A DNA stretch of 64,000 nucleotides from Rhizobium sp. WYJ-E13 (GTDB lineage: Bacteria; Pseudomonadota; Alphaproteobacteria; Rhizobiales; Rhizobiaceae). Made by a program: the position numbers and the translations under genes. The DNA is taken from assembly GCF_018987265.1 (NCBI RefSeq), contig NZ_CP076854.1, positions 248,001 through 312,000 of the forward strand. Reading direction: 5' to 3'. Positions within the stretch are counted from its first letter, which is position 1; every line of letters begins with the position of its first letter. The notes under the pieces were generated by a model that worked only from the letters and a program-made list of their open reading frames with translations, was not told the DNA's origin and did not search any database. This document shows, one piece after another, positions 1-64,000 of the stretch.

Positions 1-127
1 ATGCCACGTCGTCGATCAGCTTTTGCATGCCTCCCTGAGCGTCGTAAAGTGGCGATCCGGGCAGGGCGCCGATATGGGCCATGGCGATGACCACCTTCTT
101 GCGCGTCCCGAAGCATTCAAAAACCAT
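1..127 (-). CDS. BtpA/SgcQ family protein, N-terminal part only
   Basis: Read on the minus strand, an ATG at 127 opens a frame that runs off the left edge, giving 42 visible codons. A GGAAGGAC ribosome binding site lies about 8 nt upstream. The visible protein has the segment VVIAMAHIGALPGSPLYD followed by GGMQKLIDD, which matches the start of BtpA/SgcQ-family TIM-barrel proteins. These proteins often sit beside sugar-transport and kinase genes. The gene is divergent from the SDR gene at 370, so the two probably share the intergenic control region. Only the first tenth or so is visible, so the family call rests on one N-terminal motif. Confidence 0.6.
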   Translation of the reverse strand, partial: MVFECFGTRKKVVIAMAHIGALPGSPLYDAQGGMQKLIDDVA

Positions 128-288
128 TGTGCAAGTCCTTCCACGACGTTCTGTTATGCAGGCTCGGCTCGACCGAGCAACGATGATTGAGCTCACGTTT
201 TCCTGTGAACTGCCTTGAGTGATTGCCGAGCGCGTCGGACTCCTGAGGGAACACCATGCGCAAGTCAGCATGACCATACGCATCGAAA

Positions 289-326
289 CGAACTCAATCA
301 AACAAAAAAAACATTTGATGAGTTCG
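289..326. promoter_or_regulatory. Inverted repeat in the divergent BtpA/SDR promoter region
   Basis: Left arm CGAACTCAATCAAA (289-302) and right arm TTTGATGAGTTCG (314-326) are complementary apart from one bulged base, with an A-rich 11-nt spacer. The repeat lies 43 nt before the SDR start and between two divergent genes, which suits a dimeric repressor operator. A transcribed hairpin in the SDR leader is the alternative. No regulator for it is visible in the window. Confidence 0.4.
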
Positions 327-369
327 ATTTTGTTGGATACGTTTTCCGGAAATCGTTCAAGGAGCTGCC

Positions 370-1155
370 ATGAAACCGCCTGTCTTTTCCGAGCTTCAGG
401 GGCGCCGCGCGTTCGTTACGGGCGGTGCAACCGGCATCGGCCTGGCAATCGTCAAGGCGCTTGCCGCCCAGGATGTTGTCGTAGCAATCGCTGACATCAA
501 TCTCGACGCGGCAACCCAGGCGGTTCAGTCGATCGGAAAGGGTGCGGTCGCCGTCGAGGTCGACGTGCGCAAGCGGGCTTCTGTCGAGGCCGCCTTCATG
601 GAGGCGGTAAACGGGATAGGGGGTTGCGATATCGTCATAGCCAATGCCGGCGTTTCCACCATGCAAAAAGCCCTCGAGTTGACCGACGAGGAATGGGACT
701 TCAATTTCGACGTCAACACGCGCGGGATTTTTCTGACGAACCAGATCGCTGGTCGCCATCTGGTCGGGCAGGGCCACGGTTGCATCGTCAATACCGCGTC
801 ACTTGCGGCAAAAGTCGGTGCGCCGCTTCTTGCCCACTATTCTGCCAGCAAGTTTGCCGTTCTTGGTTGGACCCAAGCCCTCGCACGCGAGCTCGCATCT
901 GCAGGTATCAGGGTGAACGCCGTCTGCCCAGGCTTCGTGAAAACCGGTATGCAAAGCCGGGAGATCGAATGGGAGGCGCGCCTTCGCGGCATCTCACCGC
1001 AACAGGTGTTCGACGAATATGTCGGCCAAACACCCCTCGGGCGCATCGAAACAGCCGAGGATGTTGCCGATGTTGTGGTCTTCCTTTGCTCCGACAGCGC
1101 CCGTTTTATGACGGGCCAGGGCGTCAATGTGACTGGTGGCGTCTATATGACTTAA
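370..1155 (+). CDS. SDR-family NAD(P)-dependent oxidoreductase
   Basis: A 261-residue classical short-chain dehydrogenase/reductase. The Rossmann fold starts with TGGATGIG (about residues 17-24), the NNAG-equivalent is IANAG (about 92-96), and the catalytic Ser and YSASK motif lie near residues 142 and 157-161. The acidic residue after beta-2 (IADIN) favours NAD over NADP. Family members oxidise or reduce sugars, polyols and similar alcohols in the cytosol; the substrate cannot be read from the sequence. The start is supported by AAGGAG just upstream. Its divergent neighbour is a BtpA-like gene, which suggests a sugar or polyol catabolic locus extending left of the window. Confidence 0.9.
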   Translation: MKPPVFSELQGRRAFVTGGATGIGLAIVKALAAQDVVVAIADINLDAATQAVQSIGKGAVAVEVDVRKRASVEAAFMEAVNGIGGCDIVIANAGVSTMQKALELTDEEWDFNFDVNTRGIFLTNQIAGRHLVGQGHGCIVNTASLAAKVGAPLLAHYSASKFAVLGWTQALARELASAGIRVNAVCPGFVKTGMQSREIEWEARLRGISPQQVFDEYVGQTPLGRIETAEDVADVVVFLCSDSARFMTGQGVNVTGGVYMT

Positions 1156-1214
1156 CCGAGGTGCTGACACATGTTTTGCGCGTCAACGCCTGATAGCGGG
1201 TGACCCACTGGTGT

Positions 1215-2456
1215 TCACTTTGGTCTGTGAATTCTGGGCTTGCCGTTATCGAAACTCCGGTTGCCGTTCTTCCAGCCGGCAATGACGCGGGCGATCTCGC
1301 GCACTGCGACACGCGGGCCAGGACTGTCGAGCAGCACGATCGTCGCCTCGGCGCCTACTTCTAACCGTCTGACGCTGCCGAGTTGGCGTGCTGCCGCATC
1401 TGTCACCATGCTGAAGACCAGCGCCATGTCCTCGTCTCGCGAGAGCTGGGCGACGTTTGCATAGAGATTGGCCATGCGGATCAACGAGGCATCACCGTAG
1501 GGAGTGAAGGGATTGAGCACGTTGTTGGTCGCAATCGAGGTCGCGACACCGCGGCCTGCCAGCAGGTGAGCGGGTGCGACGCCGCGCGGAACCAGCCGAT
1601 CATGACTGCGTCCGTTCAGGTACAGATCGGTGGATGGCAGGACAGAAAGCGCAATGTCGGCTTCAGCCAGCCGATCAGCAATGGAGACGATCTCTGCCTG
1701 CGACATGGCCGAGAGATTGGTGACGTGGCCGATCGCCACGCGACCCTGCCAACGGTGACGAAGCGTGGCGTCGATCACCGCCGGCAGATCGCTTCGATCG
1801 GGATCAAGGCTGAAATCGAGATGGAAGTCGACCGGCATGTCATGCTTGAGCGCCAAGGCGAAGATCATCTCGATATGCCTGTTGGGATCGGGGTCCGTAT
1901 AGGGACAGCCGCCGACCAGATCCGCGCCATTGGAAAGGGCGGCGTCGAGCATATCCAGTGTCTCCGGCTCATTTGTCAGCCCCTCCTGGGCGAAGGCGCA
2001 GATCTCGATATCGACCGCGAAGGCATAGTCTTCACGGATGCGCTTGATCGCCTCGAAGGAACGGAAGCCGGCGCGAGGATCGATCTCGACAAAGGTGCGC
2101 ATCCGCGTGGTGCCGTGTGAAATCGCCTTCTCAACGACGCGGGCAGACCGGGCATAGACGTCGTCTTCCTCAAAGCCCGCCTTGGCCTTCGCCGTCTCCC
2201 GCACGGCCTCGGCAAGTGTACCTTCGCAAATCGTGCAGCGGTCGAGGATGCAGGCCTTGTCCAGATGGATGTGTGTATCGACAAACCCGCCGAAGGCGAA
2301 CGCTCCCTCGCCGTCGACGCTTTCGATCGCCTCGCACCGGATATCGGATCCGATGTCAGCGATCCGACCCTCTCGCACCGCGATGTCGACGACGGGGCCG
2401 TTCTCCTCGACACGGACATTGCGGATAACGAGATCAAATAATGGGCCAGACGTCAC
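1215..2456 (-). CDS. Cytosine-deaminase-like amidohydrolase family protein
   Basis: A 413-residue member of the COG0402-type metal-dependent amidohydrolases. It has an N-terminal composite beta-sandwich start, the metal-binding DTHIHLDKA motif (His62 and His64), a VDFHLD segment and an IGHVTNLS segment. Where cytosine deaminase has a catalytic Asp (SDN-type motif), this protein reads TNNVLNPFTPYGD, so the Asp is replaced by Asn. It may use a different metal arrangement or substrate. It is the last gene of a minus-strand operon and its ATG overlaps the stop of the upstream GGT-like gene by 4 nt. Likely role: cytosolic hydrolysis of a cyclic amide or deamination in the same pathway as the two upstream enzymes. 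Confidence 0.82.
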   Translation of the reverse strand: MTSGPLFDLVIRNVRVEENGPVVDIAVREGRIADIGSDIRCEAIESVDGEGAFAFGGFVDTHIHLDKACILDRCTICEGTLAEAVRETAKAKAGFEEDDVYARSARVVEKAISHGTTRMRTFVEIDPRAGFRSFEAIKRIREDYAFAVDIEICAFAQEGLTNEPETLDMLDAALSNGADLVGGCPYTDPDPNRHIEMIFALALKHDMPVDFHLDFSLDPDRSDLPAVIDATLRHRWQGRVAIGHVTNLSAMSQAEIVSIADRLAEADIALSVLPSTDLYLNGRSHDRLVPRGVAPAHLLAGRGVATSIATNNVLNPFTPYGDASLIRMANLYANVAQLSRDEDMALVFSMVTDAAARQLGSVRRLEVGAEATIVLLDSPGPRVAVREIARVIAGWKNGNRSFDNGKPRIHRPK

Positions 2457-4027
2457 AGCAGGATCGCGCCTCCGTCGCTGCGTGGGTCATGAGCGCCATC
2501 GGTTGCACCGTCCTGCCCGATGCGGATAACGCCGGCCTGCCCACCGAGGGGGCTGAAACTGTCGATCGTTGAGATCTCGTGGCCCATGGCGGCAAGTGCG
2601 GAGACCGTTTCCAAGCCGACATTTTCCTCGATCTTCAGCGTGTCCCGGCTGTCGGAAAAGGTGCGGCCGAGCAGGAAGCGCGGGCGGGAAAGTGCTGCGG
2701 CTGGATCGAGGCCATGGTCGACCAGCAGGCTGAGGAGCAGCGACAAGGTCTGCGGCTGTCCATCGGCCCCTTGCGTGCCATAGATAAGATGCGGCCGGCC
2801 GTTCTTGAGCGCCAGGCCTGGATTGAGCGTATAGAACGGGCGCTTGCCGGGACGGATGACATTGGGGCTGGTCGGGTCGGTGCTGAAGGCAGCACCCCTG
2901 TTCTGCCAGAGGATGCCTGTATCGCCGACCACGACGCCACTTCCCCAGTCGAAATAGAGGCTTTGCAGCAACGATGCGCAGCGTCCCTTCTCATCGACGG
3001 CGGCAAGTAGGGCTGTGTCGCCGTGCCGATAGGGCTGCGGCCAGGGCAATGCGCGGCTGGAATCGATTGCCGCGGCTTTTGCCTTAAGGCGCACTGGATC
3101 GAGCAGCGCTGGCGAAACATCGGCCGCGTAATGGGGATCGGCGATGGTATGCCGGTCGAGAAAAGCCTGTTTCACAGCCTCGATGAGCCTGTGGTAGAAA
3201 CCTGCGCTATCGGGAGGAAAATCCCTCATCGACAAATGGTTGAGCACGCCCATAATGCCGAGCGTGGTTATGCCCTGGGTCGGGAGAGGCGGCGCGAGCA
3301 GCGTTGTGTCGCGATAGGTCTGCCGGAGCGGAGGCGCGATATCGGTTCGTGTTGCGGCGAGATCGGTGGCCAAAAGCGGCGAACCGGCCTCTGCCAGCCC
3401 AGTGGCGATCTGCCGGGCGAGCGCCCCCTCGTAGAATTCGCGAGCGCCGTGGCGGGCAATGCCATCAAGCGTTCTGCCGATTGCTGGCTGCCGCTGAATG
3501 CCTGATGAGGTGAAAAGGTCCCTGAAGCCCGGCCAGCGCACCAGCTCGCTACGGCGGAATTCGTACCAGAAGGACTGCGACCGGCTGACCTCGAAGCCGT
3601 TTTCCGCAAGGGCGATCGCATCGTCAAGCAGACTCGGCAGACTCTCCGATCCCGCCCATTCCGCGGTGGAATGAGCAAGCACTTTGTCCCAGCTATCCAC
3701 GAGGCAGGCTGTCGTCAGCATGGAGGCGGCTCCGCGTAAGGGGATGTCCCCCTCCGGAATGATACCGCCCGCCTGACCGATGCCGAGGAAGGTCTCCGCC
3801 TTTCCCGTCTCGTCGGCGACCAGCCAGACGGCATCGCCGCCGAGACCGCAGAAATGCGGGTAGGTGACCGCAAGCGCCGCACCTGCGGCAACCAGCGCCT
3901 CGATGGCATTGCCGCCGCGCCGCAACACCTTGGCACCAGCTTCGCTGGCGAGCCAATGCGGCGTCACGATCATGGCGCGGCGGGACGACATGTCAGCTGG
4001 AGTGGTCTGAGTGACGGGAGAGGACAT
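2453..4027 (-). CDS. Gamma-glutamyltransferase family protein
   Basis: A 524-residue Ntn-hydrolase of the GGT family. The early motif RRGGNAIEALVA (about 37-48) and GLGGD (61-65) are typical. The self-processing nucleophile is probably Thr338 in HGDTALLAAVDEKG. The C-terminus ends with the family signature GAHDPRSDGGA. No signal peptide is visible, so it is probably cytosolic, unlike the periplasmic E. coli enzyme. It is translationally coupled at both ends: its ATG shares one base with the upstream amidohydrolase stop, and its stop overlaps the next start by 4 nt. A hydrolase for gamma-glutamyl or related amide bonds fits the neighbouring amidohydrolases. The substrate is unknown. Confidence 0.88.
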   Translation of the reverse strand: MSSPVTQTTPADMSSRRAMIVTPHWLASEAGAKVLRRGGNAIEALVAAGAALAVTYPHFCGLGGDAVWLVADETGKAETFLGIGQAGGIIPEGDIPLRGAASMLTTACLVDSWDKVLAHSTAEWAGSESLPSLLDDAIALAENGFEVSRSQSFWYEFRRSELVRWPGFRDLFTSSGIQRQPAIGRTLDGIARHGAREFYEGALARQIATGLAEAGSPLLATDLAATRTDIAPPLRQTYRDTTLLAPPLPTQGITTLGIMGVLNHLSMRDFPPDSAGFYHRLIEAVKQAFLDRHTIADPHYAADVSPALLDPVRLKAKAAAIDSSRALPWPQPYRHGDTALLAAVDEKGRCASLLQSLYFDWGSGVVVGDTGILWQNRGAAFSTDPTSPNVIRPGKRPFYTLNPGLALKNGRPHLIYGTQGADGQPQTLSLLLSLLVDHGLDPAAALSRPRFLLGRTFSDSRDTLKIEENVGLETVSALAAMGHEISTIDSFSPLGGQAGVIRIGQDGATDGAHDPRSDGGAILL

Positions 4028-5223
4028 CAGCGTATCACCGAGCCGTTTTCGGCGACGAGGCGGCCTTGCTTGAAGACGCGGCGCGGTTTCGGAACTGCGA
4101 CGACGGCCTCCGGTACATGCTCGGCCGTGAGCGTGACGAAATCGGCCTTTGCGCCGACCTCGATCCCGTAGCCTTCCAGCCGCATCGCCTTGGCGCCGCC
4201 TGATGTGACCACGTCGAAAGCGGCGCTGAGTTCCGCATCACTGAAGAAACCGGAACGGTAGGCGATAATCTCTGCCCGGCGCAGCATGTCGCCATCCCCG
4301 AAGGGCCACCAGGAATCGCGGATATTGTCGCTGCCGCTGAAGACATTGACGCCGGCAGCGCGCAGCAGGGTTACAGGAGGAAAATTGTGGTTGCCGGGCG
4401 CGTTGGTCATGATCGAGACGCCGCTTTTGGCGATCAGCATGGCAATCTTCTTTGCGGCTTCCGGCGCGAGATCACCAAGACCATAGGCATGGCTGACGGC
4501 GACATGCCCCTGCATGCCAAGCGCGGTCGTACGAGCACAGATCTCCTCGATCGTCATGGCGCCGAGCGTGCCCGCGTCATGGAGATGGATATCGACGTCG
4601 ACGCCGCGCCTTTCGGCAATGTCGAAGACCACGTCGAGATGGCCCTTGATGTCGCGGTCGAAGGAGAGTGGATCAAGCCCGCCGACGAGATTGGCACCCA
4701 TCGCGATCGCCTCGTCCATCAGCTCCGGTGTACCGGGGCTCTTGAGGATGCCGCTCTGCGGGAAGGCGACGAGCTGGATGTCGATGATATCAGTGTAGTC
4801 CTCGCGAACCTTCAGGATGGTTTCGAGCGACTTCAGGCCGACCGATCCATCGACCATCACGTGGCTGCGCATCTGTAGGGCGCCGTTAGAAATGCAGAGA
4901 TCGAGCTGGTTGCGAGCGCGTTCGTCCATGGGCGCTGCGACCGCCATATTCTCGGCTTGAAAGGCGACGCGCTCATGCACGTCGAAGCCATTGGTGCACG
5001 GTTTGTGCGGGATCCACTTGTCGCCGTAGAAGCTGGTGTCGAGATGGATATGGCCCTCGACGAAGCTCGGCACGAGAAGGGCTCCGTCGATATCAACCAC
5101 GTTTGCCGCGCTGGCGTCTGAGCCCGCCGGTCCTATCGCAGTGATCCGGCCGTCCTGAACCACGATATCGTTCAGAGTGCCGTCGGCGAGCTTTGCGTTG
5201 GCGAAAACTGTTTCCCTGCCCAC
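4027..5223 (-). CDS. Cytosine-deaminase-like amidohydrolase
   Basis: A 398-residue amidohydrolase. A GTG start at 5223 is preferred over the upstream ATG at 5340 because it follows GGAAAGGAACACAA and begins where family homology begins (GRETVFANAKLADG). The metal site looks complete: EGHIHLD, the IHLHDAGT strand, VSHAYG, and FSGSDNIRDSWWPFG with the catalytic Asp. This makes it the more canonical of the two amidohydrolases in the operon. It is the first enzyme gene after a remnant of a possible transporter subunit and the GntR regulator. It probably deaminates or hydrolyses an imported N-heterocycle or amide. The substrate cannot be told from the sequence. Confidence 0.87.
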   Translation of the reverse strand: MGRETVFANAKLADGTLNDIVVQDGRITAIGPAGSDASAANVVDIDGALLVPSFVEGHIHLDTSFYGDKWIPHKPCTNGFDVHERVAFQAENMAVAAPMDERARNQLDLCISNGALQMRSHVMVDGSVGLKSLETILKVREDYTDIIDIQLVAFPQSGILKSPGTPELMDEAIAMGANLVGGLDPLSFDRDIKGHLDVVFDIAERRGVDVDIHLHDAGTLGAMTIEEICARTTALGMQGHVAVSHAYGLGDLAPEAAKKIAMLIAKSGVSIMTNAPGNHNFPPVTLLRAAGVNVFSGSDNIRDSWWPFGDGDMLRRAEIIAYRSGFFSDAELSAAFDVVTSGGAKAMRLEGYGIEVGAKADFVTLTAEHVPEAVVAVPKPRRVFKQGRLVAENGSVIR

Positions 5224-5246
5224 TTGTGTTCCTTTCCCCTCTATTA

Positions 5247-5459
5247 TCAGTCGGCCACCGCCCAGTGCGGGGCCGGCTGTTCTGCAGCGATGGAGGATCG
5301 GTTCTGCGGCAGCATACCCTGCACACCTTCGATCAGCCATGTCATGTCCTTGATGTCGTTCTCAGAGAGCTCCTGATCGGGGGCGACTTTCGCCTTACCG
5401 TTCTGGTCCTTGATCTCACTCGCAAGGGCTTCCGGCGATATTCGGGCGATGACAGCATT
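5247..5459 (-). pseudogene. 3' remnant of a lost gene, possibly a BMP-type substrate-binding protein
   Basis: On the minus strand a frame without a plausible start reads ISPEALASEIKDQNGKAK, then ELSENDIKDMTWLIEGVQG, and stops at 5247, 24 nt before the amidohydrolase start. It looks like a real coding C-terminus: a charged helix, normal rhizobial codon use and a Trp. It resembles the tail of periplasmic basic-membrane-protein (PnrA-like) solute-binding proteins. In-frame stops occur immediately upstream. A second open stretch (about 5500-5640, minus) ends at a stop near 5495. The region 5224-5705 otherwise holds no intact gene. Best reading: a deletion removed a transporter gene, leaving its last 70 codons. 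The family call is tentative. Confidence 0.4.
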
Positions 5460-5677
5460 GCATGCGACATGAGCAGAATCCAGTCTACAGCATCCTGAGT
5501 TTCAGGTATGCAATATGGATGCCAAACTGTATCGCGTGTAGCGTCAGGCAGAGCGCTACGACCTCATTGGCCGGAATCACTTGGGGAAAATTGGAATTAA
5601 AGGCCAGGGAGGCGTCGATCGAATTACCGGCCATCGCGCGGCCACGAGGCGCTATGTCTACATATTTTACACAAATC

Positions 5678-5685
5678 TTGTATAC
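5678..5685. promoter_or_regulatory. TTGTATAC site, candidate GntR operator copy
   Basis: TTGTATAC matches the core found twice in front of the GntR gene (6427-6460). It lies just downstream of the GntR stop codon and upstream of the amidohydrolase operon. It could be the operator for a second promoter serving the enzymes. It is a single short match. Confidence 0.35.
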
Positions 5686-5705
5686 GTGATTGAAAAGCTG
5701 GCAGT

Positions 5706-6404
5706 TCAGCCGGTGACGCGGCTCGAAAAGCGCGACAGGATGGAACCGATGTCCGGCTCTTTTGCAAGATCATCCTCGATCAGTGCGCGGCTTTCGACGG
5801 ATGATAGATGCTCGTCCATCAAGTGCTCCGCGCTGGCCAGATCGCCCTTTTTTAATGCGTTGATGAGGCCGGAATGCTCACTGATTGCACATTCGCTGGA
5901 ATGCGGCCGGCTATACATGGCAAGGATGAGCGAGCAGCGTGAAACAAGTTCGGAGAGATAACGCTCGAGCAGCGCATTACCGGACAATTCGGCGAGCTTC
6001 AGGTGGAACTCGCCCGCCAGCCGAGTTGACAGGCGCACATCGCCTTTGGCATGTGCGGCTTCCTCTTCCTGCACATGTTCCCGCAACAGTTTTTCGATCG
6101 CGGGGCTCCAGCGCTTGATGACAGCCTTCATCACCTCCCGTTCGAGTGCGCGGCGAATGGCAAAGGCATCGCGCGCTTCCTCAAGACTTGGCTGGGCGAC
6201 GGTGGCCGTGCGCTTATGGTAAGTGTCGACCAGTCCCTGCGCCTGCAGCTTGGCAAGTACGGTGCGCACGAGCGTTCGACTCATGGAGAAATGCCGGCCG
6301 ATCTCGTCCTCGGGAAGTTTTGTCCCGGCTTTGAGAGCCTGCTCGATAATGGCCTGTCGCAGTGTGCGGTGGGCGATTTTCACACGATCGGGATTGGATG
6401 GCAT
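5706..6404 (-). CDS. GntR family (FCD-type) transcriptional regulator
   Basis: A 232-residue regulator. The N-terminal winged helix (about residues 8-75) contains LPEDEIGRHFSMSRTLVRTVLAKLQAQGLV. It is followed by an all-helical FCD ligand domain (about 85-220) with the usual Asp/His metal-type positions. FadR-subfamily members bind small organic acids or amides and repress adjacent catabolic operons. The gene is co-directional with and upstream of the two amidohydrolases and the GGT, so it is likely their local regulator. A GTTGTATAC inverted repeat upstream of its start is the candidate autoregulatory operator. Confidence 0.92.
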   Translation of the reverse strand: MPSNPDRVKIAHRTLRQAIIEQALKAGTKLPEDEIGRHFSMSRTLVRTVLAKLQAQGLVDTYHKRTATVAQPSLEEARDAFAIRRALEREVMKAVIKRWSPAIEKLLREHVQEEEAAHAKGDVRLSTRLAGEFHLKLAELSGNALLERYLSELVSRCSLILAMYSRPHSSECAISEHSGLINALKKGDLASAEHLMDEHLSSVESRALIEDDLAKEPDIGSILSRFSSRVTG

Positions 6405-6426
6405 CTGATTCCGTTATGTCATTGCT

Positions 6427-6460
6427 GTTGTATACATTATCGCGACATCACGCATACAAC
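6427..6460. promoter_or_regulatory. GTTGTATAC inverted repeat upstream of the GntR gene
   Basis: GTTGTATAC (6427-6435) and GCATACAAC (6452-6460) form an inverted repeat with 8 of 9 positions matching and a 16-nt spacer, 23-56 nt upstream of the GntR start. FadR-subfamily regulators commonly bind short palindromes with a GTATAC-like core. A third copy lies at 5678-5685. Confidence 0.55.
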
Positions 6461-6620
6461 AAGGCGATACTTGTCCGGCCACATCGCTCTACTTCACCGA
6501 AAGCACCTCGAGAATGGACATGATCGGTTCGAACGGGTCACGATGAACGCCTGCCGCCCACGGCTCTGCAACGCTCCGGTTTCCTGAGCGGCAACAGGCA
6601 TGGATCGATCAATCGCGGCG

Positions 6621-7082
6621 TCATCCCTTTCGGGGGCGGACCTCCATGAACACGTGTGGCGCCCCGGTCTCCGAGGGGATCGCATAGACGTCGTAGGACG
6701 CCCGAGGATCCTCGCCCATTCCGAGCGAGCCGGCCGGCATGCCGGGAACGGCCAGCCCTCGCAGCGAAGGCCGCTCCTGCAGCAGCCGTTTGACGGCCGT
6801 AAGCGGAACGTGGCCCTCCAGATAATAGTCCTCGACGACGGCAGTATGGCATCCCTGCATGTCGGCGGGCACCCCCAGCCGCACCTTGACCGCGGCAAGG
6901 TCGTCCGCGTCGCGGATGTCGACGGAATAGCCCGCGGCGGCCATCGCCTTCGCCCATGCGTGGCAGCAGCCGCAGTTCGGATCCTTGTAGACAGTCATCT
7001 CCGTCGGGACGGTCGCACCAACCCGTCCGGCGAGCAATACCAGGGCGGAACCCGCCATTGCGATGAAGCTTCTCCTGCGCAT
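6621..7082 (-). CDS. DUF411 metal-binding protein
   Basis: A 153-residue exported protein. The ATG at 7082 is preferred over 7115 because GAGGAG sits 8 nt upstream and the protein then begins MRRRSFIAMAGSALVLLAG, a Tat- or Sec-type signal. The mature part is a DUF411 domain with the metal motif DPNCGCCHAWA, a conserved GCHTAVV and a final GAPHVF segment. DUF411 proteins occur in copper, silver and cobalt resistance operons and are thought to bind metal in the periplasm. It is the last gene of a minus-strand copper operon that also encodes CusF-like, cupredoxin, multicopper oxidase and TolC-like proteins. Confidence 0.9.
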   Translation of the reverse strand: MRRRSFIAMAGSALVLLAGRVGATVPTEMTVYKDPNCGCCHAWAKAMAAAGYSVDIRDADDLAAVKVRLGVPADMQGCHTAVVEDYYLEGHVPLTAVKRLLQERPSLRGLAVPGMPAGSLGMGEDPRASYDVYAIPSETGAPHVFMEVRPRKG

Positions 7083-7139
7083 TGTCTTCACTCCTCGATG
7101 GCCGCCGCCCGGCATGATCGGCCGGGCGGCCGCGGGTTG

Positions 7140-7424
7140 CTATTTTACCTCGGTCACGGTCAGCTTGCCATTCACGCGTTCTGCGACGAACGCGACGCTC
7201 GACCCTTCTTTCAGCTTCGCGAGGAGACCCGGATCTTCGACGCGGAACACCATCGTCATGGCGGGCATCTCGAGGTTCTTCAGCTCCTCGTGCTTGATGG
7301 TGACCTTGTTCGCCTTGGCGTCGACCTTGCTGACGATACCCTTGGTGAACTCCTGCGCGAAGGCTCCGAATGCCGCGCTGGTCGTAAGGACGGCTGCGAT
7401 GGCAAGTTTGATGACAGTCTTCAT
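7140..7424 (-). CDS. CusF-like periplasmic copper-binding protein
   Basis: A 94-residue protein with a Sec signal peptide (cleavage near AFA-QEF, about residue 23) and one CusF-type OB-fold domain. The fold is marked by GIVSKVDAKANKVTIKHEEL, then MPAMTMVFRV (the Met pair and nearby His that bind Cu(I)/Ag(I)) and a C-terminal GKLTVTEV strand. In enteric bacteria CusF passes Cu(I) to the CusCBA pump. Here there is no CusA/B, so it may buffer copper or feed the multicopper oxidase. It sits between the cupredoxin and DUF411 genes in one operon. Confidence 0.92.
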   Translation of the reverse strand: MKTVIKLAIAAVLTTSAAFGAFAQEFTKGIVSKVDAKANKVTIKHEELKNLEMPAMTMVFRVEDPGLLAKLKEGSSVAFVAERVNGKLTVTEVK

Positions 7425-7448
7425 GATTTCACGCTCCTTTGCGATGGA

Positions 7449-7928
7449 CTACTTTGTGGCGACGCTGACATCGCCGTGCATGCCGGCTTCGTAGTGACCG
7501 GGGATCAGGCAGGCGAATTTGAACGCGCCGTCGGTGGTGAATTTCCAGACGATCTCGCCGGACTGGCCGACCGGAAGGCGGATGGAGTTGGCGTCTGCAT
7601 GTTCCATTTCGGGGAACTTCTCCATGACCTTCTTGTGCTCCAGGATTTTATCTTCCTGATCGAGCACGAATTCATGGTCGACGGTTCCGGCATTCTTGAT
7701 CGCGATTTTCACCGTCTGCCCCTTGCGGACGTTGAAGACCGCCGGCGTGAACACCATCTTCCCGTCATCGGTTTCCTTCATGGTGACGCGCACCGTCTGT
7801 GTCACCTTGGCTTTGTCGCCGGGTTCCCCGACAGCCATCTTTTCGTCGTGACCGCCGGCATGGTCGCCGGAGGCAAGGGCGGGAGTTGCGAGCGCTGCGA
7901 CAGCCAGTGCCAATATATAGTTCTTCAT
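7449..7928 (-). CDS. Cupredoxin family copper-binding protein
   Basis: A 159-residue exported blue-copper-like protein. It has a signal peptide (MKNYILALAVAALATPALA), then a His/Asp-rich stretch (SGDHAGGHDEK), then a plastocyanin/azurin-type fold. Copper ligands are visible: His in TVDHEFVLD and the Cys-His-Met set in FACLIPGHYEAGMHG near the C-terminus. It probably carries electrons or Cu in the periplasm between copper proteins. Its position between the multicopper oxidase and the CusF-like gene suggests it is the redox or metal partner of the oxidase. Confidence 0.92.
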   Translation of the reverse strand: MKNYILALAVAALATPALASGDHAGGHDEKMAVGEPGDKAKVTQTVRVTMKETDDGKMVFTPAVFNVRKGQTVKIAIKNAGTVDHEFVLDQEDKILEHKKVMEKFPEMEHADANSIRLPVGQSGEIVWKFTTDGAFKFACLIPGHYEAGMHGDVSVATK

Positions 7929-7961
7929 GCATGGATCCTTTTGAGTGTTGGATATCGAGCC

Positions 7962-9308
7962 TCAGCCGTTTGTCGGCTTCGGCGTGATCTGCGTCTTCGC
8001 GTCTTTGGCCTTGGTCGCGTCCGGCAGCTCGCCGGTCCACTCCCAGGCCTGCGTTCCGGGCGGGTTCTCGTACCAGCCCGGATCGGAGTAATCGTCCGCC
8101 GAGATGCCCTCGCGGACCTTCACGACCGAGAACATGCCGCCCATCTCGATCGGGCCGTGCGGCCCCCAGCCGGTCATCATCGGGACGGTGTTCTTGGGAA
8201 TGGGCATTTCCATTTCGCCCATGTCGGCCATGCCCTTGGTGCCCATGGGCATGTATTCCGGCTGGAGTTTGCGGATCTTCTCGGCGAGCTTCGACTTATC
8301 CGCACCGATGAAGGTCGGAATGTCGTGCCCCATCGCGTTCATCGTGTGGTGCGACTTGTGGCAGTGGATCGCCCAGTCGCCGAGATATTTGGCGTCGAAC
8401 TCATAGGCGCGCATCGCCCCGACCGGGATGTCGATGCTCACCTCCGGCCACCGTGCTTCCGGCCGCACCCAGCCGCCATCCGTGCACGTCACCTCGAAAT
8501 CATAGCCATGCATGTGGATCGGATGGTTCGTCATCGTCAGGTTGCCGACCCGCACCCGCACCCTGTCGTTCCTGGAAACGACGAGTGGGCTGATGTCCGG
8601 AAACACGCGACTGTTCCAGCACCACATGTTGAAGTCGGTCATTTCCATGATACGCGGCACGTAGGAGCCCGGATCGATGTCGTAGGCGTTGAGCAGGAAG
8701 ACGAAGTCGCGGTCGACGCGCATGAACGTCGGATCCTTCGGGTGGACGACGAAGAAGCCCATCATGCCCATGGCCATCTGCACCATCTCGTCGGAATGCG
8801 GGTGGTACATGAAGGTGCCCGACTTCACGAGGTCGAACTCGTAGACATAGGTCTTGCCCACGGGGATGTGCGGTTGAGTCAACCCGCCGACACCGTCCAT
8901 TCCGGACGGCAGGATCATGCCATGCCAGTGGATCGTCGTGTGCTCCGGCAGCTTGTTGGTGACGAAGATGCGCACCCGGTCGCCCTCGACCGCCTCGATC
9001 GTCGGACCCGGAGACTGGCCGTTATAGCCCCAGAGATAAGCAGTCATGCCATCAGCCATTTCGCGCTCCACCGGTTCGGCGACGAGGTGGAACTCCTTGA
9101 TGCCATTGTTCATACGGTGCGGAAGCGTCCAGCCGTTGAGGGTGACGACCGGCTGGTAGTCCGGGCCGGAGGTCGGGTGGAGCGGCGGCTGCATGGCCGC
9201 CGTATCCATCGTCGGGGCGTCGGGCAGGCCCATCGCCGAAGTCTTCGTCCACGCGCCGGCCGCCAGCAGCGCCGCACTTGCACCGAACAGTTGTCGTCTG
9301 TTGAACAT
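7962..9308 (-). CDS. Multicopper oxidase (copper-resistance type)
   Basis: A 448-residue oxidase. The ATG at 9308 (FNRRQLFGASAALLAAG, a twin-arginine signal) is preferred over 9326 because AAAGGAAC lies 8 nt upstream. Copper motifs are complete: TIHWHG, MYHPH, HPIHMHG and HCHKSHHTMNAMGH, giving type 1, 2 and 3 sites. A Met-rich tail follows the T1 site: about ten Met in 43 residues from EYMPMG to GGMF. This is an unusual place for the substrate-binding Met segment seen in CueO-like enzymes. Likely function: periplasmic oxidation of Cu(I) to Cu(II). It is followed by cupredoxin and CusF-like genes. Confidence 0.93.
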   Translation of the reverse strand: MFNRRQLFGASAALLAAGAWTKTSAMGLPDAPTMDTAAMQPPLHPTSGPDYQPVVTLNGWTLPHRMNNGIKEFHLVAEPVEREMADGMTAYLWGYNGQSPGPTIEAVEGDRVRIFVTNKLPEHTTIHWHGMILPSGMDGVGGLTQPHIPVGKTYVYEFDLVKSGTFMYHPHSDEMVQMAMGMMGFFVVHPKDPTFMRVDRDFVFLLNAYDIDPGSYVPRIMEMTDFNMWCWNSRVFPDISPLVVSRNDRVRVRVGNLTMTNHPIHMHGYDFEVTCTDGGWVRPEARWPEVSIDIPVGAMRAYEFDAKYLGDWAIHCHKSHHTMNAMGHDIPTFIGADKSKLAEKIRKLQPEYMPMGTKGMADMGEMEMPIPKNTVPMMTGWGPHGPIEMGGMFSVVKVREGISADDYSDPGWYENPPGTQAWEWTGELPDATKAKDAKTQITPKPTNG

Positions 9309-9322
9309 GGTGAGTTCCTTTC

Positions 9323-10786
9323 TCAATGACCGCCGCCGCTGCTGCCGGAAGCCGCCGCGACTTCGGTCTCTGCCGACGCGTTGGTCGCGCCGCCGCCGTA
9401 GATCGCGGGTGCGAGGCCGGCTTCGGCGAGCCAGAAATCGCGCTTGGCGTTAACGGAGAGCAGGATGGAGTTGATCTTGTCGCGCGTGTCGGTGAGCAGT
9501 TCGAACGTGTTGGTGATCATGCCGTTGTAGCTCAGCAGGGATTCCTCCTCGACCTTGGTGCGCAGCGGCACGACATTGTTGCGGTAGTGCCGCGCGATGT
9601 CATGGTTCGAGCGGTACGCCTCGTATGCGGAGCGTGCTTGCGAGCGGACGTTGACGGCCTTCTCCGCGAGCTGGTTCGCTGCCCGCATGTATGCCAGCTC
9701 GGCCTTGCGCATCCGGGCCTTACCCGTGTCGAAGATCGGAATTGCGAATTCCAGTTCGACCTGGCCAGTCGTTCTGGTCTTCTTCTCGCCGTCCTCGATT
9801 TCCCGCTCCGTTTCGAAACCGGTCAGGATATCGAGATCGGTGACATAGCGTGTCGCGTCGGTGAGCCCATAGAATCTGGCGGTTGCCTCCAGTTCGAGCT
9901 TCGCCACTTGCAGATCGATGCGGTTCTTCAGAGCCTCGGCCTCGATCGTATCGCGTCCGACGACGGATTTAGGCAGCGGCGGCAGGCTGTTTGGAACCTG
10001 ATAGTCCAGGTCGGCCCCCCAAAGACCCATCAGCCGCGTCAGTTCCTCCTTGGCGAGACGTGCCGCCAGGCGGGCCTTGGCGGTTTCTCCGGCCAGTTCG
10101 GCGACGAACACATGTTCGCGCGCCTGGGCGCCCTTGGTCATCGCGCCGGTCTCGCCCAGCTTCTCCGCCAGTTCGGAAGCGGCATCCGCCGTCGCCTGGG
10201 CGCGCTGGAGCTGCCCGACATTTTCCCAGGCGGCGACCGCCCCGATCCAGGCACGCCGCGTGTCGGCGGCGACCTCCAGTGTTTTCACGGCGGCGGTCAG
10301 TTGCGCCTGCCGGAAACGGGTGTCGGCGATCGCAATATCCCGGTCCCTCGTCGCGAGCGCCAGGATATTCGTCGCGATCATCCCTTCGATGGTCTTGAAA
10401 GCCTGTAGTTCCGGCGTGCCCATGCCTGTCGTGCCGATGGAAACCGTCGGGTTGATGAACATGGTCGACTGCCAGGCATCGGCCGCGCTGTCGCCGAGGT
10501 CGGCGTACACGGCCTGAAGACCCCTGTTGTTGATGAGGGCGATTTGAACCGCCGTCTCGACGTCGAGGACTTTCCTGCGCGCCAGCAGGCTTTTGACCTC
10601 AGCGGCAGCCGACCGGGCCTGGTTCCGGTTCTGGATCCAGGCCGTCTGCTTGCCCGTCACGACCGCGGTCTTGCTCGCAACGGAAGCAAAGCCTGCATCC
10701 TTGCTGGAATATTCGGCGCCCGTGACACAGCTGCTCAGCACTAGCGGAAACGCCAGCACGGCCATTAATCTTCCGAGGCCAATCAT
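9323..10786 (-). CDS. TolC-family outer membrane efflux lipoprotein
   Basis: A 487-residue outer-membrane channel protein of the OEP/TolC family. It has a lipobox near residue 20 (LVLSSC) and two long coiled-coil repeats (about residues 75-280 and 285-460) containing the usual A/E/R-rich heptads. CusC-like proteins have this layout. No membrane-fusion or RND pump gene is in the window, so its partner is not visible here; it may dock with a pump encoded elsewhere. It overlaps the small upstream lipoprotein gene by 4 nt and is followed by the multicopper oxidase, so it belongs to the copper operon. Confidence 0.9.
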   Translation of the reverse strand: MIGLGRLMAVLAFPLVLSSCVTGAEYSSKDAGFASVASKTAVVTGKQTAWIQNRNQARSAAAEVKSLLARRKVLDVETAVQIALINNRGLQAVYADLGDSAADAWQSTMFINPTVSIGTTGMGTPELQAFKTIEGMIATNILALATRDRDIAIADTRFRQAQLTAAVKTLEVAADTRRAWIGAVAAWENVGQLQRAQATADAASELAEKLGETGAMTKGAQAREHVFVAELAGETAKARLAARLAKEELTRLMGLWGADLDYQVPNSLPPLPKSVVGRDTIEAEALKNRIDLQVAKLELEATARFYGLTDATRYVTDLDILTGFETEREIEDGEKKTRTTGQVELEFAIPIFDTGKARMRKAELAYMRAANQLAEKAVNVRSQARSAYEAYRSNHDIARHYRNNVVPLRTKVEEESLLSYNGMITNTFELLTDTRDKINSILLSVNAKRDFWLAEAGLAPAIYGGGATNASAETEVAAASGSSGGGH

Positions 10787-11010
10787 GAGTCGTCTCCATT
10801 GGTCGGAGACTGGAGGTCGTTCTGTCTACGCCACGGTCGGGGATCGACGGGTTGCCTGGCGATGTAGCCTGACATTGGCGACCGGTACGCGATCGGGCGC
10901 GGGGAAGGCTGTTCGACCGCGGGGGAAGATCCCACCACGTCGGGAGGAAGCGTGGATGCGCAGCCGCCGACAACAAGCGGCAGCCCCACCACGAAAAGCG
11001 AGGGTTTCAT
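10783..11010 (-). CDS. Small lipoprotein of the copper operon
   Basis: A 75-residue protein with a short signal peptide and lipobox (LVVGGC, Cys17). A Pro-rich mature part contains YRSPMSGYIARQPVDPRPWR. Its stop overlaps the TolC-like start by 4 nt, so the two are translationally coupled. I do not recognise a named family. The SPMSGY...DP..WR pattern looks like a conserved motif of small envelope proteins found next to TolC genes in copper loci. A role as an outer-membrane accessory of the TolC-like channel is an inference. Confidence 0.75.
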   Translation of the reverse strand: MKPSLFVVGLPLVVGGCASTLPPDVVGSSPAVEQPSPRPIAYRSPMSGYIARQPVDPRPWRRQNDLQSPTNGDDS

Positions 11011-11101
11011 TATGAAATTTCCGAATAGGAGATAGCCTACGGGCGCTCGCCTGGACGCAGGCAGCGACCGACTGGACCCGATCGACCGGGTGCGTCTCTA
11101 T

Positions 11102-11503
11102 TCAGATATTCGGGGGACGGTGAAGGGACGGCAGTTCGCCGAGGGCTGCACGATCGTCGATGAACTGTCGTATGGACGTGACGACGGGTCCGCCGACGTC
11201 GGGGCCTTCACAAATGATGCCCAGTCCGCCGCAGAAATCCTTGCAGCATTCCTGTTTGACGAGCTTGGTGTCGCCGTCGTCAGTTGAAGCGTCGTGCTGA
11301 TGGCCGTGCTCCGATGGCTCGATCATGTGATGGCCGTCGGCCTCGGGTGTTGCAACTGAGGCGGCGTTCTCGAATTCCGGAAAGGCCGAGCCGTGCATGG
11401 CGGCACTGGCGCTGGACATGTTGTATCCGACCAGCGATGCCAAGATCGCCAGCCGCACGACGAGCAGCCATCTGCTCAGTGCGATTCGGTACATTCTGCC
11501 CAT
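11102..11503 (-). CDS. Hypothetical His/Cys-rich exported protein
   Basis: A 133-residue protein if started at the ATG at 11503; ATG 11494 is an alternative and the ribosome site is weak. One hydrophobic segment (LLVVRLAILASLVGYNM) acts as signal or anchor. It is followed by a His/Asp/Glu stretch (EADGHHMIEPSEHGHQHD) and a Cys cluster ECCKDFCGG, then GIICEG. The composition suggests metal binding. It lies 91 nt upstream of the small lipoprotein in the same direction, so it may be the first gene of the copper operon. No confident family assignment. Confidence 0.6.
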   Translation of the reverse strand: MGRMYRIALSRWLLVVRLAILASLVGYNMSSASAAMHGSAFPEFENAASVATPEADGHHMIEPSEHGHQHDASTDDGDTKLVKQECCKDFCGGLGIICEGPDVGGPVVTSIRQFIDDRAALGELPSLHRPPNI

Positions 11504-11674
11504 GCGACCTGCGTACAGTTTCAACGGCCTGCTTTCAATGGAAGAAACAGGTGCCGACGATTCGCGTCGTTTCTGTGGCCATGACGCAACGAACCGGTTG
11601 ACGGCGCCACGCGGCAAATGCCTTTGTCAACATGGCCGCCCATGTTCCGGACTGGACCGGCGGCAGGAGATAAA

Positions 11675-12118
11675 ATGCTCACAGCAGTTTCGACCATGAC
11701 GGGCCTGTTTCTGGTAGCCTTCGCGGCCGCAACGATATTTCCGATGCAGTCGGAAGCCGCACTTGCGGGCCTTGTCCTGGCGGGCCAGCATCCGCCGGTC
11801 CTGCTTGTCGCGGTCGCATCGACTGGGAACACGCTCGGTGCCGTCGTCAACTGGGTCCTCGGCCGGGGCGTCGAACGGTTCCGGTCACGGCGATGGTTCC
11901 CCGTCGGCGACGCCGCGCTCGATCGGGCGTCGCGATGGTATCGCAAATACGGCAGGTGGTCACTGCTCCTCTCATGGATGCCGCTCTTCGGCGACGCGCT
12001 CACGGTTGCTGCCGGCGTGCTGCGCGAACCGCTGTTGCCGTTCCTTCTTCTCGTGTTCGTCGCGAAGACCGGGCGCTACGTTGCCCTCGTGCTCGCCGTC
12101 CTCGGAGTTATCGGTTGA
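11675..12118 (+). CDS. YqaA-like DedA-related membrane protein
   Basis: A 147-residue integral membrane protein. The ATG at 11675 follows AGGAGATAAA; the longer frame from 11618 has no such site. It contains the YqaA/SNARE-associated pattern: PMQSEAALAGLVLAG, ASTGNTLGAVVNWVLGRG, and RYGRWSLLLSWMPLFGDALTVAAGVLRE with the conserved Pro and Gly. About four membrane segments. DedA-type proteins are linked to membrane homeostasis and lipid transport. Here it sits inside a copper island. Its 3' 147 nt overlap the 3' end of the oppositely oriented cytochrome b561 gene. Confidence 0.82.
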   Translation: MLTAVSTMTGLFLVAFAAATIFPMQSEAALAGLVLAGQHPPVLLVAVASTGNTLGAVVNWVLGRGVERFRSRRWFPVGDAALDRASRWYRKYGRWSLLLSWMPLFGDALTVAAGVLREPLLPFLLLVFVAKTGRYVALVLAVLGVIG

Positions 12119-12607
12119 CGGCGGTCTCTTCGCGATGACCATCCGGTCGATGGTGTCGTCGCGCAGAACCAGAGTGTGCCAGGCCGCGGCCGCGATGTGA
12201 AGCGCCACCATCGCCAGGATGATCCTTGAGCCGATGACGTGATAGGGCGCGATCCCGAACCAGATGTAGCTTGCCACGAACCCCATTGCCGCCTGCCCGA
12301 TAATGGCGGCATAGAAGGCATGATGAAGTACTCGGGAAAGCGCCTTTGCCGCCGACGCCGGTCGCCTGTCCGGCAGGGGTGGCCACAGGAGCCGGACCGC
12401 AAGCCGCAGGCCCATCAGTAAGCCGATGCCGATCCCCAGATAGTTGTGGAGGTAGTGTTGGACGAGATCCCAGCGGTCGGGCGTTATCCCCATGTGGACC
12501 GCATGATGGATCCGCTCGATGCTGCCGCCCGTCAGGTACTGGGTCGGGACCAGGAGGGCGATCAGCCAGTGAAGCCAGATCTGGATGCGGAAATATCCTG
12601 GTCTCAT
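11972..12607 (-). CDS. Cytochrome b561-family membrane protein
   Basis: A 211-residue di-haem cytochrome b561-like protein with four transmembrane helices. Candidate haem His residues appear in IWLHWLIALL, HNYLGIGIG, HHAFYAAIIGQ and LHIAAAAWHTLVL. Family members carry electrons across the inner membrane and are usually about 175-185 residues. The last 45 or so residues here are hydrophilic and low-complexity (STDNSEDGEHEG onward). They are read antisense to the YqaA-like gene, which looks like read-through past an ancestral stop. It could move electrons to or from the periplasmic copper or haem proteins nearby. Confidence 0.82.
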   Translation of the reverse strand: MRPGYFRIQIWLHWLIALLVPTQYLTGGSIERIHHAVHMGITPDRWDLVQHYLHNYLGIGIGLLMGLRLAVRLLWPPLPDRRPASAAKALSRVLHHAFYAAIIGQAAMGFVASYIWFGIAPYHVIGSRIILAMVALHIAAAAWHTLVLRDDTIDRMVIAKRPPSTDNSEDGEHEGNVAPGLRDEHEKKERQQRFAQHAGSNRERVAEERHP

Positions 12608-12865
12608 GGCGCAGCCGTTGTTGCGATGGTTCGCAAGAGCTAGCAGCCCGAGGTTAAGACATCGCTGATCTGCCGTATGGACTTTGAAATAACCCGCGAT
12701 CCCTGGCGCAATTGGAACATTCCCTAGGCGACACTGTTAGACGGCGTAGTGAACGCGGCCACGATGCCGTTTCGACGAGGTTTTTACTGTTTGAGGATCG
12801 CGCCGCCATGGCCTGCGCCCTGTTATTCACTGCGGCGGCCAGGAAGCCGGATAGGAGATAATGCC

Positions 12866-13198
12866 ATGCATCATATGTCGAGCGAAATGAAGGCCTGCAT
12901 CGACAATTGCCTGACCTGCTACAGCGAGTGCCTTTTGATGGCCATGAGCCATTGCCTGGAACTGGGCGGGGAGCATACCAAGCCTGCACATTTCAAGCTG
13001 ATGATGGCCTGCGCGGAAATTTGCCGGACCTCGGCGCATTTCATGCTGATCGGCTCGGAGCATCACAAGCATGTCTGCCGCGAATGCGCCGAAATCTGCG
13101 CCCAATGCGCAGACGATTGCGAGCGGATCGGCGACATGCAGAGCTGCGTCGAGGCCTGCCGCCGCTGCGCCGAGAGCTGCAGTCGCATGGCCGCCTAG
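12866..13198 (+). CDS. Four-helix bundle copper-binding protein (DUF326/Csp-like)
   Basis: A 110-residue protein starting at the ATG at 12866 after TAGGAGATAATGCC. It contains 16 Cys spaced along four helices, for example ACIDNCLTCYSEC, MMACAEIC and VCRECAEICAQCADDC, plus several His and Met. This is the pattern of Csp-type copper-storage proteins that load many Cu(I) ions inside the bundle. No signal peptide is visible, so it is likely cytosolic (Csp3-like). It complements the periplasmic copper operon and could store the copper that escapes oxidation. Confidence 0.9.
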   Translation: MHHMSSEMKACIDNCLTCYSECLLMAMSHCLELGGEHTKPAHFKLMMACAEICRTSAHFMLIGSEHHKHVCRECAEICAQCADDCERIGDMQSCVEACRRCAESCSRMAA

Positions 13199-13290
13199 AA
13201 GAGACGCAGCGCCCTCTTTCCGCCCGCTTCGCAGCCGAGATGATGGACCGCCGATCTCCTTTCGGCGGAACTCACACGTGCGAGGCTTTC

Positions 13291-13839
13291 TTGATCATAT
13301 CTAAGCTGTTGCCTGTCACGGGGCTCCTGGTCATCACTTCCGCATGCGCCTCCTTTGGGCTTGCGGCGGACGACGTGGTCGCGCTTCGGCAGACCGATAT
13401 GAAGGCCATGGCGGCGGCCGCCAAGACGATGGCCGAGATGTTCCGAGACCCCGCGAGCTATTCGTCGGCGGAATTCCGAAACGCCGCCGGAAGCATTGCC
13501 GCGAGGTCTGGCGATGCGCTGGCCGATCATTTCATCAGCGGATTGGATGATCCGAAGTCGAAGGCAAAGCCTGAGATCGGGGCGGAGCGTGAACGCTTCG
13601 ACCGTCTGGCGGACGATCTCAGAGATTATGCGCACGCACTCGAGACCGCTGCCGCCGACAATCCCGGACTGATGACCGGCCGCATGCGGATGAAGCCCGG
13701 CGAGGTGATGGGCGGCGGTCCGCTCGGGACACATGTCCGGAACGAGGCGGCGCTGGCCTCCATCCCCGCCGAGCATCTCTTCCACCTGATGCTGCAGGCC
13801 TGCACGACCTGCCATGCCAGGTTCAGAATGGGCCAATGA
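13291..13839 (+). CDS. Cytochrome c' family protein
   Basis: A 182-residue exported mono-haem cytochrome. The start is uncertain. A TTG at 13291 with GCGAGG upstream gives a clean signal peptide (IISKLLPVTGLLVITSACA). An ATG at 13240 would add 17 residues. The mature part is helical, begins with DDVVALRQTDMKAMAAAAK and ends with the haem-attachment motif ACTTCHARFRMGQ right at the C-terminus, the layout of cytochrome c'. The usual family length is about 130-150 mature residues. It follows the Csp-like gene by 92 nt and may be co-transcribed. Cytochromes c' bind NO and may act in redox defence. Confidence 0.85.
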   Translation: MIISKLLPVTGLLVITSACASFGLAADDVVALRQTDMKAMAAAAKTMAEMFRDPASYSSAEFRNAAGSIAARSGDALADHFISGLDDPKSKAKPEIGAERERFDRLADDLRDYAHALETAAADNPGLMTGRMRMKPGEVMGGGPLGTHVRNEAALASIPAEHLFHLMLQACTTCHARFRMGQ

Positions 13840-14214
13840 GACGCCGCACCACGGGCCTGGCTACTCAGTCCTGAGCCCATTGACGACGAAGCAGGCGTCG
13901 ATCGGGGGCATCACCACCGCAATCGGCCCACATGACCTGCGGCCATCGCTGCGGGTAAGCCTGTCCCTTTGCGGCAAGCTACTCTCGCTAACCTCTCCGG
14001 CAGCGGGTTCAATAGACTTGCCTCTACTTGCGCGCAGGAACTGAGTGCGAGCGGCACGGGCCTGTTCTATGGTCTCGTCGACCATCGACGCGAAAGTCGG
14101 ATTTGCGCCTGCCTGGCAATCCGATGCAGCAACATGGCTGCTTGCGGCAATCGCCTACCCACGCGACCCGTAGCGCAGACCCGTCCGAGGTCGGGCGTGC
14201 CGCAATCGCCGATC
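13840..14214. other. Intergenic stretch without a convincing gene
   Basis: 375 bases between the convergent cytochrome c' and dienelactone hydrolase genes. Short open frames exist on both strands; the best, minus 13861-14085, is 74 codons. None has a ribosome site, recognisable motif or signal. The stretch may contain worn remains of an older gene, but I cannot identify one. No strong hairpin terminator was seen. Confidence 0.5.
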
Positions 14215-14952
14215 TCAGGCGAGCGTTTCCGCAAAAAGTTCGAGCAGGCGCTTCCAATGCCGCTCAGAACCCTTTTCGCTGTAGATCTCGCCGCGGTCGG
14301 GAACGGTCCAGCCATGCGACATGCCGATATAGTTCTCGATTATGTGGTCGACGCCGCCGGTGCGCAGCGCCTCGGCGAGGCGAGCGGATTGTTCGGGTGG
14401 GAAGCTGCCATCGACGCCGGCAACGCCGACATAGACACGCGCCTTGATGTCGCCGGCCAGGCGATGCGGGCTGTCGGGCGCCTCGCTTGCGAGATTTCCG
14501 CCATGGAAGCTTGCAGCTGCCGCAATCCTGTCGGCATAGGCGGCCGCAGCCGTCAGAGCGCGACCGCCGCCCATGCAGTAACCGACGGCGCCGACCGGAC
14601 CGGAAACGCCTTCGGCCTCGAGCGCATCGAGGAAGGCCGCGCTGTCGCGCTTCGTCATCTCCTGCGTAGTCTCGCGGATCATTCTCATGATCTCGGCGCG
14701 CGAGGTCTCGTTGCCGAAGGAAGAACCGTCGAAGGGGCCGTATGCTCCAAAACGATAGAAGAGATCGGGTGCAAGCACGACATAGCCGGCATTCGCGAGA
14801 CGCTCGCCCATGATGTCGATGGCCTCGCGCGGCCCGAGCGCATCCATGTAGTAGAGAATGCCCGGCAGGACTTTGCCCTCGCTGCCTTCGGGGCGGAAAA
14901 CTGACGCCCTGGCAACGCCGTCAGCCGTCGAGATTTCAATATCGCGTTTCAT
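14215..14952 (-). CDS. Dienelactone hydrolase family protein
   Basis: A 245-residue alpha/beta hydrolase. The nucleophile motif is GYCMGG (Cys in place of Ser, as in dienelactone hydrolase). The catalytic Asp lies in GVAGVDGSFPP and the His in GMSHGWTVPD near the C-terminus. It starts MKRDIEISTADGVARA with no signal peptide, so it is cytosolic. Family members hydrolyse dienelactones in chlorocatechol breakdown or act as general carboxylesterases. No ring-cleavage genes are nearby, so the substrate is open. It is a single-gene unit, convergent with the cytochrome c' gene. Confidence 0.92.
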   Translation of the reverse strand: MKRDIEISTADGVARASVFRPEGSEGKVLPGILYYMDALGPREAIDIMGERLANAGYVVLAPDLFYRFGAYGPFDGSSFGNETSRAEIMRMIRETTQEMTKRDSAAFLDALEAEGVSGPVGAVGYCMGGGRALTAAAAYADRIAAAASFHGGNLASEAPDSPHRLAGDIKARVYVGVAGVDGSFPPEQSARLAEALRTGGVDHIIENYIGMSHGWTVPDRGEIYSEKGSERHWKRLLELFAETLA

Positions 14953-15316
14953 CGACCAATCCCTTTGATTTTATTGAAGCAGCGCTCAGGCCGCTGCCGG
15001 CAATCTGGCAAAGGCTGACAACAGTCTCAAGACACGAATGTGCGGATTGAAGGCTGTCCCAAGATGTCTTGGCAGGCTTATTTCTTCAGGTCGCGGTGGG
15101 TGTCGGCTGTCCTGCAATCCTCCATCCACAGTTTGACCGCCCCGTTGCACGAGGCGGGTGGCGCAGGCGATTGCCGATCGTCCTGATCGATGGCATGACT
15201 GGGAAACCGGGCCGAGGGCGTTACGAGAACGAGATCAGTCCGTGCAGAGACGGCCGCGGGCGATCCGGGCAGGAATTGGGCGATTGGCTCGAAACCCGTC
15301 GAGCTCTTGAGGGGAC
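14953..15316. other. Intergenic stretch, probable divergent promoter region
   Basis: 364 bases between the divergent dienelactone hydrolase and sterol desaturase genes. A minus-strand open frame (15078-15323) encodes a peptide with some normal-looking composition (ending NGAVKLWMEDCRTADTHRD). It lacks a ribosome site and a recognised family, so I do not call it. The region presumably carries the promoters of both flanking genes. Confidence 0.45.
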
Positions 15317-16243
15317 ATGACATTGATGCCGAAAGCAGCCGCAGCCGGAAGATACATTCTTGCCTATCTGTCCTGGCCACTGGTATTTTTCTCCGGCCTG
15401 ACGGGCGCCTATTTCGCCTTTGCCGGCGATCGACCGATGGTTGTCTTCTCTGCCGTCTATGCAGGCGAGGTCCTCATCCTCTTTCTGCTCGAACGCGCCA
15501 TTCCCTACGAGCAGCGCTGGCTCCAGGCGGATGGCGAAACGGCCAACGACATCGCTCACACGGTGTTGACCAAGGGGCTGGTGCAGCTAGCGGCACTCTC
15601 GGCAGCGATCTTTCCGATGCTCGCTGCCGGCCTGCTGCAGCCGCTGGCCGCCATGCAGTTCAGCCTCTGGCCATCATCCTGGCCGATGATCTTTCAGGCA
15701 ACCCTCGCCGTCATCATTGCCGAATTCGGCCTCTACTGGGCGCACCGCATCGCCCATGAACGGCTGTTCTTCTGGCGCTTCCATGCCCTGCACCACAGCG
15801 TCACCCGCCTCTGGGTCATCAATACCGGCCGTTTCCACGTCATCGATTCCCTGTTCAAGATCGCGTTGAGCCAGATCCCGCTCTATCTGCTCGGCGCCCC
15901 GCTGCAGGTCTTCTGGTGGCTTGGTGCGGTCACGGCCTTCATCGGCATCCTGACCCATTGCAACGTCGACATGCGCACGGGCCTTTTCGATTTCGTCTTC
16001 AGCACGCCCCGGCTTCACCGCTGGCACCATTCGAAGGATCTCCGCGAAGGCAATACCAATTATGGCGAGAATGTCGTGCTGTTCGACCAGCTGTTCGGCA
16101 CCTATTTCAACCCCGACCGCCCATCCTCGACCGATATCGGCATCAAGGGCCAGATCGCCCCCGGCTTCGTCAGCCAACTGGCGCAGCCCTTCACCAAGGA
16201 CGGCGTGCGCCAGATCCTCGGCCGTCAGCCCAAACGTGGCTGA
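15317..16243 (+). CDS. Sterol desaturase / fatty acid hydroxylase family protein
   Basis: A 308-residue membrane protein of the di-iron FA_hydroxylase superfamily. About four to five transmembrane segments lead into the catalytic region, with His clusters HRIAHE (about 143-148), HALHHSV (about 156-162) and HRWHHS (about 235-240). These enzymes use O2 and a di-iron centre to hydroxylate or desaturate lipids, sterols or carotenoids. In rhizobia the substrate is often unknown; a membrane lipid or ornithine lipid is possible. GAGGGGAC precedes the ATG. It stands alone, followed by a LacI regulator in the same direction. Confidence 0.92.
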   Translation: MTLMPKAAAAGRYILAYLSWPLVFFSGLTGAYFAFAGDRPMVVFSAVYAGEVLILFLLERAIPYEQRWLQADGETANDIAHTVLTKGLVQLAALSAAIFPMLAAGLLQPLAAMQFSLWPSSWPMIFQATLAVIIAEFGLYWAHRIAHERLFFWRFHALHHSVTRLWVINTGRFHVIDSLFKIALSQIPLYLLGAPLQVFWWLGAVTAFIGILTHCNVDMRTGLFDFVFSTPRLHRWHHSKDLREGNTNYGENVVLFDQLFGTYFNPDRPSSTDIGIKGQIAPGFVSQLAQPFTKDGVRQILGRQPKRG

Positions 16244-16332
16244 GACCGAAAATCGGTCTTTGCCCGTCATCATTTCATGACAATCGACTCGTAAGAGCCT
16301 GCAAACCTCGACGGAAACGGACAGGACGGCGA

Positions 16333-17373
16333 ATGACGACGTTGAAACAGGTTGCGCTGAGGGCCGGATGTTCCATGGCGACGGCAAGCCGTGTGCTGAA
16401 CCTCAGCGGCCCTGTCAGTCAGGCGGCTGCTCTTCGCGTGCGCCGCGCTGCAGCCGAAGTCGGCTATCGGGCGACGGCACCGTCTGCCCGCAGTGGCCGC
16501 CGGCCTGTCATTGGCGTGCTGGTGCCGAGTGTGACCAATCCCGTTTTTGCTTCGTCTCTCTCGGGCATCCAGAACCGCATGCTGGTCGCCGGCCATAGCG
16601 TTCTCATCGCCCAGTCGAATTACGATCCCGATCAGGAGGCCAATGCGGTGGCAGGGCTTCTCGGCGAGCGGCCGACCGGGCTTATTCTGACTGTCTGCAA
16701 TGGCGAGACCAGCCCGGCATTGGCACAGGACCTGCCGCCGACCGTGCTGCTTGGCAGCTCGCCGACGGCTCGATATCCGGCTGCCGTCACCGTCAACAAT
16801 TATGCGGCCGGCGGCCGGCTGACAGAACATCTCTTATCCATGGGCCACCGGCGCATCCTCTACGTCTCCGGCAGCTTCAGGGCCTCGGACCGTGCGCTTC
16901 TGCGTTACCGCGGCTATCTGCAGACGATGGAGACAGCGGGTGTGGCCCCGTTAGAGGCCGTGGAAGTGCCCTTCGTCAACGGTTACGACCAGATGGATCT
17001 CGGCCAGGCCTTGCGGACATTTTCCCCGACCGCCGTCATCGGCTCGAACGATCTGATCGCGCTCGGCGTCATCGGTGCGATCAATCGCGAGGGGCTTAGC
17101 GTTCCCGACGATATCTCGGTTGCCGGCTTCGACGGTATCGCCATCGGCAAGCTCATCAATCCGACGCTGACCTCGATCGAAATGCCCGATCTCAGCATGG
17201 GCGCGACAGCAGCGTCGCTGCTGCTCGATATCGTCGAAAACGATGCGCCGCTCAGGCATCTCGAATTGTCGCATGCCCTGCGCCCTGGCGGCACTGTGCG
17301 AAACCTCCAAAACGAGAAAACCGCCGCACCTGCAGGATGCGACGGTTCCGGGTCGAGACCGCGGGCGGCTTAA
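16333..17373 (+). CDS. LacI family transcriptional regulator
   Basis: A 346-residue repressor-type regulator. The ATG at 16333 begins exactly at the HTH: TTLKQVALRAGCSMATASRVLN, then the hinge region up to about residue 58. The periplasmic-binding-like effector domain follows (VIGVLVPSVTNPVFASSLSG to about residue 320), with the typical GSNDLIALGVIGAI and ISVAGFDGI motifs. It is convergent with, and only 18 nt from, the binding-protein gene of the Ugp-like ABC operon, so it may regulate that operon. The last 25 codons contain the operon's terminator on the opposite strand. Confidence 0.93.
   Translation: MTTLKQVALRAGCSMATASRVLNLSGPVSQAAALRVRRAAAEVGYRATAPSARSGRRPVIGVLVPSVTNPVFASSLSGIQNRMLVAGHSVLIAQSNYDPDQEANAVAGLLGERPTGLILTVCNGETSPALAQDLPPTVLLGSSPTARYPAAVTVNNYAAGGRLTEHLLSMGHRRILYVSGSFRASDRALLRYRGYLQTMETAGVAPLEAVEVPFVNGYDQMDLGQALRTFSPTAVIGSNDLIALGVIGAINREGLSVPDDISVAGFDGIAIGKLINPTLTSIEMPDLSMGATAASLLLDIVENDAPLRHLELSHALRPGGTVRNLQNEKTAAPAGCDGSGSRPRAA
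17319..17347 (-). terminator. Rho-independent terminator of the Ugp-like ABC operon
   Basis: On the minus strand, AACCGTCGCA and TGCGGCGGTT pair (9 of 10) around a 9-nt loop, followed by TTCTCGTTTTGG. It lies about 45 nt past the stop of the binding-protein gene and inside the 3' coding end of the convergent LacI gene. Confidence 0.7.
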
Positions 17374-17391
17374 CCCGCGACCAATTGCAAA

Positions 17392-18657
17392 TTAGCTGCG
17401 CGGCAGCATGCCTTCGACGTCGGCGGCTGCGTCGTCGAGTGCTTCCTGCGGCTCGGCCGAACCGTCAACGACGCGCGACAGGTTGTCTACGATCGTCTGG
17501 GTGACCTTGACGCCGTTGGTACCCGGGAAGGCGTACCAGGGGATCATGCGCGGCATCTGGCTGAGGCCCGCCTGGAAGAGCGGGTTCTTCTTGTAGAAGT
17601 CGCCGAGATATTCGGCCGACTTGGCGGCAAGTTCGTTGTTCGGCACATAGCCGGTGCCGGGAACGACGACGGAGGCGCCATAGGGGCCGGCGGCGAACTT
17701 GGCGAACTTCCAGGCGGCCTCCTGCTTGGCCGGATCCTTGGCGAGGATGACGACGGCGTTGCCACCGGTTGGCAGATGGCCCTTGTCCGGATCGATGAGC
17801 GGGATCTGGGCGGTGCGCAGATCGAACTTGGTGCCGACATTCTTGATCGTGTTGACGAGCGCGCCGGTCGTCTGGAATTCGAAGCCGACCTTGCCGGCTG
17901 CAAAGGCCTGTTCGCCCGCTGCCTTGGTGAAAACAGGCATGCCGCCTTCTTTGACGAAGCGGCTGATCAGTTCGACGGCCTTCTGGCCCTCAGGACCGTT
18001 GAAGGTGACCTTCTGCTCGTCGTCGCTCAGCATCTTGCCGCCGGCGCCGAAGAGGAGGGCCGAGAACATCCAATCGTCGCCCTGCCAGCGGAAGTCCATG
18101 CCGTCGACGCCGTTGCCGAGCGCCTTGATCTTGCCGGCGAGTGCGATCACTTCATCCCAGGTCTTCGGCGGGGTGTCGGGATTGCCGCCGGCGGCCTTCA
18201 CGAGATCCGCATTGTAATACATGATCGGGTTGGAGGTGGCGAAAGCGAGGCCGACCTGTTTGCCCTTGACCTGGGCGAGCTTCAGGATCGTGTCCGAGAA
18301 GCCCTGCTCGGCCATGTTGCCTTCCTTCTGGACCATCGGTGTCATGTCGACGGCGACATTGCGCTCGTTCAGCATGCGCAAGCGGTTCAGGCCGATGAAG
18401 GTGACGTCGGGCATTTCAGACGTACCGGCCTGGCGCAAGATCAGTTGGATGCCGTCTTCGTAGGTCGCCGAGGGAGCGGCGAACTGGATTTTGATGTCGG
18501 GGTTTTCTTCCATGAACTTCTTCGAGATCGTGTCCATCACGTCCTTGAAGAAACCCGGCATCGGGTAGTGGATCGTCAGCGTCGTTTCAGCGTGGGCCGG
18601 CAGGGCTGCCGCCACGGACAGAGCCGCTACTGCGAGGAACTGGGTGAAATGCTTCAT
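17392..18657 (-). CDS. ABC transporter substrate-binding protein (family 1, Ugp-like)
   Basis: A 421-residue periplasmic solute-binding protein with a Sec signal (MKHFTQFLAVAALSVAAALPAHA). It has the family-1 fold typical of sugar and sn-glycerol-3-phosphate uptake: LTIHYPMPGFFKDVMDTISKK at the start and a WKFAKFAAGPYG segment near the C-terminus. It is the last gene of the operon phosphoesterase-ATPase-permease-permease-binding protein. The presence of a phosphodiesterase in the operon suggests a phosphorylated ligand such as a glycerophosphodiester. That is an inference; a plain sugar or polyol is equally compatible with the fold. Confidence 0.9.
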   Translation of the reverse strand: MKHFTQFLAVAALSVAAALPAHAETTLTIHYPMPGFFKDVMDTISKKFMEENPDIKIQFAAPSATYEDGIQLILRQAGTSEMPDVTFIGLNRLRMLNERNVAVDMTPMVQKEGNMAEQGFSDTILKLAQVKGKQVGLAFATSNPIMYYNADLVKAAGGNPDTPPKTWDEVIALAGKIKALGNGVDGMDFRWQGDDWMFSALLFGAGGKMLSDDEQKVTFNGPEGQKAVELISRFVKEGGMPVFTKAAGEQAFAAGKVGFEFQTTGALVNTIKNVGTKFDLRTAQIPLIDPDKGHLPTGGNAVVILAKDPAKQEAAWKFAKFAAGPYGASVVVPGTGYVPNNELAAKSAEYLGDFYKKNPLFQAGLSQMPRMIPWYAFPGTNGVKVTQTIVDNLSRVVDGSAEPQEALDDAAADVEGMLPRS

Positions 18658-18682
18658 CGCTCGTTCTCCTGGGTTCAGCCGG

Positions 18683-19522
18683 TCAGCCTTTGAGACCGGT
18701 CATGGTGATACCCTCGACGAAGCGTTTCTGCGCGAGCAGAAAGGCCGCAACGAGGGGAATGGTGATGATGATGGTGGCCGCCATCAGCGCGCCGTAATCG
18801 TCGCCGGCTTCCGCGGCGCGGAAGTTCATCAGGCCGAGCGGCGGCGTGGCGTAGCCGGGCTTCGAGATGACAATCAGCGGCCAGAAGAGGTCGTTCCAAT
18901 GGGCGACGACCGAAAAGATCGCGAAAGCCGTGACTGCCGGCCAGGCATTCGGCACGATGACGCGCGAGACGATGCCGAGTTCGGACATGCCGTCAAGACG
19001 AGCGGCATGGATCAGGTCATCCGGCATGGCGCGGAAGAACTGCAGGAACAGGAAGATTGCAAAGACCGAGATGGTGAAGGGGGCCACCAGCGCCGTATAG
19101 CCGTTGAGCAGCGACAGGCTGTCGAAGGCGACGTAGAGCGGCAGGGCAGTTGCATGGATCGGTACCAGAAGGCCGAGTAGCACCAGCATCATCATCAGGC
19201 GGGCGGCACGGAATTTCAGCTTCGCCATGGCATAGGCGCAGGGAACCGCGACCAGCACCTGGAAGACGAAGATGAGCGTGCAAACGACAACACCGTTCCA
19301 GAGCAGGGTGCCCATCGCGACCTTGTCGAGTGCCTTGGCAAAATTCTGCATGTAGAAGAAATGCGTCGGGATCAGCGAAAGAGCCGCCGTAAAGATATCG
19401 TCCTGCGACTTGCCAGCGGCCGAGATCATGAAGATGTAGGGCGCGAGGAAGATGACCGCCCCGACGATGAGCAGCGCCAGGCGGATAAGCCGGCCGAGGG
19501 TAAAGTGGGAGCGCGTCTTCAT
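18683..19522 (-). CDS. ABC transporter permease (MalG/UgpE type)
   Basis: A 279-residue inner-membrane permease with six predicted helices. The start at 19522 overlaps the stop of the upstream permease by 4 nt. The cytoplasmic EAA loop reads DDLIHAARLDGMSELGIVSRVIVPNAWPA, and the protein ends with the MalG-type FVEGITMTGLKG. It forms the heterodimeric channel with the neighbouring permease and is driven by the ATPase encoded just upstream. Helix one is LIRLALLIVGAVIFLAPYIF. Confidence 0.92.
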   Translation of the reverse strand: MKTRSHFTLGRLIRLALLIVGAVIFLAPYIFMISAAGKSQDDIFTAALSLIPTHFFYMQNFAKALDKVAMGTLLWNGVVVCTLIFVFQVLVAVPCAYAMAKLKFRAARLMMMLVLLGLLVPIHATALPLYVAFDSLSLLNGYTALVAPFTISVFAIFLFLQFFRAMPDDLIHAARLDGMSELGIVSRVIVPNAWPAVTAFAIFSVVAHWNDLFWPLIVISKPGYATPPLGLMNFRAAEAGDDYGALMAATIIITIPLVAAFLLAQKRFVEGITMTGLKG

Positions 19523-20445
19523 GAATAGTGCACCCGCCGGTCGAGGAAGCGGTACTGCAGGAACATCATGACGACGAGGATGGCAAGGAAGACCACGGTC
19601 ATGGCCGAGGCATAACCGACCTTCATGTAGACGAACCCCTCCTGGTAGATGGTGAAGAGCAGGACTTCGGAAGCATGGTTGGGGCCGCCGTCGGTCAGCG
19701 TCTTGACCGTCTCGAAGGTCTTGACCGCATTGATGATGCTGATCGTGGTGACGAAGAGCGCCGTCGGACCGAGCATAGGCCAGGTGACGAGGAAGAAGCG
19801 GTCCAGTGAGGATTTGGCGCCGTCGATCTCGGCGGCGGCATAAAGCTCGCGCGGGATCGCTGTCAGGCCGGCCAGGAACAGCACCATGTTGAAGCCGACC
19901 GTCTGCCAGACGCCGATGATCGAGAGGCTGTAGAGCGCGGTTGCCGAGGAGCCGAGCCAGTTCGGCTTGGGCAGGCCGACGACATCGAGCATCGCATTGA
20001 GCGGGCCGATGGTCGGGTGGAAGAGATACTGCCAGACGGTCGCCATGGCGACGATCAGCGACACGACGGGGAGGAAATAGGCAGTGCGGAAGACGCTCTT
20101 CCCCCAGCCCTCGCTCTCGATCAGCATGGCGACACCGAGGCCGAGCAGGATCGAGACGGGCGCGACAATCGCCGTATAGACCGTGGTGTTCCACAGCGAC
20201 TTGCGGAAGGTGCGGTCGGTGAAGAGCTCGGTGTAGTTCTCGAAGCCGACGAAGCGGAACTTGCCGACGCCAAGCTCGAAATCGGTAAAGCCGAGAAAGA
20301 TGACGGCGACGATCGGCGCCAGCACGAAGAGCACGATCAGGATGATTGCCGGCAGCGACAGCAGCCAGGCCATCTGTGCTTCGCGACGCTCATGCCTTGC
20401 GGCCGACGCAACCGGACGGATCTCGCCCGCAGCTATGCTAGCCAT
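19519..20445 (-). CDS. ABC transporter permease (MalF/UgpA type)
   Basis: A 308-residue inner-membrane permease. The ATG at 20445 follows GGGAGAAAGCCC and is preferred over the upstream 20619, which lies inside the ATPase gene. It has six helices. The EAA loop is PRELYAAAEIDGAKSSLDRFFLVTWPML, followed by TGGPNHASEVL-type family sequence (LTDGGPNHASEV). It overlaps the ATPase stop by 8 nt and the next permease by 4 nt, so translation is coupled. It pairs with the MalG-type permease to import the ligand of the downstream binding protein. Confidence 0.92.
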   Translation of the reverse strand: MASIAAGEIRPVASAARHERREAQMAWLLSLPAIILIVLFVLAPIVAVIFLGFTDFELGVGKFRFVGFENYTELFTDRTFRKSLWNTTVYTAIVAPVSILLGLGVAMLIESEGWGKSVFRTAYFLPVVSLIVAMATVWQYLFHPTIGPLNAMLDVVGLPKPNWLGSSATALYSLSIIGVWQTVGFNMVLFLAGLTAIPRELYAAAEIDGAKSSLDRFFLVTWPMLGPTALFVTTISIINAVKTFETVKTLTDGGPNHASEVLLFTIYQEGFVYMKVGYASAMTVVFLAILVVMMFLQYRFLDRRVHYS

Positions 20446-21601
20446 GGGCTTTCTCCCTGCTGGCATCGGCGGTAAGGGCGCTCGTGCGAAGCCGGCGACC
20501 GTCAGGCGCAAAGACCAGGGCCTTGTCGGGCTGAAAGGAGAGCGCAACACCCATGCCGGCCGACAGGCCCGCAGCATCGGCAGGCGCAAGCTTGGCGAGC
20601 ACGGTCTCGCCGATCGCATCCAGCCGGCAGAACAGGATGACTTCCGAGCCTAGGAATTCCATGCGTTCGATACGGGCGGGCAGCGACGTCTGGCCATCGG
20701 CGGCAAGCCGGACGAATTCCGGCCGGATGCCGATCGTCACGTCAGGACCTGAAAGACCCGGTTCTGCGAGCGCCATCTTGATATCGCCGAAGGCGACAGT
20801 TCCATTCTCGATGCGTGCCGGCAGGAGATTGATGCGCGGCTGGCCGACGAAACGGGCGACCTCGATATGGGCAGGGTCGTCATAGATGACCTGTGGCGGG
20901 GCGAGTTGCAGCAGCTGGCCGCCGATCATCACGGCAACGCGGTCGGCCATCGAAAGCGCTTCGGCCTGGTCATGGGTGACATAGACGGTCGGCACGCCGG
21001 CGCGGCGATGCAGCTCGACGATCTCGCCGCGCGCATGAACTCGCAGATTGGCATCGAGATTGGACAATGGCTCGTCCATCAGGAAGACACTTGGATGGCG
21101 CACCATGGCGCGGGCAAGCGCCACGCGCTGCCGCTGGCCGCCAGACATCTGGCCGGGCTTGCGATCCAGCAGATGGTCGATCTTGAGCGCTTTCGCCGTC
21201 TCCTGCACGTCGCGGGAAATGCCTGAACGAATGGCGCGGTAGCCGGGCATGACCGGACCGAGGAAGGGCAGGCGCTGAAAGCGGCTTAACCGGCGCATAG
21301 CAAGCGGCACGGCGATATTCTGGCCGGCCGTCAGATGCGGATAGAGCGCGTAGGACTGGAAGACCATGGCGATGTTGCGGTCGGCGGCCGCCACATCGGA
21401 CATTTCCCGTCCGCCGATAACGATCTCGCCGCTATCGGCATGGTCGAGGCCTGCAAGGATGCGCAGGAGCGTGCTCTTGCCACAGCCCGAGGGGCCGACA
21501 AGCGCGATGAATTCGCCCGGCTGAACGTCGAGGCTGATATTTTTGAGGATGGCATTGTCGCCATAGGATTTGCTGATGGCAGAAAGGGCGAGCGCGCTCA
21601 T
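20438..21601 (-). CDS. ABC transporter ATP-binding protein (UgpC/MalK type)
   Basis: A 387-residue importer ATPase. Walker A is GPSGCGKST, the Q-loop [12 protein letters not shown], the signature [14 protein letters not shown], Walker [13 protein letters not shown] and the H-loop [15 protein letters not shown] domain follows (about residues 250-370). Compared with UgpC there is an insertion of about 15 residues between the Q-loop and the signature (around [16 protein letters not shown]). The ATG overlaps the phosphoesterase stop (TAATG). It supplies energy for the two downstream permeases. Confidence 0.92.
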
Positions 21602-22434
21602 TACGCCGGCTCCTTCTGCACCTTGTGGGCCTCGTGCGGATAGACTTCGGCAACGACATCGTCGAGCACATGCGCCACCATGCCGGGAACAGCGACGATC
21701 TCGCTGGCAACGTCATCGCCGAGATCGTGGATTGCGGCACCGATCAGCCTCTCGCCCGACATTTCGCGCTCCATCGTGCCTATGATGAAGGAGGCCGCCG
21801 GGCCCCAGACGAGCGCGGTGTCGTTGTAGCGTCCCTTCCAGGCCCAGTGCAGGTGGCCGCTGGCATAGAGGGCGACGTCATGGGAGGCAATCAGATCATA
21901 GAGCCGCTGGCGCTGGGCCGGGCGGATGCTCCAGTAGCCGGTCTCGCCCTCGTTAGGTGTGTCGACGAAGAGCGGCTTATGCGCGAACATGGCAACCCGC
22001 CGTCCGGCGCGTCCGGCAAGCGCTTGCTCCAGCCATGCAAACTGCGTTTCCTGCTCGTCGTTCTCCATGCCCATCAGCAGGCTGTCGAGGCCGATCAGGC
22101 GCCAGTCGCCGGCATCCTCCAGCCAGTAATCTGGGCCGACGAGGCTGCGCCAGCGGTTGAGCCTTGTCGTATCGACCGGCTGCGGTGAGCCCGGCAGATG
22201 GCCGACATCGTGATTGCCGGGCACGATCAGCATCGGGATCTTCACATGCCGCATCAGCTCCACGCAGAAGGTCAGGTCCTCGTCCTTGTCGGCGCCATCG
22301 ACGGCAAGATCACCGGTATGGATGACGAGATCGGCGCCGCTGCTATTGATCCACTCGGCGAGCGGCTGCCAGTTGCCGTTGAAATGCGGGATCGACGGGC
22401 TGAAATGCGTGTCGGTGATCTGGACGATTCTCAT
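21601..22434 (-). CDS. Metallophosphoesterase (GpdQ/CpdA-like phosphodiesterase)
   Basis: A 277-residue calcineurin-type phosphoesterase. The ATG at 22434 follows GGAGAGCCCCGGC; the frame upstream of it is not homologous. All metal motifs are present: ITDTHFS, IHTGDLAVDG, VPGNHD, FAHKPLF and SGHLHWAWK. There is no signal peptide, so it is cytosolic. CpdA hydrolyses cAMP, and GpdQ-type enzymes hydrolyse glycerophosphodiesters. Its position as first gene of a Ugp-like transporter operon favours hydrolysis of the imported phosphodiester; this is an inference. Confidence 0.88.
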   Translation of the reverse strand: MRIVQITDTHFSPSIPHFNGNWQPLAEWINSSGADLVIHTGDLAVDGADKDEDLTFCVELMRHVKIPMLIVPGNHDVGHLPGSPQPVDTTRLNRWRSLVGPDYWLEDAGDWRLIGLDSLLMGMENDEQETQFAWLEQALAGRAGRRVAMFAHKPLFVDTPNEGETGYWSIRPAQRQRLYDLIASHDVALYASGHLHWAWKGRYNDTALVWGPAASFIIGTMEREMSGERLIGAAIHDLGDDVASEIVAVPGMVAHVLDDVVAEVYPHEAHKVQKEPA

Positions 22435-22511
22435 GCCGGGGCTCTCCAATAAGGCCCGCGGCAGATTTCCGGCGGCAGGCACTGTTCGTGCCGCCTCTTT
22501 AGAGCGCCCCA

Positions 22512-22570
22512 ATGTCAGGCGGGTTACAAGCGTTTCCACCCTTGTTCCAATTGTGTCGTGCAATTGTCAT
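22512..22570. promoter_or_regulatory. Two Pho-box-like elements upstream of the phosphoesterase-ABC operon
   Basis: Against the rhizobial PhoB consensus CTGTCAT-N4-CTGTCAT, 22553-22570 reads GTGTCGT-GCAA-TTGTCAT (11 of 14, plus strand). The segment 22512-22529, read toward the operon, is TTGTAAC-CCGC-CTGACAT (10 of 14). Both lie about 80-140 nt before the phosphoesterase start. The match is imperfect, but a phosphate-responsive operon would suit a Ugp-like transporter. Confidence 0.35.
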
Positions 22571-22632
22571 GGAGGATCGAACGCTTGGTCAGGTCCGAGC
22601 TCCCGCGAAGGATCGATCGATATATGTTGAAA

Positions 22633-22947
22633 TCAAAGATCGCTATCGACGTCGAGATCCGGCGTCGGTGCAAGCATCCGTCCATGGCGGATCAGGATCA
22701 CGTCCACGCTATCGCCATCGTAGAGGTAGTCTAGCAGATAATCCCCGACCACGAGCGTCAGGCTCCCGGTAATCTGCAGGCCGCCGTGCATCCGGTTCCC
22801 GGATTGAGGAAATTCGGACAGTGTCCGCTTCGCGTTCTTGAACGCGAGCGCAAACTTTCGGGCTGCGGCAGGGTTGAGTTTCCGCAGATACTCGCCTTCG
22901 CGGCGGATATAGCTGGCGACATCCTTGGAAAGCCGTACGGCAGTCAC
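22633..22947 (-). CDS. ParE/RelE-family toxin
   Basis: A 104-residue basic protein with the ParE/RelE fold: a helical hairpin (DVASYIRREGEYLRKLNPAAARKFALAF), NAKRTLSEFPQSGNRMHG and a final beta-strand pair (YLLDYLYDGDSVDVILIRHGR). The start is GTG, overlapping the antitoxin stop by 4 nt. ParE toxins poison DNA gyrase and RelE toxins cleave mRNA; the presence of R..RHGR near the end suits either. It is encoded downstream of an RHH antitoxin, the standard order. Confidence 0.9.
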   Translation of the reverse strand: MTAVRLSKDVASYIRREGEYLRKLNPAAARKFALAFKNAKRTLSEFPQSGNRMHGGLQITGSLTLVVGDYLLDYLYDGDSVDVILIRHGRMLAPTPDLDVDSDL

Positions 22948-23204
22948 GCAGCTTTTCCACCCACGATCCTGTCGATGTCCGCGATCACGTCATCCATATT
23001 CTCGAACTCTCCAGCAGCGATCTGCTCGCGGCCCTTGATCGCGGCGAGGATGTCGGCCCCCTCGTTCATGAGATACGTCCGCAGGGCTCGAACGATGATG
23101 TAGCTGCGGGATCGATCGCTTGCTTTTGCGATGGCTTCGATATCTGCAATCACGTCGGAAGGCACCCGGAGAGTGACAGATTCTGATTGGCTGGCGTTCG
23201 ACAT
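22944..23204 (-). CDS. Ribbon-helix-helix antitoxin
   Basis: An 86-residue antitoxin. The N-terminal RHH DNA-binding motif reads SVTLRVPSDVIADIEAIAKASDRSRSYIIVRALRTY (about residues 9-45). It is followed by an acidic C-terminal toxin-binding tail (GEFENMDDVIADIDRI). A strong AAGGAGG ribosome site lies 6 nt before the ATG. It heads the toxin-antitoxin operon and should autorepress through the tandem repeat at 23223-23242. The pair probably stabilises this replicon segment. Confidence 0.92.
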   Translation of the reverse strand: MSNASQSESVTLRVPSDVIADIEAIAKASDRSRSYIIVRALRTYLMNEGADILAAIKGREQIAAGEFENMDDVIADIDRIVGGKAA

Positions 23205-23222
23205 TGCTTGCCTCCTTCAGGG

Positions 23223-23242
23223 TGTAAGACAATGTAAGACAA
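23223..23242. repeat. Tandem TGTAAGACAA repeat, probable RHH operator
   Basis: TGTAAGACAA occurs twice with no spacing, 19-38 nt upstream of the antitoxin start. Ten-base tandem repeats are the normal spacing for cooperative binding of two RHH dimers on one face of the helix. The repeat would overlap the promoter of the toxin-antitoxin operon. Confidence 0.65.
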
Positions 23243-23271
23243 ACGAGGATCGGATACAATGGTGGACCGAG

Positions 23272-24324
23272 TCACGGATCGATTTTACGTCCTTTCTCTT
23301 TCCGTCGTAACAGATCGAGTTCAGGCCCGACAAGCAGCGAACGACGTAATGCAGACAGGATCGTCTCAGATGGTTCGCCTGACGGCGGCCCGTTGATTAT
23401 CTCGTCCAAAGCCGGGCGGTCAATCTTCTGTCGGTACCGGGCAATAAAGGCCTTGGTCGCTGGCGAACCTTCGCCCTTGCGATAGGCGATTGCCACATCG
23501 GACGTCACCGTCACGCCGCCGAGCGGTCTGTAGTGGACATCCTGCAGTTCCACCCGGCTCATGGATTGCGGCACGAGAGCGATGCCGATGCCGATGCCGA
23601 CGAGGGCGGCGATCTCGGTGAAGTCGTGCGCGATGGCCTTGACGGATGGTTCGAACCCGGCCTCCCGGCAAGCCTGCAACGTGTTGCAGTGAAAGCCGAC
23701 TTCCGGCGGCTGGCGTGGTGTGATGAATATGTCGCTCGCCAGATGGGCAAGCTTATCGATGGGGCGTTCTGCAAATTCATGGTCGGCGGGAACCATGGCG
23801 ACCAGCGGCTCGCGCAACACGACCTGCACGGAAACACCCGGCGGGATCGGTGCCGGTGCGCGGATATAGCCGAAATCGAGCAGGCCGTCGGCAATGCGCT
23901 GCAGCTGCTGACGTAGCTCCATTTCCTGCAGCTCGACCTCGACATAGGGGTAATCGCGCTTGAAGTTCTTGATGGAGCCGACGACAGCGCCGGAATAGGC
24001 GGCAGACGCCACATAGCCGATCGAGATGCGCCCGCTTTCTCCGCGGCCCGCGCGGTGGATAGCGGCGACCGTCGCTTCGGTCTGGGTCAGGACCTTGCGT
24101 GCCTCCTGGAACAGGATCTCACCCGAATGCGTGAGTTGGACAGCACGACGGCTCCTGTCCAGCAGCGGCGTACCGACGATCCTCTCCAGGCTCATGATCT
24201 GCTGGCTGAGGCCCGGCTGGGCGATGCCGAGGCGGGTGGCGGCGCGCTCGAAATTCCGCTCCTCGACCAGTGTCACGAAATACCTCAGATGCCTGAGCTC
24301 GAAGCCGGGGTCGGTCAGCGCCAT
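23272..24324 (-). CDS. LysR family transcriptional regulator
   Basis: A 350-residue LTTR. The ATG at 24324 follows GGAGAGCGTG. The HTH lies at about residues 9-65 (LRHLRYFVTLVEERNFERAATRLGIAQPGLSQQIMSLE). The effector domain (about 95-300) starts with GRISIGYVASAAYSG. The C-terminal tail is some 40 residues longer than usual. It is divergent from the siderophore-receptor operon, with a perfect TTTCATAA inverted repeat in between. It is therefore probably the regulator of siderophore uptake or of an unrelated co-inducer response, and autoregulated. Confidence 0.93.
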   Translation of the reverse strand: MALTDPGFELRHLRYFVTLVEERNFERAATRLGIAQPGLSQQIMSLERIVGTPLLDRSRRAVQLTHSGEILFQEARKVLTQTEATVAAIHRAGRGESGRISIGYVASAAYSGAVVGSIKNFKRDYPYVEVELQEMELRQQLQRIADGLLDFGYIRAPAPIPPGVSVQVVLREPLVAMVPADHEFAERPIDKLAHLASDIFITPRQPPEVGFHCNTLQACREAGFEPSVKAIAHDFTEIAALVGIGIGIALVPQSMSRVELQDVHYRPLGGVTVTSDVAIAYRKGEGSPATKAFIARYRQKIDRPALDEIINGPPSGEPSETILSALRRSLLVGPELDLLRRKEKGRKIDP

Positions 24325-24366
24325 CACGCTCTCCTAGAAGAATTCAAATCTATGACGTTTCGCCGG

Positions 24367-24389
24367 TTTCATAATCCATGCTTATGAAA
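24367..24389. promoter_or_regulatory. LysR-type operator, perfect inverted repeat
   Basis: TTTCATAA (24367-24374), a 7-nt spacer, and TTATGAAA (24382-24389) form a perfect dyad 43 nt upstream of the LysR start and 81 nt upstream of the receptor start. It contains the T-N11-A layout typical of LTTR boxes and lies between the divergent genes. Confidence 0.7.
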
Positions 24390-24469
24390 AATTCGAGCCT
24401 GGTTTATTGGACCTTTCAAAAATAACATGATTAGAAAAATCCAGTTTTACGGCATATAACGGGCTCCCG

Positions 24470-26608
24470 ATGACTGGTTCTCTTCGCTTGCGTAATTTCG
24501 CTTCGACTACGGTTCTCGCGGGCGCGCTTCTGGCGCCGCTGTCTGCGTCTGCCCAGGACGCTGATCCGACGACGCTTGCCCCGATCGTCATCAGCGGTGC
24601 CGAGGATGAGGATCCGACGGCTCCGGTGAAAGGTTTCGTCGCCCGGACCAGCGCGACCGCGACCAAGACCGGCACACCGCTTCTCGAAACCCAGCAATCC
24701 ATCTCGGTGCTGACGGCCGATCAGCTGAAATCGCAGGACGTCGAGACCGTCGGCCAGGCGCTGGATTATGTGCCTGGTGTCGTCGGCGAGCCCTATGGTG
24801 CCGATCCGCGCTTTGATTCCCCGCGCATCCGCGGTTTCGACAGCCGCCAGTCGCAGTTTCTAAACGGACTTCGCATGATGCGGACAGCAGGCGCTCCCGC
24901 CGTCGATCCTTATCAGCTCGAGCGCATCGAAGTCCTGCGCGGGCCGGCATCGGTCATGTACGGCCAGGGCAATCCCGGCGGCATGATCAATCTTATCAGC
25001 AAGCGGCCGGTCTTCGAGCGTTTCGGCGAAGTCGGCGTTCAGGCTGGCAGCTACGATACCTACGGCACCTATTTCGATTTCGGCGACATCATCCCCGGTA
25101 ATCCGGATTTCGCCTATCGCCTGACGGGTCTGGCAAGGACTGCCTCGGCACAGGTCGATGAACTCGACAACGACCGCTATTTCATCGCCCCGGCGCTGAC
25201 CTGGCAGCCGGATGAAGACACCAAGCTGACGATCCTGACCAGCATCCAGCACGATAATCCGAGCACGCCATCCGGCCTGCCGCCTGCACTCACCCTCAAT
25301 GCGGGCACTAACCGTCTGTCGCGGGATTTCTTCGTCGGCGACAAGAGCTTCGACACGTCGGACCGGACGCTGACCAATATCGGCTATGAGCTGGAACACC
25401 GCCTGAACGATACCTGGACCTTCCGCCAGAGCCTCCGCTACCAGAATTTCGACTGGAACTATCAGGCGCTCGGCATGTCGACGATCGGCCTTACAGGCGG
25501 CCGGACGATCAACCGCAATGCCACTATCCAGGACGAGTTGCTGAACACGTTCAACGTCGACAACAACCTGCTTGCGGAATTCGACACCGGCGATATCAGG
25601 CACAAGATGCTGTTCGGTCTGGACTACCGCTATTACAGCAACAATGTCGGCACGCAGTTCTGGCGCGCCACGCCGCTCGACGCCTTCAATCCGGTCTACG
25701 GCTCCGTTAATCTGATTGCGCCGACGCTCAGCACCTATGTCGATTCGACCATGACGCAGGTCGGCATCTATGTGCAGGACGAGCTTGCCTATGAGAACTG
25801 GCGCGCAACGGCAGCCCTTCGCCAGGACTGGGCCAGAACAGAGGGAACATCGACCAACCGGTTGACCGGTGCGTCGCGCCCTCTCGACAAGGACGACCAG
25901 AAGCTGACGGGCCGCGCCGGCCTCAGCTATGTCTTCGACAATGGCATCGCCCCCTATATCAGCTATGCCACATCTTTCGAGCCGGTTCCGGTGCCTGCAA
26001 CCGGCGGACCACTGCAGCCGACGACGGGCGAGCAGGTGGAAATCGGGGTCAAATATCAGCCGGAGGGCTGGAACGGCTTCTTCACTGTTGCCGCCTATGA
26101 CCTCAAGCAGAAAAACGTGCTGACGACCTTTGCGCTGCCGGGCGGCGGTACGTCTACCGGGCAGATCGGCGAGGTCGACGTTAAGGGCTTGGAGCTCGAA
26201 GGCGTCACCAGCCTTGCCGACGGGCTCGACCTGCGCGCCGCCTACACGTACATGCAGGCCGAAATTGTCGGCGGCGTCGATGACGGAAATCGCCCTGATA
26301 ACGTGCCTGAACATGCGGCAAGCCTTTGGCTCGACTATACTTTCCCGGAGGATACAGCGCTGGAAGGTTTCGGTCTCGGCGGCGGCGTGCGTTACGTCGG
26401 CCAGCGCTACGGCGATAACAAGAACACGCTTGATCTTGACGCCGTGACCCTCTTCGACGCAGCTCTCCACTACGAGAAAGACAACATGACGGCCTCGCTG
26501 AACTTCAAGAATCTCGCCGATAAGGATTATGTTGCAAGCTGCAGCTCCTTCGGCTGCACCTACGGCGATGGCAGAACGGTGATGGGCAAGCTGACCTTTC
26601 AATGGTGA
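24470..26608 (+). CDS. TonB-dependent siderophore receptor
   Basis: A 712-residue outer-membrane receptor. It has a signal peptide (cleavage near SASA-QDA), a plug domain (about residues 65-175: QQSISVLTADQLKSQDVETV, then IRGFDSRQ and RIEVLRGPASVMYGQGNPGG), a 22-strand barrel and a C-terminal aromatic residue (GKLTFQW). This is the FhuA/FpvA-type siderophore class. It is followed with a 7-nt overlap by a FhuD-like binding protein and a FhuB permease, so the likely ligand is a ferric hydroxamate. A TGA-N9-TCC element just upstream resembles an iron-responsive (RirA-type) box only weakly. Confidence 0.95.
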   Translation: MTGSLRLRNFASTTVLAGALLAPLSASAQDADPTTLAPIVISGAEDEDPTAPVKGFVARTSATATKTGTPLLETQQSISVLTADQLKSQDVETVGQALDYVPGVVGEPYGADPRFDSPRIRGFDSRQSQFLNGLRMMRTAGAPAVDPYQLERIEVLRGPASVMYGQGNPGGMINLISKRPVFERFGEVGVQAGSYDTYGTYFDFGDIIPGNPDFAYRLTGLARTASAQVDELDNDRYFIAPALTWQPDEDTKLTILTSIQHDNPSTPSGLPPALTLNAGTNRLSRDFFVGDKSFDTSDRTLTNIGYELEHRLNDTWTFRQSLRYQNFDWNYQALGMSTIGLTGGRTINRNATIQDELLNTFNVDNNLLAEFDTGDIRHKMLFGLDYRYYSNNVGTQFWRATPLDAFNPVYGSVNLIAPTLSTYVDSTMTQVGIYVQDELAYENWRATAALRQDWARTEGTSTNRLTGASRPLDKDDQKLTGRAGLSYVFDNGIAPYISYATSFEPVPVPATGGPLQPTTGEQVEIGVKYQPEGWNGFFTVAAYDLKQKNVLTTFALPGGGTSTGQIGEVDVKGLELEGVTSLADGLDLRAAYTYMQAEIVGGVDDGNRPDNVPEHAASLWLDYTFPEDTALEGFGLGGGVRYVGQRYGDNKNTLDLDAVTLFDAALHYEKDNMTASLNFKNLADKDYVASCSSFGCTYGDGRTVMGKLTFQW

Positions 26609-27507
26609 GAGACTATCGAGCGGCACAGGGACGAGGCTTCGGCCGTCGGCAGGCACTTGCCCTGCTGGCGGCTTTGGCCATTCCGGGCAAAACCTTCGCA
26701 GCAGGTCAGAAGCGCATTGCCGCGATCGACTGGGCGATGCTCGAAACGCTTGTAGCAATCGGCGTCATGCCGATCGCCGCGACCGAGCTCGTGCAGTTCC
26801 GCAAGGATGCGATCGAGCCGGTACTGGACAAGAGCGTCGCCGATCTCGGCCTGCGCGGATCGCCGAACCTCGAGCTTTTGCGCCTGCTGCGCCCGGACCT
26901 CATCCTGATTTCGCCCTTCTATGTCAGGTTCGAGGCGAGCTTCCAGGCGATTGCGCCTGTCCTGTCGCTGCCCTTTTATAACAGGGGCGAGCCGCCCTAT
27001 CAGAAGGCTGTCGATGCCGTTTCGGCCCTTGCCACGGAACTGGGTGTCGAGGACCGCGGCCGCGAGGTGGTCGCGCAACAGGCTGTCCTTATCGAGGAAA
27101 CGCGTGAGAGTCTGCAGGGTTTTGCGTCGCGGCCGACCTATCTGGTCAATATTGGCGACGCCAGGCATGTGCGCGTCTTCGGCGCCGACAGCATGTTCGG
27201 CGATATCCTCGGTCGTCTCGGCCTGCCGAATGCCTGGGCGGATCGCTCGCGTTATACGTTCGCCGCTCCGGTGCCGATCGAAAATCTCGCTGCCGAGCCG
27301 GATGCGAGGATCGTCATCATCTCCGATATCCCAGTCGAGGCCCGCAATGGGTTGAAGACCAGCATGATCTGGCAATCGCTGCAGCCGGTACGGGACGGCC
27401 GCGTGCTGATGCTCGGCAATATCAATCCCTATGGCGGCATCTTGGCAGCCGCCCGGTTCACTCGGCTTTTCAAGGCGGCGATACTGTCGTCAGGGGAGAT
27501 GCCGTGA
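26602..27507 (+). CDS. Iron-siderophore ABC transporter substrate-binding protein (FhuD-like)
   Basis: A 301-residue periplasmic binding protein with a twin-arginine-like signal (GFGRRQALALLAALAIPGKTFA). The fold is class III: RIAAIDWAMLETLVAIGVMPIA at the start, RPDLILISPFY in the first lobe, a long helix linker, and DARIVIISDIP in the second lobe. FhuD-type proteins bring ferric hydroxamates to FhuB. The ATG overlaps the receptor stop by 7 nt and the stop overlaps the FhuB GTG by 4 nt, so the three genes are coupled. Confidence 0.9.
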   Translation: MVRDYRAAQGRGFGRRQALALLAALAIPGKTFAAGQKRIAAIDWAMLETLVAIGVMPIAATELVQFRKDAIEPVLDKSVADLGLRGSPNLELLRLLRPDLILISPFYVRFEASFQAIAPVLSLPFYNRGEPPYQKAVDAVSALATELGVEDRGREVVAQQAVLIEETRESLQGFASRPTYLVNIGDARHVRVFGADSMFGDILGRLGLPNAWADRSRYTFAAPVPIENLAAEPDARIVIISDIPVEARNGLKTSMIWQSLQPVRDGRVLMLGNINPYGGILAAARFTRLFKAAILSSGEMP

Positions 27508-29471
27508 TCAGACCCATCGCACTCTTTGCCGCGCTCTCAGCCTTTGCCGTTTCCGCCGGCCTCTTTCTTCTGACAGCACTGAACCATCTGCCCTTTGCCG
27601 ACTGGCCGTCTCTGCCATTTGATCCCGCGCAGATGACGACGCGGCAGATCATTTTCGCCTATGCCGTCTTGCCGCGCGGGGCAGTCGCGATCCTCGCCGG
27701 TGCCGCGCTCGGGCTTGCCGGCGCGCTGCTGCAGCGTTTGCTGCGCAATCCCATCGCCGATCCCTCGACGCTTGGTGTCTCCGCTGGCGCGCAGCTTGCG
27801 ATTGTCACGGCGACGCTGTTCTTTCCCGAGATGCTCGACGGCTACCGCGCCTTCGTGGCGCTCGCGGGCGCGGCGGCAGCCACCGCCATCGTCTTTCTGC
27901 TCGGCTGGCGGCGCGCCTTCGAACCCATCACCATGGCGGTCTCCGGCCTGCTCGTCGGCATTACCTGCAGTGCGCTCTCGGCGGCGATGACGCTCTCGCA
28001 GGGCGAGTATCTGATGTCGCTGGTGACCTGGAACGGCGGTTCGCTCAGCCAGCAGGACTGGTCGACGACGACAACCCTCGGCCTCGAACTGCTGCTCGGC
28101 CTCGCCGTCACGCTCCTGCTCCTGCGTCCGCTCACCTTGCTCGGCCTCGGCGACAGCAGTGCCCGCTCGCTCGGCGTGGCACTTGCAGGTACGCGCATTG
28201 CCGTCACAAGCGTTGCGGTGGCGTTGAGCGCGGGCGTTGCTGCTGCCGTCGGCCTCGTCAGCTTCGTCGGCCTTGCCGCACCCGCGTTCGTGCGCCTGCT
28301 CGGTGTGCGCACGACACGCAGCATCCTGCTTCTTTCACCTGTCGCCGGCGGCCTGTTGCTCTGGTTCTGCGATGGTATCGTGCAACTGATCGCCTCCTCG
28401 GCCGGCGAGACCTTTCCGACGGGATCGGTAACGGCCTTGATCGGCGGACCGTTGCTGCTTTGGTTGCTGCCGCAGGTGCGCGCCGTCGAGCCGCCCCAGC
28501 CGCCCGATAGCGTCCTCGTCGCACGGGCGCCGCTGTCACGGCTCGCCCTCATCCTCTGCGTGCTGCCGCCATTCGTCTGGGCGGCCCTTGGCGTTGCGCG
28601 CCTGCCCGATGGATGGGTGCTGCTCAGCGGCGATCTTTTCTGGGAGCTTTTCCCGGCCCGCTGGCCCCGTCTGTTGGCATCGGCCGCTGCCGGCGGTTTG
28701 CTCGCCATGGCGGGCGCCATGCTGCAGCGCCTCACCGGAAATCCGTTGGCAAGCCCTGAAGTGCTGGGTGTCAGCGGCGGTGCCGGCGTCGGTTATGCCG
28801 TTGCCTTAAGCTTCTCAGCCGATGCCGGCGCGCCCACGCTCTTCCTCGGCGCCGGCAGCGGCGCAATCGTGGTGCTGGTCATCGTCGCGCTTTTTGCCGC
28901 CCGCCGGCATCTGCCGCCCGAACGCTTGCTGCTTGCAGGCATTTCTGTCAGTGCTTTGAGCTCGGCGATCCTGAGCGCTCTTCTTGCCGTCGGCGATCAG
29001 CGCGCCTGGCAGATCCTCGCCTGGCTCGGCGGCTCGGCCGCGGCCGCCACGCCGGAAACGGCGGCCTTCCTTGCCGGCCTCACCATCGTCATCCTCGCAA
29101 CCGGCCTGATCCTCACACGCTGGCTGGTGATCCTGCCGCTCGGTGCACCGACCGCGCTCGCGCTCGGTCTGCCCCTGGTCGGCGCCCGAACGATGATGGT
29201 GTTGACGGCGGGCATCGCAACGGCGGCTGCCTCGCTCTTGGTCGGTCCCTTGAGCTTCGTCGGCCTGATGGCCCCGCATATCGCTCACCGCGCCGGCTTT
29301 GAAAAAGCGGGCAGCAGGCTCCTCGCCTCGGCCGTCATAGGTGCTGTGCTGATGGTGATCGCCGATCTCGGTGCGCGCAACGTGACCTTCCCCTACGAAT
29401 TGCCACTTGGCCTCTTCGCCGCCTTCGCCGGCGCGCCCTATCTCGTCTGGATGATCGGCAGGCGGCAGTGA
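27504..29471 (+). CDS. fhuB: Fe(3+)-hydroxamate ABC transporter permease FhuB
   Basis: A 655-residue fused permease made of two FecCD-type halves (about residues 1-325 and 335-655), each with about ten helices. Each half carries the repeated motifs LRNPIADPSTLGVSAGAQ and LTGNPLASPEVLGVSGGAG, and VGLVSFVGLAAPAFVRLLG and VGPLSFVGLMAPHIAHRAG. This double-length design is diagnostic of FhuB. It starts at GTG overlapping the FhuD-like stop. The matching ATPase FhuC is not in the window, so the system must borrow one. It ends 10 nt from the convergent GGDEF/EAL gene. Confidence 0.95.
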   Translation: MIRPIALFAALSAFAVSAGLFLLTALNHLPFADWPSLPFDPAQMTTRQIIFAYAVLPRGAVAILAGAALGLAGALLQRLLRNPIADPSTLGVSAGAQLAIVTATLFFPEMLDGYRAFVALAGAAAATAIVFLLGWRRAFEPITMAVSGLLVGITCSALSAAMTLSQGEYLMSLVTWNGGSLSQQDWSTTTTLGLELLLGLAVTLLLLRPLTLLGLGDSSARSLGVALAGTRIAVTSVAVALSAGVAAAVGLVSFVGLAAPAFVRLLGVRTTRSILLLSPVAGGLLLWFCDGIVQLIASSAGETFPTGSVTALIGGPLLLWLLPQVRAVEPPQPPDSVLVARAPLSRLALILCVLPPFVWAALGVARLPDGWVLLSGDLFWELFPARWPRLLASAAAGGLLAMAGAMLQRLTGNPLASPEVLGVSGGAGVGYAVALSFSADAGAPTLFLGAGSGAIVVLVIVALFAARRHLPPERLLLAGISVSALSSAILSALLAVGDQRAWQILAWLGGSAAAATPETAAFLAGLTIVILATGLILTRWLVILPLGAPTALALGLPLVGARTMMVLTAGIATAAASLLVGPLSFVGLMAPHIAHRAGFEKAGSRLLASAVIGAVLMVIADLGARNVTFPYELPLGLFAAFAGAPYLVWMIGRRQ

Positions 29472-29481
29472 GGGCTGGCCA

Positions 29482-31803
29482 TCAGCCATGCGACGAGGAT
29501 ATCGCTGTTGACCTTACCGCTTCCGTCGAGCGCAACGAAGAGAGGAACTCAGCCGGGGGCATGGGGCGGGAGAACAGGAAACCCTGCAGGTCGTTGCATC
29601 CGGCCGCGACGAGAAAGTCTCTCTGCCCTTCAGTCTCTACGCCTTCGGCCGTCGTCGCTTTTCCAAGCGTGCGGCTCAAACCCAGGATCGCCGAAACGAT
29701 CGCCGCACCCTCGGCTTGCGTTCCCAGCAACCGCACGAAGGAGCGGTCGATCTTGATCCGGTCGATGTTGAATTGAATGAGGTGGCTCAGCGACGAGAAG
29801 CCGGTGCCGAAATCATCAAGCGCAATCCGGATCCCCTGCGACCGAAGCTTGCCGAGCATTCCTTGAGCATTTTCATCGATGTTGAAGAGTGCGGCTTCCG
29901 TCAGTTCCAGTTCCAACCGCGATGGCGTCAGGCCGGTTTCGGTCAGGATGGAGAGCACGTGGCGATCGAAGTCCCGATGCCGGATTTGCGAGGGCGAAAC
30001 GTTGACGGCGACCGACATATCGGCCGGCCAGTTCGTGGCCGCCTTTGCGGCATTCCTCAGCACCCATTCGCCAAGCTGGTCGATCATGCCGGCCTCCTCG
30101 GCGATCGGGATGAATTTGTCCGGTGACAGCAGCCCCTGGATCGGATGGCGCCAGCGCACGAGAGCCTCGGCGCCCGAAAGGTTCCCTTGCGCGTCGGCAC
30201 GATGCACGCCCTGAAAGAAGACTTCCAATTGACCGACGGCGTTCGTGCGGGGGTTGTCGGCCATATCGGGCAAACCTGCGCTATCTTCCAGCACGAGGCG
30301 AAGGTCGTTCTTGAGGCTTTCGCGTGCCTCCACCCGGTGATCCAGGGACGGATCATATTCGACCAGGCGGCCTCGCCCGTTGGTCTTGGCTTCGTAAAGA
30401 GCAACGTCCGCACGCCGCAAAACCTCGCTGGTCGCATGGGCCGCGTCATGAAAGGCAGCGATACCGATCGAGCATCCGATGCGGACGACGACGTCGCCGC
30501 CACGAAGCTGGAACGGCTTGCTCAGTGCCTCGATAATGGCGTTGCAGAGGAGGATGTAACTAACGTCCCCCTCCCTGACATCGGGAAGCAGCAGCGCGAA
30601 TTCATCGCCGCCGAGCCTTGCAAGCGTGTCGTCCGATTCGATCAGGGCATTCATCCTGTCGACGGCGCCGCGCAGCAGCTCATCACCGGCGGCATGCCCA
30701 TGAATGTCGTTCACTTCCTTGAATTTGTCGAGATCGACAAGGGCAAGGACGGCGCGCTCGCCAGGCGATTTCATGGCCGCAAGGCATTGCTCGAAACGGG
30801 CCGCAAAGAGCGCCCGGTTCGGCAGACCCGTCAATACGTCATGCAGCGAAAGATGCCGCGCATGATGTTCGCTGGCGCTGAGTTCTCTGAGGCTGCCGCG
30901 CAAACGGCCCATCAAGGCAAAAAAGAGGCCTGCGATGACAAGGCCGGCCACGGAGAGCACGGGAAAAAGCCGGCCGATGACGCGTGAGCCCGGCAGATCC
31001 GGCCTCCAGATGATGAAGCCGATAGGGTCGCCTGACGCCGTCGCCTCGATTTCGAACGCGACTTCATTCTGCTCCTGATCCGCGGTGCGGGCATAACGAG
31101 CGCCGGCCAGCCCCTGTTCGCGGCTCAGCGTATCGAGCGTGACACCGTCGAGGAAGCGGAACGCCACCAGGTAGAGCCTGTTGCCGTCATTTGCTTCCTG
31201 GGGATCCACTTTCGAAGAGCGTGTGACCGAAACGACGCCCGCGACCGAAGGGCGGCCCTCAAGTCGCATCAGCTCCACGCGGCTTGGTTCCGGATCGGAG
31301 CTCGGCCCTCCCGGTACACCATGGTGCGTTGCTTCCAGATCCTGGATCATCGGCTGAAGCAGCGGACGCACCCATTTGAAGCGGCGCTTCGTTTCGGGAT
31401 CGGACTGTAGAGCAAGCTCGCCTGCCGGGGTCACGAGGAATGCCGCGTTGTAGCCGAATACCGTTGTCGCGATCTTGCCGAACGTCGCGGCCGATGTCGC
31501 GCCTGCGCGCTCGCTCTTGCCGCTGGCCGTTGCTGAATCCGCCACCAGCAGCGAAGCATAACCTGCACCCATCAGCTGGATATCCTGAGATACACGCCGG
31601 ACCTGATCCAGAAGGCGGCTGTTGACGAGTTGGCGCTGTCGATCGAGGGCGGCTGCGTCGCTTTCCCTCCCGGCCCAGATAGCAGCCAGGAACACCAGGC
31701 CAAGAATTGCCAGCCCGCTGATCGCAAGCAGCACCAGTATCGACCCGGACGATGTCCAGGTCGCTCTGTGAGCGAATAATCTTAAAGGCGGATCAGCAGG
31801 CAC
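29482..31803 (-). CDS. GGDEF/EAL c-di-GMP turnover protein with periplasmic sensor
   Basis: A 773-residue membrane protein. It has two transmembrane helices (about 21-45 and 270-292) bracketing a periplasmic sensor that resembles CHASE4 (RQLVNSRLLDQVRRVSQDIQ). Next is a GGDEF domain (about 325-480) with intact RLGGDEFALLL but no obvious RxxD inhibitory site. An EAL domain follows (about 505-755) with EALVRWRHP, ELTEAALF, DDFGTGFSSL and KIDRSFV intact. Both activities could work. GTG start at 31803 after GGGAGAAGACTGC. It is likely to make or break c-di-GMP in response to an envelope signal, which controls motility or biofilm. It is monocistronic. Confidence 0.93.
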   Translation of the reverse strand: MPADPPLRLFAHRATWTSSGSILVLLAISGLAILGLVFLAAIWAGRESDAAALDRQRQLVNSRLLDQVRRVSQDIQLMGAGYASLLVADSATASGKSERAGATSAATFGKIATTVFGYNAAFLVTPAGELALQSDPETKRRFKWVRPLLQPMIQDLEATHHGVPGGPSSDPEPSRVELMRLEGRPSVAGVVSVTRSSKVDPQEANDGNRLYLVAFRFLDGVTLDTLSREQGLAGARYARTADQEQNEVAFEIEATASGDPIGFIIWRPDLPGSRVIGRLFPVLSVAGLVIAGLFFALMGRLRGSLRELSASEHHARHLSLHDVLTGLPNRALFAARFEQCLAAMKSPGERAVLALVDLDKFKEVNDIHGHAAGDELLRGAVDRMNALIESDDTLARLGGDEFALLLPDVREGDVSYILLCNAIIEALSKPFQLRGGDVVVRIGCSIGIAAFHDAAHATSEVLRRADVALYEAKTNGRGRLVEYDPSLDHRVEARESLKNDLRLVLEDSAGLPDMADNPRTNAVGQLEVFFQGVHRADAQGNLSGAEALVRWRHPIQGLLSPDKFIPIAEEAGMIDQLGEWVLRNAAKAATNWPADMSVAVNVSPSQIRHRDFDRHVLSILTETGLTPSRLELELTEAALFNIDENAQGMLGKLRSQGIRIALDDFGTGFSSLSHLIQFNIDRIKIDRSFVRLLGTQAEGAAIVSAILGLSRTLGKATTAEGVETEGQRDFLVAAGCNDLQGFLFSRPMPPAEFLSSLRSTEAVRSTAISSSHG

Positions 31804-31982
31804 GCAGTCTTCTCCCGAGCGCCCTGATACTGACCCCGATTGTTTACAAAATGCTTTTCAAGCAGCATCAAAATTAATGGCCGAAAATGATGAGCTTTTT
31901 AATTGTTTTGTGATTGGTTGCTCATTGCGCAACGCTTGCCGATGCAAGGTTGGCGATCGAGCTCTACATCAAGGTGATTGAT

Positions 31983-32789
31983 ATGTTGCGATTAGGATCT
32001 CTCTATCCTTCGAAGTTCCTCGCATTTGCCTGCACGGCCGTTGTTGCGTTGGGTGTTTTTGAACCTACTGTTGTCCGAGCCGCCGAAAACGACAGCATCC
32101 GTATAGCCGTCGAGGGCGCATTTCCACCATTCAACTATGTCGATTCCAATAACCAGCTTCAGGGATTCGACGTGGATATTGCCAAGGCCCTTTGCGAGAC
32201 CGCGAAATTGAAGTGCGAATTCGTCATCCAGGAATGGACGGCGATGATCCCGAACCTGCTCGACAACAACTATGACGCGATCATTTCGTCGATGTCGATG
32301 AGCGCGGAGCGGCGCCAAAAGGTTGCCTTCACCCAGAAATATTATGACAGTCCGACGGTCTTCATCGCGCGCAAAAACGACGACATCGCCGGCACGTCAC
32401 CCGATGATCTGAAGAAACTGCGGCTCGGCGTGACGGCAGCAACCTCCCAGGAATCCTACGCCAAGAAATTCTACAGCGCTGTCGCGACGACCGTGTTCCA
32501 AGCGTCTCCGGATCTTTACAAGGGTCTTGCCGACGGCAGGGTCGATATCATCCTGGAAGACAAGCTCGCGGTCTACGACTGGCTCGCAAACACCAAGGCG
32601 GGTGGCTGCTGCGCGTTCAAGGGCGAAGATATCAAAAATACCGAATATTTCGGCGACGGAGCCGGCATCGCCGTGCGCCCTTCCGACAAGGAGTTGCTGG
32701 ACAAGCTCAATGCTGCGCTCGAAGAGATCGAGGCTAACGACACCTACGATACGATCAACGCCAAGTACTTTCCGTTCAGCATCCGTTGA
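31983..32789 (+). CDS. Amino-acid/amine ABC transporter substrate-binding protein (orphan)
   Basis: A 268-residue periplasmic binding protein of SBP family 3. The ATG at 31983 follows AAGGTGAT and gives a signal peptide ending near VVRA-AEN. The family pattern is clear: IRIAVEGAFPPFNYVDSNNQL, GFDVDIAKALC, WTAMIPNLLDNNYDAIISSMSM and ERRQKVAFTQKYYDSPTVFIA. This class binds basic amino acids, opines or related amines. No permease or ATPase of this type is adjacent. The next genes concern amine uptake and oxidation, so the ligand may be an amine. Confidence 0.9.
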   Translation: MLRLGSLYPSKFLAFACTAVVALGVFEPTVVRAAENDSIRIAVEGAFPPFNYVDSNNQLQGFDVDIAKALCETAKLKCEFVIQEWTAMIPNLLDNNYDAIISSMSMSAERRQKVAFTQKYYDSPTVFIARKNDDIAGTSPDDLKKLRLGVTAATSQESYAKKFYSAVATTVFQASPDLYKGLADGRVDIILEDKLAVYDWLANTKAGGCCAFKGEDIKNTEYFGDGAGIAVRPSDKELLDKLNAALEEIEANDTYDTINAKYFPFSIR

Positions 32790-32858
32790 AGGCGTCGGGC
32801 CGAATTTCCTTGATCGCTGCGGTTGGCCCTATGGACCTGCCGCAGCATCGTTTGCCCC

Positions 32859-33872
32859 CTACTGAGTACGTTCCCAATGTTTGCGGGCTCGCCACAGCAC
32901 CGTTTCGTCCGCATAACCCAGGACTTGAGCAAGCTCTTTCATTCTGACTGCGCCGTTCTGTTTCTGCAGCACAAGGATACTTTGGCGGTATTCCCGCATG
33001 AGATCTCTCAACGACGTCCCCTGCTCGGAGAGGCGCCGTTGCAGGGTTCGCGGCGAAAGGCTGAGCTCCTGCGAAAGCCCGACGAGCGTGATGGGCTTGT
33101 GTCCCAGATAGATCCCGATCAATGATCGGACATGATCGACGGTCGAATCCGACTGCAACAACCTGCCGCTCAGATCCGCGATATGGCGCTCCAGGACCGC
33201 CGCCAAATCGGGCTGTTCCTGCCGGTAGACGCGGCGGGCGTCTTGCCCCGAAACCACGATGCGATTGGCAGACTCGCCAAATTTTAAAGGAGCCCGGAAA
33301 ATCCGTTGCAAGGTCGTTGGATCGCGAGGCGCCCGATGTTCAAAATGGACTTCGACGGGTCTCCATCCGCGTGCGAAGCAGGCACGGACAAGCTGGCAGG
33401 ATGCGGCCAGTGTGAACTCGCTGTCCTGCCGCCTCGGCCAGAGCCTGGGATCGTCAAGGCGGTAGCTCCAGATGAGATTGCCGTCTTCCTGAAAGACACC
33501 GGAATTGGTGCCGCTCTGGACGGTGTTCACATATTTCGCCAATCGTTCGAAGCCGGCATGGATGGTGCTCGATATGGAAAAGAGCACGCCGATCGGGCCG
33601 ATATCGCTCGGCTTGAACAGGGTTCCAAGCAATGCGCCGATCGTCGGATCTCCGACGATCGATGCCGCATCTTCGAAGATCGCCACATATCGGTTCATGG
33701 GGACCATGGCATAGGGATCGTCAAGCTGGCTGCGCAGAAGACCATGAAGGGCAAGCAGTACATCTGCCTTGCCGGATTTCCGATCGATTTGTTCGATGAG
33801 CGGCAGCAGCACAGACGCACGAATTGAAGCAAATATCTGCGTCGACGTGCCGGTTTGCTGGGCAGATGACAT
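32859..33872 (-). CDS. AraC family transcriptional regulator (Arabinose_bd type)
   Basis: A 337-residue regulator. The N-terminal effector domain (about residues 15-215) is of the Arabinose_bd/DUF type. The C-terminal AraC double HTH is at about 240-337 (LVGLSQELSLSPRTLQRRLSEQGTSL, and MKELAQVLGYADETVLWRARKHW). The protein ends abruptly after the second HTH (WERTQ), about ten residues short of the usual FRRWTG..P..FR end, so the C-terminus may be clipped. It is divergent from the APC permease-amine oxidase operon and is probably its activator. Confidence 0.9.
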   Translation of the reverse strand: MSSAQQTGTSTQIFASIRASVLLPLIEQIDRKSGKADVLLALHGLLRSQLDDPYAMVPMNRYVAIFEDAASIVGDPTIGALLGTLFKPSDIGPIGVLFSISSTIHAGFERLAKYVNTVQSGTNSGVFQEDGNLIWSYRLDDPRLWPRRQDSEFTLAASCQLVRACFARGWRPVEVHFEHRAPRDPTTLQRIFRAPLKFGESANRIVVSGQDARRVYRQEQPDLAAVLERHIADLSGRLLQSDSTVDHVRSLIGIYLGHKPITLVGLSQELSLSPRTLQRRLSEQGTSLRDLMREYRQSILVLQKQNGAVRMKELAQVLGYADETVLWRARKHWERTQ

Positions 33873-33990
33873 GTTTTTGTTCCCCGCCGCCAGTGATGGC
33901 GCAAATTATCGATTCATTGGCATGAACTGCAATTTTGGGGCCAATCGGTCGGGGCTACCGTGTTGACGAAAATCAAAAACAGGGGTTCTC

Positions 33991-35430
33991 ATGACAACGC
34001 AAACCACTTTGGGAAATCCTCCCGATCGCCTCGCGAAAAACTCCGTCGGCCTTGCCCATATCGTCTTCTTCGTCGTAGCAGCGGCAGCGCCGCTCACCGC
34101 CGTTGTCGGTGCGACGCCCGCCGCTTTCGCTTTCGGCAATGGACCCGGTGTACCGGGTGCCTTCGTCCTGGCGGGGATTCTCTATCTCATCTTCTCGGCC
34201 GGCTTCACGGCGATGGGCCGGCATGTTGGCGGAACGGGGGCCTTCTACACCTACATCACGCAGGGCATCGGCAAGCCGGCCGGTGTCGGCGGTGCGCTGA
34301 TGGCGCTTTTGACCTATTCGTCGGTACAGATCGCCATCTACGGATTGTTCGGTGTCTTCATGAGCGGCGCCGTGGCATCGATCGCAGCGCTTCCGTGGTG
34401 GGCTTGGTCCTTTGCCGCACTCGTGGCCGTCCATCTTTGCGGCCAGCGAAACATTGCCTTTTCCGGCACGATCCTCGGGATCTGCATGCTGGCTGAAGTG
34501 GCAATCCTGCTGCTTCTCGACATCGGGATTGTGCTGACCGGCGGCGGGCCGGATGGTTTCAGCCTCTCCTCCTTCAGCCCGGCCACCGTGTTTTCGCCGG
34601 GCCTCGGCGTGGCGCTCGTCTTTGTGGTTGGCTCCTTCATCGGCTTCGAGGCCACCGCTATCTTTGCAGAAGAGGCAGAAAATCCGGAAAAGACGATCCC
34701 GCGCGCAACCTATGCCGCCGTTTTGCTGATTACCGTCTTCTATGCGCTGTCGACCTGGGCCATCGTGCAGTTCTATGGTCCTTCGAAGGTGCAGGCGACG
34801 GCCGGCAGCGGCTTGGAAACCTTCTATTTTGTCGCTGCAGACACCATCCTCGGACAATGGTCGTCGCAGGTGATGAATGTCCTGCTGATCACCAGCCTCT
34901 TTGCCTGCATCCTGTCCTTCCACAACACGCTGAACCGGTATTTCTACGCGCTTGGGCGCGAAGGGCTGGTGGTCAGGGCTTTGGGCAAGGTTCATCCGGT
35001 CCATGGTTCGCCCTATATCGCGGGTACCGTCCAGAGCGCCTTTGCTGCGCTAGCGCTTGTCTGCTTCATCGCAGCTGGTGCCGATCCCTATACCGTCGTC
35101 TTTTCCTGGATGTCTGCTCTGGCCGTTCTCGGGATCCTGGCTGTTCAGGCCCTCGTCTGCGTAGCAATCGTTCTGTTCTTCCGGGGATCGCCGCATCGCT
35201 ACAGTCTATGGACCACGGCGGTGGCACCGCTCCTGGCGCTGGTCGGTATCCTCGGCTCGATCGTCCTCGTCATCATCAACCTGCCGCTCCTGTCGGGATC
35301 GGAAAGCGTGATCGTGAAATCCTTCCCGCTGCTGGTGGTGCTGACCGGCCTGATCGGGGCCGCCTTTGCGATGCGCATCAGGACCGTGAAGCCTGAACTC
35401 TATGCTTCGCTCGGAAAGGCATTCGAATGA
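33991..35430 (+). CDS. APC family amino acid/amine permease
   Basis: A 479-residue membrane transporter with about 12 helices. APC-superfamily features include the N-terminal AHIVFFVVAAAAPLTAVVGATP, the GGTGAFYTYI helix and the FIGFEATAIFAEEAENPEKTIPRA loop. It probably takes up the amine oxidised by the downstream copper amine oxidase. Its stop overlaps the start of a 55-codon ORF by 4 nt (ATGA). It is divergent from the AraC gene with a 118-nt control region. Confidence 0.93.
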   Translation: MTTQTTLGNPPDRLAKNSVGLAHIVFFVVAAAAPLTAVVGATPAAFAFGNGPGVPGAFVLAGILYLIFSAGFTAMGRHVGGTGAFYTYITQGIGKPAGVGGALMALLTYSSVQIAIYGLFGVFMSGAVASIAALPWWAWSFAALVAVHLCGQRNIAFSGTILGICMLAEVAILLLLDIGIVLTGGGPDGFSLSSFSPATVFSPGLGVALVFVVGSFIGFEATAIFAEEAENPEKTIPRATYAAVLLITVFYALSTWAIVQFYGPSKVQATAGSGLETFYFVAADTILGQWSSQVMNVLLITSLFACILSFHNTLNRYFYALGREGLVVRALGKVHPVHGSPYIAGTVQSAFAALALVCFIAAGADPYTVVFSWMSALAVLGILAVQALVCVAIVLFFRGSPHRYSLWTTAVAPLLALVGILGSIVLVIINLPLLSGSESVIVKSFPLLVVLTGLIGAAFAMRIRTVKPELYASLGKAFE

Positions 35431-35594
35431 CGAGACTTCAACCTTTGACCCTCGTCGACCGGATGTCGCTGATCATCTTGATGGCTTTGACGACAGTCAC
35501 AATCCTGGTGGCGGCAGAAGCACACGCATTTTGTTCTGTCTTCTGCATCCATGGTGATCGCACGCCCGAAATGGACATCTGCGCCGGCCGCTGA
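35427..35594 (+). CDS. 55-residue secreted Cys-containing peptide, translationally coupled to the amine permease
   Basis: A short ORF whose ATG overlaps the permease stop (ATGA). It encodes a signal-like segment (MSLIILMALTTVTILVAA) with a Sec cleavage site after EAHA. The mature part would be about 21 residues, with three Cys: FCSVFCIHGD, then MDICAGR. The frame has normal composition, a clean stop and lies between two functionally linked genes, so it is probably real. I know of no family. A lone hydrophobic helix with periplasmic Cys could aid cofactor insertion, metal delivery or regulation of the oxidase; all of this is inference. Confidence 0.55.
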   Translation: MTRLQPLTLVDRMSLIILMALTTVTILVAAEAHAFCSVFCIHGDRTPEMDICAGR

Positions 35595-35661
35595 GGCTGA
35601 GCCCCGCAGTGCGCAGCCGGATGCGCACTGTCCACCATCCAAAGCACATGAAAGACTGACA

Positions 35662-37659
35662 ATGGACGCCGTTTTAGAAACGCTCGCCTATCCGCTCGAC
35701 CCGCTGAGTCTGACAGAGATCTCGGAAGCCGTCGCAATTCTGAAGGACGAAAAGCATCTGCCGCAATCGATCCGCTTCCCGATCATTCGCCTGGAGGAGC
35801 CGACAAAATCCGACATGGCCGTGCATCGCGAAGGAGGGAAGCTTCCCCGGCTGGCATTTGTCCTGTCGCTGGATTCCAGCTCGGGCGAGGTTCGTGAATC
35901 GATCGTCGACCTGTCAAAAAAAGCTGTCGTCGAGCACAAGAGGCTGCCGCTTGAATCAGCGCCTTACGGGCAGCCACCCGTCATGCTTTGCGAGTTCGAG
36001 ACCGTCGAGGCAACCGTCAAATCGGACCCTCGCTGGATTGCCGCGGTCAAGAAGCGCGGCATCACCGACGAGGATATTCCGCTCGTCCAGATCGACCCTT
36101 TTTCTTCGGGTTTCTTTGGACGAGAATTCGAGAAGGGCGCCCGGATCGTCCGCGCCGTTTCGTACTGGCGCGAGGATATCCGCGACAATGGCTACGCCCA
36201 TCCGATCGAAGGGGTCGTTGCTGTTGTCGACCTGATCAGCAATCAAGTGGTCGATCTCGTCGATGACGAGATTGTCATTCCGGTCCCGAAGAAGAAGCGC
36301 AATTATGGACAGGAGGCCTTTCCCGATGTCCGCCAGGATGTAAAGCCACTCAACATCGTGCAGCCGCAGGGGCCAGGCTTCTCGGTCGACGGCTGGACGG
36401 TGCAATGGCAGGACTGGTCGTTTCGCGTCGGTTTTACGCCTCGCGAAGGTCTCGTCCTGCATGAGCTTGGGATTAAAAACGGCGGCAAGCTTCGTCCCGT
36501 GATCTTCCGTGCCTCGGTGACGGAAATGGTCGTGCCCTATGCCGATCCGACCGCCAACCACTATTGGAAGAGCGCTTTCGACGCCGGGGAGTATGGCCTG
36601 GGGCGGCTCGCCAACAGCCTTGAGCTCGGCTGCGATTGCCTTGGCCAGATACACTATTTCGACATCCCGTCGGCCGATGATTTCGGCCAGCCGGTGATGA
36701 TGAAGAACGCCGTTTGCATGCATGAGGAGGATTTTGGGATCCTCTGGAAGCACTACGAGTTCAGAAACGGCATTTTTGAAGTGAGGAGATCGCGCCGTCT
36801 CGTCATTTCCTTCTTCGCTACCGTCGGCAATTATGACTACGGCTTCTACTGGTATCTCTACCAGGATGGCACTATCCAGCTCGAAGCAAAGCTGACCGGC
36901 ATTATCCAGACAGCCGCCGTGGCGAGCGGCCAGAAATATGCCTGGGGTGGAATGGTCGACGACAATCTCGGCGGCCCGACCCACCAGCATTTCTTCAATG
37001 CTCGCCTGCACATGGATATTGATGGCGGCGGAAATACCGTCACCGAGCATGAGTTCCAGCCACGCCCATGGGGCGAGGACAATCCCTATGGCAATGTCTT
37101 CGATACGAAGACGAAGATCTTGAAACGGGAGCTCGACAGTCCTGCCGTCGCCAATGGCGAGACCGGCCGGTATTGGAAGGTCCAGAACCCCAATGAGCAT
37201 AATTCCGTGGGAAATGCGCCCGGCTACAAAATGGTCGTCATGCCAAGTCCCCTGATGCTCGCCCAGGAGGGATCGACGGTTGCTCAGCGCGGCGGCTTTG
37301 CCAAGAAGCACATCTGGGTGACGGCTTTCGACGCGAAGGAAAAATATGCGTCCGGCGACTATCCGAATGTGCATGCAGGTGGGGACGGCCTGCCGAAATA
37401 TGTCGAGAGCAACCGGAATATCGAAAATGCCGATATCGTGCTCTGGCATTCTTTCGGGCATACGCATGTCTGCAAACCGGAGGATTTTCCGATCATGCCG
37501 GTGGAATATGCAGGCTTTACCCTGAAGCCGAACGGTTTCTTCGACAGCAACATCGCCATGAACCTCCCCGCTGCCCGCAATGAGCACAGCCGTGACAACC
37601 ACGGCTCGGTCGCTTCCGATCAGGGGGATAAGGCCAGCGGTAGTTGCTGCGGACATTGA
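35662..37659 (+). CDS. Primary-amine oxidase (copper, TPQ)
   Basis: A 665-residue copper amine oxidase. The ATG at 35662 begins homology (MDAVLETLAYPLDPLSLTEI); 35551 would add a non-homologous leader. The two N-terminal domains (about residues 1-200) precede the large catalytic beta-sandwich. The TPQ precursor is Tyr391 in GNYDY, the copper ligands are His441 and His443 (THQHFF) and His602 (THVCKPEDFP), and the catalytic base is Asp307 (FDAGEYG). The C-terminus ends in GSCCGH, an unusual Cys-rich tail. There is no signal peptide, so it is probably cytosolic. It converts primary amines to aldehyde, NH3 and H2O2. Confidence 0.95.
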   Translation: MDAVLETLAYPLDPLSLTEISEAVAILKDEKHLPQSIRFPIIRLEEPTKSDMAVHREGGKLPRLAFVLSLDSSSGEVRESIVDLSKKAVVEHKRLPLESAPYGQPPVMLCEFETVEATVKSDPRWIAAVKKRGITDEDIPLVQIDPFSSGFFGREFEKGARIVRAVSYWREDIRDNGYAHPIEGVVAVVDLISNQVVDLVDDEIVIPVPKKKRNYGQEAFPDVRQDVKPLNIVQPQGPGFSVDGWTVQWQDWSFRVGFTPREGLVLHELGIKNGGKLRPVIFRASVTEMVVPYADPTANHYWKSAFDAGEYGLGRLANSLELGCDCLGQIHYFDIPSADDFGQPVMMKNAVCMHEEDFGILWKHYEFRNGIFEVRRSRRLVISFFATVGNYDYGFYWYLYQDGTIQLEAKLTGIIQTAAVASGQKYAWGGMVDDNLGGPTHQHFFNARLHMDIDGGGNTVTEHEFQPRPWGEDNPYGNVFDTKTKILKRELDSPAVANGETGRYWKVQNPNEHNSVGNAPGYKMVVMPSPLMLAQEGSTVAQRGGFAKKHIWVTAFDAKEKYASGDYPNVHAGGDGLPKYVESNRNIENADIVLWHSFGHTHVCKPEDFPIMPVEYAGFTLKPNGFFDSNIAMNLPAARNEHSRDNHGSVASDQGDKASGSCCGH

Positions 37660-37669
37660 CGGGGATCGC

Positions 37670-37712
37670 CTGCAGATAAGGGGCGACTGGAAAGGTCGCC
37701 CCTTATCTACAG
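37670..37712. terminator. Bidirectional terminator between amine oxidase and antiporter genes
   Basis: An 18-bp stem (17 of 18 paired: CTGCAGATAAGGGGCGAC with GTCGCCCCTTATCTACAG) encloses a 7-nt loop, TGGAAAG. It lies 10 nt after the amine oxidase stop and 7 nt before the end of the convergent antiporter gene, so it can serve both transcripts. No clear U-tract follows. Confidence 0.75.
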
Positions 37713-37719
37713 GCTACCC

Positions 37720-39261
37720 TCAGCTCTCGGTAATGCGCCGATCCTCGTCGGAGCCGACCGAGAGCTGCTTCCAGTCGAGATCTTCCTGCAATTCGAGATA
37801 CTGCGTCGCGCCGATCTTATCCTTGTCGCGCAATTCCTCGAGGCGTTGTCGCTGGGCGATCACGGCGGCGATCGTCAGCTTGCGACGGCGCACGAGCGGC
37901 GAGGTCTCGCCGGCCTCCGAGGGCACCGTCCAGTGATCCTTGCAGATCGTTCGGATGGCCTCCGCCTCAGCGCCACCTTCCTTCTCCAGCCGCTCAAATG
38001 CAGCTTCGGCAAGCGAGCGCCTTGCGGCTTCCAGCTCGTCTCGAACTTGCGCCTGCCGCCCAAGTTTCAGGAAATGGATCATCGGGGCGAGTGTCGCTCC
38101 CTGGATGACGAGTGTTGCGAGCACCACCGCAAAAGCCGTCAGCACGACGAGGTCCCGTTCAGGAAAATCGGCAGGCAGGGCAAAGGCGGTAGCGAGCGTC
38201 ACGAGGCCGCGCATGCCGGACCAGCCGACGAGAAAGGTCTCCCCATGCCTGAAAGGCGACAGCAGCTTGCCGCGCCGGTGGCGTGAGATGACGTATACGT
38301 GCAGCAGGAAAGCCATCGCCAGACGTGTCAGGATCACAGCGACCACAACGATGGCTGCAAAAGCGAGCGCTCGCTCGAGCTCGCCAGCGGACATGGATTC
38401 CAGGATGCTGCGGGCCTGCAGGCCCATGAGCAGGAAGGCGACGACGTTCAGCAGGAAAACGACGGTCGTCCACACGGCGAAGGAATGCACCCGCATGCGC
38501 GGGGAATCGTCGACCGTCGACAGCATCGCGATTGTCATGGCGCTCGCAACCGTTGCCAGCACGGCAGAGAGGTGCAGATGCTCGGCGATCAGCCAGGTCG
38601 AAAAGGCATAGACGAACTGAAGCAGCGTGCCGCCGACGGTATTCTCGGTGATTGGCCGAAGCCGTGAGACGAAGAAGCCGAAGACGATGCCGAACAAAAT
38701 GCCGCCGGGTGCAGCAAAGCCGATCTGAAGTGCAGTCATGCTATCGAGCCCGCCGCGCGCCTGAACCGTGAGTGCTGCTCCGAACAGCAGCAGCGCCGTC
38801 GCATCGTTGAACAGGCTTTCACCCTTGAGCAGCGCATCGACACGGCGATCGACCGGCAGATTGGAGAGCACCGCGGTCGCCGCCGCAGCGTCCGGCGGCG
38901 CAACGATGGCGCCGAGCGTGACGGCCACCGCGATCGGCAGGCCGACGGTCAGCATGCTGATCGAGACGACCACGCCTGTCGTCACCAGAACGGCAATGAC
39001 GGCATAGAAGATCAGCGGCAGCAACATGCGCCGCGCTGCCCCCATCGGGAAGTCATAGGCGGAATCGACCAAGACCGGAGCGATGAACAAGGCAAGCGCC
39101 GTCGGCGGATCGATCGGGATGACAGGGGCACCGGGCAACATTGCCACGCCGACACCGGCGGCAGCCAGAATGCCGGGATAGGGCAGGTGCATGCGCCGGG
39201 TAATCTGCAGGAGCAGGATGGCGACGGCGAGCAGGGCAACGAGTGTTTCGAAGAAGGTCAT
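37720..39261 (-). CDS. Na+/H+ antiporter (CPA1/NhaP family)
   Basis: A 513-residue cation/proton antiporter with about 12 helices in the first 400 residues, followed by a cytoplasmic tail of about 110 residues rich in Glu, Arg and Leu. Family motifs include PVLVDSAYDFP, GAIVAPPDAAAATAVL (the transport Asp) and LFNDATALLLFGAAL. The ATG at 39261 (TFFETLVALLAVAILLLQ) is preferred over 39312 on homology; the ribosome site is weak at both. It exchanges Na+ or K+ for H+ across the inner membrane. It is divergent from the flavin amine oxidase. Confidence 0.92.
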   Translation of the reverse strand: MTFFETLVALLAVAILLLQITRRMHLPYPGILAAAGVGVAMLPGAPVIPIDPPTALALFIAPVLVDSAYDFPMGAARRMLLPLIFYAVIAVLVTTGVVVSISMLTVGLPIAVAVTLGAIVAPPDAAAATAVLSNLPVDRRVDALLKGESLFNDATALLLFGAALTVQARGGLDSMTALQIGFAAPGGILFGIVFGFFVSRLRPITENTVGGTLLQFVYAFSTWLIAEHLHLSAVLATVASAMTIAMLSTVDDSPRMRVHSFAVWTTVVFLLNVVAFLLMGLQARSILESMSAGELERALAFAAIVVVAVILTRLAMAFLLHVYVISRHRRGKLLSPFRHGETFLVGWSGMRGLVTLATAFALPADFPERDLVVLTAFAVVLATLVIQGATLAPMIHFLKLGRQAQVRDELEAARRSLAEAAFERLEKEGGAEAEAIRTICKDHWTVPSEAGETSPLVRRRKLTIAAVIAQRQRLEELRDKDKIGATQYLELQEDLDWKQLSVGSDEDRRITES

Positions 39262-39359
39262 GTCGGCATAGTAGCAGGCTTTCGGGCGCATTGAAGCGGG
39301 TGGAGCTCCCATGTAAAGCTTAGGCCTATCAAGGTGGTGACAAAGCGCGGAGCGAAACC

Positions 39360-40589
39360 GTGACGATAGACTACGACGTGGCTGTTATCGGCGCCGGTGC
39401 AGCAGGCATTGCCGCGGCACGAAAACTGGCTGAGGCCGGACGCTCGGTCGTCATTCTCGAAGCCAGCAACCGGGTCGGCGGCCGGGCCTGGACGGTCGAA
39501 CTGTCAGGCATGCCGCTCGATATGGGCTGCGGCTGGCTGCACTCTGCAGAGCGCAATCCGCTCGTTGCCATCGGCCGGGATGCGGGCTTCACGATCGAGC
39601 GCGGACCGACGGCCTGGCAGAGCCAGTGGCGCGATCTCGGTTTCTTGCCGGAGGAACGTGCAGCTGCTGCCGCGGCCTGGGAGGCGCTCGAAGAGCGGCT
39701 GCGCACCAATCCGCCGGCAAGCGACAGGGCCTCGGATGCGCTGGTGCCGGACAGTGAGTGGAACGCTTATTGCCAGTCGCTCAGCGGCTATGTGAACGGT
39801 GCGCCGCTGGAGCGGTTGTCGGTTGCCGATTTCCTTGCCTATGACAATGCCGCAACCGATGCCAATTGGCGCGTGCACGAAGGCTATGGAAGCCTGATCG
39901 CCGCTGTCGTTCCCGATGTGAGCCTGCGTCTGTCGACGCCGGTGCGCCGTGTCGCGCTGACCGGTGGGGGGGTCCGACTTGAAACCGATCGCGGCCCGGT
40001 TAGTGCGGCTGCTGCGATCGTCACGGTCTCGACCAATGTTCTTGCCCGCGGCACCATCGCCTTCGACTCTGAAGCCGATGAGCATCTGCATGCCGCAGCG
40101 CAACTGCCACTCGGCCTCGCCGACAAGCTCTTCATGGAGCTTCACGGCAATCATGGCCTCGAGCCGGAAACGCATCTGCTCGGCGATGCCAGGAACGATG
40201 CGACCGGCAGCTACTACATAAGGCCGCTCGGACGCCCCGTCGTTGAAGGCTTCTTCGGCGGCAAGGGCGCCGTCGTCATCGAACAGGCCGGCCTGCTCGA
40301 CGCCTTCGTCTTCGCCTTTGAGCAGCTGTCATCGCTCTTGGGGAACAACATCCGCCGCCACCTGCGGCCGCTCGCAGCCTCGTCCTGGTGCCACACGGAT
40401 TGGGTTCGCGGCTCCTACAGCCATGCGCTGCCCGGCCATTCTGGCGCCCGCACCGTACTCGCTCGATCAGTCGGCGGCCGATTGTTCTTCGCCGGTGAGG
40501 CAACGCATCATTCGGACTTTTCGACCGCGCATGGCGCTTGGGAAAGCGGGTTGCGGGCTGCTGATGAGGCGATCGGCGGCGGTGGCTAG
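39360..40589 (+). CDS. FAD-dependent amine oxidoreductase
   Basis: A 409-residue flavin amine oxidase (MAO/LSD1-type fold). It starts at GTG after GGAGCGAAACC. The dinucleotide fold is DVAVIGAGAAGIAAARKLAEAGRSVVILEA, followed by NRVGGRAWT. The C-terminal FAD-binding motif is RLFFAGEATHHSDFSTAHGAWESG. Substrates of relatives include polyamines and aromatic amines. It is the second amine oxidase class within 4 kb, after the TPQ enzyme, so the area may be an amine-catabolic cluster, although the genes are transcribed as separate units. Confidence 0.9.
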   Translation: MTIDYDVAVIGAGAAGIAAARKLAEAGRSVVILEASNRVGGRAWTVELSGMPLDMGCGWLHSAERNPLVAIGRDAGFTIERGPTAWQSQWRDLGFLPEERAAAAAAWEALEERLRTNPPASDRASDALVPDSEWNAYCQSLSGYVNGAPLERLSVADFLAYDNAATDANWRVHEGYGSLIAAVVPDVSLRLSTPVRRVALTGGGVRLETDRGPVSAAAAIVTVSTNVLARGTIAFDSEADEHLHAAAQLPLGLADKLFMELHGNHGLEPETHLLGDARNDATGSYYIRPLGRPVVEGFFGGKGAVVIEQAGLLDAFVFAFEQLSSLLGNNIRRHLRPLAASSWCHTDWVRGSYSHALPGHSGARTVLARSVGGRLFFAGEATHHSDFSTAHGAWESGLRAADEAIGGGG

Positions 40590-40652
40590 GGTCGGCTTAA
40601 ATATGAGCCAAATCCATCTCCGTTTCTCAGGTGACGGGCGGATAGTACTCCA

Positions 40653-40868
40653 TCAATCGTCGTCCCGGTCGATTTCGTCCATTCGTGCTCCCAAACACTT
40701 CCAAGCTTCATCGATGGACTTGGCCTCGGTGGGGTAGGCCTTATAGGCGTCATAGGCGGCCGCAACCTCCGTGCGCAGCCAGTGCTCGACGGCGTTCTCA
40801 TGCTCCTGCAACGCCCATAAACTTTCGCGCATGACTTCATTCTCCGAGGGGTAATCGCCGTTGGACAT
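40653..40868 (-). pseudogene. ParD-like antitoxin fragment (orphan, RHH strand missing)
   Basis: A 71-codon frame: SNGDYPSENEVMRESLWALQEHENAVEHWLR, then an acidic tail ending DEIDRDDD. It matches the second helix and toxin-binding tail of ParD antitoxins. The first RHH beta-strand and helix (normally about 20-25 residues) are absent, and a stop codon lies 6 nt before the ATG. No ribosome site is seen. No ParE toxin lies next to it. I read it as a truncated remnant. A re-started short antitoxin that neutralises a toxin elsewhere is possible but less likely. Confidence 0.6.
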
Positions 40869-40964
40869 TCGTGCTTAGCGAATGGACGGAGAGGCCGTCG
40901 ATCCTGCCTCTCCGATACACCGATACAGCTGTGATATGGAGAATCGACCAGGCGATCTTGTCGC

Positions 40965-41987
40965 TTATTGCAGCGTTCGGCCCTGGAGCTGCCCCGCGGC
41001 GAAGTCCGGTACGACAGTGGTCGCTCCAGCGCCGTCAAGGCCGGTCGCGACGACCGAGACGCGGAACCGGCCGTCCAAGCTGCGGTCGAAGATCGCGCCG
41101 ACGACGATTTCGGCGTCGTCCTGCACTTCGTCGCGAATGCGGCTGGCGGCCTCGTCGACTTCGAAGAGCGTCATGTCCGAGCCGCCGGAGATCGAGATCA
41201 GCACGCCCTTGGCGCCTCTCATCGAAATATCGTCGAGCAGCGGGTTGGCGATCGCAGCTTCCGCCGCCTTCATCGCGCGGGCCTCGCCGGCCGCTTCGCC
41301 CGTGCCCATCATCGCCCGGCCCATGCCGCGCATGACCGATTTCACATCGGCGAAATCGAGGTTGATCAGGCCTTCCTTGACGATCAAGTCGGTGATGCAG
41401 CCCACGCCGGAATAGAGCACGCGGTCTGCTGTCATGAAGGCATCGGCGAAGGTGGTCTTCGCGTCCGCAATGCGGAAAAGATTCTGGTTCGGAATGACGA
41501 TGACGGTATCGGCCGCCTGGCGCAGCGCCTCGATGCCGGCTTCAGCCATCTTCATGCGGCGATTGCCTTCAAAGGTGAAGGGCTTGGTGACGACGCCGAC
41601 CGTGAGGATGCCGGCCGAGCGGGCCGCATGCGCAATGACGGGTGCTGCACCCGTGCCGGTGCCACCGCCCATGCCGGCGGTGACGAAACACATATGCGAG
41701 CCGCTCAGGTGATCCATGATCTCGTCGAGCGATTCCTCGGCGGCGGCGCGCCCGACCTCCGGAAGGGAGCCGGCGCCGAGGCCCTCGGTGACATGCGCAC
41801 CGAGCTGGATGCGGCGCGAAGCCTTGGAGGTTGCCAGCACCTGGGCATCCGTATTGGCGGCGATGAAGTCGACACCCGCCAGTTTCTCGGCGATCATGTT
41901 GTTGATCGCGTTTCCGCCGCCGCCGCCGACGCCAATCACCGTAATCTGCGGCCGTAGTCCCGTAATGCCGCTCTTGGCGTCTGTCAT
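40965..41987 (-). CDS. ftsZ: Short FtsZ paralogue (FtsZ2-type)
   Basis: A 340-residue tubulin-like GTPase; the ATG at 41987 follows AAGGAGAGTTCG. The GTP site is intact: [17 protein letters not shown], the tubulin signature [13 protein letters not shown], and the T7 loop [21 protein letters not shown] that completes the neighbouring subunit's active site. It stops soon after the globular core ([10 protein letters not shown]). It therefore lacks the long linker and conserved C-terminal peptide that tether FtsZ to FtsA. Rhizobia carry such a second FtsZ in addition to the essential one. It can probably co-assemble with or modulate the main Z-ring but not anchor it. Monocistronic, divergent from glpR. 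Confidence 0.92.
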
Positions 41988-42175
41988 CGAACTCTCCTTT
42001 TGTCCCTCGTGCGTGCTCCGCCCGTCGCGGTCCGCGAATCGCACGTCACATTAAGCATGCAACAAGGCAGAGGCGGGGCGGGCTTTGCAATATCCAAAGG
42101 GATTTCAGCACTCGATCATATTCAAATTGATCCTCAAGGATCGCATCAGCCGCGATTGCTTTGCCTCGAACCGAA

Positions 42176-42200
42176 GTTTCGCTAAAGATGAATGCGAAAC
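42176..42200. promoter_or_regulatory. GTTTCGC inverted repeat, probable GlpR autoregulatory operator
   Basis: GTTTCGC (42176-42182) and GCGAAAC (42194-42200) are perfectly complementary with an 11-nt spacer. They lie 15-40 nt upstream of the glpR ATG at 42216. The arms contain the TTCG core seen repeatedly at the glpD promoter, which supports a shared regulator. Confidence 0.6.
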
Positions 42201-42215
42201 GAAGGGAGGGCGCGC

Positions 42216-42989
42216 ATGTTTCTGTCGGATCGTCAGGGGAAGATCGTCGCGCTTGCGAAAACGTCGGGCCGGGTGCTGGTCGATGATCTGGCAACGCAGT
42301 TTGCCGTGACACCGCAAACGATCCGCAAGGATCTGAACGATCTTTGCGATGCGCAGCTCCTGACGCGTATTCACGGCGGCGCAACCTTCCCGCGGGGCAC
42401 GGAAAACGTCCGTTACGACGCAAGGCGTCAGATCGCCGCGAGCGAAAAACAGGCGATCGGTGTTGCCGCAGCCGACCTCATCCCCAACAACAGTTCGCTC
42501 TTCATCAATATCGGCACGACGACGGAAGCCGTGGGTGAAGCGCTCTCCGATCATCACGAGTTGATGGTGATCACCAATAATATCAATGTCGCCAATAGAT
42601 TACGACTGATAGACCATATCGAGGTGGTGATTGCCGGCGGCGTGGTGCGCCAGTCCGATGGCGGCATCGTCGGCGAGGCGGCCGTCGATTTCATCCGGCA
42701 GTTCAAGGTCGATTATGCCGTGATCGGCGCTTCGGCGATTGATCCGGATGGTGCGCTTCTCGATTATGATTTTCGCGAGGTGAAGGTGGCGCAGGCGATC
42801 ATCGCCAATGCCAGGCATGTTATCCTGGTTGCGGATTCGACCAAGTTCGAGCGCACCGCGCCGGTGCGGATCGGCCAGATTTCGCAGGTCCATACCTTCA
42901 TCACCGACCAATGCGATTCGCCGTCCATCCGCAATATCTGTCAGCAGAGCGGCGTCGTTCTGATCGAAGCGGCGAAAGCAAACCGCTGA
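42216..42989 (+). CDS. glpR: DeoR family regulator GlpR
   Basis: A 257-residue DeoR-type repressor. The ATG at 42216 (FLSDRQGKIVALAKTSGRV) follows GGGAGGGCGCGC. The wHTH occupies about residues 1-58 (VDDLATQFAVTPQTIRKDLNDLCDAQLLTRIHGGA). The ISOCOT-type sugar-phosphate domain follows (about 75-230: IGTTTEAVGEAL, VIAGGVVRQSDGGIVG). It is immediately upstream of glpD and the glycerol transporter, so the likely effector is glycerol-3-phosphate. It probably represses both itself and the glpD operon through TTCG-containing sites. Confidence 0.92.
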   Translation: MFLSDRQGKIVALAKTSGRVLVDDLATQFAVTPQTIRKDLNDLCDAQLLTRIHGGATFPRGTENVRYDARRQIAASEKQAIGVAAADLIPNNSSLFINIGTTTEAVGEALSDHHELMVITNNINVANRLRLIDHIEVVIAGGVVRQSDGGIVGEAAVDFIRQFKVDYAVIGASAIDPDGALLDYDFREVKVAQAIIANARHVILVADSTKFERTAPVRIGQISQVHTFITDQCDSPSIRNICQQSGVVLIEAAKANR

Positions 42990-43007
42990 TTTCTGTGGCG
43001 GAAAACA

Positions 43008-43054
43008 TTCGTTTGACATTCGGAATATTTTCGGTTTAATCATCCTTACTTTCG
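43008..43054 (+). promoter_or_regulatory. glpD operon promoter overlapped by four phased TTCG repeats
   Basis: A strong sigma-70-like promoter, TTGACA (43013-43018) with a 16-nt spacer and TTTAAT (43035-43040), lies 64 nt before the glpD start. Four TTCG elements begin at 43008, 43019, 43030 and 43051. These steps of 11, 11 and 21 nt put all of them on one face of the helix and over the promoter. This is how DeoR-family repressors bind, so GlpR control is likely. Confidence 0.7.
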
Positions 43055-43103
43055 TAATGGTTGGGGGGAACCGTTGCGCTGTTCTGGTGCAACGAGGGGG
43101 AAC

Positions 43104-44633
43104 ATGGGCCGAATCCACGATATTTTCGTCATTGGCGGCGGGATCAACGGCTGCGGCATTGCGCGTGATGCGGTTGGCCGTGGTTATACGGTCGCGCTTG
43201 CCGAGATGAACGATTTCGCCTCCGGTACCTCGTCGGGCGCCACCAAGCTCATCCATGGCGGGTTGCGGTATCTCGAACATTACGAGTTCCGTCTGGTGCG
43301 TGAATCCTTGATGGAACGCGAGATCCTCTGGGCCATGGCCCCGCATATCATCTGGCCGCTGCGCTTCGTGCTGCCCTACCACCGGGGGGGCATCCGGCCG
43401 GCCTGGATGATCCGGCTTGGCCTCTTCCTCTATGACCATTTGGGTGGCCGCAAGCTGTTGCCGCCGACGGCAGTGCTCGACATGCGCACCGATCCGGCCG
43501 CCAGACCGCTGAAGGCGCTCTTCACCAAAGCTTTCGAATATTCCGACGGCTGGGTCGACGATGCCCGCATGGTGGTGCTGAATGCCCGCGATGCCGCCGA
43601 CAAGGGGGCGCTGATCATGCCGCGCACCAAGGTCGTGTCAGCCAAGCAAGAGAAGGGTGCCCAGGAAGGTGGCATCTGGACGATCGAGACGGTCAACACG
43701 GTGACGGGCACGAGCGAGCGGCATCAGGCCCGCATGCTGATCAATGCCGCCGGTCCCTGGGTCGATCATGTCATCCGCTCCGCATTCGGCCATAACGAGG
43801 CCCACCATGTGCGCCTCGTGCAGGGAAGCCACATCATCGTCAGGAAGAAGTTCGAGGACCCGCGCGCCTATTTCTTCCAGAACCCCGACAACCGCATCAT
43901 CTTCGCCATCCCCTACGAGACCGACTTCACCCTGATCGGCACCACCGACCGTGACTACACCGCCGATCCGAAGGACGTGAAGATCTCCGAGGAGGAGACC
44001 ATCTATCTCTGCAATGCGGCCTCGGAATATTTCAAGGAGCCGGTCAGACCCGAGGATATCGTCTGGACCTATTCGGCGGTGCGCCCGCTCTTCGACGACG
44101 GGGCCTCCAAGGCGCAGGAAGCCACACGTGACTACGTCTTGAAGGTCGAGGGCAAGGCGGGCGAGGCGCCGCTTCTCAATGTCTTCGGCGGCAAGCTCAC
44201 CACCTACCGGCGTCTGTCGGAACATGCGCTTGAGAAGATCGGCGAGGCGATCGGCGTCAAGGGCAGGCCGTGGACGGCGGGCAGCCATCTGCCGGGCGGT
44301 GATTTCCCGGTGCAGGGTTATGAGGGCGAAGTTAGCAAGCTGAAGAGCCGCTATCCGTTCCTGACTGATGCCCATGCCCGCCGGCTCACCCGCCGCTATG
44401 GCACCAGGGCAACCGTCCTTCTCGGCAGCGCCCAGAGGATCGAGGACCTCGGCAGGCTCTTCGGTGCCGATCTCTATGAGGCCGAGGTCGAATATCTCGT
44501 CCAATATGAATGGGCCAGAAACGCGCAAGACGTGCTCTGGCGAAGAACAAAGGATGGCCTGCGTCTTTCGAAAGAGCAGGTGAGTTTACTGGAGGAGTAC
44601 ATGGCTGCCATGCCGGCGAAGATGGCCGGGTAA
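43104..44633 (+). CDS. glpD: Aerobic glycerol-3-phosphate dehydrogenase GlpD
   Basis: A 509-residue FAD enzyme; the ATG at 43104 follows GAGGGGAAC. The N-terminal FAD fold is IFVIGGGINGCGIARDAVGRG, then ASGTSSGATKLIHGGLRYLEHYEF, which is characteristic of GlpD. Later motifs are NAAGPWVDHV, and TYSAVRPLFDDGASKAQEATRDY, which binds the phosphate of G3P. The C-terminal helical domain ends near residue 505. It oxidises sn-glycerol-3-phosphate to dihydroxyacetone phosphate at the inner membrane and passes electrons to ubiquinone. It heads the glycerol operon, followed by the transporter and glycerol kinase. Confidence 0.96.
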   Translation: MGRIHDIFVIGGGINGCGIARDAVGRGYTVALAEMNDFASGTSSGATKLIHGGLRYLEHYEFRLVRESLMEREILWAMAPHIIWPLRFVLPYHRGGIRPAWMIRLGLFLYDHLGGRKLLPPTAVLDMRTDPAARPLKALFTKAFEYSDGWVDDARMVVLNARDAADKGALIMPRTKVVSAKQEKGAQEGGIWTIETVNTVTGTSERHQARMLINAAGPWVDHVIRSAFGHNEAHHVRLVQGSHIIVRKKFEDPRAYFFQNPDNRIIFAIPYETDFTLIGTTDRDYTADPKDVKISEEETIYLCNAASEYFKEPVRPEDIVWTYSAVRPLFDDGASKAQEATRDYVLKVEGKAGEAPLLNVFGGKLTTYRRLSEHALEKIGEAIGVKGRPWTAGSHLPGGDFPVQGYEGEVSKLKSRYPFLTDAHARRLTRRYGTRATVLLGSAQRIEDLGRLFGADLYEAEVEYLVQYEWARNAQDVLWRRTKDGLRLSKEQVSLLEEYMAAMPAKMAG

Positions 44634-44675
44634 GGTGGCGTGTGGTCCCCGTTGCGAGGAGGCACGGGAATCGGA

Positions 44676-45752
44676 ATGCTGGAGCTGCGAAACGCCGCCA
44701 AGATGGTGGGCGCGGACTATCATATCTATCCGACCGATCTGGTTCTCGAGCGTGGCACGCTGAATGTCCTGCTCGGGCCGACCCTGTCGGGCAAGACGTC
44801 GCTGATGCGGCTGATGGCGGGGCTTGACCGGCCGACCGAAGGCTCCGTGTATTTCGACGGCGCCGATGTCACCGGCATGCCGGTGCAGAAGCGCAACGTT
44901 GCCATGGTCTACCAGCAGTTCATCAACTATCCGGCACTGACCGTCTACGAGAACATCGCCTCGCCGATGCGCATTTCCGGCAAGGATGCCGCCACGATCG
45001 ACCGCGACGTGCGCAAGGCGGCCGAACTTCTGAAACTGACGCCCTATCTCGATCGCACGCCGCTCAATCTCTCCGGCGGCCAGCAGCAGCGCACCGCCCT
45101 TGCGCGCGCCCTCGTCAAGAATGCCAGCCTCGTGTTGATGGACGAGCCGCTTGCCAATCTCGACTACAAGCTGCGCGAGGAATTGCGCGAGGAACTGCCG
45201 AAGATCTTTGCCCAGTCGGGGGCGATTTTCGTTTATGCCACGACCGAGCCTTCCGAGGCGCTGCTGCTCGGTGGCAATACCGCGACGCTGAACGCCGGCC
45301 AGGTCACGCAGTTCGGGCCTACGATCGAGGTCTATCGCCGGCCTGTCGATCTTGCCACCGCCGGCATCTTTGCCGATCCGCCGCTGAATTCCATCGAAGT
45401 CACCAAGTCAGGTCACGTCTTTGTGCGCCCAGGCGGGGGCTCGCTTCCGGTTCCTTCACATCTCGCAATGGTGCCGGACGGACCTGTGACCATCGCCTTT
45501 CATCCGCACCATCTCGGTCTTGCGCCGCAGACCGGCGATGCGGCCCGCCTGCAGGCGCGCACGCTGGTCTCCGAAATCACCGGTTCGGAGAGCTTCGTCC
45601 ATCTGGACTATGACGGCGTGCGCTGGGTGATGCTGGCGCATGGCATTCACGACATCGATCCGGACATGGACATCGAGGCCTTTCTCGACATGCGCCACTT
45701 GATGGCCTTCGGCCCCGACGGGCGCGCCATCGCCACGGTCGCAAAGGTTTAG
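44676..45752 (+). CDS. glpS: Glycerol ABC transporter ATP-binding subunit GlpS
   Basis: A 358-residue importer ATPase; the ATG at 44676 starts LELRNAAKMVGADYHIYPTD. Walker A is GPTLSGKT (residues 34-41), the signature LSGGQQQR (132-139) and Walker B LVLMDEPLANLD. The switch His of the H-loop is replaced by Thr190 (VYATTEPSEA instead of VYVTHDQTEA). The protein is thus expected to be a weak or non-catalytic partner on its own ATP site. A TOBE-like C-terminal domain follows. It pairs with GlpT, encoded 9 nt downstream, to drive the GlpP/GlpQ permease. Confidence 0.92.
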   Translation: MLELRNAAKMVGADYHIYPTDLVLERGTLNVLLGPTLSGKTSLMRLMAGLDRPTEGSVYFDGADVTGMPVQKRNVAMVYQQFINYPALTVYENIASPMRISGKDAATIDRDVRKAAELLKLTPYLDRTPLNLSGGQQQRTALARALVKNASLVLMDEPLANLDYKLREELREELPKIFAQSGAIFVYATTEPSEALLLGGNTATLNAGQVTQFGPTIEVYRRPVDLATAGIFADPPLNSIEVTKSGHVFVRPGGGSLPVPSHLAMVPDGPVTIAFHPHHLGLAPQTGDAARLQARTLVSEITGSESFVHLDYDGVRWVMLAHGIHDIDPDMDIEAFLDMRHLMAFGPDGRAIATVAKV

Positions 45753-45761
45753 GAGAGCACA

Positions 45762-46832
45762 ATGGCACGTATCACGCTCGACCATATCCGCCACGCCTAC
45801 GGCGCCAATCCGAAGAGCGACAAGGATTATTCGCTGAAGGAGGTCGACCACGAGTGGAACGACGGCGGCGCCTATGCGCTGCTCGGCCCTTCTGGCTGCG
45901 GCAAGACCACGCTGCTCAACATCATCTCCGGTCTCCTGCAGCCGTCGCACGGACGCATCCTGTTCGACGGCAAGGATGTGACCGACCTTTCGACCCAAAG
46001 CCGTAACATCGCCCAGGTCTTCCAGTTTCCGGTCATCTACGACACGATGACGGTCTACGATAATCTCGCCTTTCCGCTGCGCAACCGCGGCGTAGCCGAA
46101 GCGGATGTCGACCGGCGCGTCCGCGATATCCTCGAGATGATCGACCTCGCCGGCTGGGCGCGACGCAAGGCGCAAGGACTGACGGCCGACCAGAAGCAGA
46201 AGATCTCGCTTGGGCGCGGGCTGGTGCGCAACGACGTCAATGCCATCCTGTTCGATGAGCCGCTGACCGTCATCGATCCGCATATGAAATGGGTGCTGCG
46301 CTCGCAGCTGAAACGGCTGCACAAGCAGTTCGGCTTCACCATGGTCTACGTCACCCACGATCAGACGGAGGCGCTGACCTTCGCCGATAAGGTCGTCGTC
46401 ATGTATGACGGCCAGATCGTCCAGATCGGCACGCCGGCCGAACTCTTCGAGCGCCCAAGACACACCTTCGTCGGCTATTTCATCGGCTCGCCCGGCATGA
46501 ACGTCATGCCGGCAAAGATCGACGGCAGCACCGTCAGGGTCGGCGACGAGACGCTGACGCTCGATTATGCGCCGAAGACCGAGGGCGCGGCCAAGACCGA
46601 GCTCGGCATCCGGCCGGAATTCATCCGACTCGGACGCGAAGGCATGCCTGTCTCGGTGAGCAAGGTCGAGGATATCGGCCGGCAGAAGATCGTGCGTGCT
46701 CGTTTTGCTGACCAGCCGATTGCAATCGTCGTGCCCGAGGACGGCGAAATCCCTGATGACGCCCGGGTCAGCTTTGATCCCGCGGCTATCAGCATTTACG
46801 CCGACAGCTGGCGCGTCGGCAGGGAGGCCTGA
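45762..46832 (+). CDS. glpT: Glycerol ABC transporter ATP-binding subunit GlpT
   Basis: A 356-residue ATPase that is not the MFS antiporter GlpT of E. coli. Walker A is GPSGCGKT (42-49), the Q-loop VFQFPVIYDTMT, Walker B ILFDEPLTVID with the catalytic Glu, and the H-loop VTHDQTEAL (His199). The ABC signature is degenerate: LTADQKQK (140-147) replaces LSGGQQQR. The defect is complementary to that of GlpS, so the heterodimer should have one normal and one degenerate site. It overlaps no neighbour but follows GlpS by 9 nt in the operon. A TOBE domain follows. Confidence 0.92.
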   Translation: MARITLDHIRHAYGANPKSDKDYSLKEVDHEWNDGGAYALLGPSGCGKTTLLNIISGLLQPSHGRILFDGKDVTDLSTQSRNIAQVFQFPVIYDTMTVYDNLAFPLRNRGVAEADVDRRVRDILEMIDLAGWARRKAQGLTADQKQKISLGRGLVRNDVNAILFDEPLTVIDPHMKWVLRSQLKRLHKQFGFTMVYVTHDQTEALTFADKVVVMYDGQIVQIGTPAELFERPRHTFVGYFIGSPGMNVMPAKIDGSTVRVGDETLTLDYAPKTEGAAKTELGIRPEFIRLGREGMPVSVSKVEDIGRQKIVRARFADQPIAIVVPEDGEIPDDARVSFDPAAISIYADSWRVGREA

Positions 46833-46834
46833 CC

Positions 46835-47701
46835 ATGCAGAAGACGTGGAACAACAAAGCCTGGTTTCTGGTCCTGCCGGTGCTGCTGCTCGTGGCGTTC
46901 TCGGCCGTCATCCCGCTGATGACCGTCGTCAACTATTCGGTTCAGGATACGTTCGGCAATAACGAGTTCTTCTGGGCCGGCACCGACTGGTTCGTCCAGA
47001 CCCTGCATTCCGACCGGTTCTGGGACGCATTGCAGCGCAACCTGCTCTTCTCCTTCATCATCCTGGCGCTGCAAATTCCGCTCGGCATCTTCATCGCGCT
47101 CAACATGCCGAAATCCGGGCCGGGTGTTCCCGTCTGCCTCGTCTTGATGGCGCTGCCGCTGCTCATTCCGTGGAACGTCGTCGGCACGATCTGGCAGGTC
47201 TTCGGCCGTGTCGATATCGGCCTGCTCGGCCATACGCTGGAAGCGATCGGCCTCGACTACAATTATGTGCGCGACCCGGTCGATGCCTGGGTGACCATCA
47301 TCATCATGGACGTCTGGCACTGGACGAGCCTCGTTGTGCTGCTCTGCTATGCCGGCCTCGTTTCGATCCCGGATGCCTATTATCAGGCCGCCAAGATCGA
47401 TGGGGCCTCGCGCTGGTCCGTGTTCCGCTACATCCAGTTGCCGAAGATGAAGCGTGTGCTTTTGATCGCCGTGCTCTTACGTTTCATGGACAGTTTCATG
47501 ATCTATACCGAACCCTTCGTCGTCACCGGCGGCGGTCCCGGCAACTCGACGACCTTCCTCTCCATCGATCTGGTGAAGATGGCGGTCGGCCAGTTCGATC
47601 TCGGCCCGGCGGCGGCCATGTCGATCATCTACTTCCTCATCGTCCTGCTGCTCTCCTGGGTGTTCTACACCGTGATGACCAGCGGCGACGCGAACGGTTG
47701 A
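46835..47701 (+). CDS. glpP: Glycerol ABC transporter permease GlpP
   Basis: A 288-residue permease with six helices, starting 2 nt after the GlpT stop. It has the MalF-type EAA loop PDAYYQAAKIDGASRWSVFRYIQLPKMK, followed by VTGGGPGNSTTFLS. The large first periplasmic loop (NNEFFWAGTDWFVQTL) is typical of this class. It forms the glycerol channel with GlpQ and receives glycerol from the binding protein GlpV. GlpP is part of the glpDSTPQ-type operon known from Rhizobium. Confidence 0.93.
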   Translation: MQKTWNNKAWFLVLPVLLLVAFSAVIPLMTVVNYSVQDTFGNNEFFWAGTDWFVQTLHSDRFWDALQRNLLFSFIILALQIPLGIFIALNMPKSGPGVPVCLVLMALPLLIPWNVVGTIWQVFGRVDIGLLGHTLEAIGLDYNYVRDPVDAWVTIIIMDVWHWTSLVVLLCYAGLVSIPDAYYQAAKIDGASRWSVFRYIQLPKMKRVLLIAVLLRFMDSFMIYTEPFVVTGGGPGNSTTFLSIDLVKMAVGQFDLGPAAAMSIIYFLIVLLLSWVFYTVMTSGDANG

Positions 47702-47715
47702 AGGAGGGCACAGAC

Positions 47716-48537
47716 ATGACCAGCAAATACAAACCTGCCGGCAGCTTTTCCTGGCTCGTCCCGACCGTTTACATTATCTTCCTGATCCTGCCGATCTACT
47801 GGCTCGTCAATATGAGCTTCAAGGAGAATGCCGAGATCACCGGCGCCTTCTCGCTCTGGCCGACGAACCCGACGCTGCGCAACTATGCGGTCATCTTCAC
47901 CGATCCGTCCTGGTACAACGGCTATATCAACTCAATCATCTACGTGGTGATGAACACGGTGATCTCGGTCGCCGCAGCACTGCCGGCTGCCTACGCCTTC
48001 TCGCGCTACCGCTTCCTCGGCGACAAGCACCTGTTCTTCTGGCTGCTTACCAACCGCATGGCGCCGCCGGCCGTCTTCGCGCTGCCCTTCTTCCAGCTTT
48101 ATTCGGCTTTTGGGCTGATCGACACGCATATTGCTGTGGCGCTGGCGCACTGCCTCTTCAACGTGCCGCTGGCGGTCTGGATCCTCGAAGGTTTCATGTC
48201 GGGCGTGCCGAAGGAGATCGACGAGACCGCCTATATCGATGGCTATTCGTTCCCGCGCTTCTTCGTGAAGATCTTCATGCCGCTGATTGCAAGTGGTGTC
48301 GGCGTCGCTGCCTTCTTCTGCTTCATGTTCTCGTGGGTTGAGCTCTTGCTCGCCCGCACGCTGACGACGACGGCGGCAAAGCCGATCTCGGCGATCATGA
48401 CGCGCACGGTTTCGGCGGCCGGCATGGACTGGGGCGTGCTGGCGGCAGCCGGCGTGCTGACCATCATTCCCGGCGCGCTCGTTATCTATTTCGTTCGCAA
48501 CTATATCGCCAAGGGCTTTGCCCTGGGCCGCGTCTGA
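47716..48537 (+). CDS. glpQ: Glycerol ABC transporter permease GlpQ
   Basis: A 273-residue MalG-type permease; the ATG at 47716 follows AAGGAGGGCAC. Six helices. The EAA loop is PKEIDETAYIDGYSFPRFFVKIFMPLIA, and the protein ends RNYIAKGFALGRV. Helix-rich segments such as WLVPTVYIIFLILPIYWLV and CFMFSWVELLLA place it in the inner membrane next to GlpP. It is not related to the E. coli phosphodiesterase of the same name. It is followed 12 nt later by the DUF2160 gene in the same operon. Confidence 0.93.
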   Translation: MTSKYKPAGSFSWLVPTVYIIFLILPIYWLVNMSFKENAEITGAFSLWPTNPTLRNYAVIFTDPSWYNGYINSIIYVVMNTVISVAAALPAAYAFSRYRFLGDKHLFFWLLTNRMAPPAVFALPFFQLYSAFGLIDTHIAVALAHCLFNVPLAVWILEGFMSGVPKEIDETAYIDGYSFPRFFVKIFMPLIASGVGVAAFFCFMFSWVELLLARTLTTTAAKPISAIMTRTVSAAGMDWGVLAAAGVLTIIPGALVIYFVRNYIAKGFALGRV

Positions 48538-48549
48538 GGAGGATCGGAC

Positions 48550-48831
48550 ATGAGCTTTTCCTGGATGGCCTGGACGCTGCCGACGGCGCTCTTCTTCCTG
48601 ACGATCCTTCTGCTGCTGATCGGCATGAGCGTCTGGGAATATTTTTCGCCGGGAGGCGCGCCGCGCGTTGGCTTGCTTCGTTTCGAGACGACGCGCGGCG
48701 ACCGGCTGTTCATTTCGCTGCTTGGCGCAGCATTCATTCATCTTGCATGGCTGGGTCTGGGTGGACCCAACCTGTGGTGGGCTCTTGGCATCTCCGTGAT
48801 CTACGCCATCGGTGTGTTCCGTTACGTGTGA
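48550..48831 (+). CDS. DUF2160 small membrane protein of the glycerol operon (GlpU-type)
   Basis: A 93-residue integral membrane protein with two to three helices (WTLPTALFFLTILLLLIGMSV, FISLLGAAFIHLAWLGL, LWWALGISVIYAIGVF). It carries a conserved cytoplasmic loop PRVGLLRFETTRGDRLFIS. This is the DUF2160 family, found almost only between glycerol-transporter permease and binding-protein genes. Its role is not known; a stabilising or accessory subunit of the transporter is the obvious guess. The ATG follows GAGGATCGGAC. In Rhizobium this gene position has been called glpU. Confidence 0.88.
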   Translation: MSFSWMAWTLPTALFFLTILLLLIGMSVWEYFSPGGAPRVGLLRFETTRGDRLFISLLGAAFIHLAWLGLGGPNLWWALGISVIYAIGVFRYV

Positions 48832-48910
48832 TGCCAAGGTGATACGGATGGCCGGGGGTACTGGCCGCCTGAGACGTGAGAACTGCAATCGCAAACCCTG
48901 GGAGGATATT

Positions 48911-50641
48911 ATGCGACGGCATCTACTAACGACGACAGCAGGCATTTTGCTGGCTATGGCGGGCTCCGCTTATGCCGGCATGGATGAGGCGAAGACCTTC
49001 CTAGACAAGGAGATCGGCGACGTCTCGACACTGACGCGTGCCGACCAGGAAAAGGAAATGCAGTGGTTCATCGACGCTGCCAAGCCTTTCGCCGGCATGG
49101 ACATCAAGGTGGTTTCGGAAACGATTACCACACACGAATATGAATCGAAGGTGCTGGCGCCTGCCTTCACCGCGATTACCGGCATCAAGATCACCCACGA
49201 CCTGATTGGCGAGGGTGACGTCGTTGAAAAGCTGCAGACGCAGATGCAGTCGGGCGAGAATATCTATGACGCCTATATCAACGACTCGGACCTGATCGGC
49301 ACCCATTGGCGCTATCAGCAGGCCCGCAGCCTGACCGACTGGATGGCCAACGAAGGCAAGGACGTCACCAATCCTGGCCTCGACATCGACGATTTCATCG
49401 GCAAGTCCTTCACCACGGCGCCGGACGGCAAGCTCTATCAGCTGCCCGACCAGCAGTTCGCAAACCTCTACTGGTTCCGCTACGATTGGTTCAACGACGA
49501 GAAGAACAAGGCGGACTTCAAGGCGAAGTACGGCTACGATCTCGGCGTGCCGGTCAACTGGTCGGCTTATGAGGACATTGCCGAGTTCTTCACCGGCCGC
49601 GATATCGACGGCAAGAAGGTCTACGGTCACATGGACTACGGCAAGAAGGATCCGTCGCTCGGCTGGCGCTTCACCGATGCTTGGCTCTCCATGGCCGGCA
49701 ATGGCGACAAGGGTATCCCGAACGGCAAGCCCGTCGATGAGTGGGGCATCAAGGTCGATGAGAACTCCCGCCCGGTCGGCTCCTGCGTGGCCCGTGGCGG
49801 CGATACCAACGGCCCGGCAGCGGTCTATTCCATCCAGAAATATCTGGACTGGATGAAGGCGTATGCACCGGCCGCCGCTCAAGGCATGACCTTCTCCGAA
49901 TCCGGCCCGGTCCCCTCGCAGGGCGAAGTCGCCCAGCAGATGTTCACCTACACGGCCTTCACCGCCGACTTCGTCAAGCCGGGCCTGCCGGTCGTCAACG
50001 CAGACGGCACGCCGAAATGGCGTTTCGCACCGAGCCCGCATGGCGTCTACTGGAAGGACGGCATGAAGCTCGGCTATCAGGATGCCGGCTCCTGGACGCT
50101 GATGAAGTCCACGCCTGATGATCGCGCCAAGGCGGCCTGGCTCTATGCCCAGTTCGTCACGTCAAAGACTGTCGATGTGAAGAAGAGCCACATGGGCCTG
50201 ACCTTCATCCGCCAGTCGACGCTGGACCACAAGTCCTTCACCGATCGTGCGCCGAAGCTCGGCGGCCTGATCGAGTTCTACCGTTCGCCGGCCCGTCTGC
50301 AGTGGTCGCCGACCGGTACCAACGTTCCTGACTATCCGAAGCTCGCGCAGCTCTGGTGGCAGGCGATCGGTGATGCCTCCTCCGGCGCAAAGACTGCGCA
50401 GGAAGCCATGGACTCGCTTTGCTCCGAGCAGGAAAAGGTGCTGCAGCGCCTCGAGCGCGCCAAGGTTCAGGGCGATATCGGCCCAAAACTCGCCGAGGAG
50501 CATGATCTCGCTTACTGGAACGCGGATGCGGTGAAGAAGGGCAACCTCGCTCCGCAGCTGAAGATCGAAAACGAGAAGGAAAAGCCCGTCACCGTCAACT
50601 ATGACGAGCTCGTCAAGAGCTGGGCTGAAGCCAAGAAATAG
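48911..50641 (+). CDS. glpV: Glycerol ABC transporter substrate-binding protein GlpV
   Basis: A 576-residue periplasmic binding protein; the ATG at 48911 follows GGAGGATATT. The signal is MRRHLLTTTAGILLAMAGSAYA. At this length it is larger than most family-1 binding proteins (about 420), which is typical of the glycerol type. Visible conserved blocks include ETITTHEYESKVLAPAFTAIT and YINDSDLIGTHWRY, and LYWFRYDWFND. It delivers glycerol to GlpP/GlpQ. It is followed by a hairpin and then glpK. Confidence 0.93.
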   Translation: MRRHLLTTTAGILLAMAGSAYAGMDEAKTFLDKEIGDVSTLTRADQEKEMQWFIDAAKPFAGMDIKVVSETITTHEYESKVLAPAFTAITGIKITHDLIGEGDVVEKLQTQMQSGENIYDAYINDSDLIGTHWRYQQARSLTDWMANEGKDVTNPGLDIDDFIGKSFTTAPDGKLYQLPDQQFANLYWFRYDWFNDEKNKADFKAKYGYDLGVPVNWSAYEDIAEFFTGRDIDGKKVYGHMDYGKKDPSLGWRFTDAWLSMAGNGDKGIPNGKPVDEWGIKVDENSRPVGSCVARGGDTNGPAAVYSIQKYLDWMKAYAPAAAQGMTFSESGPVPSQGEVAQQMFTYTAFTADFVKPGLPVVNADGTPKWRFAPSPHGVYWKDGMKLGYQDAGSWTLMKSTPDDRAKAAWLYAQFVTSKTVDVKKSHMGLTFIRQSTLDHKSFTDRAPKLGGLIEFYRSPARLQWSPTGTNVPDYPKLAQLWWQAIGDASSGAKTAQEAMDSLCSEQEKVLQRLERAKVQGDIGPKLAEEHDLAYWNADAVKKGNLAPQLKIENEKEKPVTVNYDELVKSWAEAKK

Positions 50642-50675
50642 GCTGTTTGACCGGGTCCAGGCCCGGCAGCCATCA

Positions 50676-50704
50676 GACCTTCCCGGCACGCCGCCGGGAA
50701 GGTC
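50676..50704 (+). terminator. Hairpin between glpV and glpK (attenuator or mRNA-stability element)
   Basis: A perfect 12-bp stem, GACCTTCCCGGC with GCCGGGAAGGTC, encloses a 5-nt loop (ACGCC) 35 nt after the glpV stop. There is no U-tract, so it may stabilise the upstream mRNA rather than terminate. A second hairpin (50736-50760, GCCGTCGTTCC with GGAACGATGGC, 10 of 11) lies just before glpK. Together they could lower or tune glpK expression relative to the transporter. Confidence 0.6.
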
Positions 50705-50782
50705 GACACCACTTCCAAGTACAAAACGAGGACAAGCCGTCGTTCCGACGGAACGATGGCTGCTGCGCAGGAAAGAGATGTC

Positions 50783-52279
50783 ATGAGTGGCCATATCCTT
50801 GCCATCGACCAGGGCACGACATCGTCGCGGGCAATTCTCTTCGACCCTCAGATGCGGATCGCATCGTCGGCCCAGACGGAGATCACCCAGTATTTCCCGC
50901 AGACCGGCTGGGTGGAGCATGATGCGGCCGAAATCTGGGACACGGTGCTTTCGACCGCGCGCGATGCGCTGGCAAGGAGCGGCGTGGCGCCTGGTGCGAT
51001 TGCTGCCGTCGGTATCACCAACCAGCGCGAAACGGCCGTCGTCTGGGAAAGAGCCACCGGCCGGCCGCTCTACAAAGCAATCGTCTGGCAGGACCGGCGC
51101 ACGGCTGAAATGTGCGACCGGCTGAAAGTCGATGGCTACGAAAAGCTTTTTACCGCCAAGACCGGCCTGCTCCTCGATCCCTATTTCTCGGGCACGAAGC
51201 TGCGCTGGCTGCTCGACAATGTCGAAGGCCTACGCACCCGGGCGGAGGCTGGCGAGGTCTGTTTCGGCACCATCGACAGCTGGATCATCTACAAGCTGAC
51301 CGGCGGGCGGGCGCATGTCACCGATGCGACCAACGCCTCGCGCACCCTGCTCTACAATATCGCCGAGAATTGCTGGGACGACGAGCTTCTCGAGATCCTG
51401 CGCATCCCGCGTGGCCTGCTGCCTGAGGTCAAGGACAGTGCCGGCACCTTCGGTTTGGTCGATCCCGGCATTTTCGGCGCCGCGATCCCGATCCTCGGGG
51501 TTGCGGGCGACCAGCAGGCGGCAACGATCGGCAACGCCTGTTTCGAGCCGGGCATGATGAAATCGACCTACGGCACCGGCTGTTTTGCGCTCCTGAACAC
51601 CGGTGATGATATGGTGCGGTCGAAGAACCGGCTTTTGACCACCATTGCTTACCGCCTGAACGGCAAGACGACCTATGCGCTGGAGGGATCGATCTTCATC
51701 GCGGGGGCTGCAGTGCAATGGCTCCGCGACGGCCTCGGCATCATCGAAAATGCGTCGGAAACCGGAGCATTGGCTGACAGAGCCGATCCGCAGCAAAGGG
51801 TCTATGTCGTGCCCGCCTTTACCGGGCTCGGCGCTCCCTATTGGGATCCGGAGGCACGCGGCGCGATCTTCGGCCTGACGCGCAACAGCGGCCCGGCGGA
51901 ATTGACGCGCGCTGTGCTGGAATCGGTTGCCTACCAGACACTCGACCTTCTGGTGGCGATGCGGAGCGATTGGGGCGACCATCCGATCGAAACCGTCCTT
52001 CGCGTCGATGGCGGCATGTCGGCCTCCGAATGGACCATGCAGCATCTCGCCAATATACTTTCGAGCCCCGTCGATCGGGCCGCAACGCTGGAGACGACGG
52101 CGCTTGGTGCGGCCTGGCTTGCAGGATCGCAGGCGGGTGTCTGGCCGGGTCAAAGCGAGTTTGCCCGCGCCTGGGCGCGCGACCGCAGCTTTCAGCCTGA
52201 CATGACGGAGATCGACCGGCAGGCGAGAATTGTCGGATGGCGCAATGCGATTGCGCGAACACTCAGTACTGTGACCTGA
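50783..52279 (+). CDS. glpK: Glycerol kinase GlpK
   Basis: A 498-residue FGGY-family kinase; the ATG at 50783 follows AGGAAAGAG. Typical motifs are [17 protein letters not shown] (phosphate-binding), [18 protein letters not shown] and [15 protein letters not shown], then [17 protein letters not shown]. In the C-terminal half are [28 protein letters not shown] and the ATP-binding segments around [10 protein letters not shown]. It phosphorylates imported glycerol to sn-glycerol-3-phosphate, the substrate of GlpD and probably the GlpR inducer. It is the last gene of the glycerol cluster. Confidence 0.96.
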
Positions 52280-52306
52280 CTGGAGCGGACCACTATCGTG
52301 AAAAGA

Positions 52307-52331
52307 GCCGGGCGGCGTCAGGCCGCCCGGC
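52307..52331. terminator. Bidirectional terminator between glpK and the sugar ABC operon
   Basis: GCCGGGCGGC and GCCGCCCGGC form a perfect 10-bp stem with a 5-nt loop (GTCAG). On the minus strand it is followed by TCTTTTC, so it terminates the convergent ABC operon well. On the plus strand it lies 28 nt after glpK. Confidence 0.85.
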
Positions 52332-52351
52332 CTGCCTGTCTATTTGGTCGT

Positions 52352-53422
52352 TCAGGCGTCGAGTCTGCTCTGCGTCTGTCGGTCGAAGAAATGCACCTTG
52401 GGCGTAGCAAAGGACAGCTTGACGCGCTGCTCCGGAACAAGGCTCACGCGCTCGCGCACGACCCAGGTGAGCTCCTTGCCCTCGACCTCAACGGCGACAT
52501 GGGTTTCCGAGCCGGTCGGCTCGACAACTTTCACGATTGCCTCGACGCCTTCGTCTCCGCCGAGCGAAATGTCCTCAGGGCGGATGCCGAGCGTCAGCGG
52601 CTTGCCGGCGGAATTGGCCGGTGCCTGTGAGAGTTTCACACGAGCGCCGCCGGGAAGGGCGAGGCTCGGGCTACTGGAATTCTCAAGCGTGCCCTCCAGG
52701 AAATTCATTGCCGGTGAGCCGAGGAAGCCGGCGACGAAGATATTGCGCGGCCGGTCGTAGAGCTCGAGAGGGCTGCCGATCTGCTCCACCCTGCCACCCT
52801 GTAACACGACGATCTTGTCGGCCATGGTCATCGCCTCGATCTGGTCATGCGTGACATAGACGATCGTCGTCTTCAGACGTTGATGCAGGGCCTTGATCTC
52901 GGCCCGCATCTTGACGCGGAGTTTGGCGTCGAGGTTCGACAGCGGCTCGTCGAAGAGAAAGACTTTTGGGTCGCGAACAATGGCGCGGCCCATGGCGACA
53001 CGCTGGCGCTGGCCGCCCGAAAGCTGCGCCGGTTTGCGCTCCAGCAGCGGCTGCAGGCCGAGGATGGCGGCAGCTTCGGAGACTTTCCTGTCGATCTCCG
53101 GCCGCTTGGTGCCGGCCAGCTCCAGCGCAAAGCCCATGTTCTGGGCGACCGTCATCTGCGGATAGAGCGCGTAGTTCTGAAAGACCATGGCGATATCACG
53201 ATCCTTCGGCTGCAGATTATTGACGACGCGGCCGTCGATGCTGATCTTGCCGGCGCTGATCTCCTCGAGGCCGGCAATCATGCGTAACAGCGTTGACTTG
53301 CCGCAGCCCGACGGTCCGACAAGGATGACAAACTCGCCATCGGCGATCTCGACATCGATGCCGTGGATGATGTCGACCGAACCGAAGGATTTCTTGACTT
53401 TATTGATGCTCAACCCGGACAT
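52352..53422 (-). CDS. Sugar ABC transporter ATP-binding protein (UgpC/MalK type)
   Basis: A 356-residue importer ATPase with all motifs canonical: Walker [11 protein letters not shown]-loop VFQNYALYPQMT, signature [14 protein letters not shown], Walker [12 protein letters not shown] and H-loop YVTHDQIEAM, followed by a TOBE domain (about 240-350). It is the last gene of the operon binding protein-permease-permease-glycosidase-ATPase, 17 nt downstream of the glycosidase. It powers the two permeases at 54992-56772. Confidence 0.95.
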   Translation of the reverse strand: MSGLSINKVKKSFGSVDIIHGIDVEIADGEFVILVGPSGCGKSTLLRMIAGLEEISAGKISIDGRVVNNLQPKDRDIAMVFQNYALYPQMTVAQNMGFALELAGTKRPEIDRKVSEAAAILGLQPLLERKPAQLSGGQRQRVAMGRAIVRDPKVFLFDEPLSNLDAKLRVKMRAEIKALHQRLKTTIVYVTHDQIEAMTMADKIVVLQGGRVEQIGSPLELYDRPRNIFVAGFLGSPAMNFLEGTLENSSSPSLALPGGARVKLSQAPANSAGKPLTLGIRPEDISLGGDEGVEAIVKVVEPTGSETHVAVEVEGKELTWVVRERVSLVPEQRVKLSFATPKVHFFDRQTQSRLDA

Positions 53423-53439
53423 GGGCTCTCCTTCTATGC

Positions 53440-54960
53440 TTAGCGCTTTCTACGCACGCGCAGCGCTTGATGCGGCTTGCGGGGAAGCTTGACGCCGAAG
53501 GCCGCATCCGGCTTGCCACCACGCACGATCGCGCCATGACGGGTGGGATGCGGGATGGGGGCTGCGACCTTTTCGGCCGGTGTGATCGTCATCTCCCAGG
53601 TGTCGATGATATCGACGTCGTAATCGGTGCCGTCGAGCGGCAGGCCTGATGACCAGATGACCGGCTGATGCTCGCCGAGATAGATCAGCCGGAAATCGCC
53701 GTCGCCGTCCCGCGCACCTGAGACGCGTGACCAGGGCCATTCGCCGAGAACGCCGAGCGGTTCCAGCCCGTGCCTGACGTCGGCCTCGAGCAGACCGCGC
53801 AGGAAGCCGATGCGCTTCCAGGCCTCGCCGCGCAGCTCGCCGCCCTTGGCCCACCAGATCAGGTCGTCCGGATGCGAATAGGTCTCGCCATGGCCGGCAT
53901 AACCGCCGCGCGCCATGGTGATCCAGTAGCGGTGCACCAGTTCCTGGGCCGAAAGATTGCCCCAGGACTGCACGATGTCGCCCTCATATTCCGGCTCGTC
54001 GTTGACGACCGGCTTGCCATAGGCGTTGCGCCATTCCTGCGTGCGCTTGACGTCGGGGTTCTGGATGCAGGTATGCGTCACCCAGGGTTTGCGATGGTCG
54101 AAGTTTGCCGTCACGTCGCCATTATGGATCGAGCGCAGGTGCTGGTAGGGATCGTTTTCCTCCAGGATATGGAAGTAGCGGTCCCATTGCTCCATCGGCT
54201 TGGTGTCGATCAGGAAGTCGTATTCGTTGGCAAGCGACCACCAGACGTTCCTGTAGGCGGAAAGCCGCGCTGCAAGATAGGCGACATAGCGGAAATCCTG
54301 CTCGGCCGACATGTCGGCATAACCCCAGCGGTCATAGGGGTGGAAGATAATGATATCGGCCTCGATGCCGAGCGCGCAGAGGGCTGCCACCTGCCGGTCG
54401 AAATGCTGGAAGAGGGCAGGGTTCGGCCGGTCGAAATCTAGCCTGCCGTCGGCACCCGTTTCGAAGCAGGCGTGCAGGGGCTCGTTGGTATTATAGGGAT
54501 AATCCTTCGGGAAGACGCCCATGCGGATCTTGTTGAAGCGGGTTTTCTTCAGCGTCTCCAGTGTCTGGTTCTGCATCTCCAGCGGCTGATGCGTCCAGGC
54601 ATAACAGGTCGTGCCGAAGGAGAAGAAGGGCGTGCCGTCGGCATAACCGAAGTGGAACTTGTTGCGCACGCGCACCGGACCGTGATTGCCGGCGGAAGGG
54701 GCCGTTGCCGCAAACGAGCCGGTCTTGCCCTCGAGGGTAGCCGTCTTCGACCGCGTCCTGAAGGACCATTCACCCTCGGTATCGGGCATGAAGCGGATGC
54801 GGTAGATGCCGTTGCCGTCATAAAAGCCCGGCACGCGGACCTCGCGGCTCTTATGCGTGAACACGGCATCGAATGCCACGTCGAGATAGGGATTGCCTTC
54901 GGACGGGCCGGCGAAACCCGCTTCAAACACGCCCCATTTTTCGACTGCTGCATCGGACAT
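53440..54960 (-). CDS. DUF5060/apiosidase-like glycoside hydrolase
   Basis: A 506-residue intracellular glycosidase; the ATG at 54960 follows GAGGAGAGACAT. The N-terminal Ig-like DUF5060 domain (about residues 5-90: VEKWGVFEAGFAGPSEGNPY, RFMPDTEGEWSF) leads into a TIM-barrel related to apiosidases (DUF4038, GH140-like). The barrel carries FGTTCYAWTHQ, the acid/base SLANEYDF and the nucleophile in VVNDEPEYEG. A C-terminal beta-sandwich of DUF5605 type follows. There is no signal peptide, so it would hydrolyse an imported glycoside in the cytosol. Apiose-containing or other plant glycosides are plausible but unproven. Confidence 0.88.
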   Translation of the reverse strand: MSDAAVEKWGVFEAGFAGPSEGNPYLDVAFDAVFTHKSREVRVPGFYDGNGIYRIRFMPDTEGEWSFRTRSKTATLEGKTGSFAATAPSAGNHGPVRVRNKFHFGYADGTPFFSFGTTCYAWTHQPLEMQNQTLETLKKTRFNKIRMGVFPKDYPYNTNEPLHACFETGADGRLDFDRPNPALFQHFDRQVAALCALGIEADIIIFHPYDRWGYADMSAEQDFRYVAYLAARLSAYRNVWWSLANEYDFLIDTKPMEQWDRYFHILEENDPYQHLRSIHNGDVTANFDHRKPWVTHTCIQNPDVKRTQEWRNAYGKPVVNDEPEYEGDIVQSWGNLSAQELVHRYWITMARGGYAGHGETYSHPDDLIWWAKGGELRGEAWKRIGFLRGLLEADVRHGLEPLGVLGEWPWSRVSGARDGDGDFRLIYLGEHQPVIWSSGLPLDGTDYDVDIIDTWEMTITPAEKVAAPIPHPTRHGAIVRGGKPDAAFGVKLPRKPHQALRVRRKR

Positions 54961-54991
54961 ATGTCTCTCCTCGAAGAACAAGATTTCGGTA

Positions 54992-55876
54992 TCAGCCCTT
55001 GACGGCCCCGGAGGTCAGTCCGGACACGAAGTAGCGCTGGAACATGAGATAGACGATCGTCGCCGGCAGGACGGTCATGACGATCGCGGCGTTGAGCTGG
55101 CCGTAATTGCTGGAAAACTGCCCCTGGAACGACATGAGGCCGAGCGGCAGCGTCCACATGTGCTGGTCCTGTAAAAGGACGAGTGCCATGGCGAATTCGT
55201 TCCAGGTGGAGACGAAGTCGAGGATCAGCAGGGCGGCGAGAACCGGCAGGCAGACCGGCAGGAAGATCCGCCGAAAGATGGTGACATGCGTCGCTCCGTC
55301 GATGAGGGCCGCTTCCGACAGTTCCTTCGGAATGCCCTTGAAGAAGCCGTGCAGGATGAAGACCTGGTAGGGGACGCCGAAGGCGATATAGGGCAGGATG
55401 ACGCCCGGATAGGTATCGATCAGCCCGAAGGAATTCACCAGCGTGAAGAGCGGGGCCAGCATCACCTGGAAGGGGATCATCGTACCGAAGACGACGAGCA
55501 GCAGCAGCGCCTTACTGATCCTGAGCTTGATCTTGGCAAGCGCGTAAGCCGCCATCGCCGACAGCGCGAGGCCGAGCGGGACCTTGATCACGGTGATGAT
55601 GACGCTGTTGAAGAAGGAGCTTGCGAAATTGCCGCGGCTCCAGGCGTCGACATAGTTCTGGACGGCGAGTTCGGTCGGCGGCATGAATGCGCCGGTGCTG
55701 GTGACCGCAGCCGGTGTCTTCAGCGAGGTGAAGACGATGAAGACGAAGGGTGCGACCCAGATCAGCGCGACAATGATGAGCGCAATCCACAAGCCGATGA
55801 GGATGGGATCCCGCTTTAGGCGAAGGGGTTTGGTATCGATGTCGATATCATCGGCTTGCGCTCCGAGAACTGTCAC
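54992..55876 (-). CDS. Carbohydrate ABC transporter permease (MalG type)
   Basis: A 294-residue inner-membrane permease with six helices. It starts at GTG, overlapping the upstream permease stop by 4 nt. The EAA loop is PKELSEAALIDGATHVTIFRRIFLPVCLP, and it ends RYFVSGLTSGAVKG, as in MalG-type proteins. It forms the channel with the MalF-type permease. The glycosidase gene follows 31 nt later. Confidence 0.94.
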   Translation of the reverse strand: MTVLGAQADDIDIDTKPLRLKRDPILIGLWIALIIVALIWVAPFVFIVFTSLKTPAAVTSTGAFMPPTELAVQNYVDAWSRGNFASSFFNSVIITVIKVPLGLALSAMAAYALAKIKLRISKALLLLVVFGTMIPFQVMLAPLFTLVNSFGLIDTYPGVILPYIAFGVPYQVFILHGFFKGIPKELSEAALIDGATHVTIFRRIFLPVCLPVLAALLILDFVSTWNEFAMALVLLQDQHMWTLPLGLMSFQGQFSSNYGQLNAAIVMTVLPATIVYLMFQRYFVSGLTSGAVKG

Positions 55877-56772
55877 GATTCGACCTCCTCATGCTTTTGC
55901 GTCCAGCGCAGATAAGGGATGACGATCGCCATGGTGATCAAAAGCAGCACCACGGAGATCGCAGCACCGCGGCCGAAATCGAAGATCTGCATCGCCTGGG
56001 TAAAAGCCCAAAGCGCCAGCATTTGGGTCGACTGGGCGGGTCCGCCGCCGGTCAGGCCGTAGACGATATCGAAGGCCTTCAGTGACGAGATGATCGACAG
56101 CACCAGAACGATGGTGATGGTGGGGCGCAATGCCGGCAGGGTGACATGCTTGAACACGGCCCAGCGGCCGGCGCCGTCGATGCGGGCGGCTTCGACCAGC
56201 GTCTGCGAGACGTTCTGGAGACCCGCCAGGAAGAGCACCATCGAGAAGCCGACGGTCTGCCAGAGATAGGCGATGAAAACGGAATAGAGTGCAATGTCCT
56301 TGTTGCCGAGCCAGTCCTTGATCCAGGTCTGCATGCCCCATGACGTCAGTATCTGGCTGAACAGGCCGAAGAAAGGGTCGTACATCCACTTCCACATGGT
56401 GGCGACGGCGATCGGCGCGATGATGACCGGCAGGTAGAAGATCGCCCGCAGCCCGTTGCGGCCGAAAATCTTCTGGTTGAGGCTGAGAGCCAGCAGCAGC
56501 CCGACCAGCGGCGGGAAGATCAGGCTCATCAGCGTCCAGATCACGGTGTTCTTGAAGGCGACCCAGAAGACAGGATCGCGCGTGAAGATCGCCGAATAAT
56601 TCGCAAGGCCGACGAAGGGGCGTTGCGGATCGAGCCCGTTCCATTTCTGGAAGCTTATAATAACTACGTTCAGCATCGGGTAGAGCGCGAAGATCGCGTA
56701 GATGGCCAGAGCCGGGACGAGCAGGATGAAGGCCTGCACGCGCGGATCATGCGTTGTTTGGCGCAAAGACAT
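55873..56772 (-). CDS. Sugar ABC transporter permease (MalF type)
   Basis: A 299-residue permease with six helices. The ATG at 56772 follows GGAGGTGAGA and is preferred to the GTG at 56778. The EAA loop is SQTLVEAARIDGAGRWAVFKHVTLPALRP, preceded by VGFSMVLFLAGLQ and followed by GLTGGGPAQSTQML. It lies between the binding protein (95 nt upstream) and the MalG-type permease, with which it shares a 4-nt overlap. Confidence 0.94.
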   Translation of the reverse strand: MSLRQTTHDPRVQAFILLVPALAIYAIFALYPMLNVVIISFQKWNGLDPQRPFVGLANYSAIFTRDPVFWVAFKNTVIWTLMSLIFPPLVGLLLALSLNQKIFGRNGLRAIFYLPVIIAPIAVATMWKWMYDPFFGLFSQILTSWGMQTWIKDWLGNKDIALYSVFIAYLWQTVGFSMVLFLAGLQNVSQTLVEAARIDGAGRWAVFKHVTLPALRPTITIVLVLSIISSLKAFDIVYGLTGGGPAQSTQMLALWAFTQAMQIFDFGRGAAISVVLLLITMAIVIPYLRWTQKHEEVES

Positions 56773-56867
56773 TCTCACCTCCGGGGCAGGATATCCACCC
56801 TGCCGGTCTTGCGGATGCGGCGCCAGCTGACCGACAAGGTGTCGACCGGCCGGCGTATCGGGAGGAG

Positions 56868-58121
56868 TTAGGTTCTGCCGGCGATAAAGGCCTGCATCTG
56901 CTTGGCGGCTGCTGCCGGCTCTATGCTGCCGGAGGCGACATCGTTGATGACGCGGAAATATTCCGTCGTCACATCAAGCGGGAAGGCCTGGTCGCCGTTC
57001 ATGTAGATCTTGTCGTAGGTCTTGAAGATATCCAGCCACTCGGCTTCCAGAGGCTTCTGGTTGGTGTACTGGACATTCTTGTTGACCGAGATCGAGCTGA
57101 TCTGCCCGACGAGATCCTGCTGCACCTTCGTCGACAGGAAATAGTCGACGAATTTCGCAGCCATATCCGGGTTCTTGGTCTTGGTGCTGATGTAGTTGTA
57201 TTCGGCGAAACCATAGAGGCGGTTGGTGTTGGTCGGGAAGGGGAAGATCCCATAATCGTCGAGGTTTGCGCCGCTGCCCGAGAGCTGACCGACCAGCCAG
57301 TCGCCTTCCAGCATCATCGCTGCGCGGCCGGCGGTGAAGAGACTATAGGATTGCTTGTTGTCGATGCCCATGAAGGGCTGCAGCGTATAGTCCTTCGTCC
57401 ACCTGGCGAATTCGGCGAAACTGTCGGTGGCGCAGGGCTCCTTTGTCCAGTCGAGCTTCATCAGCTTCAGTTGGTCGTGCTTTTCAGCGCCGCACTTTGT
57501 TTCGAGGATCACATCCATCAGGCGCATGACGTGCCAGTTGACAGTGCCGCCGAAGGTGAAGGCCGGGATACCGGCTGCCTTTAGCTTGTCGGCTGCCGCC
57601 AGAAGTTCTTCATAGGTCTTCGGCTCTTCGGTGATGCCCGCCTGCTGGAAGAGCTTCTTGTTGTAATAGACGGCCTCACCCTTGAAGGTGAAGGGCGTGC
57701 CGTGCTTGCCGCCCGGATAGAGATCGGCAAAGGCGGCAGCGGCGGGAAGCAGCTCGTCGTTCCACTTGTATTCGGTGTAATACTTGTCGAGCGGCAGCGA
57801 CAGACCGGCCTTCACATATTCGCCGCCGAGGCCAAGGCCCGCCCAGCTGAAATAGATATCCGGGCCGCGGTTGGAGCCGGCGGCAACGCGCAGCGCCGTC
57901 TTGTGCTCGTCGACGGCGCGCTGGACGATCTCGATATGGGTTCCGGGATTTGCCGCTTCGAAGTCGCTCGCCACCTTCTTCAACGCCACGTTGGCGGCAT
58001 TGTTGTCGAAGTTCAGCGTCCAGAGCGTGATATCCTCAGCCTTGACGGGGGTGACCGCGACGGCCGCGACAGCGATGGCGGCCATGCATGAAGACTTCAA
58101 TTTTGCAGAAAGCGTCAGCAT
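56868..58121 (-). CDS. Sugar ABC transporter substrate-binding protein
   Basis: A 417-residue family-1 periplasmic binding protein with a signal (SCMAAIAVAAVAVTPVKA), strong GAGGAGGACGTA ribosome site and N-terminal fold ITLWTLNFDNNAANVALKKVASDFEAANPG. Ligand-site regions such as FTFKGEAVYYNKKLFQQAG and AAMMLEGDWLVGQLSG are typical of sugar-binding members. It is the first gene of the operon and determines the ligand. The downstream glycosidase suggests a di- or oligosaccharide. Confidence 0.94.
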   Translation of the reverse strand: MLTLSAKLKSSCMAAIAVAAVAVTPVKAEDITLWTLNFDNNAANVALKKVASDFEAANPGTHIEIVQRAVDEHKTALRVAAGSNRGPDIYFSWAGLGLGGEYVKAGLSLPLDKYYTEYKWNDELLPAAAAFADLYPGGKHGTPFTFKGEAVYYNKKLFQQAGITEEPKTYEELLAAADKLKAAGIPAFTFGGTVNWHVMRLMDVILETKCGAEKHDQLKLMKLDWTKEPCATDSFAEFARWTKDYTLQPFMGIDNKQSYSLFTAGRAAMMLEGDWLVGQLSGSGANLDDYGIFPFPTNTNRLYGFAEYNYISTKTKNPDMAAKFVDYFLSTKVQQDLVGQISSISVNKNVQYTNQKPLEAEWLDIFKTYDKIYMNGDQAFPLDVTTEYFRVINDVASGSIEPAAAAKQMQAFIAGRT

Positions 58122-58249
58122 TACGTCCTCCTCTTGTAAGCTGGAGCCTTTCTTGCAGGATGCTCATTGACATGTCAACTGGTATGATGAGCTAACCATA
58201 ATTAGATCAATGTCAGTTCCCTTGCAGGCCAGGCGGCTGCGGTCGAGGA

Positions 58250-58415
58250 GAAACTGTTTGTTGGAACCCGAACATGAAGGAGCTGAGGGTCAAGATACTT
58301 AAAGTACAATGACGCTTCGCCTTTGCCTTCGATCCCAAGCGAAAAGTGTTCTCTCATACGGTGGAGCGAAAAGCAGAGTGAAGCCAGAAGGTCTTGTGAA
58401 AGCACCTAGGGATGA
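58250..58415 (+). pseudogene. Decayed Gp49/RelE-like toxin gene
   Basis: Starting at an ATG at 58274, the plus strand reads MKELRVKILKVQ, stop, then RFAFAFDPKRK. After a one-base frame slip it continues VLSYGGAKS, and after another slip SQKVL..KHLG. Intact phage-derived Gp49-like (DUF891) toxins have this same order: ELR, RFAFAFDP.R, ILL.GG.KSG, FYK.L. At least two internal stops and two frameshifts make it non-functional. No antitoxin gene follows. Opposite-strand frames here are shadows. Confidence 0.6.
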
Positions 58416-58470
58416 TCGTCTCCTGGCACGTGGTGTAGGTGGCAGGAGGTAGCAAAGCCGAGCGGTCACG

Positions 58471-58748
58471 GAGAAGCTTCAGTCCACGGTCACGGTGGTG
58501 CTCACCGACAACAGAAGGTACGGCTGCATAAATCGCCTGCAGATCGGATGCGGCGAAGAGTTCAACAACATGTACAAGGACTGCAACATCGAGGAGCAGC
58601 CGGAGATCGACTTCGTCGCACATGCTTCGACAATGGGGTCAACGCCGCGAAGGCGGCCAACATAGCCGACCTTGAGGCGCAGAACGTTGCTGCCGGAGGA
58701 CGGGATCGTCACAAATGGGAATCCCAACCAGATTCCCATAAGCAATGA
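58471..58748 (+). pseudogene. Fragment of iolD (trihydroxycyclohexanedione hydrolase)
   Basis: The plus-strand frame from 58471 reads TVTVVLTDNRRYGCINRLQ, then FNNMYKDC, then EIDFVAHASTMG. After a one-base deletion it continues NAAKAANIADLEAQNVAAG. This is the C-terminal thiamine-diphosphate-binding part of IolD, a ThDP enzyme of myo-inositol catabolism. About 85 codons remain. The rest of the gene is missing, and the frame is broken, so it is a pseudogene fragment. No other iol gene is nearby. It probably arrived or was left behind in a rearrangement. Confidence 0.75.
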
Positions 58749-58762
58749 AGCGCTCGAAGGGA

Positions 58763-58782
58763 GAGCCGGGCGAACCCGGCTC
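58763..58782 (-). terminator. Terminator after the TRAP binding-protein gene
   Basis: On the minus strand GAGCCGGG and CCCGGCTC pair perfectly around a TTCG tetraloop, 10 nt after the dctP-like stop. The downstream tract (TCCCTTCG) is only weakly U-rich, but the position at the end of the TRAP operon and the very stable tetraloop favour a terminator. Confidence 0.65.
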
Positions 58783-58791
58783 CATGGCAGA

Positions 58792-59907
58792 TCATTTCTT
58801 GGCCGCCTGAGCGGCGTACATGTAGCTGTCGTAGCTATATTCAGCGACACGGAACCATTCGAAACTCTCGTCGCGAAACTTTTTCCAGCCCGGATAGATC
58901 TTTGCCCAGGCCGGATGCTTCTGGCCGTACTCGCCGTAGAGCTCGAAGGAGGCCTTGTACGCGGCGTCCATGACGTCGCGGGGCAGGGGACGCAGCTTGA
59001 CGCCCTTGCCGACGAGCGAGCGGATAGCAGCCGTATTCTTGACGTCGTAGAGCGCCTGCATATTGATGTTCGCGGCCTTGCAAGCCGTGTCGAGCGCTGC
59101 CTTGTAGGTATCTGGCAGGCCTTCGTATTGCGACTTGTTGATGAAGAAATGGATCGTCAGGCCGCCTTCCCAGTAGGCCGGGTAGTAATAGTTCTGGGCG
59201 ATCTGGTAGAAGCCGAGCTTCTCATCATCGTAAGGACCAATCCACTCGGCGGCGTCGATCGTGCCGCGCTCAAGCGCGGGGTAGATATCGCCACCCGGGA
59301 GTTGCTGCGGTACGACGCCAAGGCGCGACATGACTTCGCCGGCAACGCCTGCGATCCGCATCTTGACACCCTTGAGATCCGCGACCGACTTGATCTCCTT
59401 GCGGAACCAGCCGCCCATTTGGGCACCTGTGGCGCCGCCCGGAATGCCGACCACGCCATAGTCCGACAAGAATTCATTGTAAGCTTCGTTGCCGCCGCCA
59501 TGATAGAGCCAGGCGTTCTGCTGTCGACCGTTCAGGCCGAAGGGGATGGTGGAACCGATCGCGAATGTCGGATCCTTGCCCGTGAAATAATAGCCGCAGG
59601 TATGGGCAAGCTCGACCGTATTCGACTTGACCGCATCGATCGCCTGGGCGCCGGGCACAAGTTCACCTGCCTGGAAGACCTGGATCTGGAACTTGCCCTC
59701 GGTGATCTTGTTCAGTGCATCGGCCATGACCACCGCACCGCCGTAGATCGTGTCGAGGTTGTTCGGGAAGCCTGATGTCAGGCGCCAGCGAAGCGTCGGC
59801 GTGCTCTGGGCGACTGCGGGAGCGGCAAGCGAAGCGCCTGCAACGGTGGCAGCGCCCGCCAGCGCGCCTTTCGTCAAGAAGCCTCTACGGCCCATGTCTT
59901 TCGTCAT
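58792..59907 (-). CDS. TRAP transporter substrate-binding protein (DctP/TakP family)
   Basis: A 371-residue periplasmic binding protein with a twin-arginine signal (MGRRGFLTKGALAGAATVAG). Family blocks include WRLTSGFPNNLDTIYGGA, GAQMGGWFRKEI, MRIAGVAGEVMSRLGVVPQQLP and ALERGTIDAAEWIGPYDDEKLG. The last of these closely matches the TakP type that binds alpha-keto acids such as pyruvate. GGAGGACAATC precedes the ATG. It is the last gene after the small and large TRAP permease subunits. A keto or related organic acid is the likely ligand. Confidence 0.92.
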   Translation of the reverse strand: MTKDMGRRGFLTKGALAGAATVAGASLAAPAVAQSTPTLRWRLTSGFPNNLDTIYGGAVVMADALNKITEGKFQIQVFQAGELVPGAQAIDAVKSNTVELAHTCGYYFTGKDPTFAIGSTIPFGLNGRQQNAWLYHGGGNEAYNEFLSDYGVVGIPGGATGAQMGGWFRKEIKSVADLKGVKMRIAGVAGEVMSRLGVVPQQLPGGDIYPALERGTIDAAEWIGPYDDEKLGFYQIAQNYYYPAYWEGGLTIHFFINKSQYEGLPDTYKAALDTACKAANINMQALYDVKNTAAIRSLVGKGVKLRPLPRDVMDAAYKASFELYGEYGQKHPAWAKIYPGWKKFRDESFEWFRVAEYSYDSYMYAAQAAKK

Positions 59908-59979
59908 GATTGTCCTCCTCTGTGGGTTAATCCTGCCACATGGAGCGCGGCAGCGATCTCAGTCCTTTCCCTGTGAACG

Positions 59980-61560
59980 TCAGGGATTAGATCCATTCTG
60001 CTCTGGAGCGCCGAAGCTTGGCGTCGGCGATCCGAAATCGGGTGCCGGCGCGTCGAAGGCCGGTGGCGTGGGTTCGCCCTCTGATGGCTCGGCTCCGAAA
60101 GGAGCGGCCGGTGTGCCGAAGGGATTGGCTCCATCCTCGCCAGGCATCGGCACGTTCAACTCGATCGTCGACGGATCGACGGCCACACGGCCCGACTTGT
60201 AGTGCGTCACGAGTTGCGGGAAGGCGATGACGATGATCACCATGGCTAACTGGATGCCGAGATAAGGCAGGGCGCCCATGTAGATTTGGCCCGATGTAAC
60301 TGGCTGGATCGTCTCGCCGGTCATCCGGTCCTTATAAGCACGGGTTGGCGCGACCGACCGAAGGTAGAACAGCGAGAAGCCGAAGGGCGGGTGCATGAAT
60401 GATGTCTGCATGTTGATCGCCAGCATGACACCGAACCAGATCAGGTCGATACCGAGGCTATCGGCGACCGGTGCCAGTAGCGGAATGATGATGAAGGCGA
60501 GCTCGAAATAGTCGAGAAAGAAGGCCAGGAAGAAGACGAGCAGGTTGGCGACAATCAGGAAGCCGACTTCGCCGCCCGGGATAGACGTCATCAGATGTTC
60601 CACCCAGACATGGCCGTTGACGCCATAAAAGGTCAAAGAGAAGACGCGGGCGCCAAGAAGGATGAAGATCACGAAGGACGAGAGCTTCGCCGTCGCATAG
60701 AGCGCCGACTTGACCATCCCCAGATCGAGACGGCGGTTGATGGCAGCGAGTGCCAGAGCACCAACCGCACCCATCGCGCCGCCTTCTGTCGGCGTCGCAA
60801 GGCCGATGAAGATGGTGCCGAGAACGAGAAAGATCAGGACCAGCGGCGGCACGAGCGAGATGATGACGCGCTGCAGGAGCCTCCAGCCCTTGAGCGTGCG
60901 CGCAGCGGCCGGCAGCGCTGGTACACTCGGCGGGCGCAGGATCGACATCGTGATGATGTAGAGAGCGTAGGCGGCAACGAGCAGCAGGCCCGGAACGAGC
61001 GCACCCTTGTACATGTCGCCGACAGAACGGCCGAGCTGGTCGGCGAGGATGATGAGCACAAGGCTTGGCGGAATGATCTGTGCCAAGGTGCCTGAGGCCG
61101 CGATCGTGCCGGCGGCGACGCGCCGGTCATACCCGTAGCGCAGCATGATCGGCAGCGAGATCAGGCCCATCGAGATGACCGATGCCGCCACGACGCCGGT
61201 CGTCGCAGCCAGGATTGCACCGACGAAAATGACCGCGAAGGCGAGACCGCCGCGAACCGGGCCAAATAACTGCCCGATCGTGTCGAGCAGATCCTCGGCC
61301 ATGCCGCTTCGTTCCAGTATCAGTCCCATGAAGGTGAAGAACGGGATAGCCAACAGCGTCTCGTTCGACATCTGGCCGAAAATGCGATCGGGGATGGCAC
61401 CGAAGAGGTTGACGGGCAAAAGCCCCATCTCGATGCCCACGAAGCCGAAGATGAACCCGACGAAGGCGAGGGCGAAGGCCACGGGATAGCCGAGCAGGAG
61501 TACGACGATCAGCGACAGGAACATGATCGGCGCGAGGTTTTCTGCGAAAAATTCAAACAT
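59980..61560 (-). CDS. TRAP transporter large permease subunit (DctM-like)
   Basis: A 526-residue membrane protein; the ATG at 61560 (FEFFAENLAPIMFLSLIVVLLLGYP) is where homology begins. The DctM fold of about 12 helices spans residues 5-470, with the conserved IPFFTFMGLILERSGMAE and GGLAFAVIFVGAILAATTGVVAAS. Beyond the membrane domain there is a roughly 50-residue tail rich in Pro, Ala and Gly (GTPAAPFGAEPSEGEPTPPA), unusual for this family. It provides the transport path driven by Na+ or H+. Confidence 0.93.
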   Translation of the reverse strand: MFEFFAENLAPIMFLSLIVVLLLGYPVAFALAFVGFIFGFVGIEMGLLPVNLFGAIPDRIFGQMSNETLLAIPFFTFMGLILERSGMAEDLLDTIGQLFGPVRGGLAFAVIFVGAILAATTGVVAASVISMGLISLPIMLRYGYDRRVAAGTIAASGTLAQIIPPSLVLIILADQLGRSVGDMYKGALVPGLLLVAAYALYIITMSILRPPSVPALPAAARTLKGWRLLQRVIISLVPPLVLIFLVLGTIFIGLATPTEGGAMGAVGALALAAINRRLDLGMVKSALYATAKLSSFVIFILLGARVFSLTFYGVNGHVWVEHLMTSIPGGEVGFLIVANLLVFFLAFFLDYFELAFIIIPLLAPVADSLGIDLIWFGVMLAINMQTSFMHPPFGFSLFYLRSVAPTRAYKDRMTGETIQPVTSGQIYMGALPYLGIQLAMVIIVIAFPQLVTHYKSGRVAVDPSTIELNVPMPGEDGANPFGTPAAPFGAEPSEGEPTPPAFDAPAPDFGSPTPSFGAPEQNGSNP

Positions 61561-61576
61561 GATCGGGATCCTGGCC

Positions 61577-62125
61577 TTAGAGGGTCTGCGCTTCAGTGTC
61601 TGCGATCGCGATGGCGTCGGGTAAGTCGCCACGAAGGATCGCAATCCGCTTGATGAGTTCGGAAACGCCCTGAAGTGCGAGCAGCCCGAAACCAAGCGGA
61701 ATCATCGCCCAGACCGGCCAGAGGATGAGCCCGCCGGTGTTGTTGGATATTTCCCCGGTCGAAAACTTCTCGATCACCGTCGGCCAGGAGAGGTAGATGG
61801 TGATAAGGCAAAACGGGAACAGAAAGAGGATCGTGCCGAGGACTTCGATCCAGAGTTGGACCCGACGGGAAAGGCGCCCATAGACCAGATCCACCTTGAC
61901 ATGCTCGTTGCTCATCAAAGTCCACGCGGCCGCGACCAGGAATGCGGCGGAGAACAGGTACCACTGCGCTTCCAGCCACGCATTGGAACTCAGATTGAAG
62001 AGCTTGCGTGTCGTCGCGTTGACGGCGCTGATCAGAACTGCCAGCAGCAGAAGCCAGGAAACGGCTTTCCCGAAAAAGGTATTGATCGCGTCTACCGCCC
62101 GCGATAGCGCCAAAAATCCAGCCAT
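61577..62125 (-). CDS. TRAP transporter small permease subunit (DctQ-like)
   Basis: A 182-residue protein with four helices (VSWLLLLAVLISAVNATTRKLF, AQWYLFSAAFLVAAAWTLMSNEHVKVD, ILFLFPFCLITIYLSW, LILWPVWAMIPLGFGLLALQGV). This is the DctQ pattern; the conserved NEHVKVD loop follows helix two. It pairs with the large subunit encoded 16 nt downstream. It is the first gene of the TRAP operon, 117 nt after the response-regulator gene, with a palindrome in between. Confidence 0.93.
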   Translation of the reverse strand: MAGFLALSRAVDAINTFFGKAVSWLLLLAVLISAVNATTRKLFNLSSNAWLEAQWYLFSAAFLVAAAWTLMSNEHVKVDLVYGRLSRRVQLWIEVLGTILFLFPFCLITIYLSWPTVIEKFSTGEISNNTGGLILWPVWAMIPLGFGLLALQGVSELIKRIAILRGDLPDAIAIADTEAQTL

Positions 62126-62217
62126 GATGTCCTCCCGAAACCGCAGGCAGCGGTCGGCGAAGACACGTACGGACTGCTTTCAGGCGACGCAATATGAGAG
62201 AGTGGTCAATTGAGGGC

Positions 62218-62239
62218 CTCTACCCAGTAGTGGGTAGAG
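62218..62239. promoter_or_regulatory. Perfect palindrome between response regulator and TRAP operon
   Basis: CTCTACCCA and TGGGTAGAG pair perfectly around GTAG. It begins 3 nt after the response-regulator stop and lies 93-114 nt upstream of the DctQ-like start. It could be the binding site of the LuxR-type response regulator at the TRAP promoter, or a terminator for the two-component genes. The lack of a U-tract favours an operator. Confidence 0.55.
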
Positions 62240-62242
62240 CGC

Positions 62243-62890
62243 TCAGCCCGCCGATGTCAGGCCATGCTCTATTGCGATGCGCGTCAGGTCGGCGGTGGTT
62301 GAAACCCCTAGTTTGCGCTTGATGGTCTTGCGATGCGTTTCGATGGTCGCGACCGACAGATTGAGCAGTCCGGCTATGTCCCGGTTGCTTCGCCCCATGG
62401 CAAGATGCGTCAGGATTTCGCGCTCGCGTGCCGTGATCGGCAACGGATCGTTGTCCTGCTTCCGCCTGGGCTGGAGAAGCACCTCCGAAACCCCGGTGGA
62501 AAAATAGGTGCCGCCGGCGGCTACTGTTTCGATGGCTCGGACAATCTCTTCATTGGGGACGTCTTTGAGGATATAGCCCGAGGCGCCTTTGAGGACCGAT
62601 GCGGATATATATTCGCGGCTGTCGTGCATTGACAGCATGAGGACCCTGGTCGACGGGGCAGCGCCCTTGAAGAGCTCTATTGCATCGATGCCGCTGATCT
62701 GCGGCATGTTGATGTCCAGGAGGACGATGTCGGGGGGGTGTCGCGCTGATATGTCAAGGCCTGCTTGAACAGCTCCGGCGGTGCCGACGACTTTTATGTG
62801 CTCGTAGGTCTCCAGCACTGCGCGCAGCCCCTCGAGAACGAGTGGGTGATTGTCGACGAGAATGACGGAAATATCTCGCTTTCTCTTCAT
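62243..62890 (-). CDS. NarL/LuxR-type response regulator
   Basis: A 215-residue response regulator. The receiver domain (about 8-125) has the phosphoacceptor Asp59 in DIVLLDINMPQ, the acidic pair VDNHP and Lys in YILKDVPNEE. The LuxR HTH (about 148-210) is LTAREREILTHLAMGRSNRDIAGLLNLSVATIETHRKTIKRKLG. It overlaps the kinase gene by 4 nt. It probably activates the downstream TRAP operon when its kinase senses the ligand. Confidence 0.95.
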   Translation of the reverse strand: MKRKRDISVILVDNHPLVLEGLRAVLETYEHIKVVGTAGAVQAGLDISARHPPDIVLLDINMPQISGIDAIELFKGAAPSTRVLMLSMHDSREYISASVLKGASGYILKDVPNEEIVRAIETVAAGGTYFSTGVSEVLLQPRRKQDNDPLPITAREREILTHLAMGRSNRDIAGLLNLSVATIETHRKTIKRKLGVSTTADLTRIAIEHGLTSAG

Positions 62891-64000
62891 GCTGCTTTCG
62901 CTGGCGTTGTCGCATTGGCCGATTTGGGAAACATGGCGGTCAGTGCCGTGCCATGCTCATTGGTTTGAACGATCAAAATGCCCCGAAAATGCGCCATTCG
63001 TTCCTGCATGTTTCTAAGCCCGAGCCCACCCGAGTAGGTCTGGCTTTCATTCGCCGGTTTTCTGGCGAACCCAATCCCGTTGTCCGCGATCAACATGCGT
63101 ACACGGCCTTTCGTACTCCAGATCCTGATTGAGACCTGAGAGGCTTCGGCATGCCGTTCAACATTTGCGAGCGCCTCCTGCGCTATCCGGTAGAGCGCCG
63201 TATTGGCTTCGGGTTTAAGCGTGTCGGGGCTTGAGGATTCCACCGATACGGTGATGCCCGTCCGCTCTTGAAAACGATTGCCAAGCGACGTCAATGCGGC
63301 GGTCAGTCCGAGATCGTCGAGAATACGTGGGCGCAATTCATGCGACAGATCCCTGACTTCCTTGATCGCTCCATTCAATGCGTCGATCCCCCGATCGATC
63401 GCCGCAACGGCGTCGGCGGTATTTGCCCTGACCTTGCGAGAGGCGAGATCAAAGGCATAGCGGACGCCGACCAGGTTTTGCGAAACGCCATCGTGCAGTT
63501 CCCGCGCGAGTCTCGCTCGCTCCTCCTCCTGCGTATCGATAATGCGTTGCGTCAGCAGTTTCTGTTTGCCATCGGCCATGCGGCGCTCATGAAGGGTAAT
63601 GCCCATGCAAGTTACAAAGACAAGCAGAACCGACGGAATGGCGATCAATGTCACGACGACAAAGGTGTGCCTGATGCTCTGCTTCAGATCCGCCTTGGCG
63701 GCCGCGGTCTGGGCAAAGACATCGTCGAGATAAACGCCGGTACCGATCATCCAACGCCATTTGTCTAGGCCTGCCGCAAAGGACAGCTTGTCGGCCATCG
63801 ATCCGCTGGAAGGCTTCTCCCATTTATATTGGTGAAGGCCTCCGCCTTCTTTCGCCTTGGAGATCAGGTTCGCAATCACCTGGTCACCGTCAGGATCGGT
63901 GAGGTCCAGCCAGTTGCGGCCCGGCCTGAATGATTGGCGCGGATGAACGACGTTATTGCCGTCGTAGTCGTAAACGAAGAAGTATCCGTCCTGCCCGTAG
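62887..64000 (-). CDS. Cache-domain sensor histidine kinase (5' end outside the window)
   Basis: About 370 codons are visible and the frame runs off the right edge. The first visible part is a periplasmic Cache_2-type sensor (YGQDGYFFVYDYDGNNVVHPRQ, WRWMIGTGVYLDDV), then a transmembrane helix (TFVVVTLIAIPSVLLVFVTCMG). A HisKA_3 domain follows with the phosphorylated His in ARLARELHDGVSQNL, then an HATPase_c domain (NVERHAEASQ, DNGIGF, GGLGLRNMQERM). Cache domains sense small acids directly. Coupled with the TRAP operon, it probably senses the transported carboxylate. Confidence 0.93.
   Translation of the reverse strand, partial: YGQDGYFFVYDYDGNNVVHPRQSFRPGRNWLDLTDPDGDQVIANLISKAKEGGGLHQYKWEKPSSGSMADKLSFAAGLDKWRWMIGTGVYLDDVFAQTAAAKADLKQSIRHTFVVVTLIAIPSVLLVFVTCMGITLHERRMADGKQKLLTQRIIDTQEEERARLARELHDGVSQNLVGVRYAFDLASRKVRANTADAVAAIDRGIDALNGAIKEVRDLSHELRPRILDDLGLTAALTSLGNRFQERTGITVSVESSSPDTLKPEANTALYRIAQEALANVERHAEASQVSIRIWSTKGRVRMLIADNGIGFARKPANESQTYSGGLGLRNMQERMAHFRGILIVQTNEHGTALTAMFPKSANATTPAKAA

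Follow-up and report, generated by a model that had tools for sequence, protein, structure and literature searches.

In the putative glycerol importer of Rhizobium sp. WYJ-E13 the two ATPases, GlpS and GlpT, depart from the canonical ABC motifs at five elements, all of which map to the same composite ATP site of the predicted heterodimer. This arrangement, with one composite site altered and the other canonical, was found in 228 of the 230 tandem glpS-glpT pairs compared, the other two being unreadable. Judging from the motifs, we consider it quite probable that the two proteins form an obligate heterodimer that binds two ATP and hydrolyses mainly or only at the canonical site, approximately once per transport cycle.

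The glp operon of Rhizobium sp. WYJ-E13

The window, i.e., the whole stretch of 64,000 nucleotides that was analysed (positions 248,001 to 312,000 of the 2.15-Mb contig NZ_CP076854.1), contains a glycerol operon with the following genes:

42216..42989, + strand, glpR, regulator of the DeoR/GlpR family, below the curated NCBIfam cut-off, start inferred
43074..44633, + strand, glpD, glycerol-3-phosphate dehydrogenase, passes the curated NCBIfam cut-off
44676..45752, + strand, glpS, MalK-type ABC ATPase (gives site I its altered Walker motifs, A-loop and H-loop, and site II its canonical signature and D-loop)
45762..46832, + strand, glpT, MalK-type ABC ATPase (gives site II its canonical Walker motifs, A-loop and H-loop, and site I its altered signature and D-loop)
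46835..47701, + strand, glpP, permease, same operon as glpS and glpT
47713..48537, + strand, glpQ, permease, same operon as glpS and glpT, start taken from the translation
48550..48831, + strand, glpU, small membrane protein (DUF2160)
48911..50641, + strand, glpV, putative substrate-binding protein (by position and by the annotation of its match in R. johnstonii 3841), start codon inferred
50783..52279, + strand, glpK, glycerol kinase, passes the curated NCBIfam cut-off, start inferred

The limits of glpS and glpT coincide with those of an earlier note on this DNA, made from its letters. The order regulator, glpD, ATPase, ATPase, permease, permease, DUF2160, binding protein and glpK is that of plasmid pRL9 of R. 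johnstonii 3841, and the GlpT proteins of the two operons are 94.7% identical. On this basis the window system, which holds the operon glpD, S, T, P, Q, U (DUF2160), V and K, is a member of the GlpSTPQUV glycerol ABC importers, known from R. leguminosarum VF39 (Ding et al., 2012, described in an excerpt of PMC7912956), and orthology points to glycerol as its substrate. GlpV (48911-50641) had no match in Pfam or NCBIfam at 1e-3. Near the operon, on the minus strand (40965-42044), lies a gene for an FtsZ-like protein, recognised by eye from its translation.

Motifs of the two ATPases and their assignment to composite sites

The nucleotide-binding and signature elements were read directly from both proteins, as follows:

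44706..44708, + strand, GlpS A-loop position, Val11, non-aromatic (aromatic in 29/29 paralogues)
44775..44798, + strand, GlpS Walker A, GPTLSGKT (34-41), Leu37 at the ABC glycine, Lys40 kept
45069..45083, + strand, GlpS signature, LSGGQ (132-136), canonical
45135..45164, + strand, GlpS Walker B, LMDEP (154-158), and D-loop, LANLD, canonical, catalytic Glu157 kept
45240..45251, + strand, GlpS H-loop, TTEP (189-192), Thr190 at the His position
45798..45800, + strand, GlpT A-loop, Tyr13, canonical
45885..45908, + strand, GlpT Walker A, GPSGCGKT (42-49), canonical
46017..46031, + strand, GlpT Q-loop, VFQFP (86-90), Gln88 kept, then FPVIYD versus SYALYP in most paralogues
46179..46193, + strand, GlpT signature, LTADQ (140-144), Ala142-Asp143 in place of Gly-Gly
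46248..46277, + strand, GlpT Walker B, LFDEP (163-167), Glu166 kept, and D-loop, LTVID, altered (canonical LSNLD)
46356..46358, + strand, GlpT H-loop, His199 (VTHDQ, 197-201), canonical

The earlier note had reported a threonine at the GlpS H-loop (ATTEP, 188-192), the LTADQ signature of GlpT at 140-144 and a normal Walker A, Walker B and His199 in GlpT, and our reading agrees on every one of these (GPSGCGKT, LFDEP and VTHDQ for the last three). Its description of GlpS as normal in Walker A, Walker B and signature holds for LMDEP and LSGGQ and has to be corrected for Walker A, where position 37 is Leu and the solved MalK-type chains and 29/29 paralogues of the same genome have Gly. Leu37 still fits the general P-loop consensus. 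The two alterations it claimed, of H-loop and signature, are real, and the count rises to five with Leu37 and Val11 of GlpS and LTVID of GlpT.

Our assignment of motifs to sites rests on published ABC geometry. Each site of an ABC dimer takes Walker A, Walker B and the A-, Q- and H-loops from one subunit and the signature from the other (excerpt of PMC7756269), and in HlyB the H-loop of one subunit touches the D-loop of the other (excerpt of PMC6222333). Site I, with GlpS in cis and GlpT in trans, collects the five departures (Val11, Leu37, Thr190, LTADQ and LTVID) and keeps Lys40, Gln80, Asp156 and Glu157. Site II, with GlpT in cis and GlpS in trans, is canonical at all eight scored elements. 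The proposal of a single composite site for the altered GlpS H-loop and the altered GlpT signature, leaving the other site canonical, is thus supported, and the arrangement is kept in the relatives. A cis and a trans change would fall in the same site half of the time by chance, so that the weight lies in the conservation of the pattern and not in the coincidence of H-loop and signature.

Conservation of the pattern in tandem pairs

A total of 231 loci was compared, 151 of them found by whole-protein similarity to GlpT and 80 being the best among the pattern-scan matches listed. Both genes are present in 230; the remaining locus (L098), at a contig edge, is without glpS. The whole-protein-similarity subset comprises 150 pairs, in which identity to the window proteins goes down to 36% for GlpS and 48% for GlpT. 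The sequences are distinct in 227 of the 230 pairs, and several contigs of the pattern scan equal contigs of the other set in length, so that some genomes may be counted twice. Two loci were set aside, L207, with its GlpS spread over two reading frames, and L225, whose contig begins inside GlpS, which left 228 readable pairs.

In all 230 pairs glpS lies directly upstream of glpT, most commonly with a gap of 9 bases. Site I carried five departures in 216 of the 228 readable pairs and four in 12, one of these 12 being L223, which lacks the first 16 residues of GlpS and hence has an unread A-loop; site II was canonical in 229 of 230 rows, L207 being the exception. Among the 230 GlpS, the H-loop residue was Thr in 217 and Ser in 12 (1 unread), position 37 was Leu in 203, Gly in 9 and another residue in 17 (1 unread), and the A-loop position was Val in 208, Phe in 2 and another residue in 17 (3 unread). 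The signature Gly-Gly of GlpT was absent in 230/230, with Asp143 in 228. The D-loop V-I-D was also found in 230/230, a figure for which the fair count is the 150/150 of the similarity-found pairs (V170 and I171), because the word used in the pattern scan contained DEPLTVI. The search for canonical residues in homologues, which the earlier note had suggested as a check, gave no readable GlpS with His and no GlpT with Gly-Gly.

All 228 readable GlpS have Lys40, Gln80, Asp156 and Glu157, and Lys40, Gln80, Glu157 and the second signature Gly were invariant in 150/150 similarity-found pairs, for which reason we rejected decay of GlpS. Sequencing error was likewise rejected as a source of the odd motifs, given that the same motifs recur in relatives.

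The nine GlpS with a P-loop Gly (L052, L057, L082, L084, L085, L086, L090, L093 and L110) all carry Ser instead of Thr at the H-loop, out of 12 with Ser in total, and the two states seem linked. In GlpT, the Q-loop stretch VFQFPVIYD (46017-46043), part of the canonical site and different from that of most paralogues, was kept in 228/230 relatives and may be due to a special contact with the permease.

Wider relatives and a Streptomyces pair

Searches for orthologues were positive in 30 of 41 near relatives (matches of at least 50% identity), 48 of 385 genomes of the class (E <= 1e-85) and 85 of 398 genomes of the phylum (E <= 1e-80). A similar pair is present on a Streptomyces plasmid, with GRTMAGKT, TTEP and LSGGQ in the GlpS-like protein and GPSGCGKT, THDQ, LTADD and LTVID in the GlpT-like one. 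The Streptomyces pair (L263, 1464-8080) has an alcohol dehydrogenase gene as its neighbour. The annotation of the stretch examined shows neither glpD nor glpK nor a DUF2160 gene, so that the substrate of this pair may not be glycerol.

The database relatives were the best 120 of thousands of matches per search, that is, near relatives of each query. Within this limit the H-loop was Thr in 120/120 close GlpS and in 121/121 rows of the Streptomyces type, query included, and the GlpT-like proteins listed from the Streptomyces pair had lost the second signature Gly in 120/120, with Val in the D-loop in 119/120 and His in 120/120. Other positions were looser among the best 120: Asp143 was replaced by Ala in 18/120 wider GlpT-like proteins, and of the wider GlpS-like rows (the best 120 plus the query) 6/121 had the P-loop Gly and 14/121 had Glu for the Q-loop Gln. 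Taken together with the 9 of 230 pairs with Gly, the 6 of 121 indicate that the change at Leu37 is not essential, and the 18 and 14 cases that neither Asp143 nor the kept Q-loop Gln is universal.

Paralogues, phylogeny and family

The 29 paralogues of the MalK/UgpC type come from 30 loci taken from 82 matches in the same genome, GlpS and GlpT being set aside. None of the 29 showed the asymmetric-site pattern; His at the H-loop and Gly-Gly in the signature are present in all of them, and 27 have Asn at the middle D-loop position. Two of them form a tandem pair with the signatures LAGGD and LSGGE and the D-loops LGTLD and LSSLD. This second importer with tandem MalK-type ATPases (L265, G000:C2:1725000-1737000, frames 4134-5231 and 5089-6231), whose ATPases are sisters in the tree, has a gene resembling Dak1/Dak2 dihydroxyacetone kinase and one for a PEP-utilising enzyme in its neighbourhood, and its sequences make another heterodimer possible.

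A tree of 32 GlpS and 32 GlpT (from 32 of the 230 pairs, chosen by hand) and the 29 paralogues, built on the first 245-255 residues, recovered GlpS as one fully supported clade and GlpT as another, their long stems measuring 1.33 and 1.53 changes per column; the program warned that these long stems may attract each other. As each forms one clade, the motif states are to be read as conserved and not as independent events; the tree indicates that the change predates the sampled radiation and occurred once as far as seen.

The best NCBIfam model was UgpC, with 222.7 bits for GlpS and 286.1 for GlpT against a cut-off of 432, which by sequence places both as relatives and not members of UgpC or MalK proper. 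Pfam ABC_tran was found in both proteins and OB_MalK above its cut-off in GlpT; for GlpS, Pfam at 1e-3 gave neither an OB nor a TOBE domain, and some wider GlpS relatives are listed with TOBE. The combination of ABC_tran with a C-terminal regulatory domain of the MalK kind, as in MalK-type (CUT1) ATPases, was found. The predicted monomers are full-length MalK folds (mean pLDDT 88.0 for GlpS and 89.5 for GlpT), and in fold comparisons that are re-rankings of Foldseek hits the GlpS model aligns with MalK chains over residues 1-358.

A probable motor with one working site

From the motifs and their conservation we infer that GlpS and GlpT heterodimerise, that site I binds ATP but has lost hydrolysis, and that about one ATP is split per cycle. 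GlpS and GlpT would form the obligate heterodimeric motor of the GlpSTPQUV glycerol importer, in which site II (the GlpT Walker A/B and A-, Q- and H-loops with the GlpS LSGGQ and D-loop) would hydrolyse ATP. Site I (the GlpS Walker motifs and A-, Q- and H-loops with the GlpT LTADQ and LTVID) probably still binds Mg-ATP, because the Walker A Lys, Q-loop Gln and Walker B Asp and Glu are kept. Hydrolysis there would be very slow or nil, since site I is without the H-loop His, the signature glycines, the P-loop Gly, an aromatic A-loop and the usual D-loop; slow turnover is conceivable because the catalytic Glu157 is kept. Each cycle would thus cost the importer about one hydrolysis, and site I would serve as a weak ATP site with a mainly structural part.

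Homodimers are the usual form of MalK-type ATPases, and each of the two subunits is predicted to have a complete MalK fold, so that GlpS and GlpT could act as separate homodimers on the same or on different permeases. A GlpS dimer would, however, be without His at its two sites and a GlpT dimer without LSGGQ, so that neither would have a canonical site, and the pairing of the genes in 230/230 also speaks against a reading that we find hardly credible. In each subunit it is exactly the half required for site II that has stayed canonical, a fact accounted for by a heterodimer but not by homodimers. Only slightly less improbable, and still very unlikely in our opinion, is a purely regulatory GlpS with a site I that binds no nucleotide: the altered A-loop and P-loop and the lack of an OB/TOBE match in Pfam at 1e-3 would fit it, whereas the 150/150 invariance of Lys40, Gln80 and Glu157 is unlike a decaying site, the GlpS model follows the MalK chains along its 358 residues and some wider relatives do have TOBE.

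A divergent and functionally symmetric motor, in which both sites hydrolyse and Thr190, Glu157 and LTADQ make up an altered working site, deserves more attention, as Lys40, Gln80, Asp156 and Glu157 persist in every readable GlpS. We nevertheless regard it as unlikely, for all the altered elements, four or five in number, sit at the same site, and H-loop His mutants of HlyB, HisP and MalK, three ABC ATPases, keep less than 2% of their ATPase activity (excerpt of PMC6222333). The obligate heterodimer hydrolysing mainly or only at site II is the reading that we prefer.

For MalK, a mutation in a single subunit is reported to impair transport severely (Davidson and Sharma, 1997, cited in the excerpt of PMC6222333), and for this reason a MalK-type machine with one site would need compensating changes. 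A precedent may be found in ABCB1, where knocking out one site occludes ATP and arrests the cycle and three more changes at the knocked-out site weaken ATP binding and restore transport (excerpt of PMC7544095). By analogy, the A-, P- and D-loop changes of GlpS and GlpT could play the same weakening part. A more speculative proposal, towards which we are slightly more doubtful than inclined, is a one-stroke MalK-type motor in which one glycerol would be moved per ATP split at the GlpT-Walker site, the ATP at the GlpS-Walker site would be a weak latch, and the A-, P- and D-loop changes would compensate and prevent the unsplit ATP from locking the dimer, much like the weakening changes of ABCB11-like ABCB1, the design predating the split between the sampled Pseudomonadota and Streptomyces systems or having spread between them.

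Comparison with known systems

MalK2 is a homodimer, and MalFGK2 is a standard model of a symmetric two-site importer. GlpS and GlpT differ from E. coli MalK2 and the other CUT1 importers (UgpC, SugC, AlgS) in being two diverged subunits with one altered site. If our reading is true, one catalytic site is enough to drive the MalK-type architecture, and a natural system becomes available for testing how many ATP a type I importer uses per substrate, the lopsided GlpST design being a natural test of one or two ATP splits per importer cycle. The function of degenerate sites, a puzzle in exporters, would then become open to study in a tractable bacterial importer.

In Cupriavidus, a related transporter is described with two named ATPases, and the excerpted text does not mention site asymmetry (PMC7912956). 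According to the same excerpt, derepression of this two-ATPase transporter makes C. metallidurans more resistant to zinc and cadmium, by a mechanism that its authors left open. A literature search, in which subscription journals were thinly covered, found no description of a degenerate site in a separate-subunit MalK-type importer, and none of GlpS/GlpT site asymmetry in titles and abstract openings. The earlier note had called such asymmetry, known from exporters, unusual for a sugar importer; the likeness to TAP stands, and the generalisation is too broad, since the importers RbsA and NupO, with fused ATPase domains, are described with one degenerate ATP site (excerpt of PMC11466899), and the novelty is limited accordingly to separate-subunit MalK-type importers. 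RbsA and NupO are fused polypeptides with a second Walker A without Lys, whereas GlpST consists of separate MalK-type subunits and keeps the Lys. For E. coli DppDF, a supplementary legend compares the ATPases with consensus and degenerate sites (excerpt of PMC12136057).

Degenerate sites are well known in exporters (excerpt of PMC7756269); TAP1/TAP2, TM287/288, CFTR, ABCG5/G8 and Pdr5 are examples. TAP offers a parallel: TAP1 has Gln for the H-loop His, the signature of TAP2 is LAA/VGQ, and the two changes, in different subunits, fall in one composite site (excerpts of PMC7756269 and PMC6222333). TAP also has Walker B Glu to Asp, a change that GlpS does not have (excerpt of PMC6222333). Replacement of the catalytic Walker B Glu is called a hallmark of the degenerate site in exporters (excerpt of PMC7544095), and Glu157 was found in 229 of 230 GlpS (1 unread), so that GlpST, by analogy, would resemble the exporter class in its working and is not filed there. 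Compared with these exporters, GlpST is an importer that keeps the Walker B Glu and has, in addition, Leu for the P-loop Gly and Val for the D-loop Asn.
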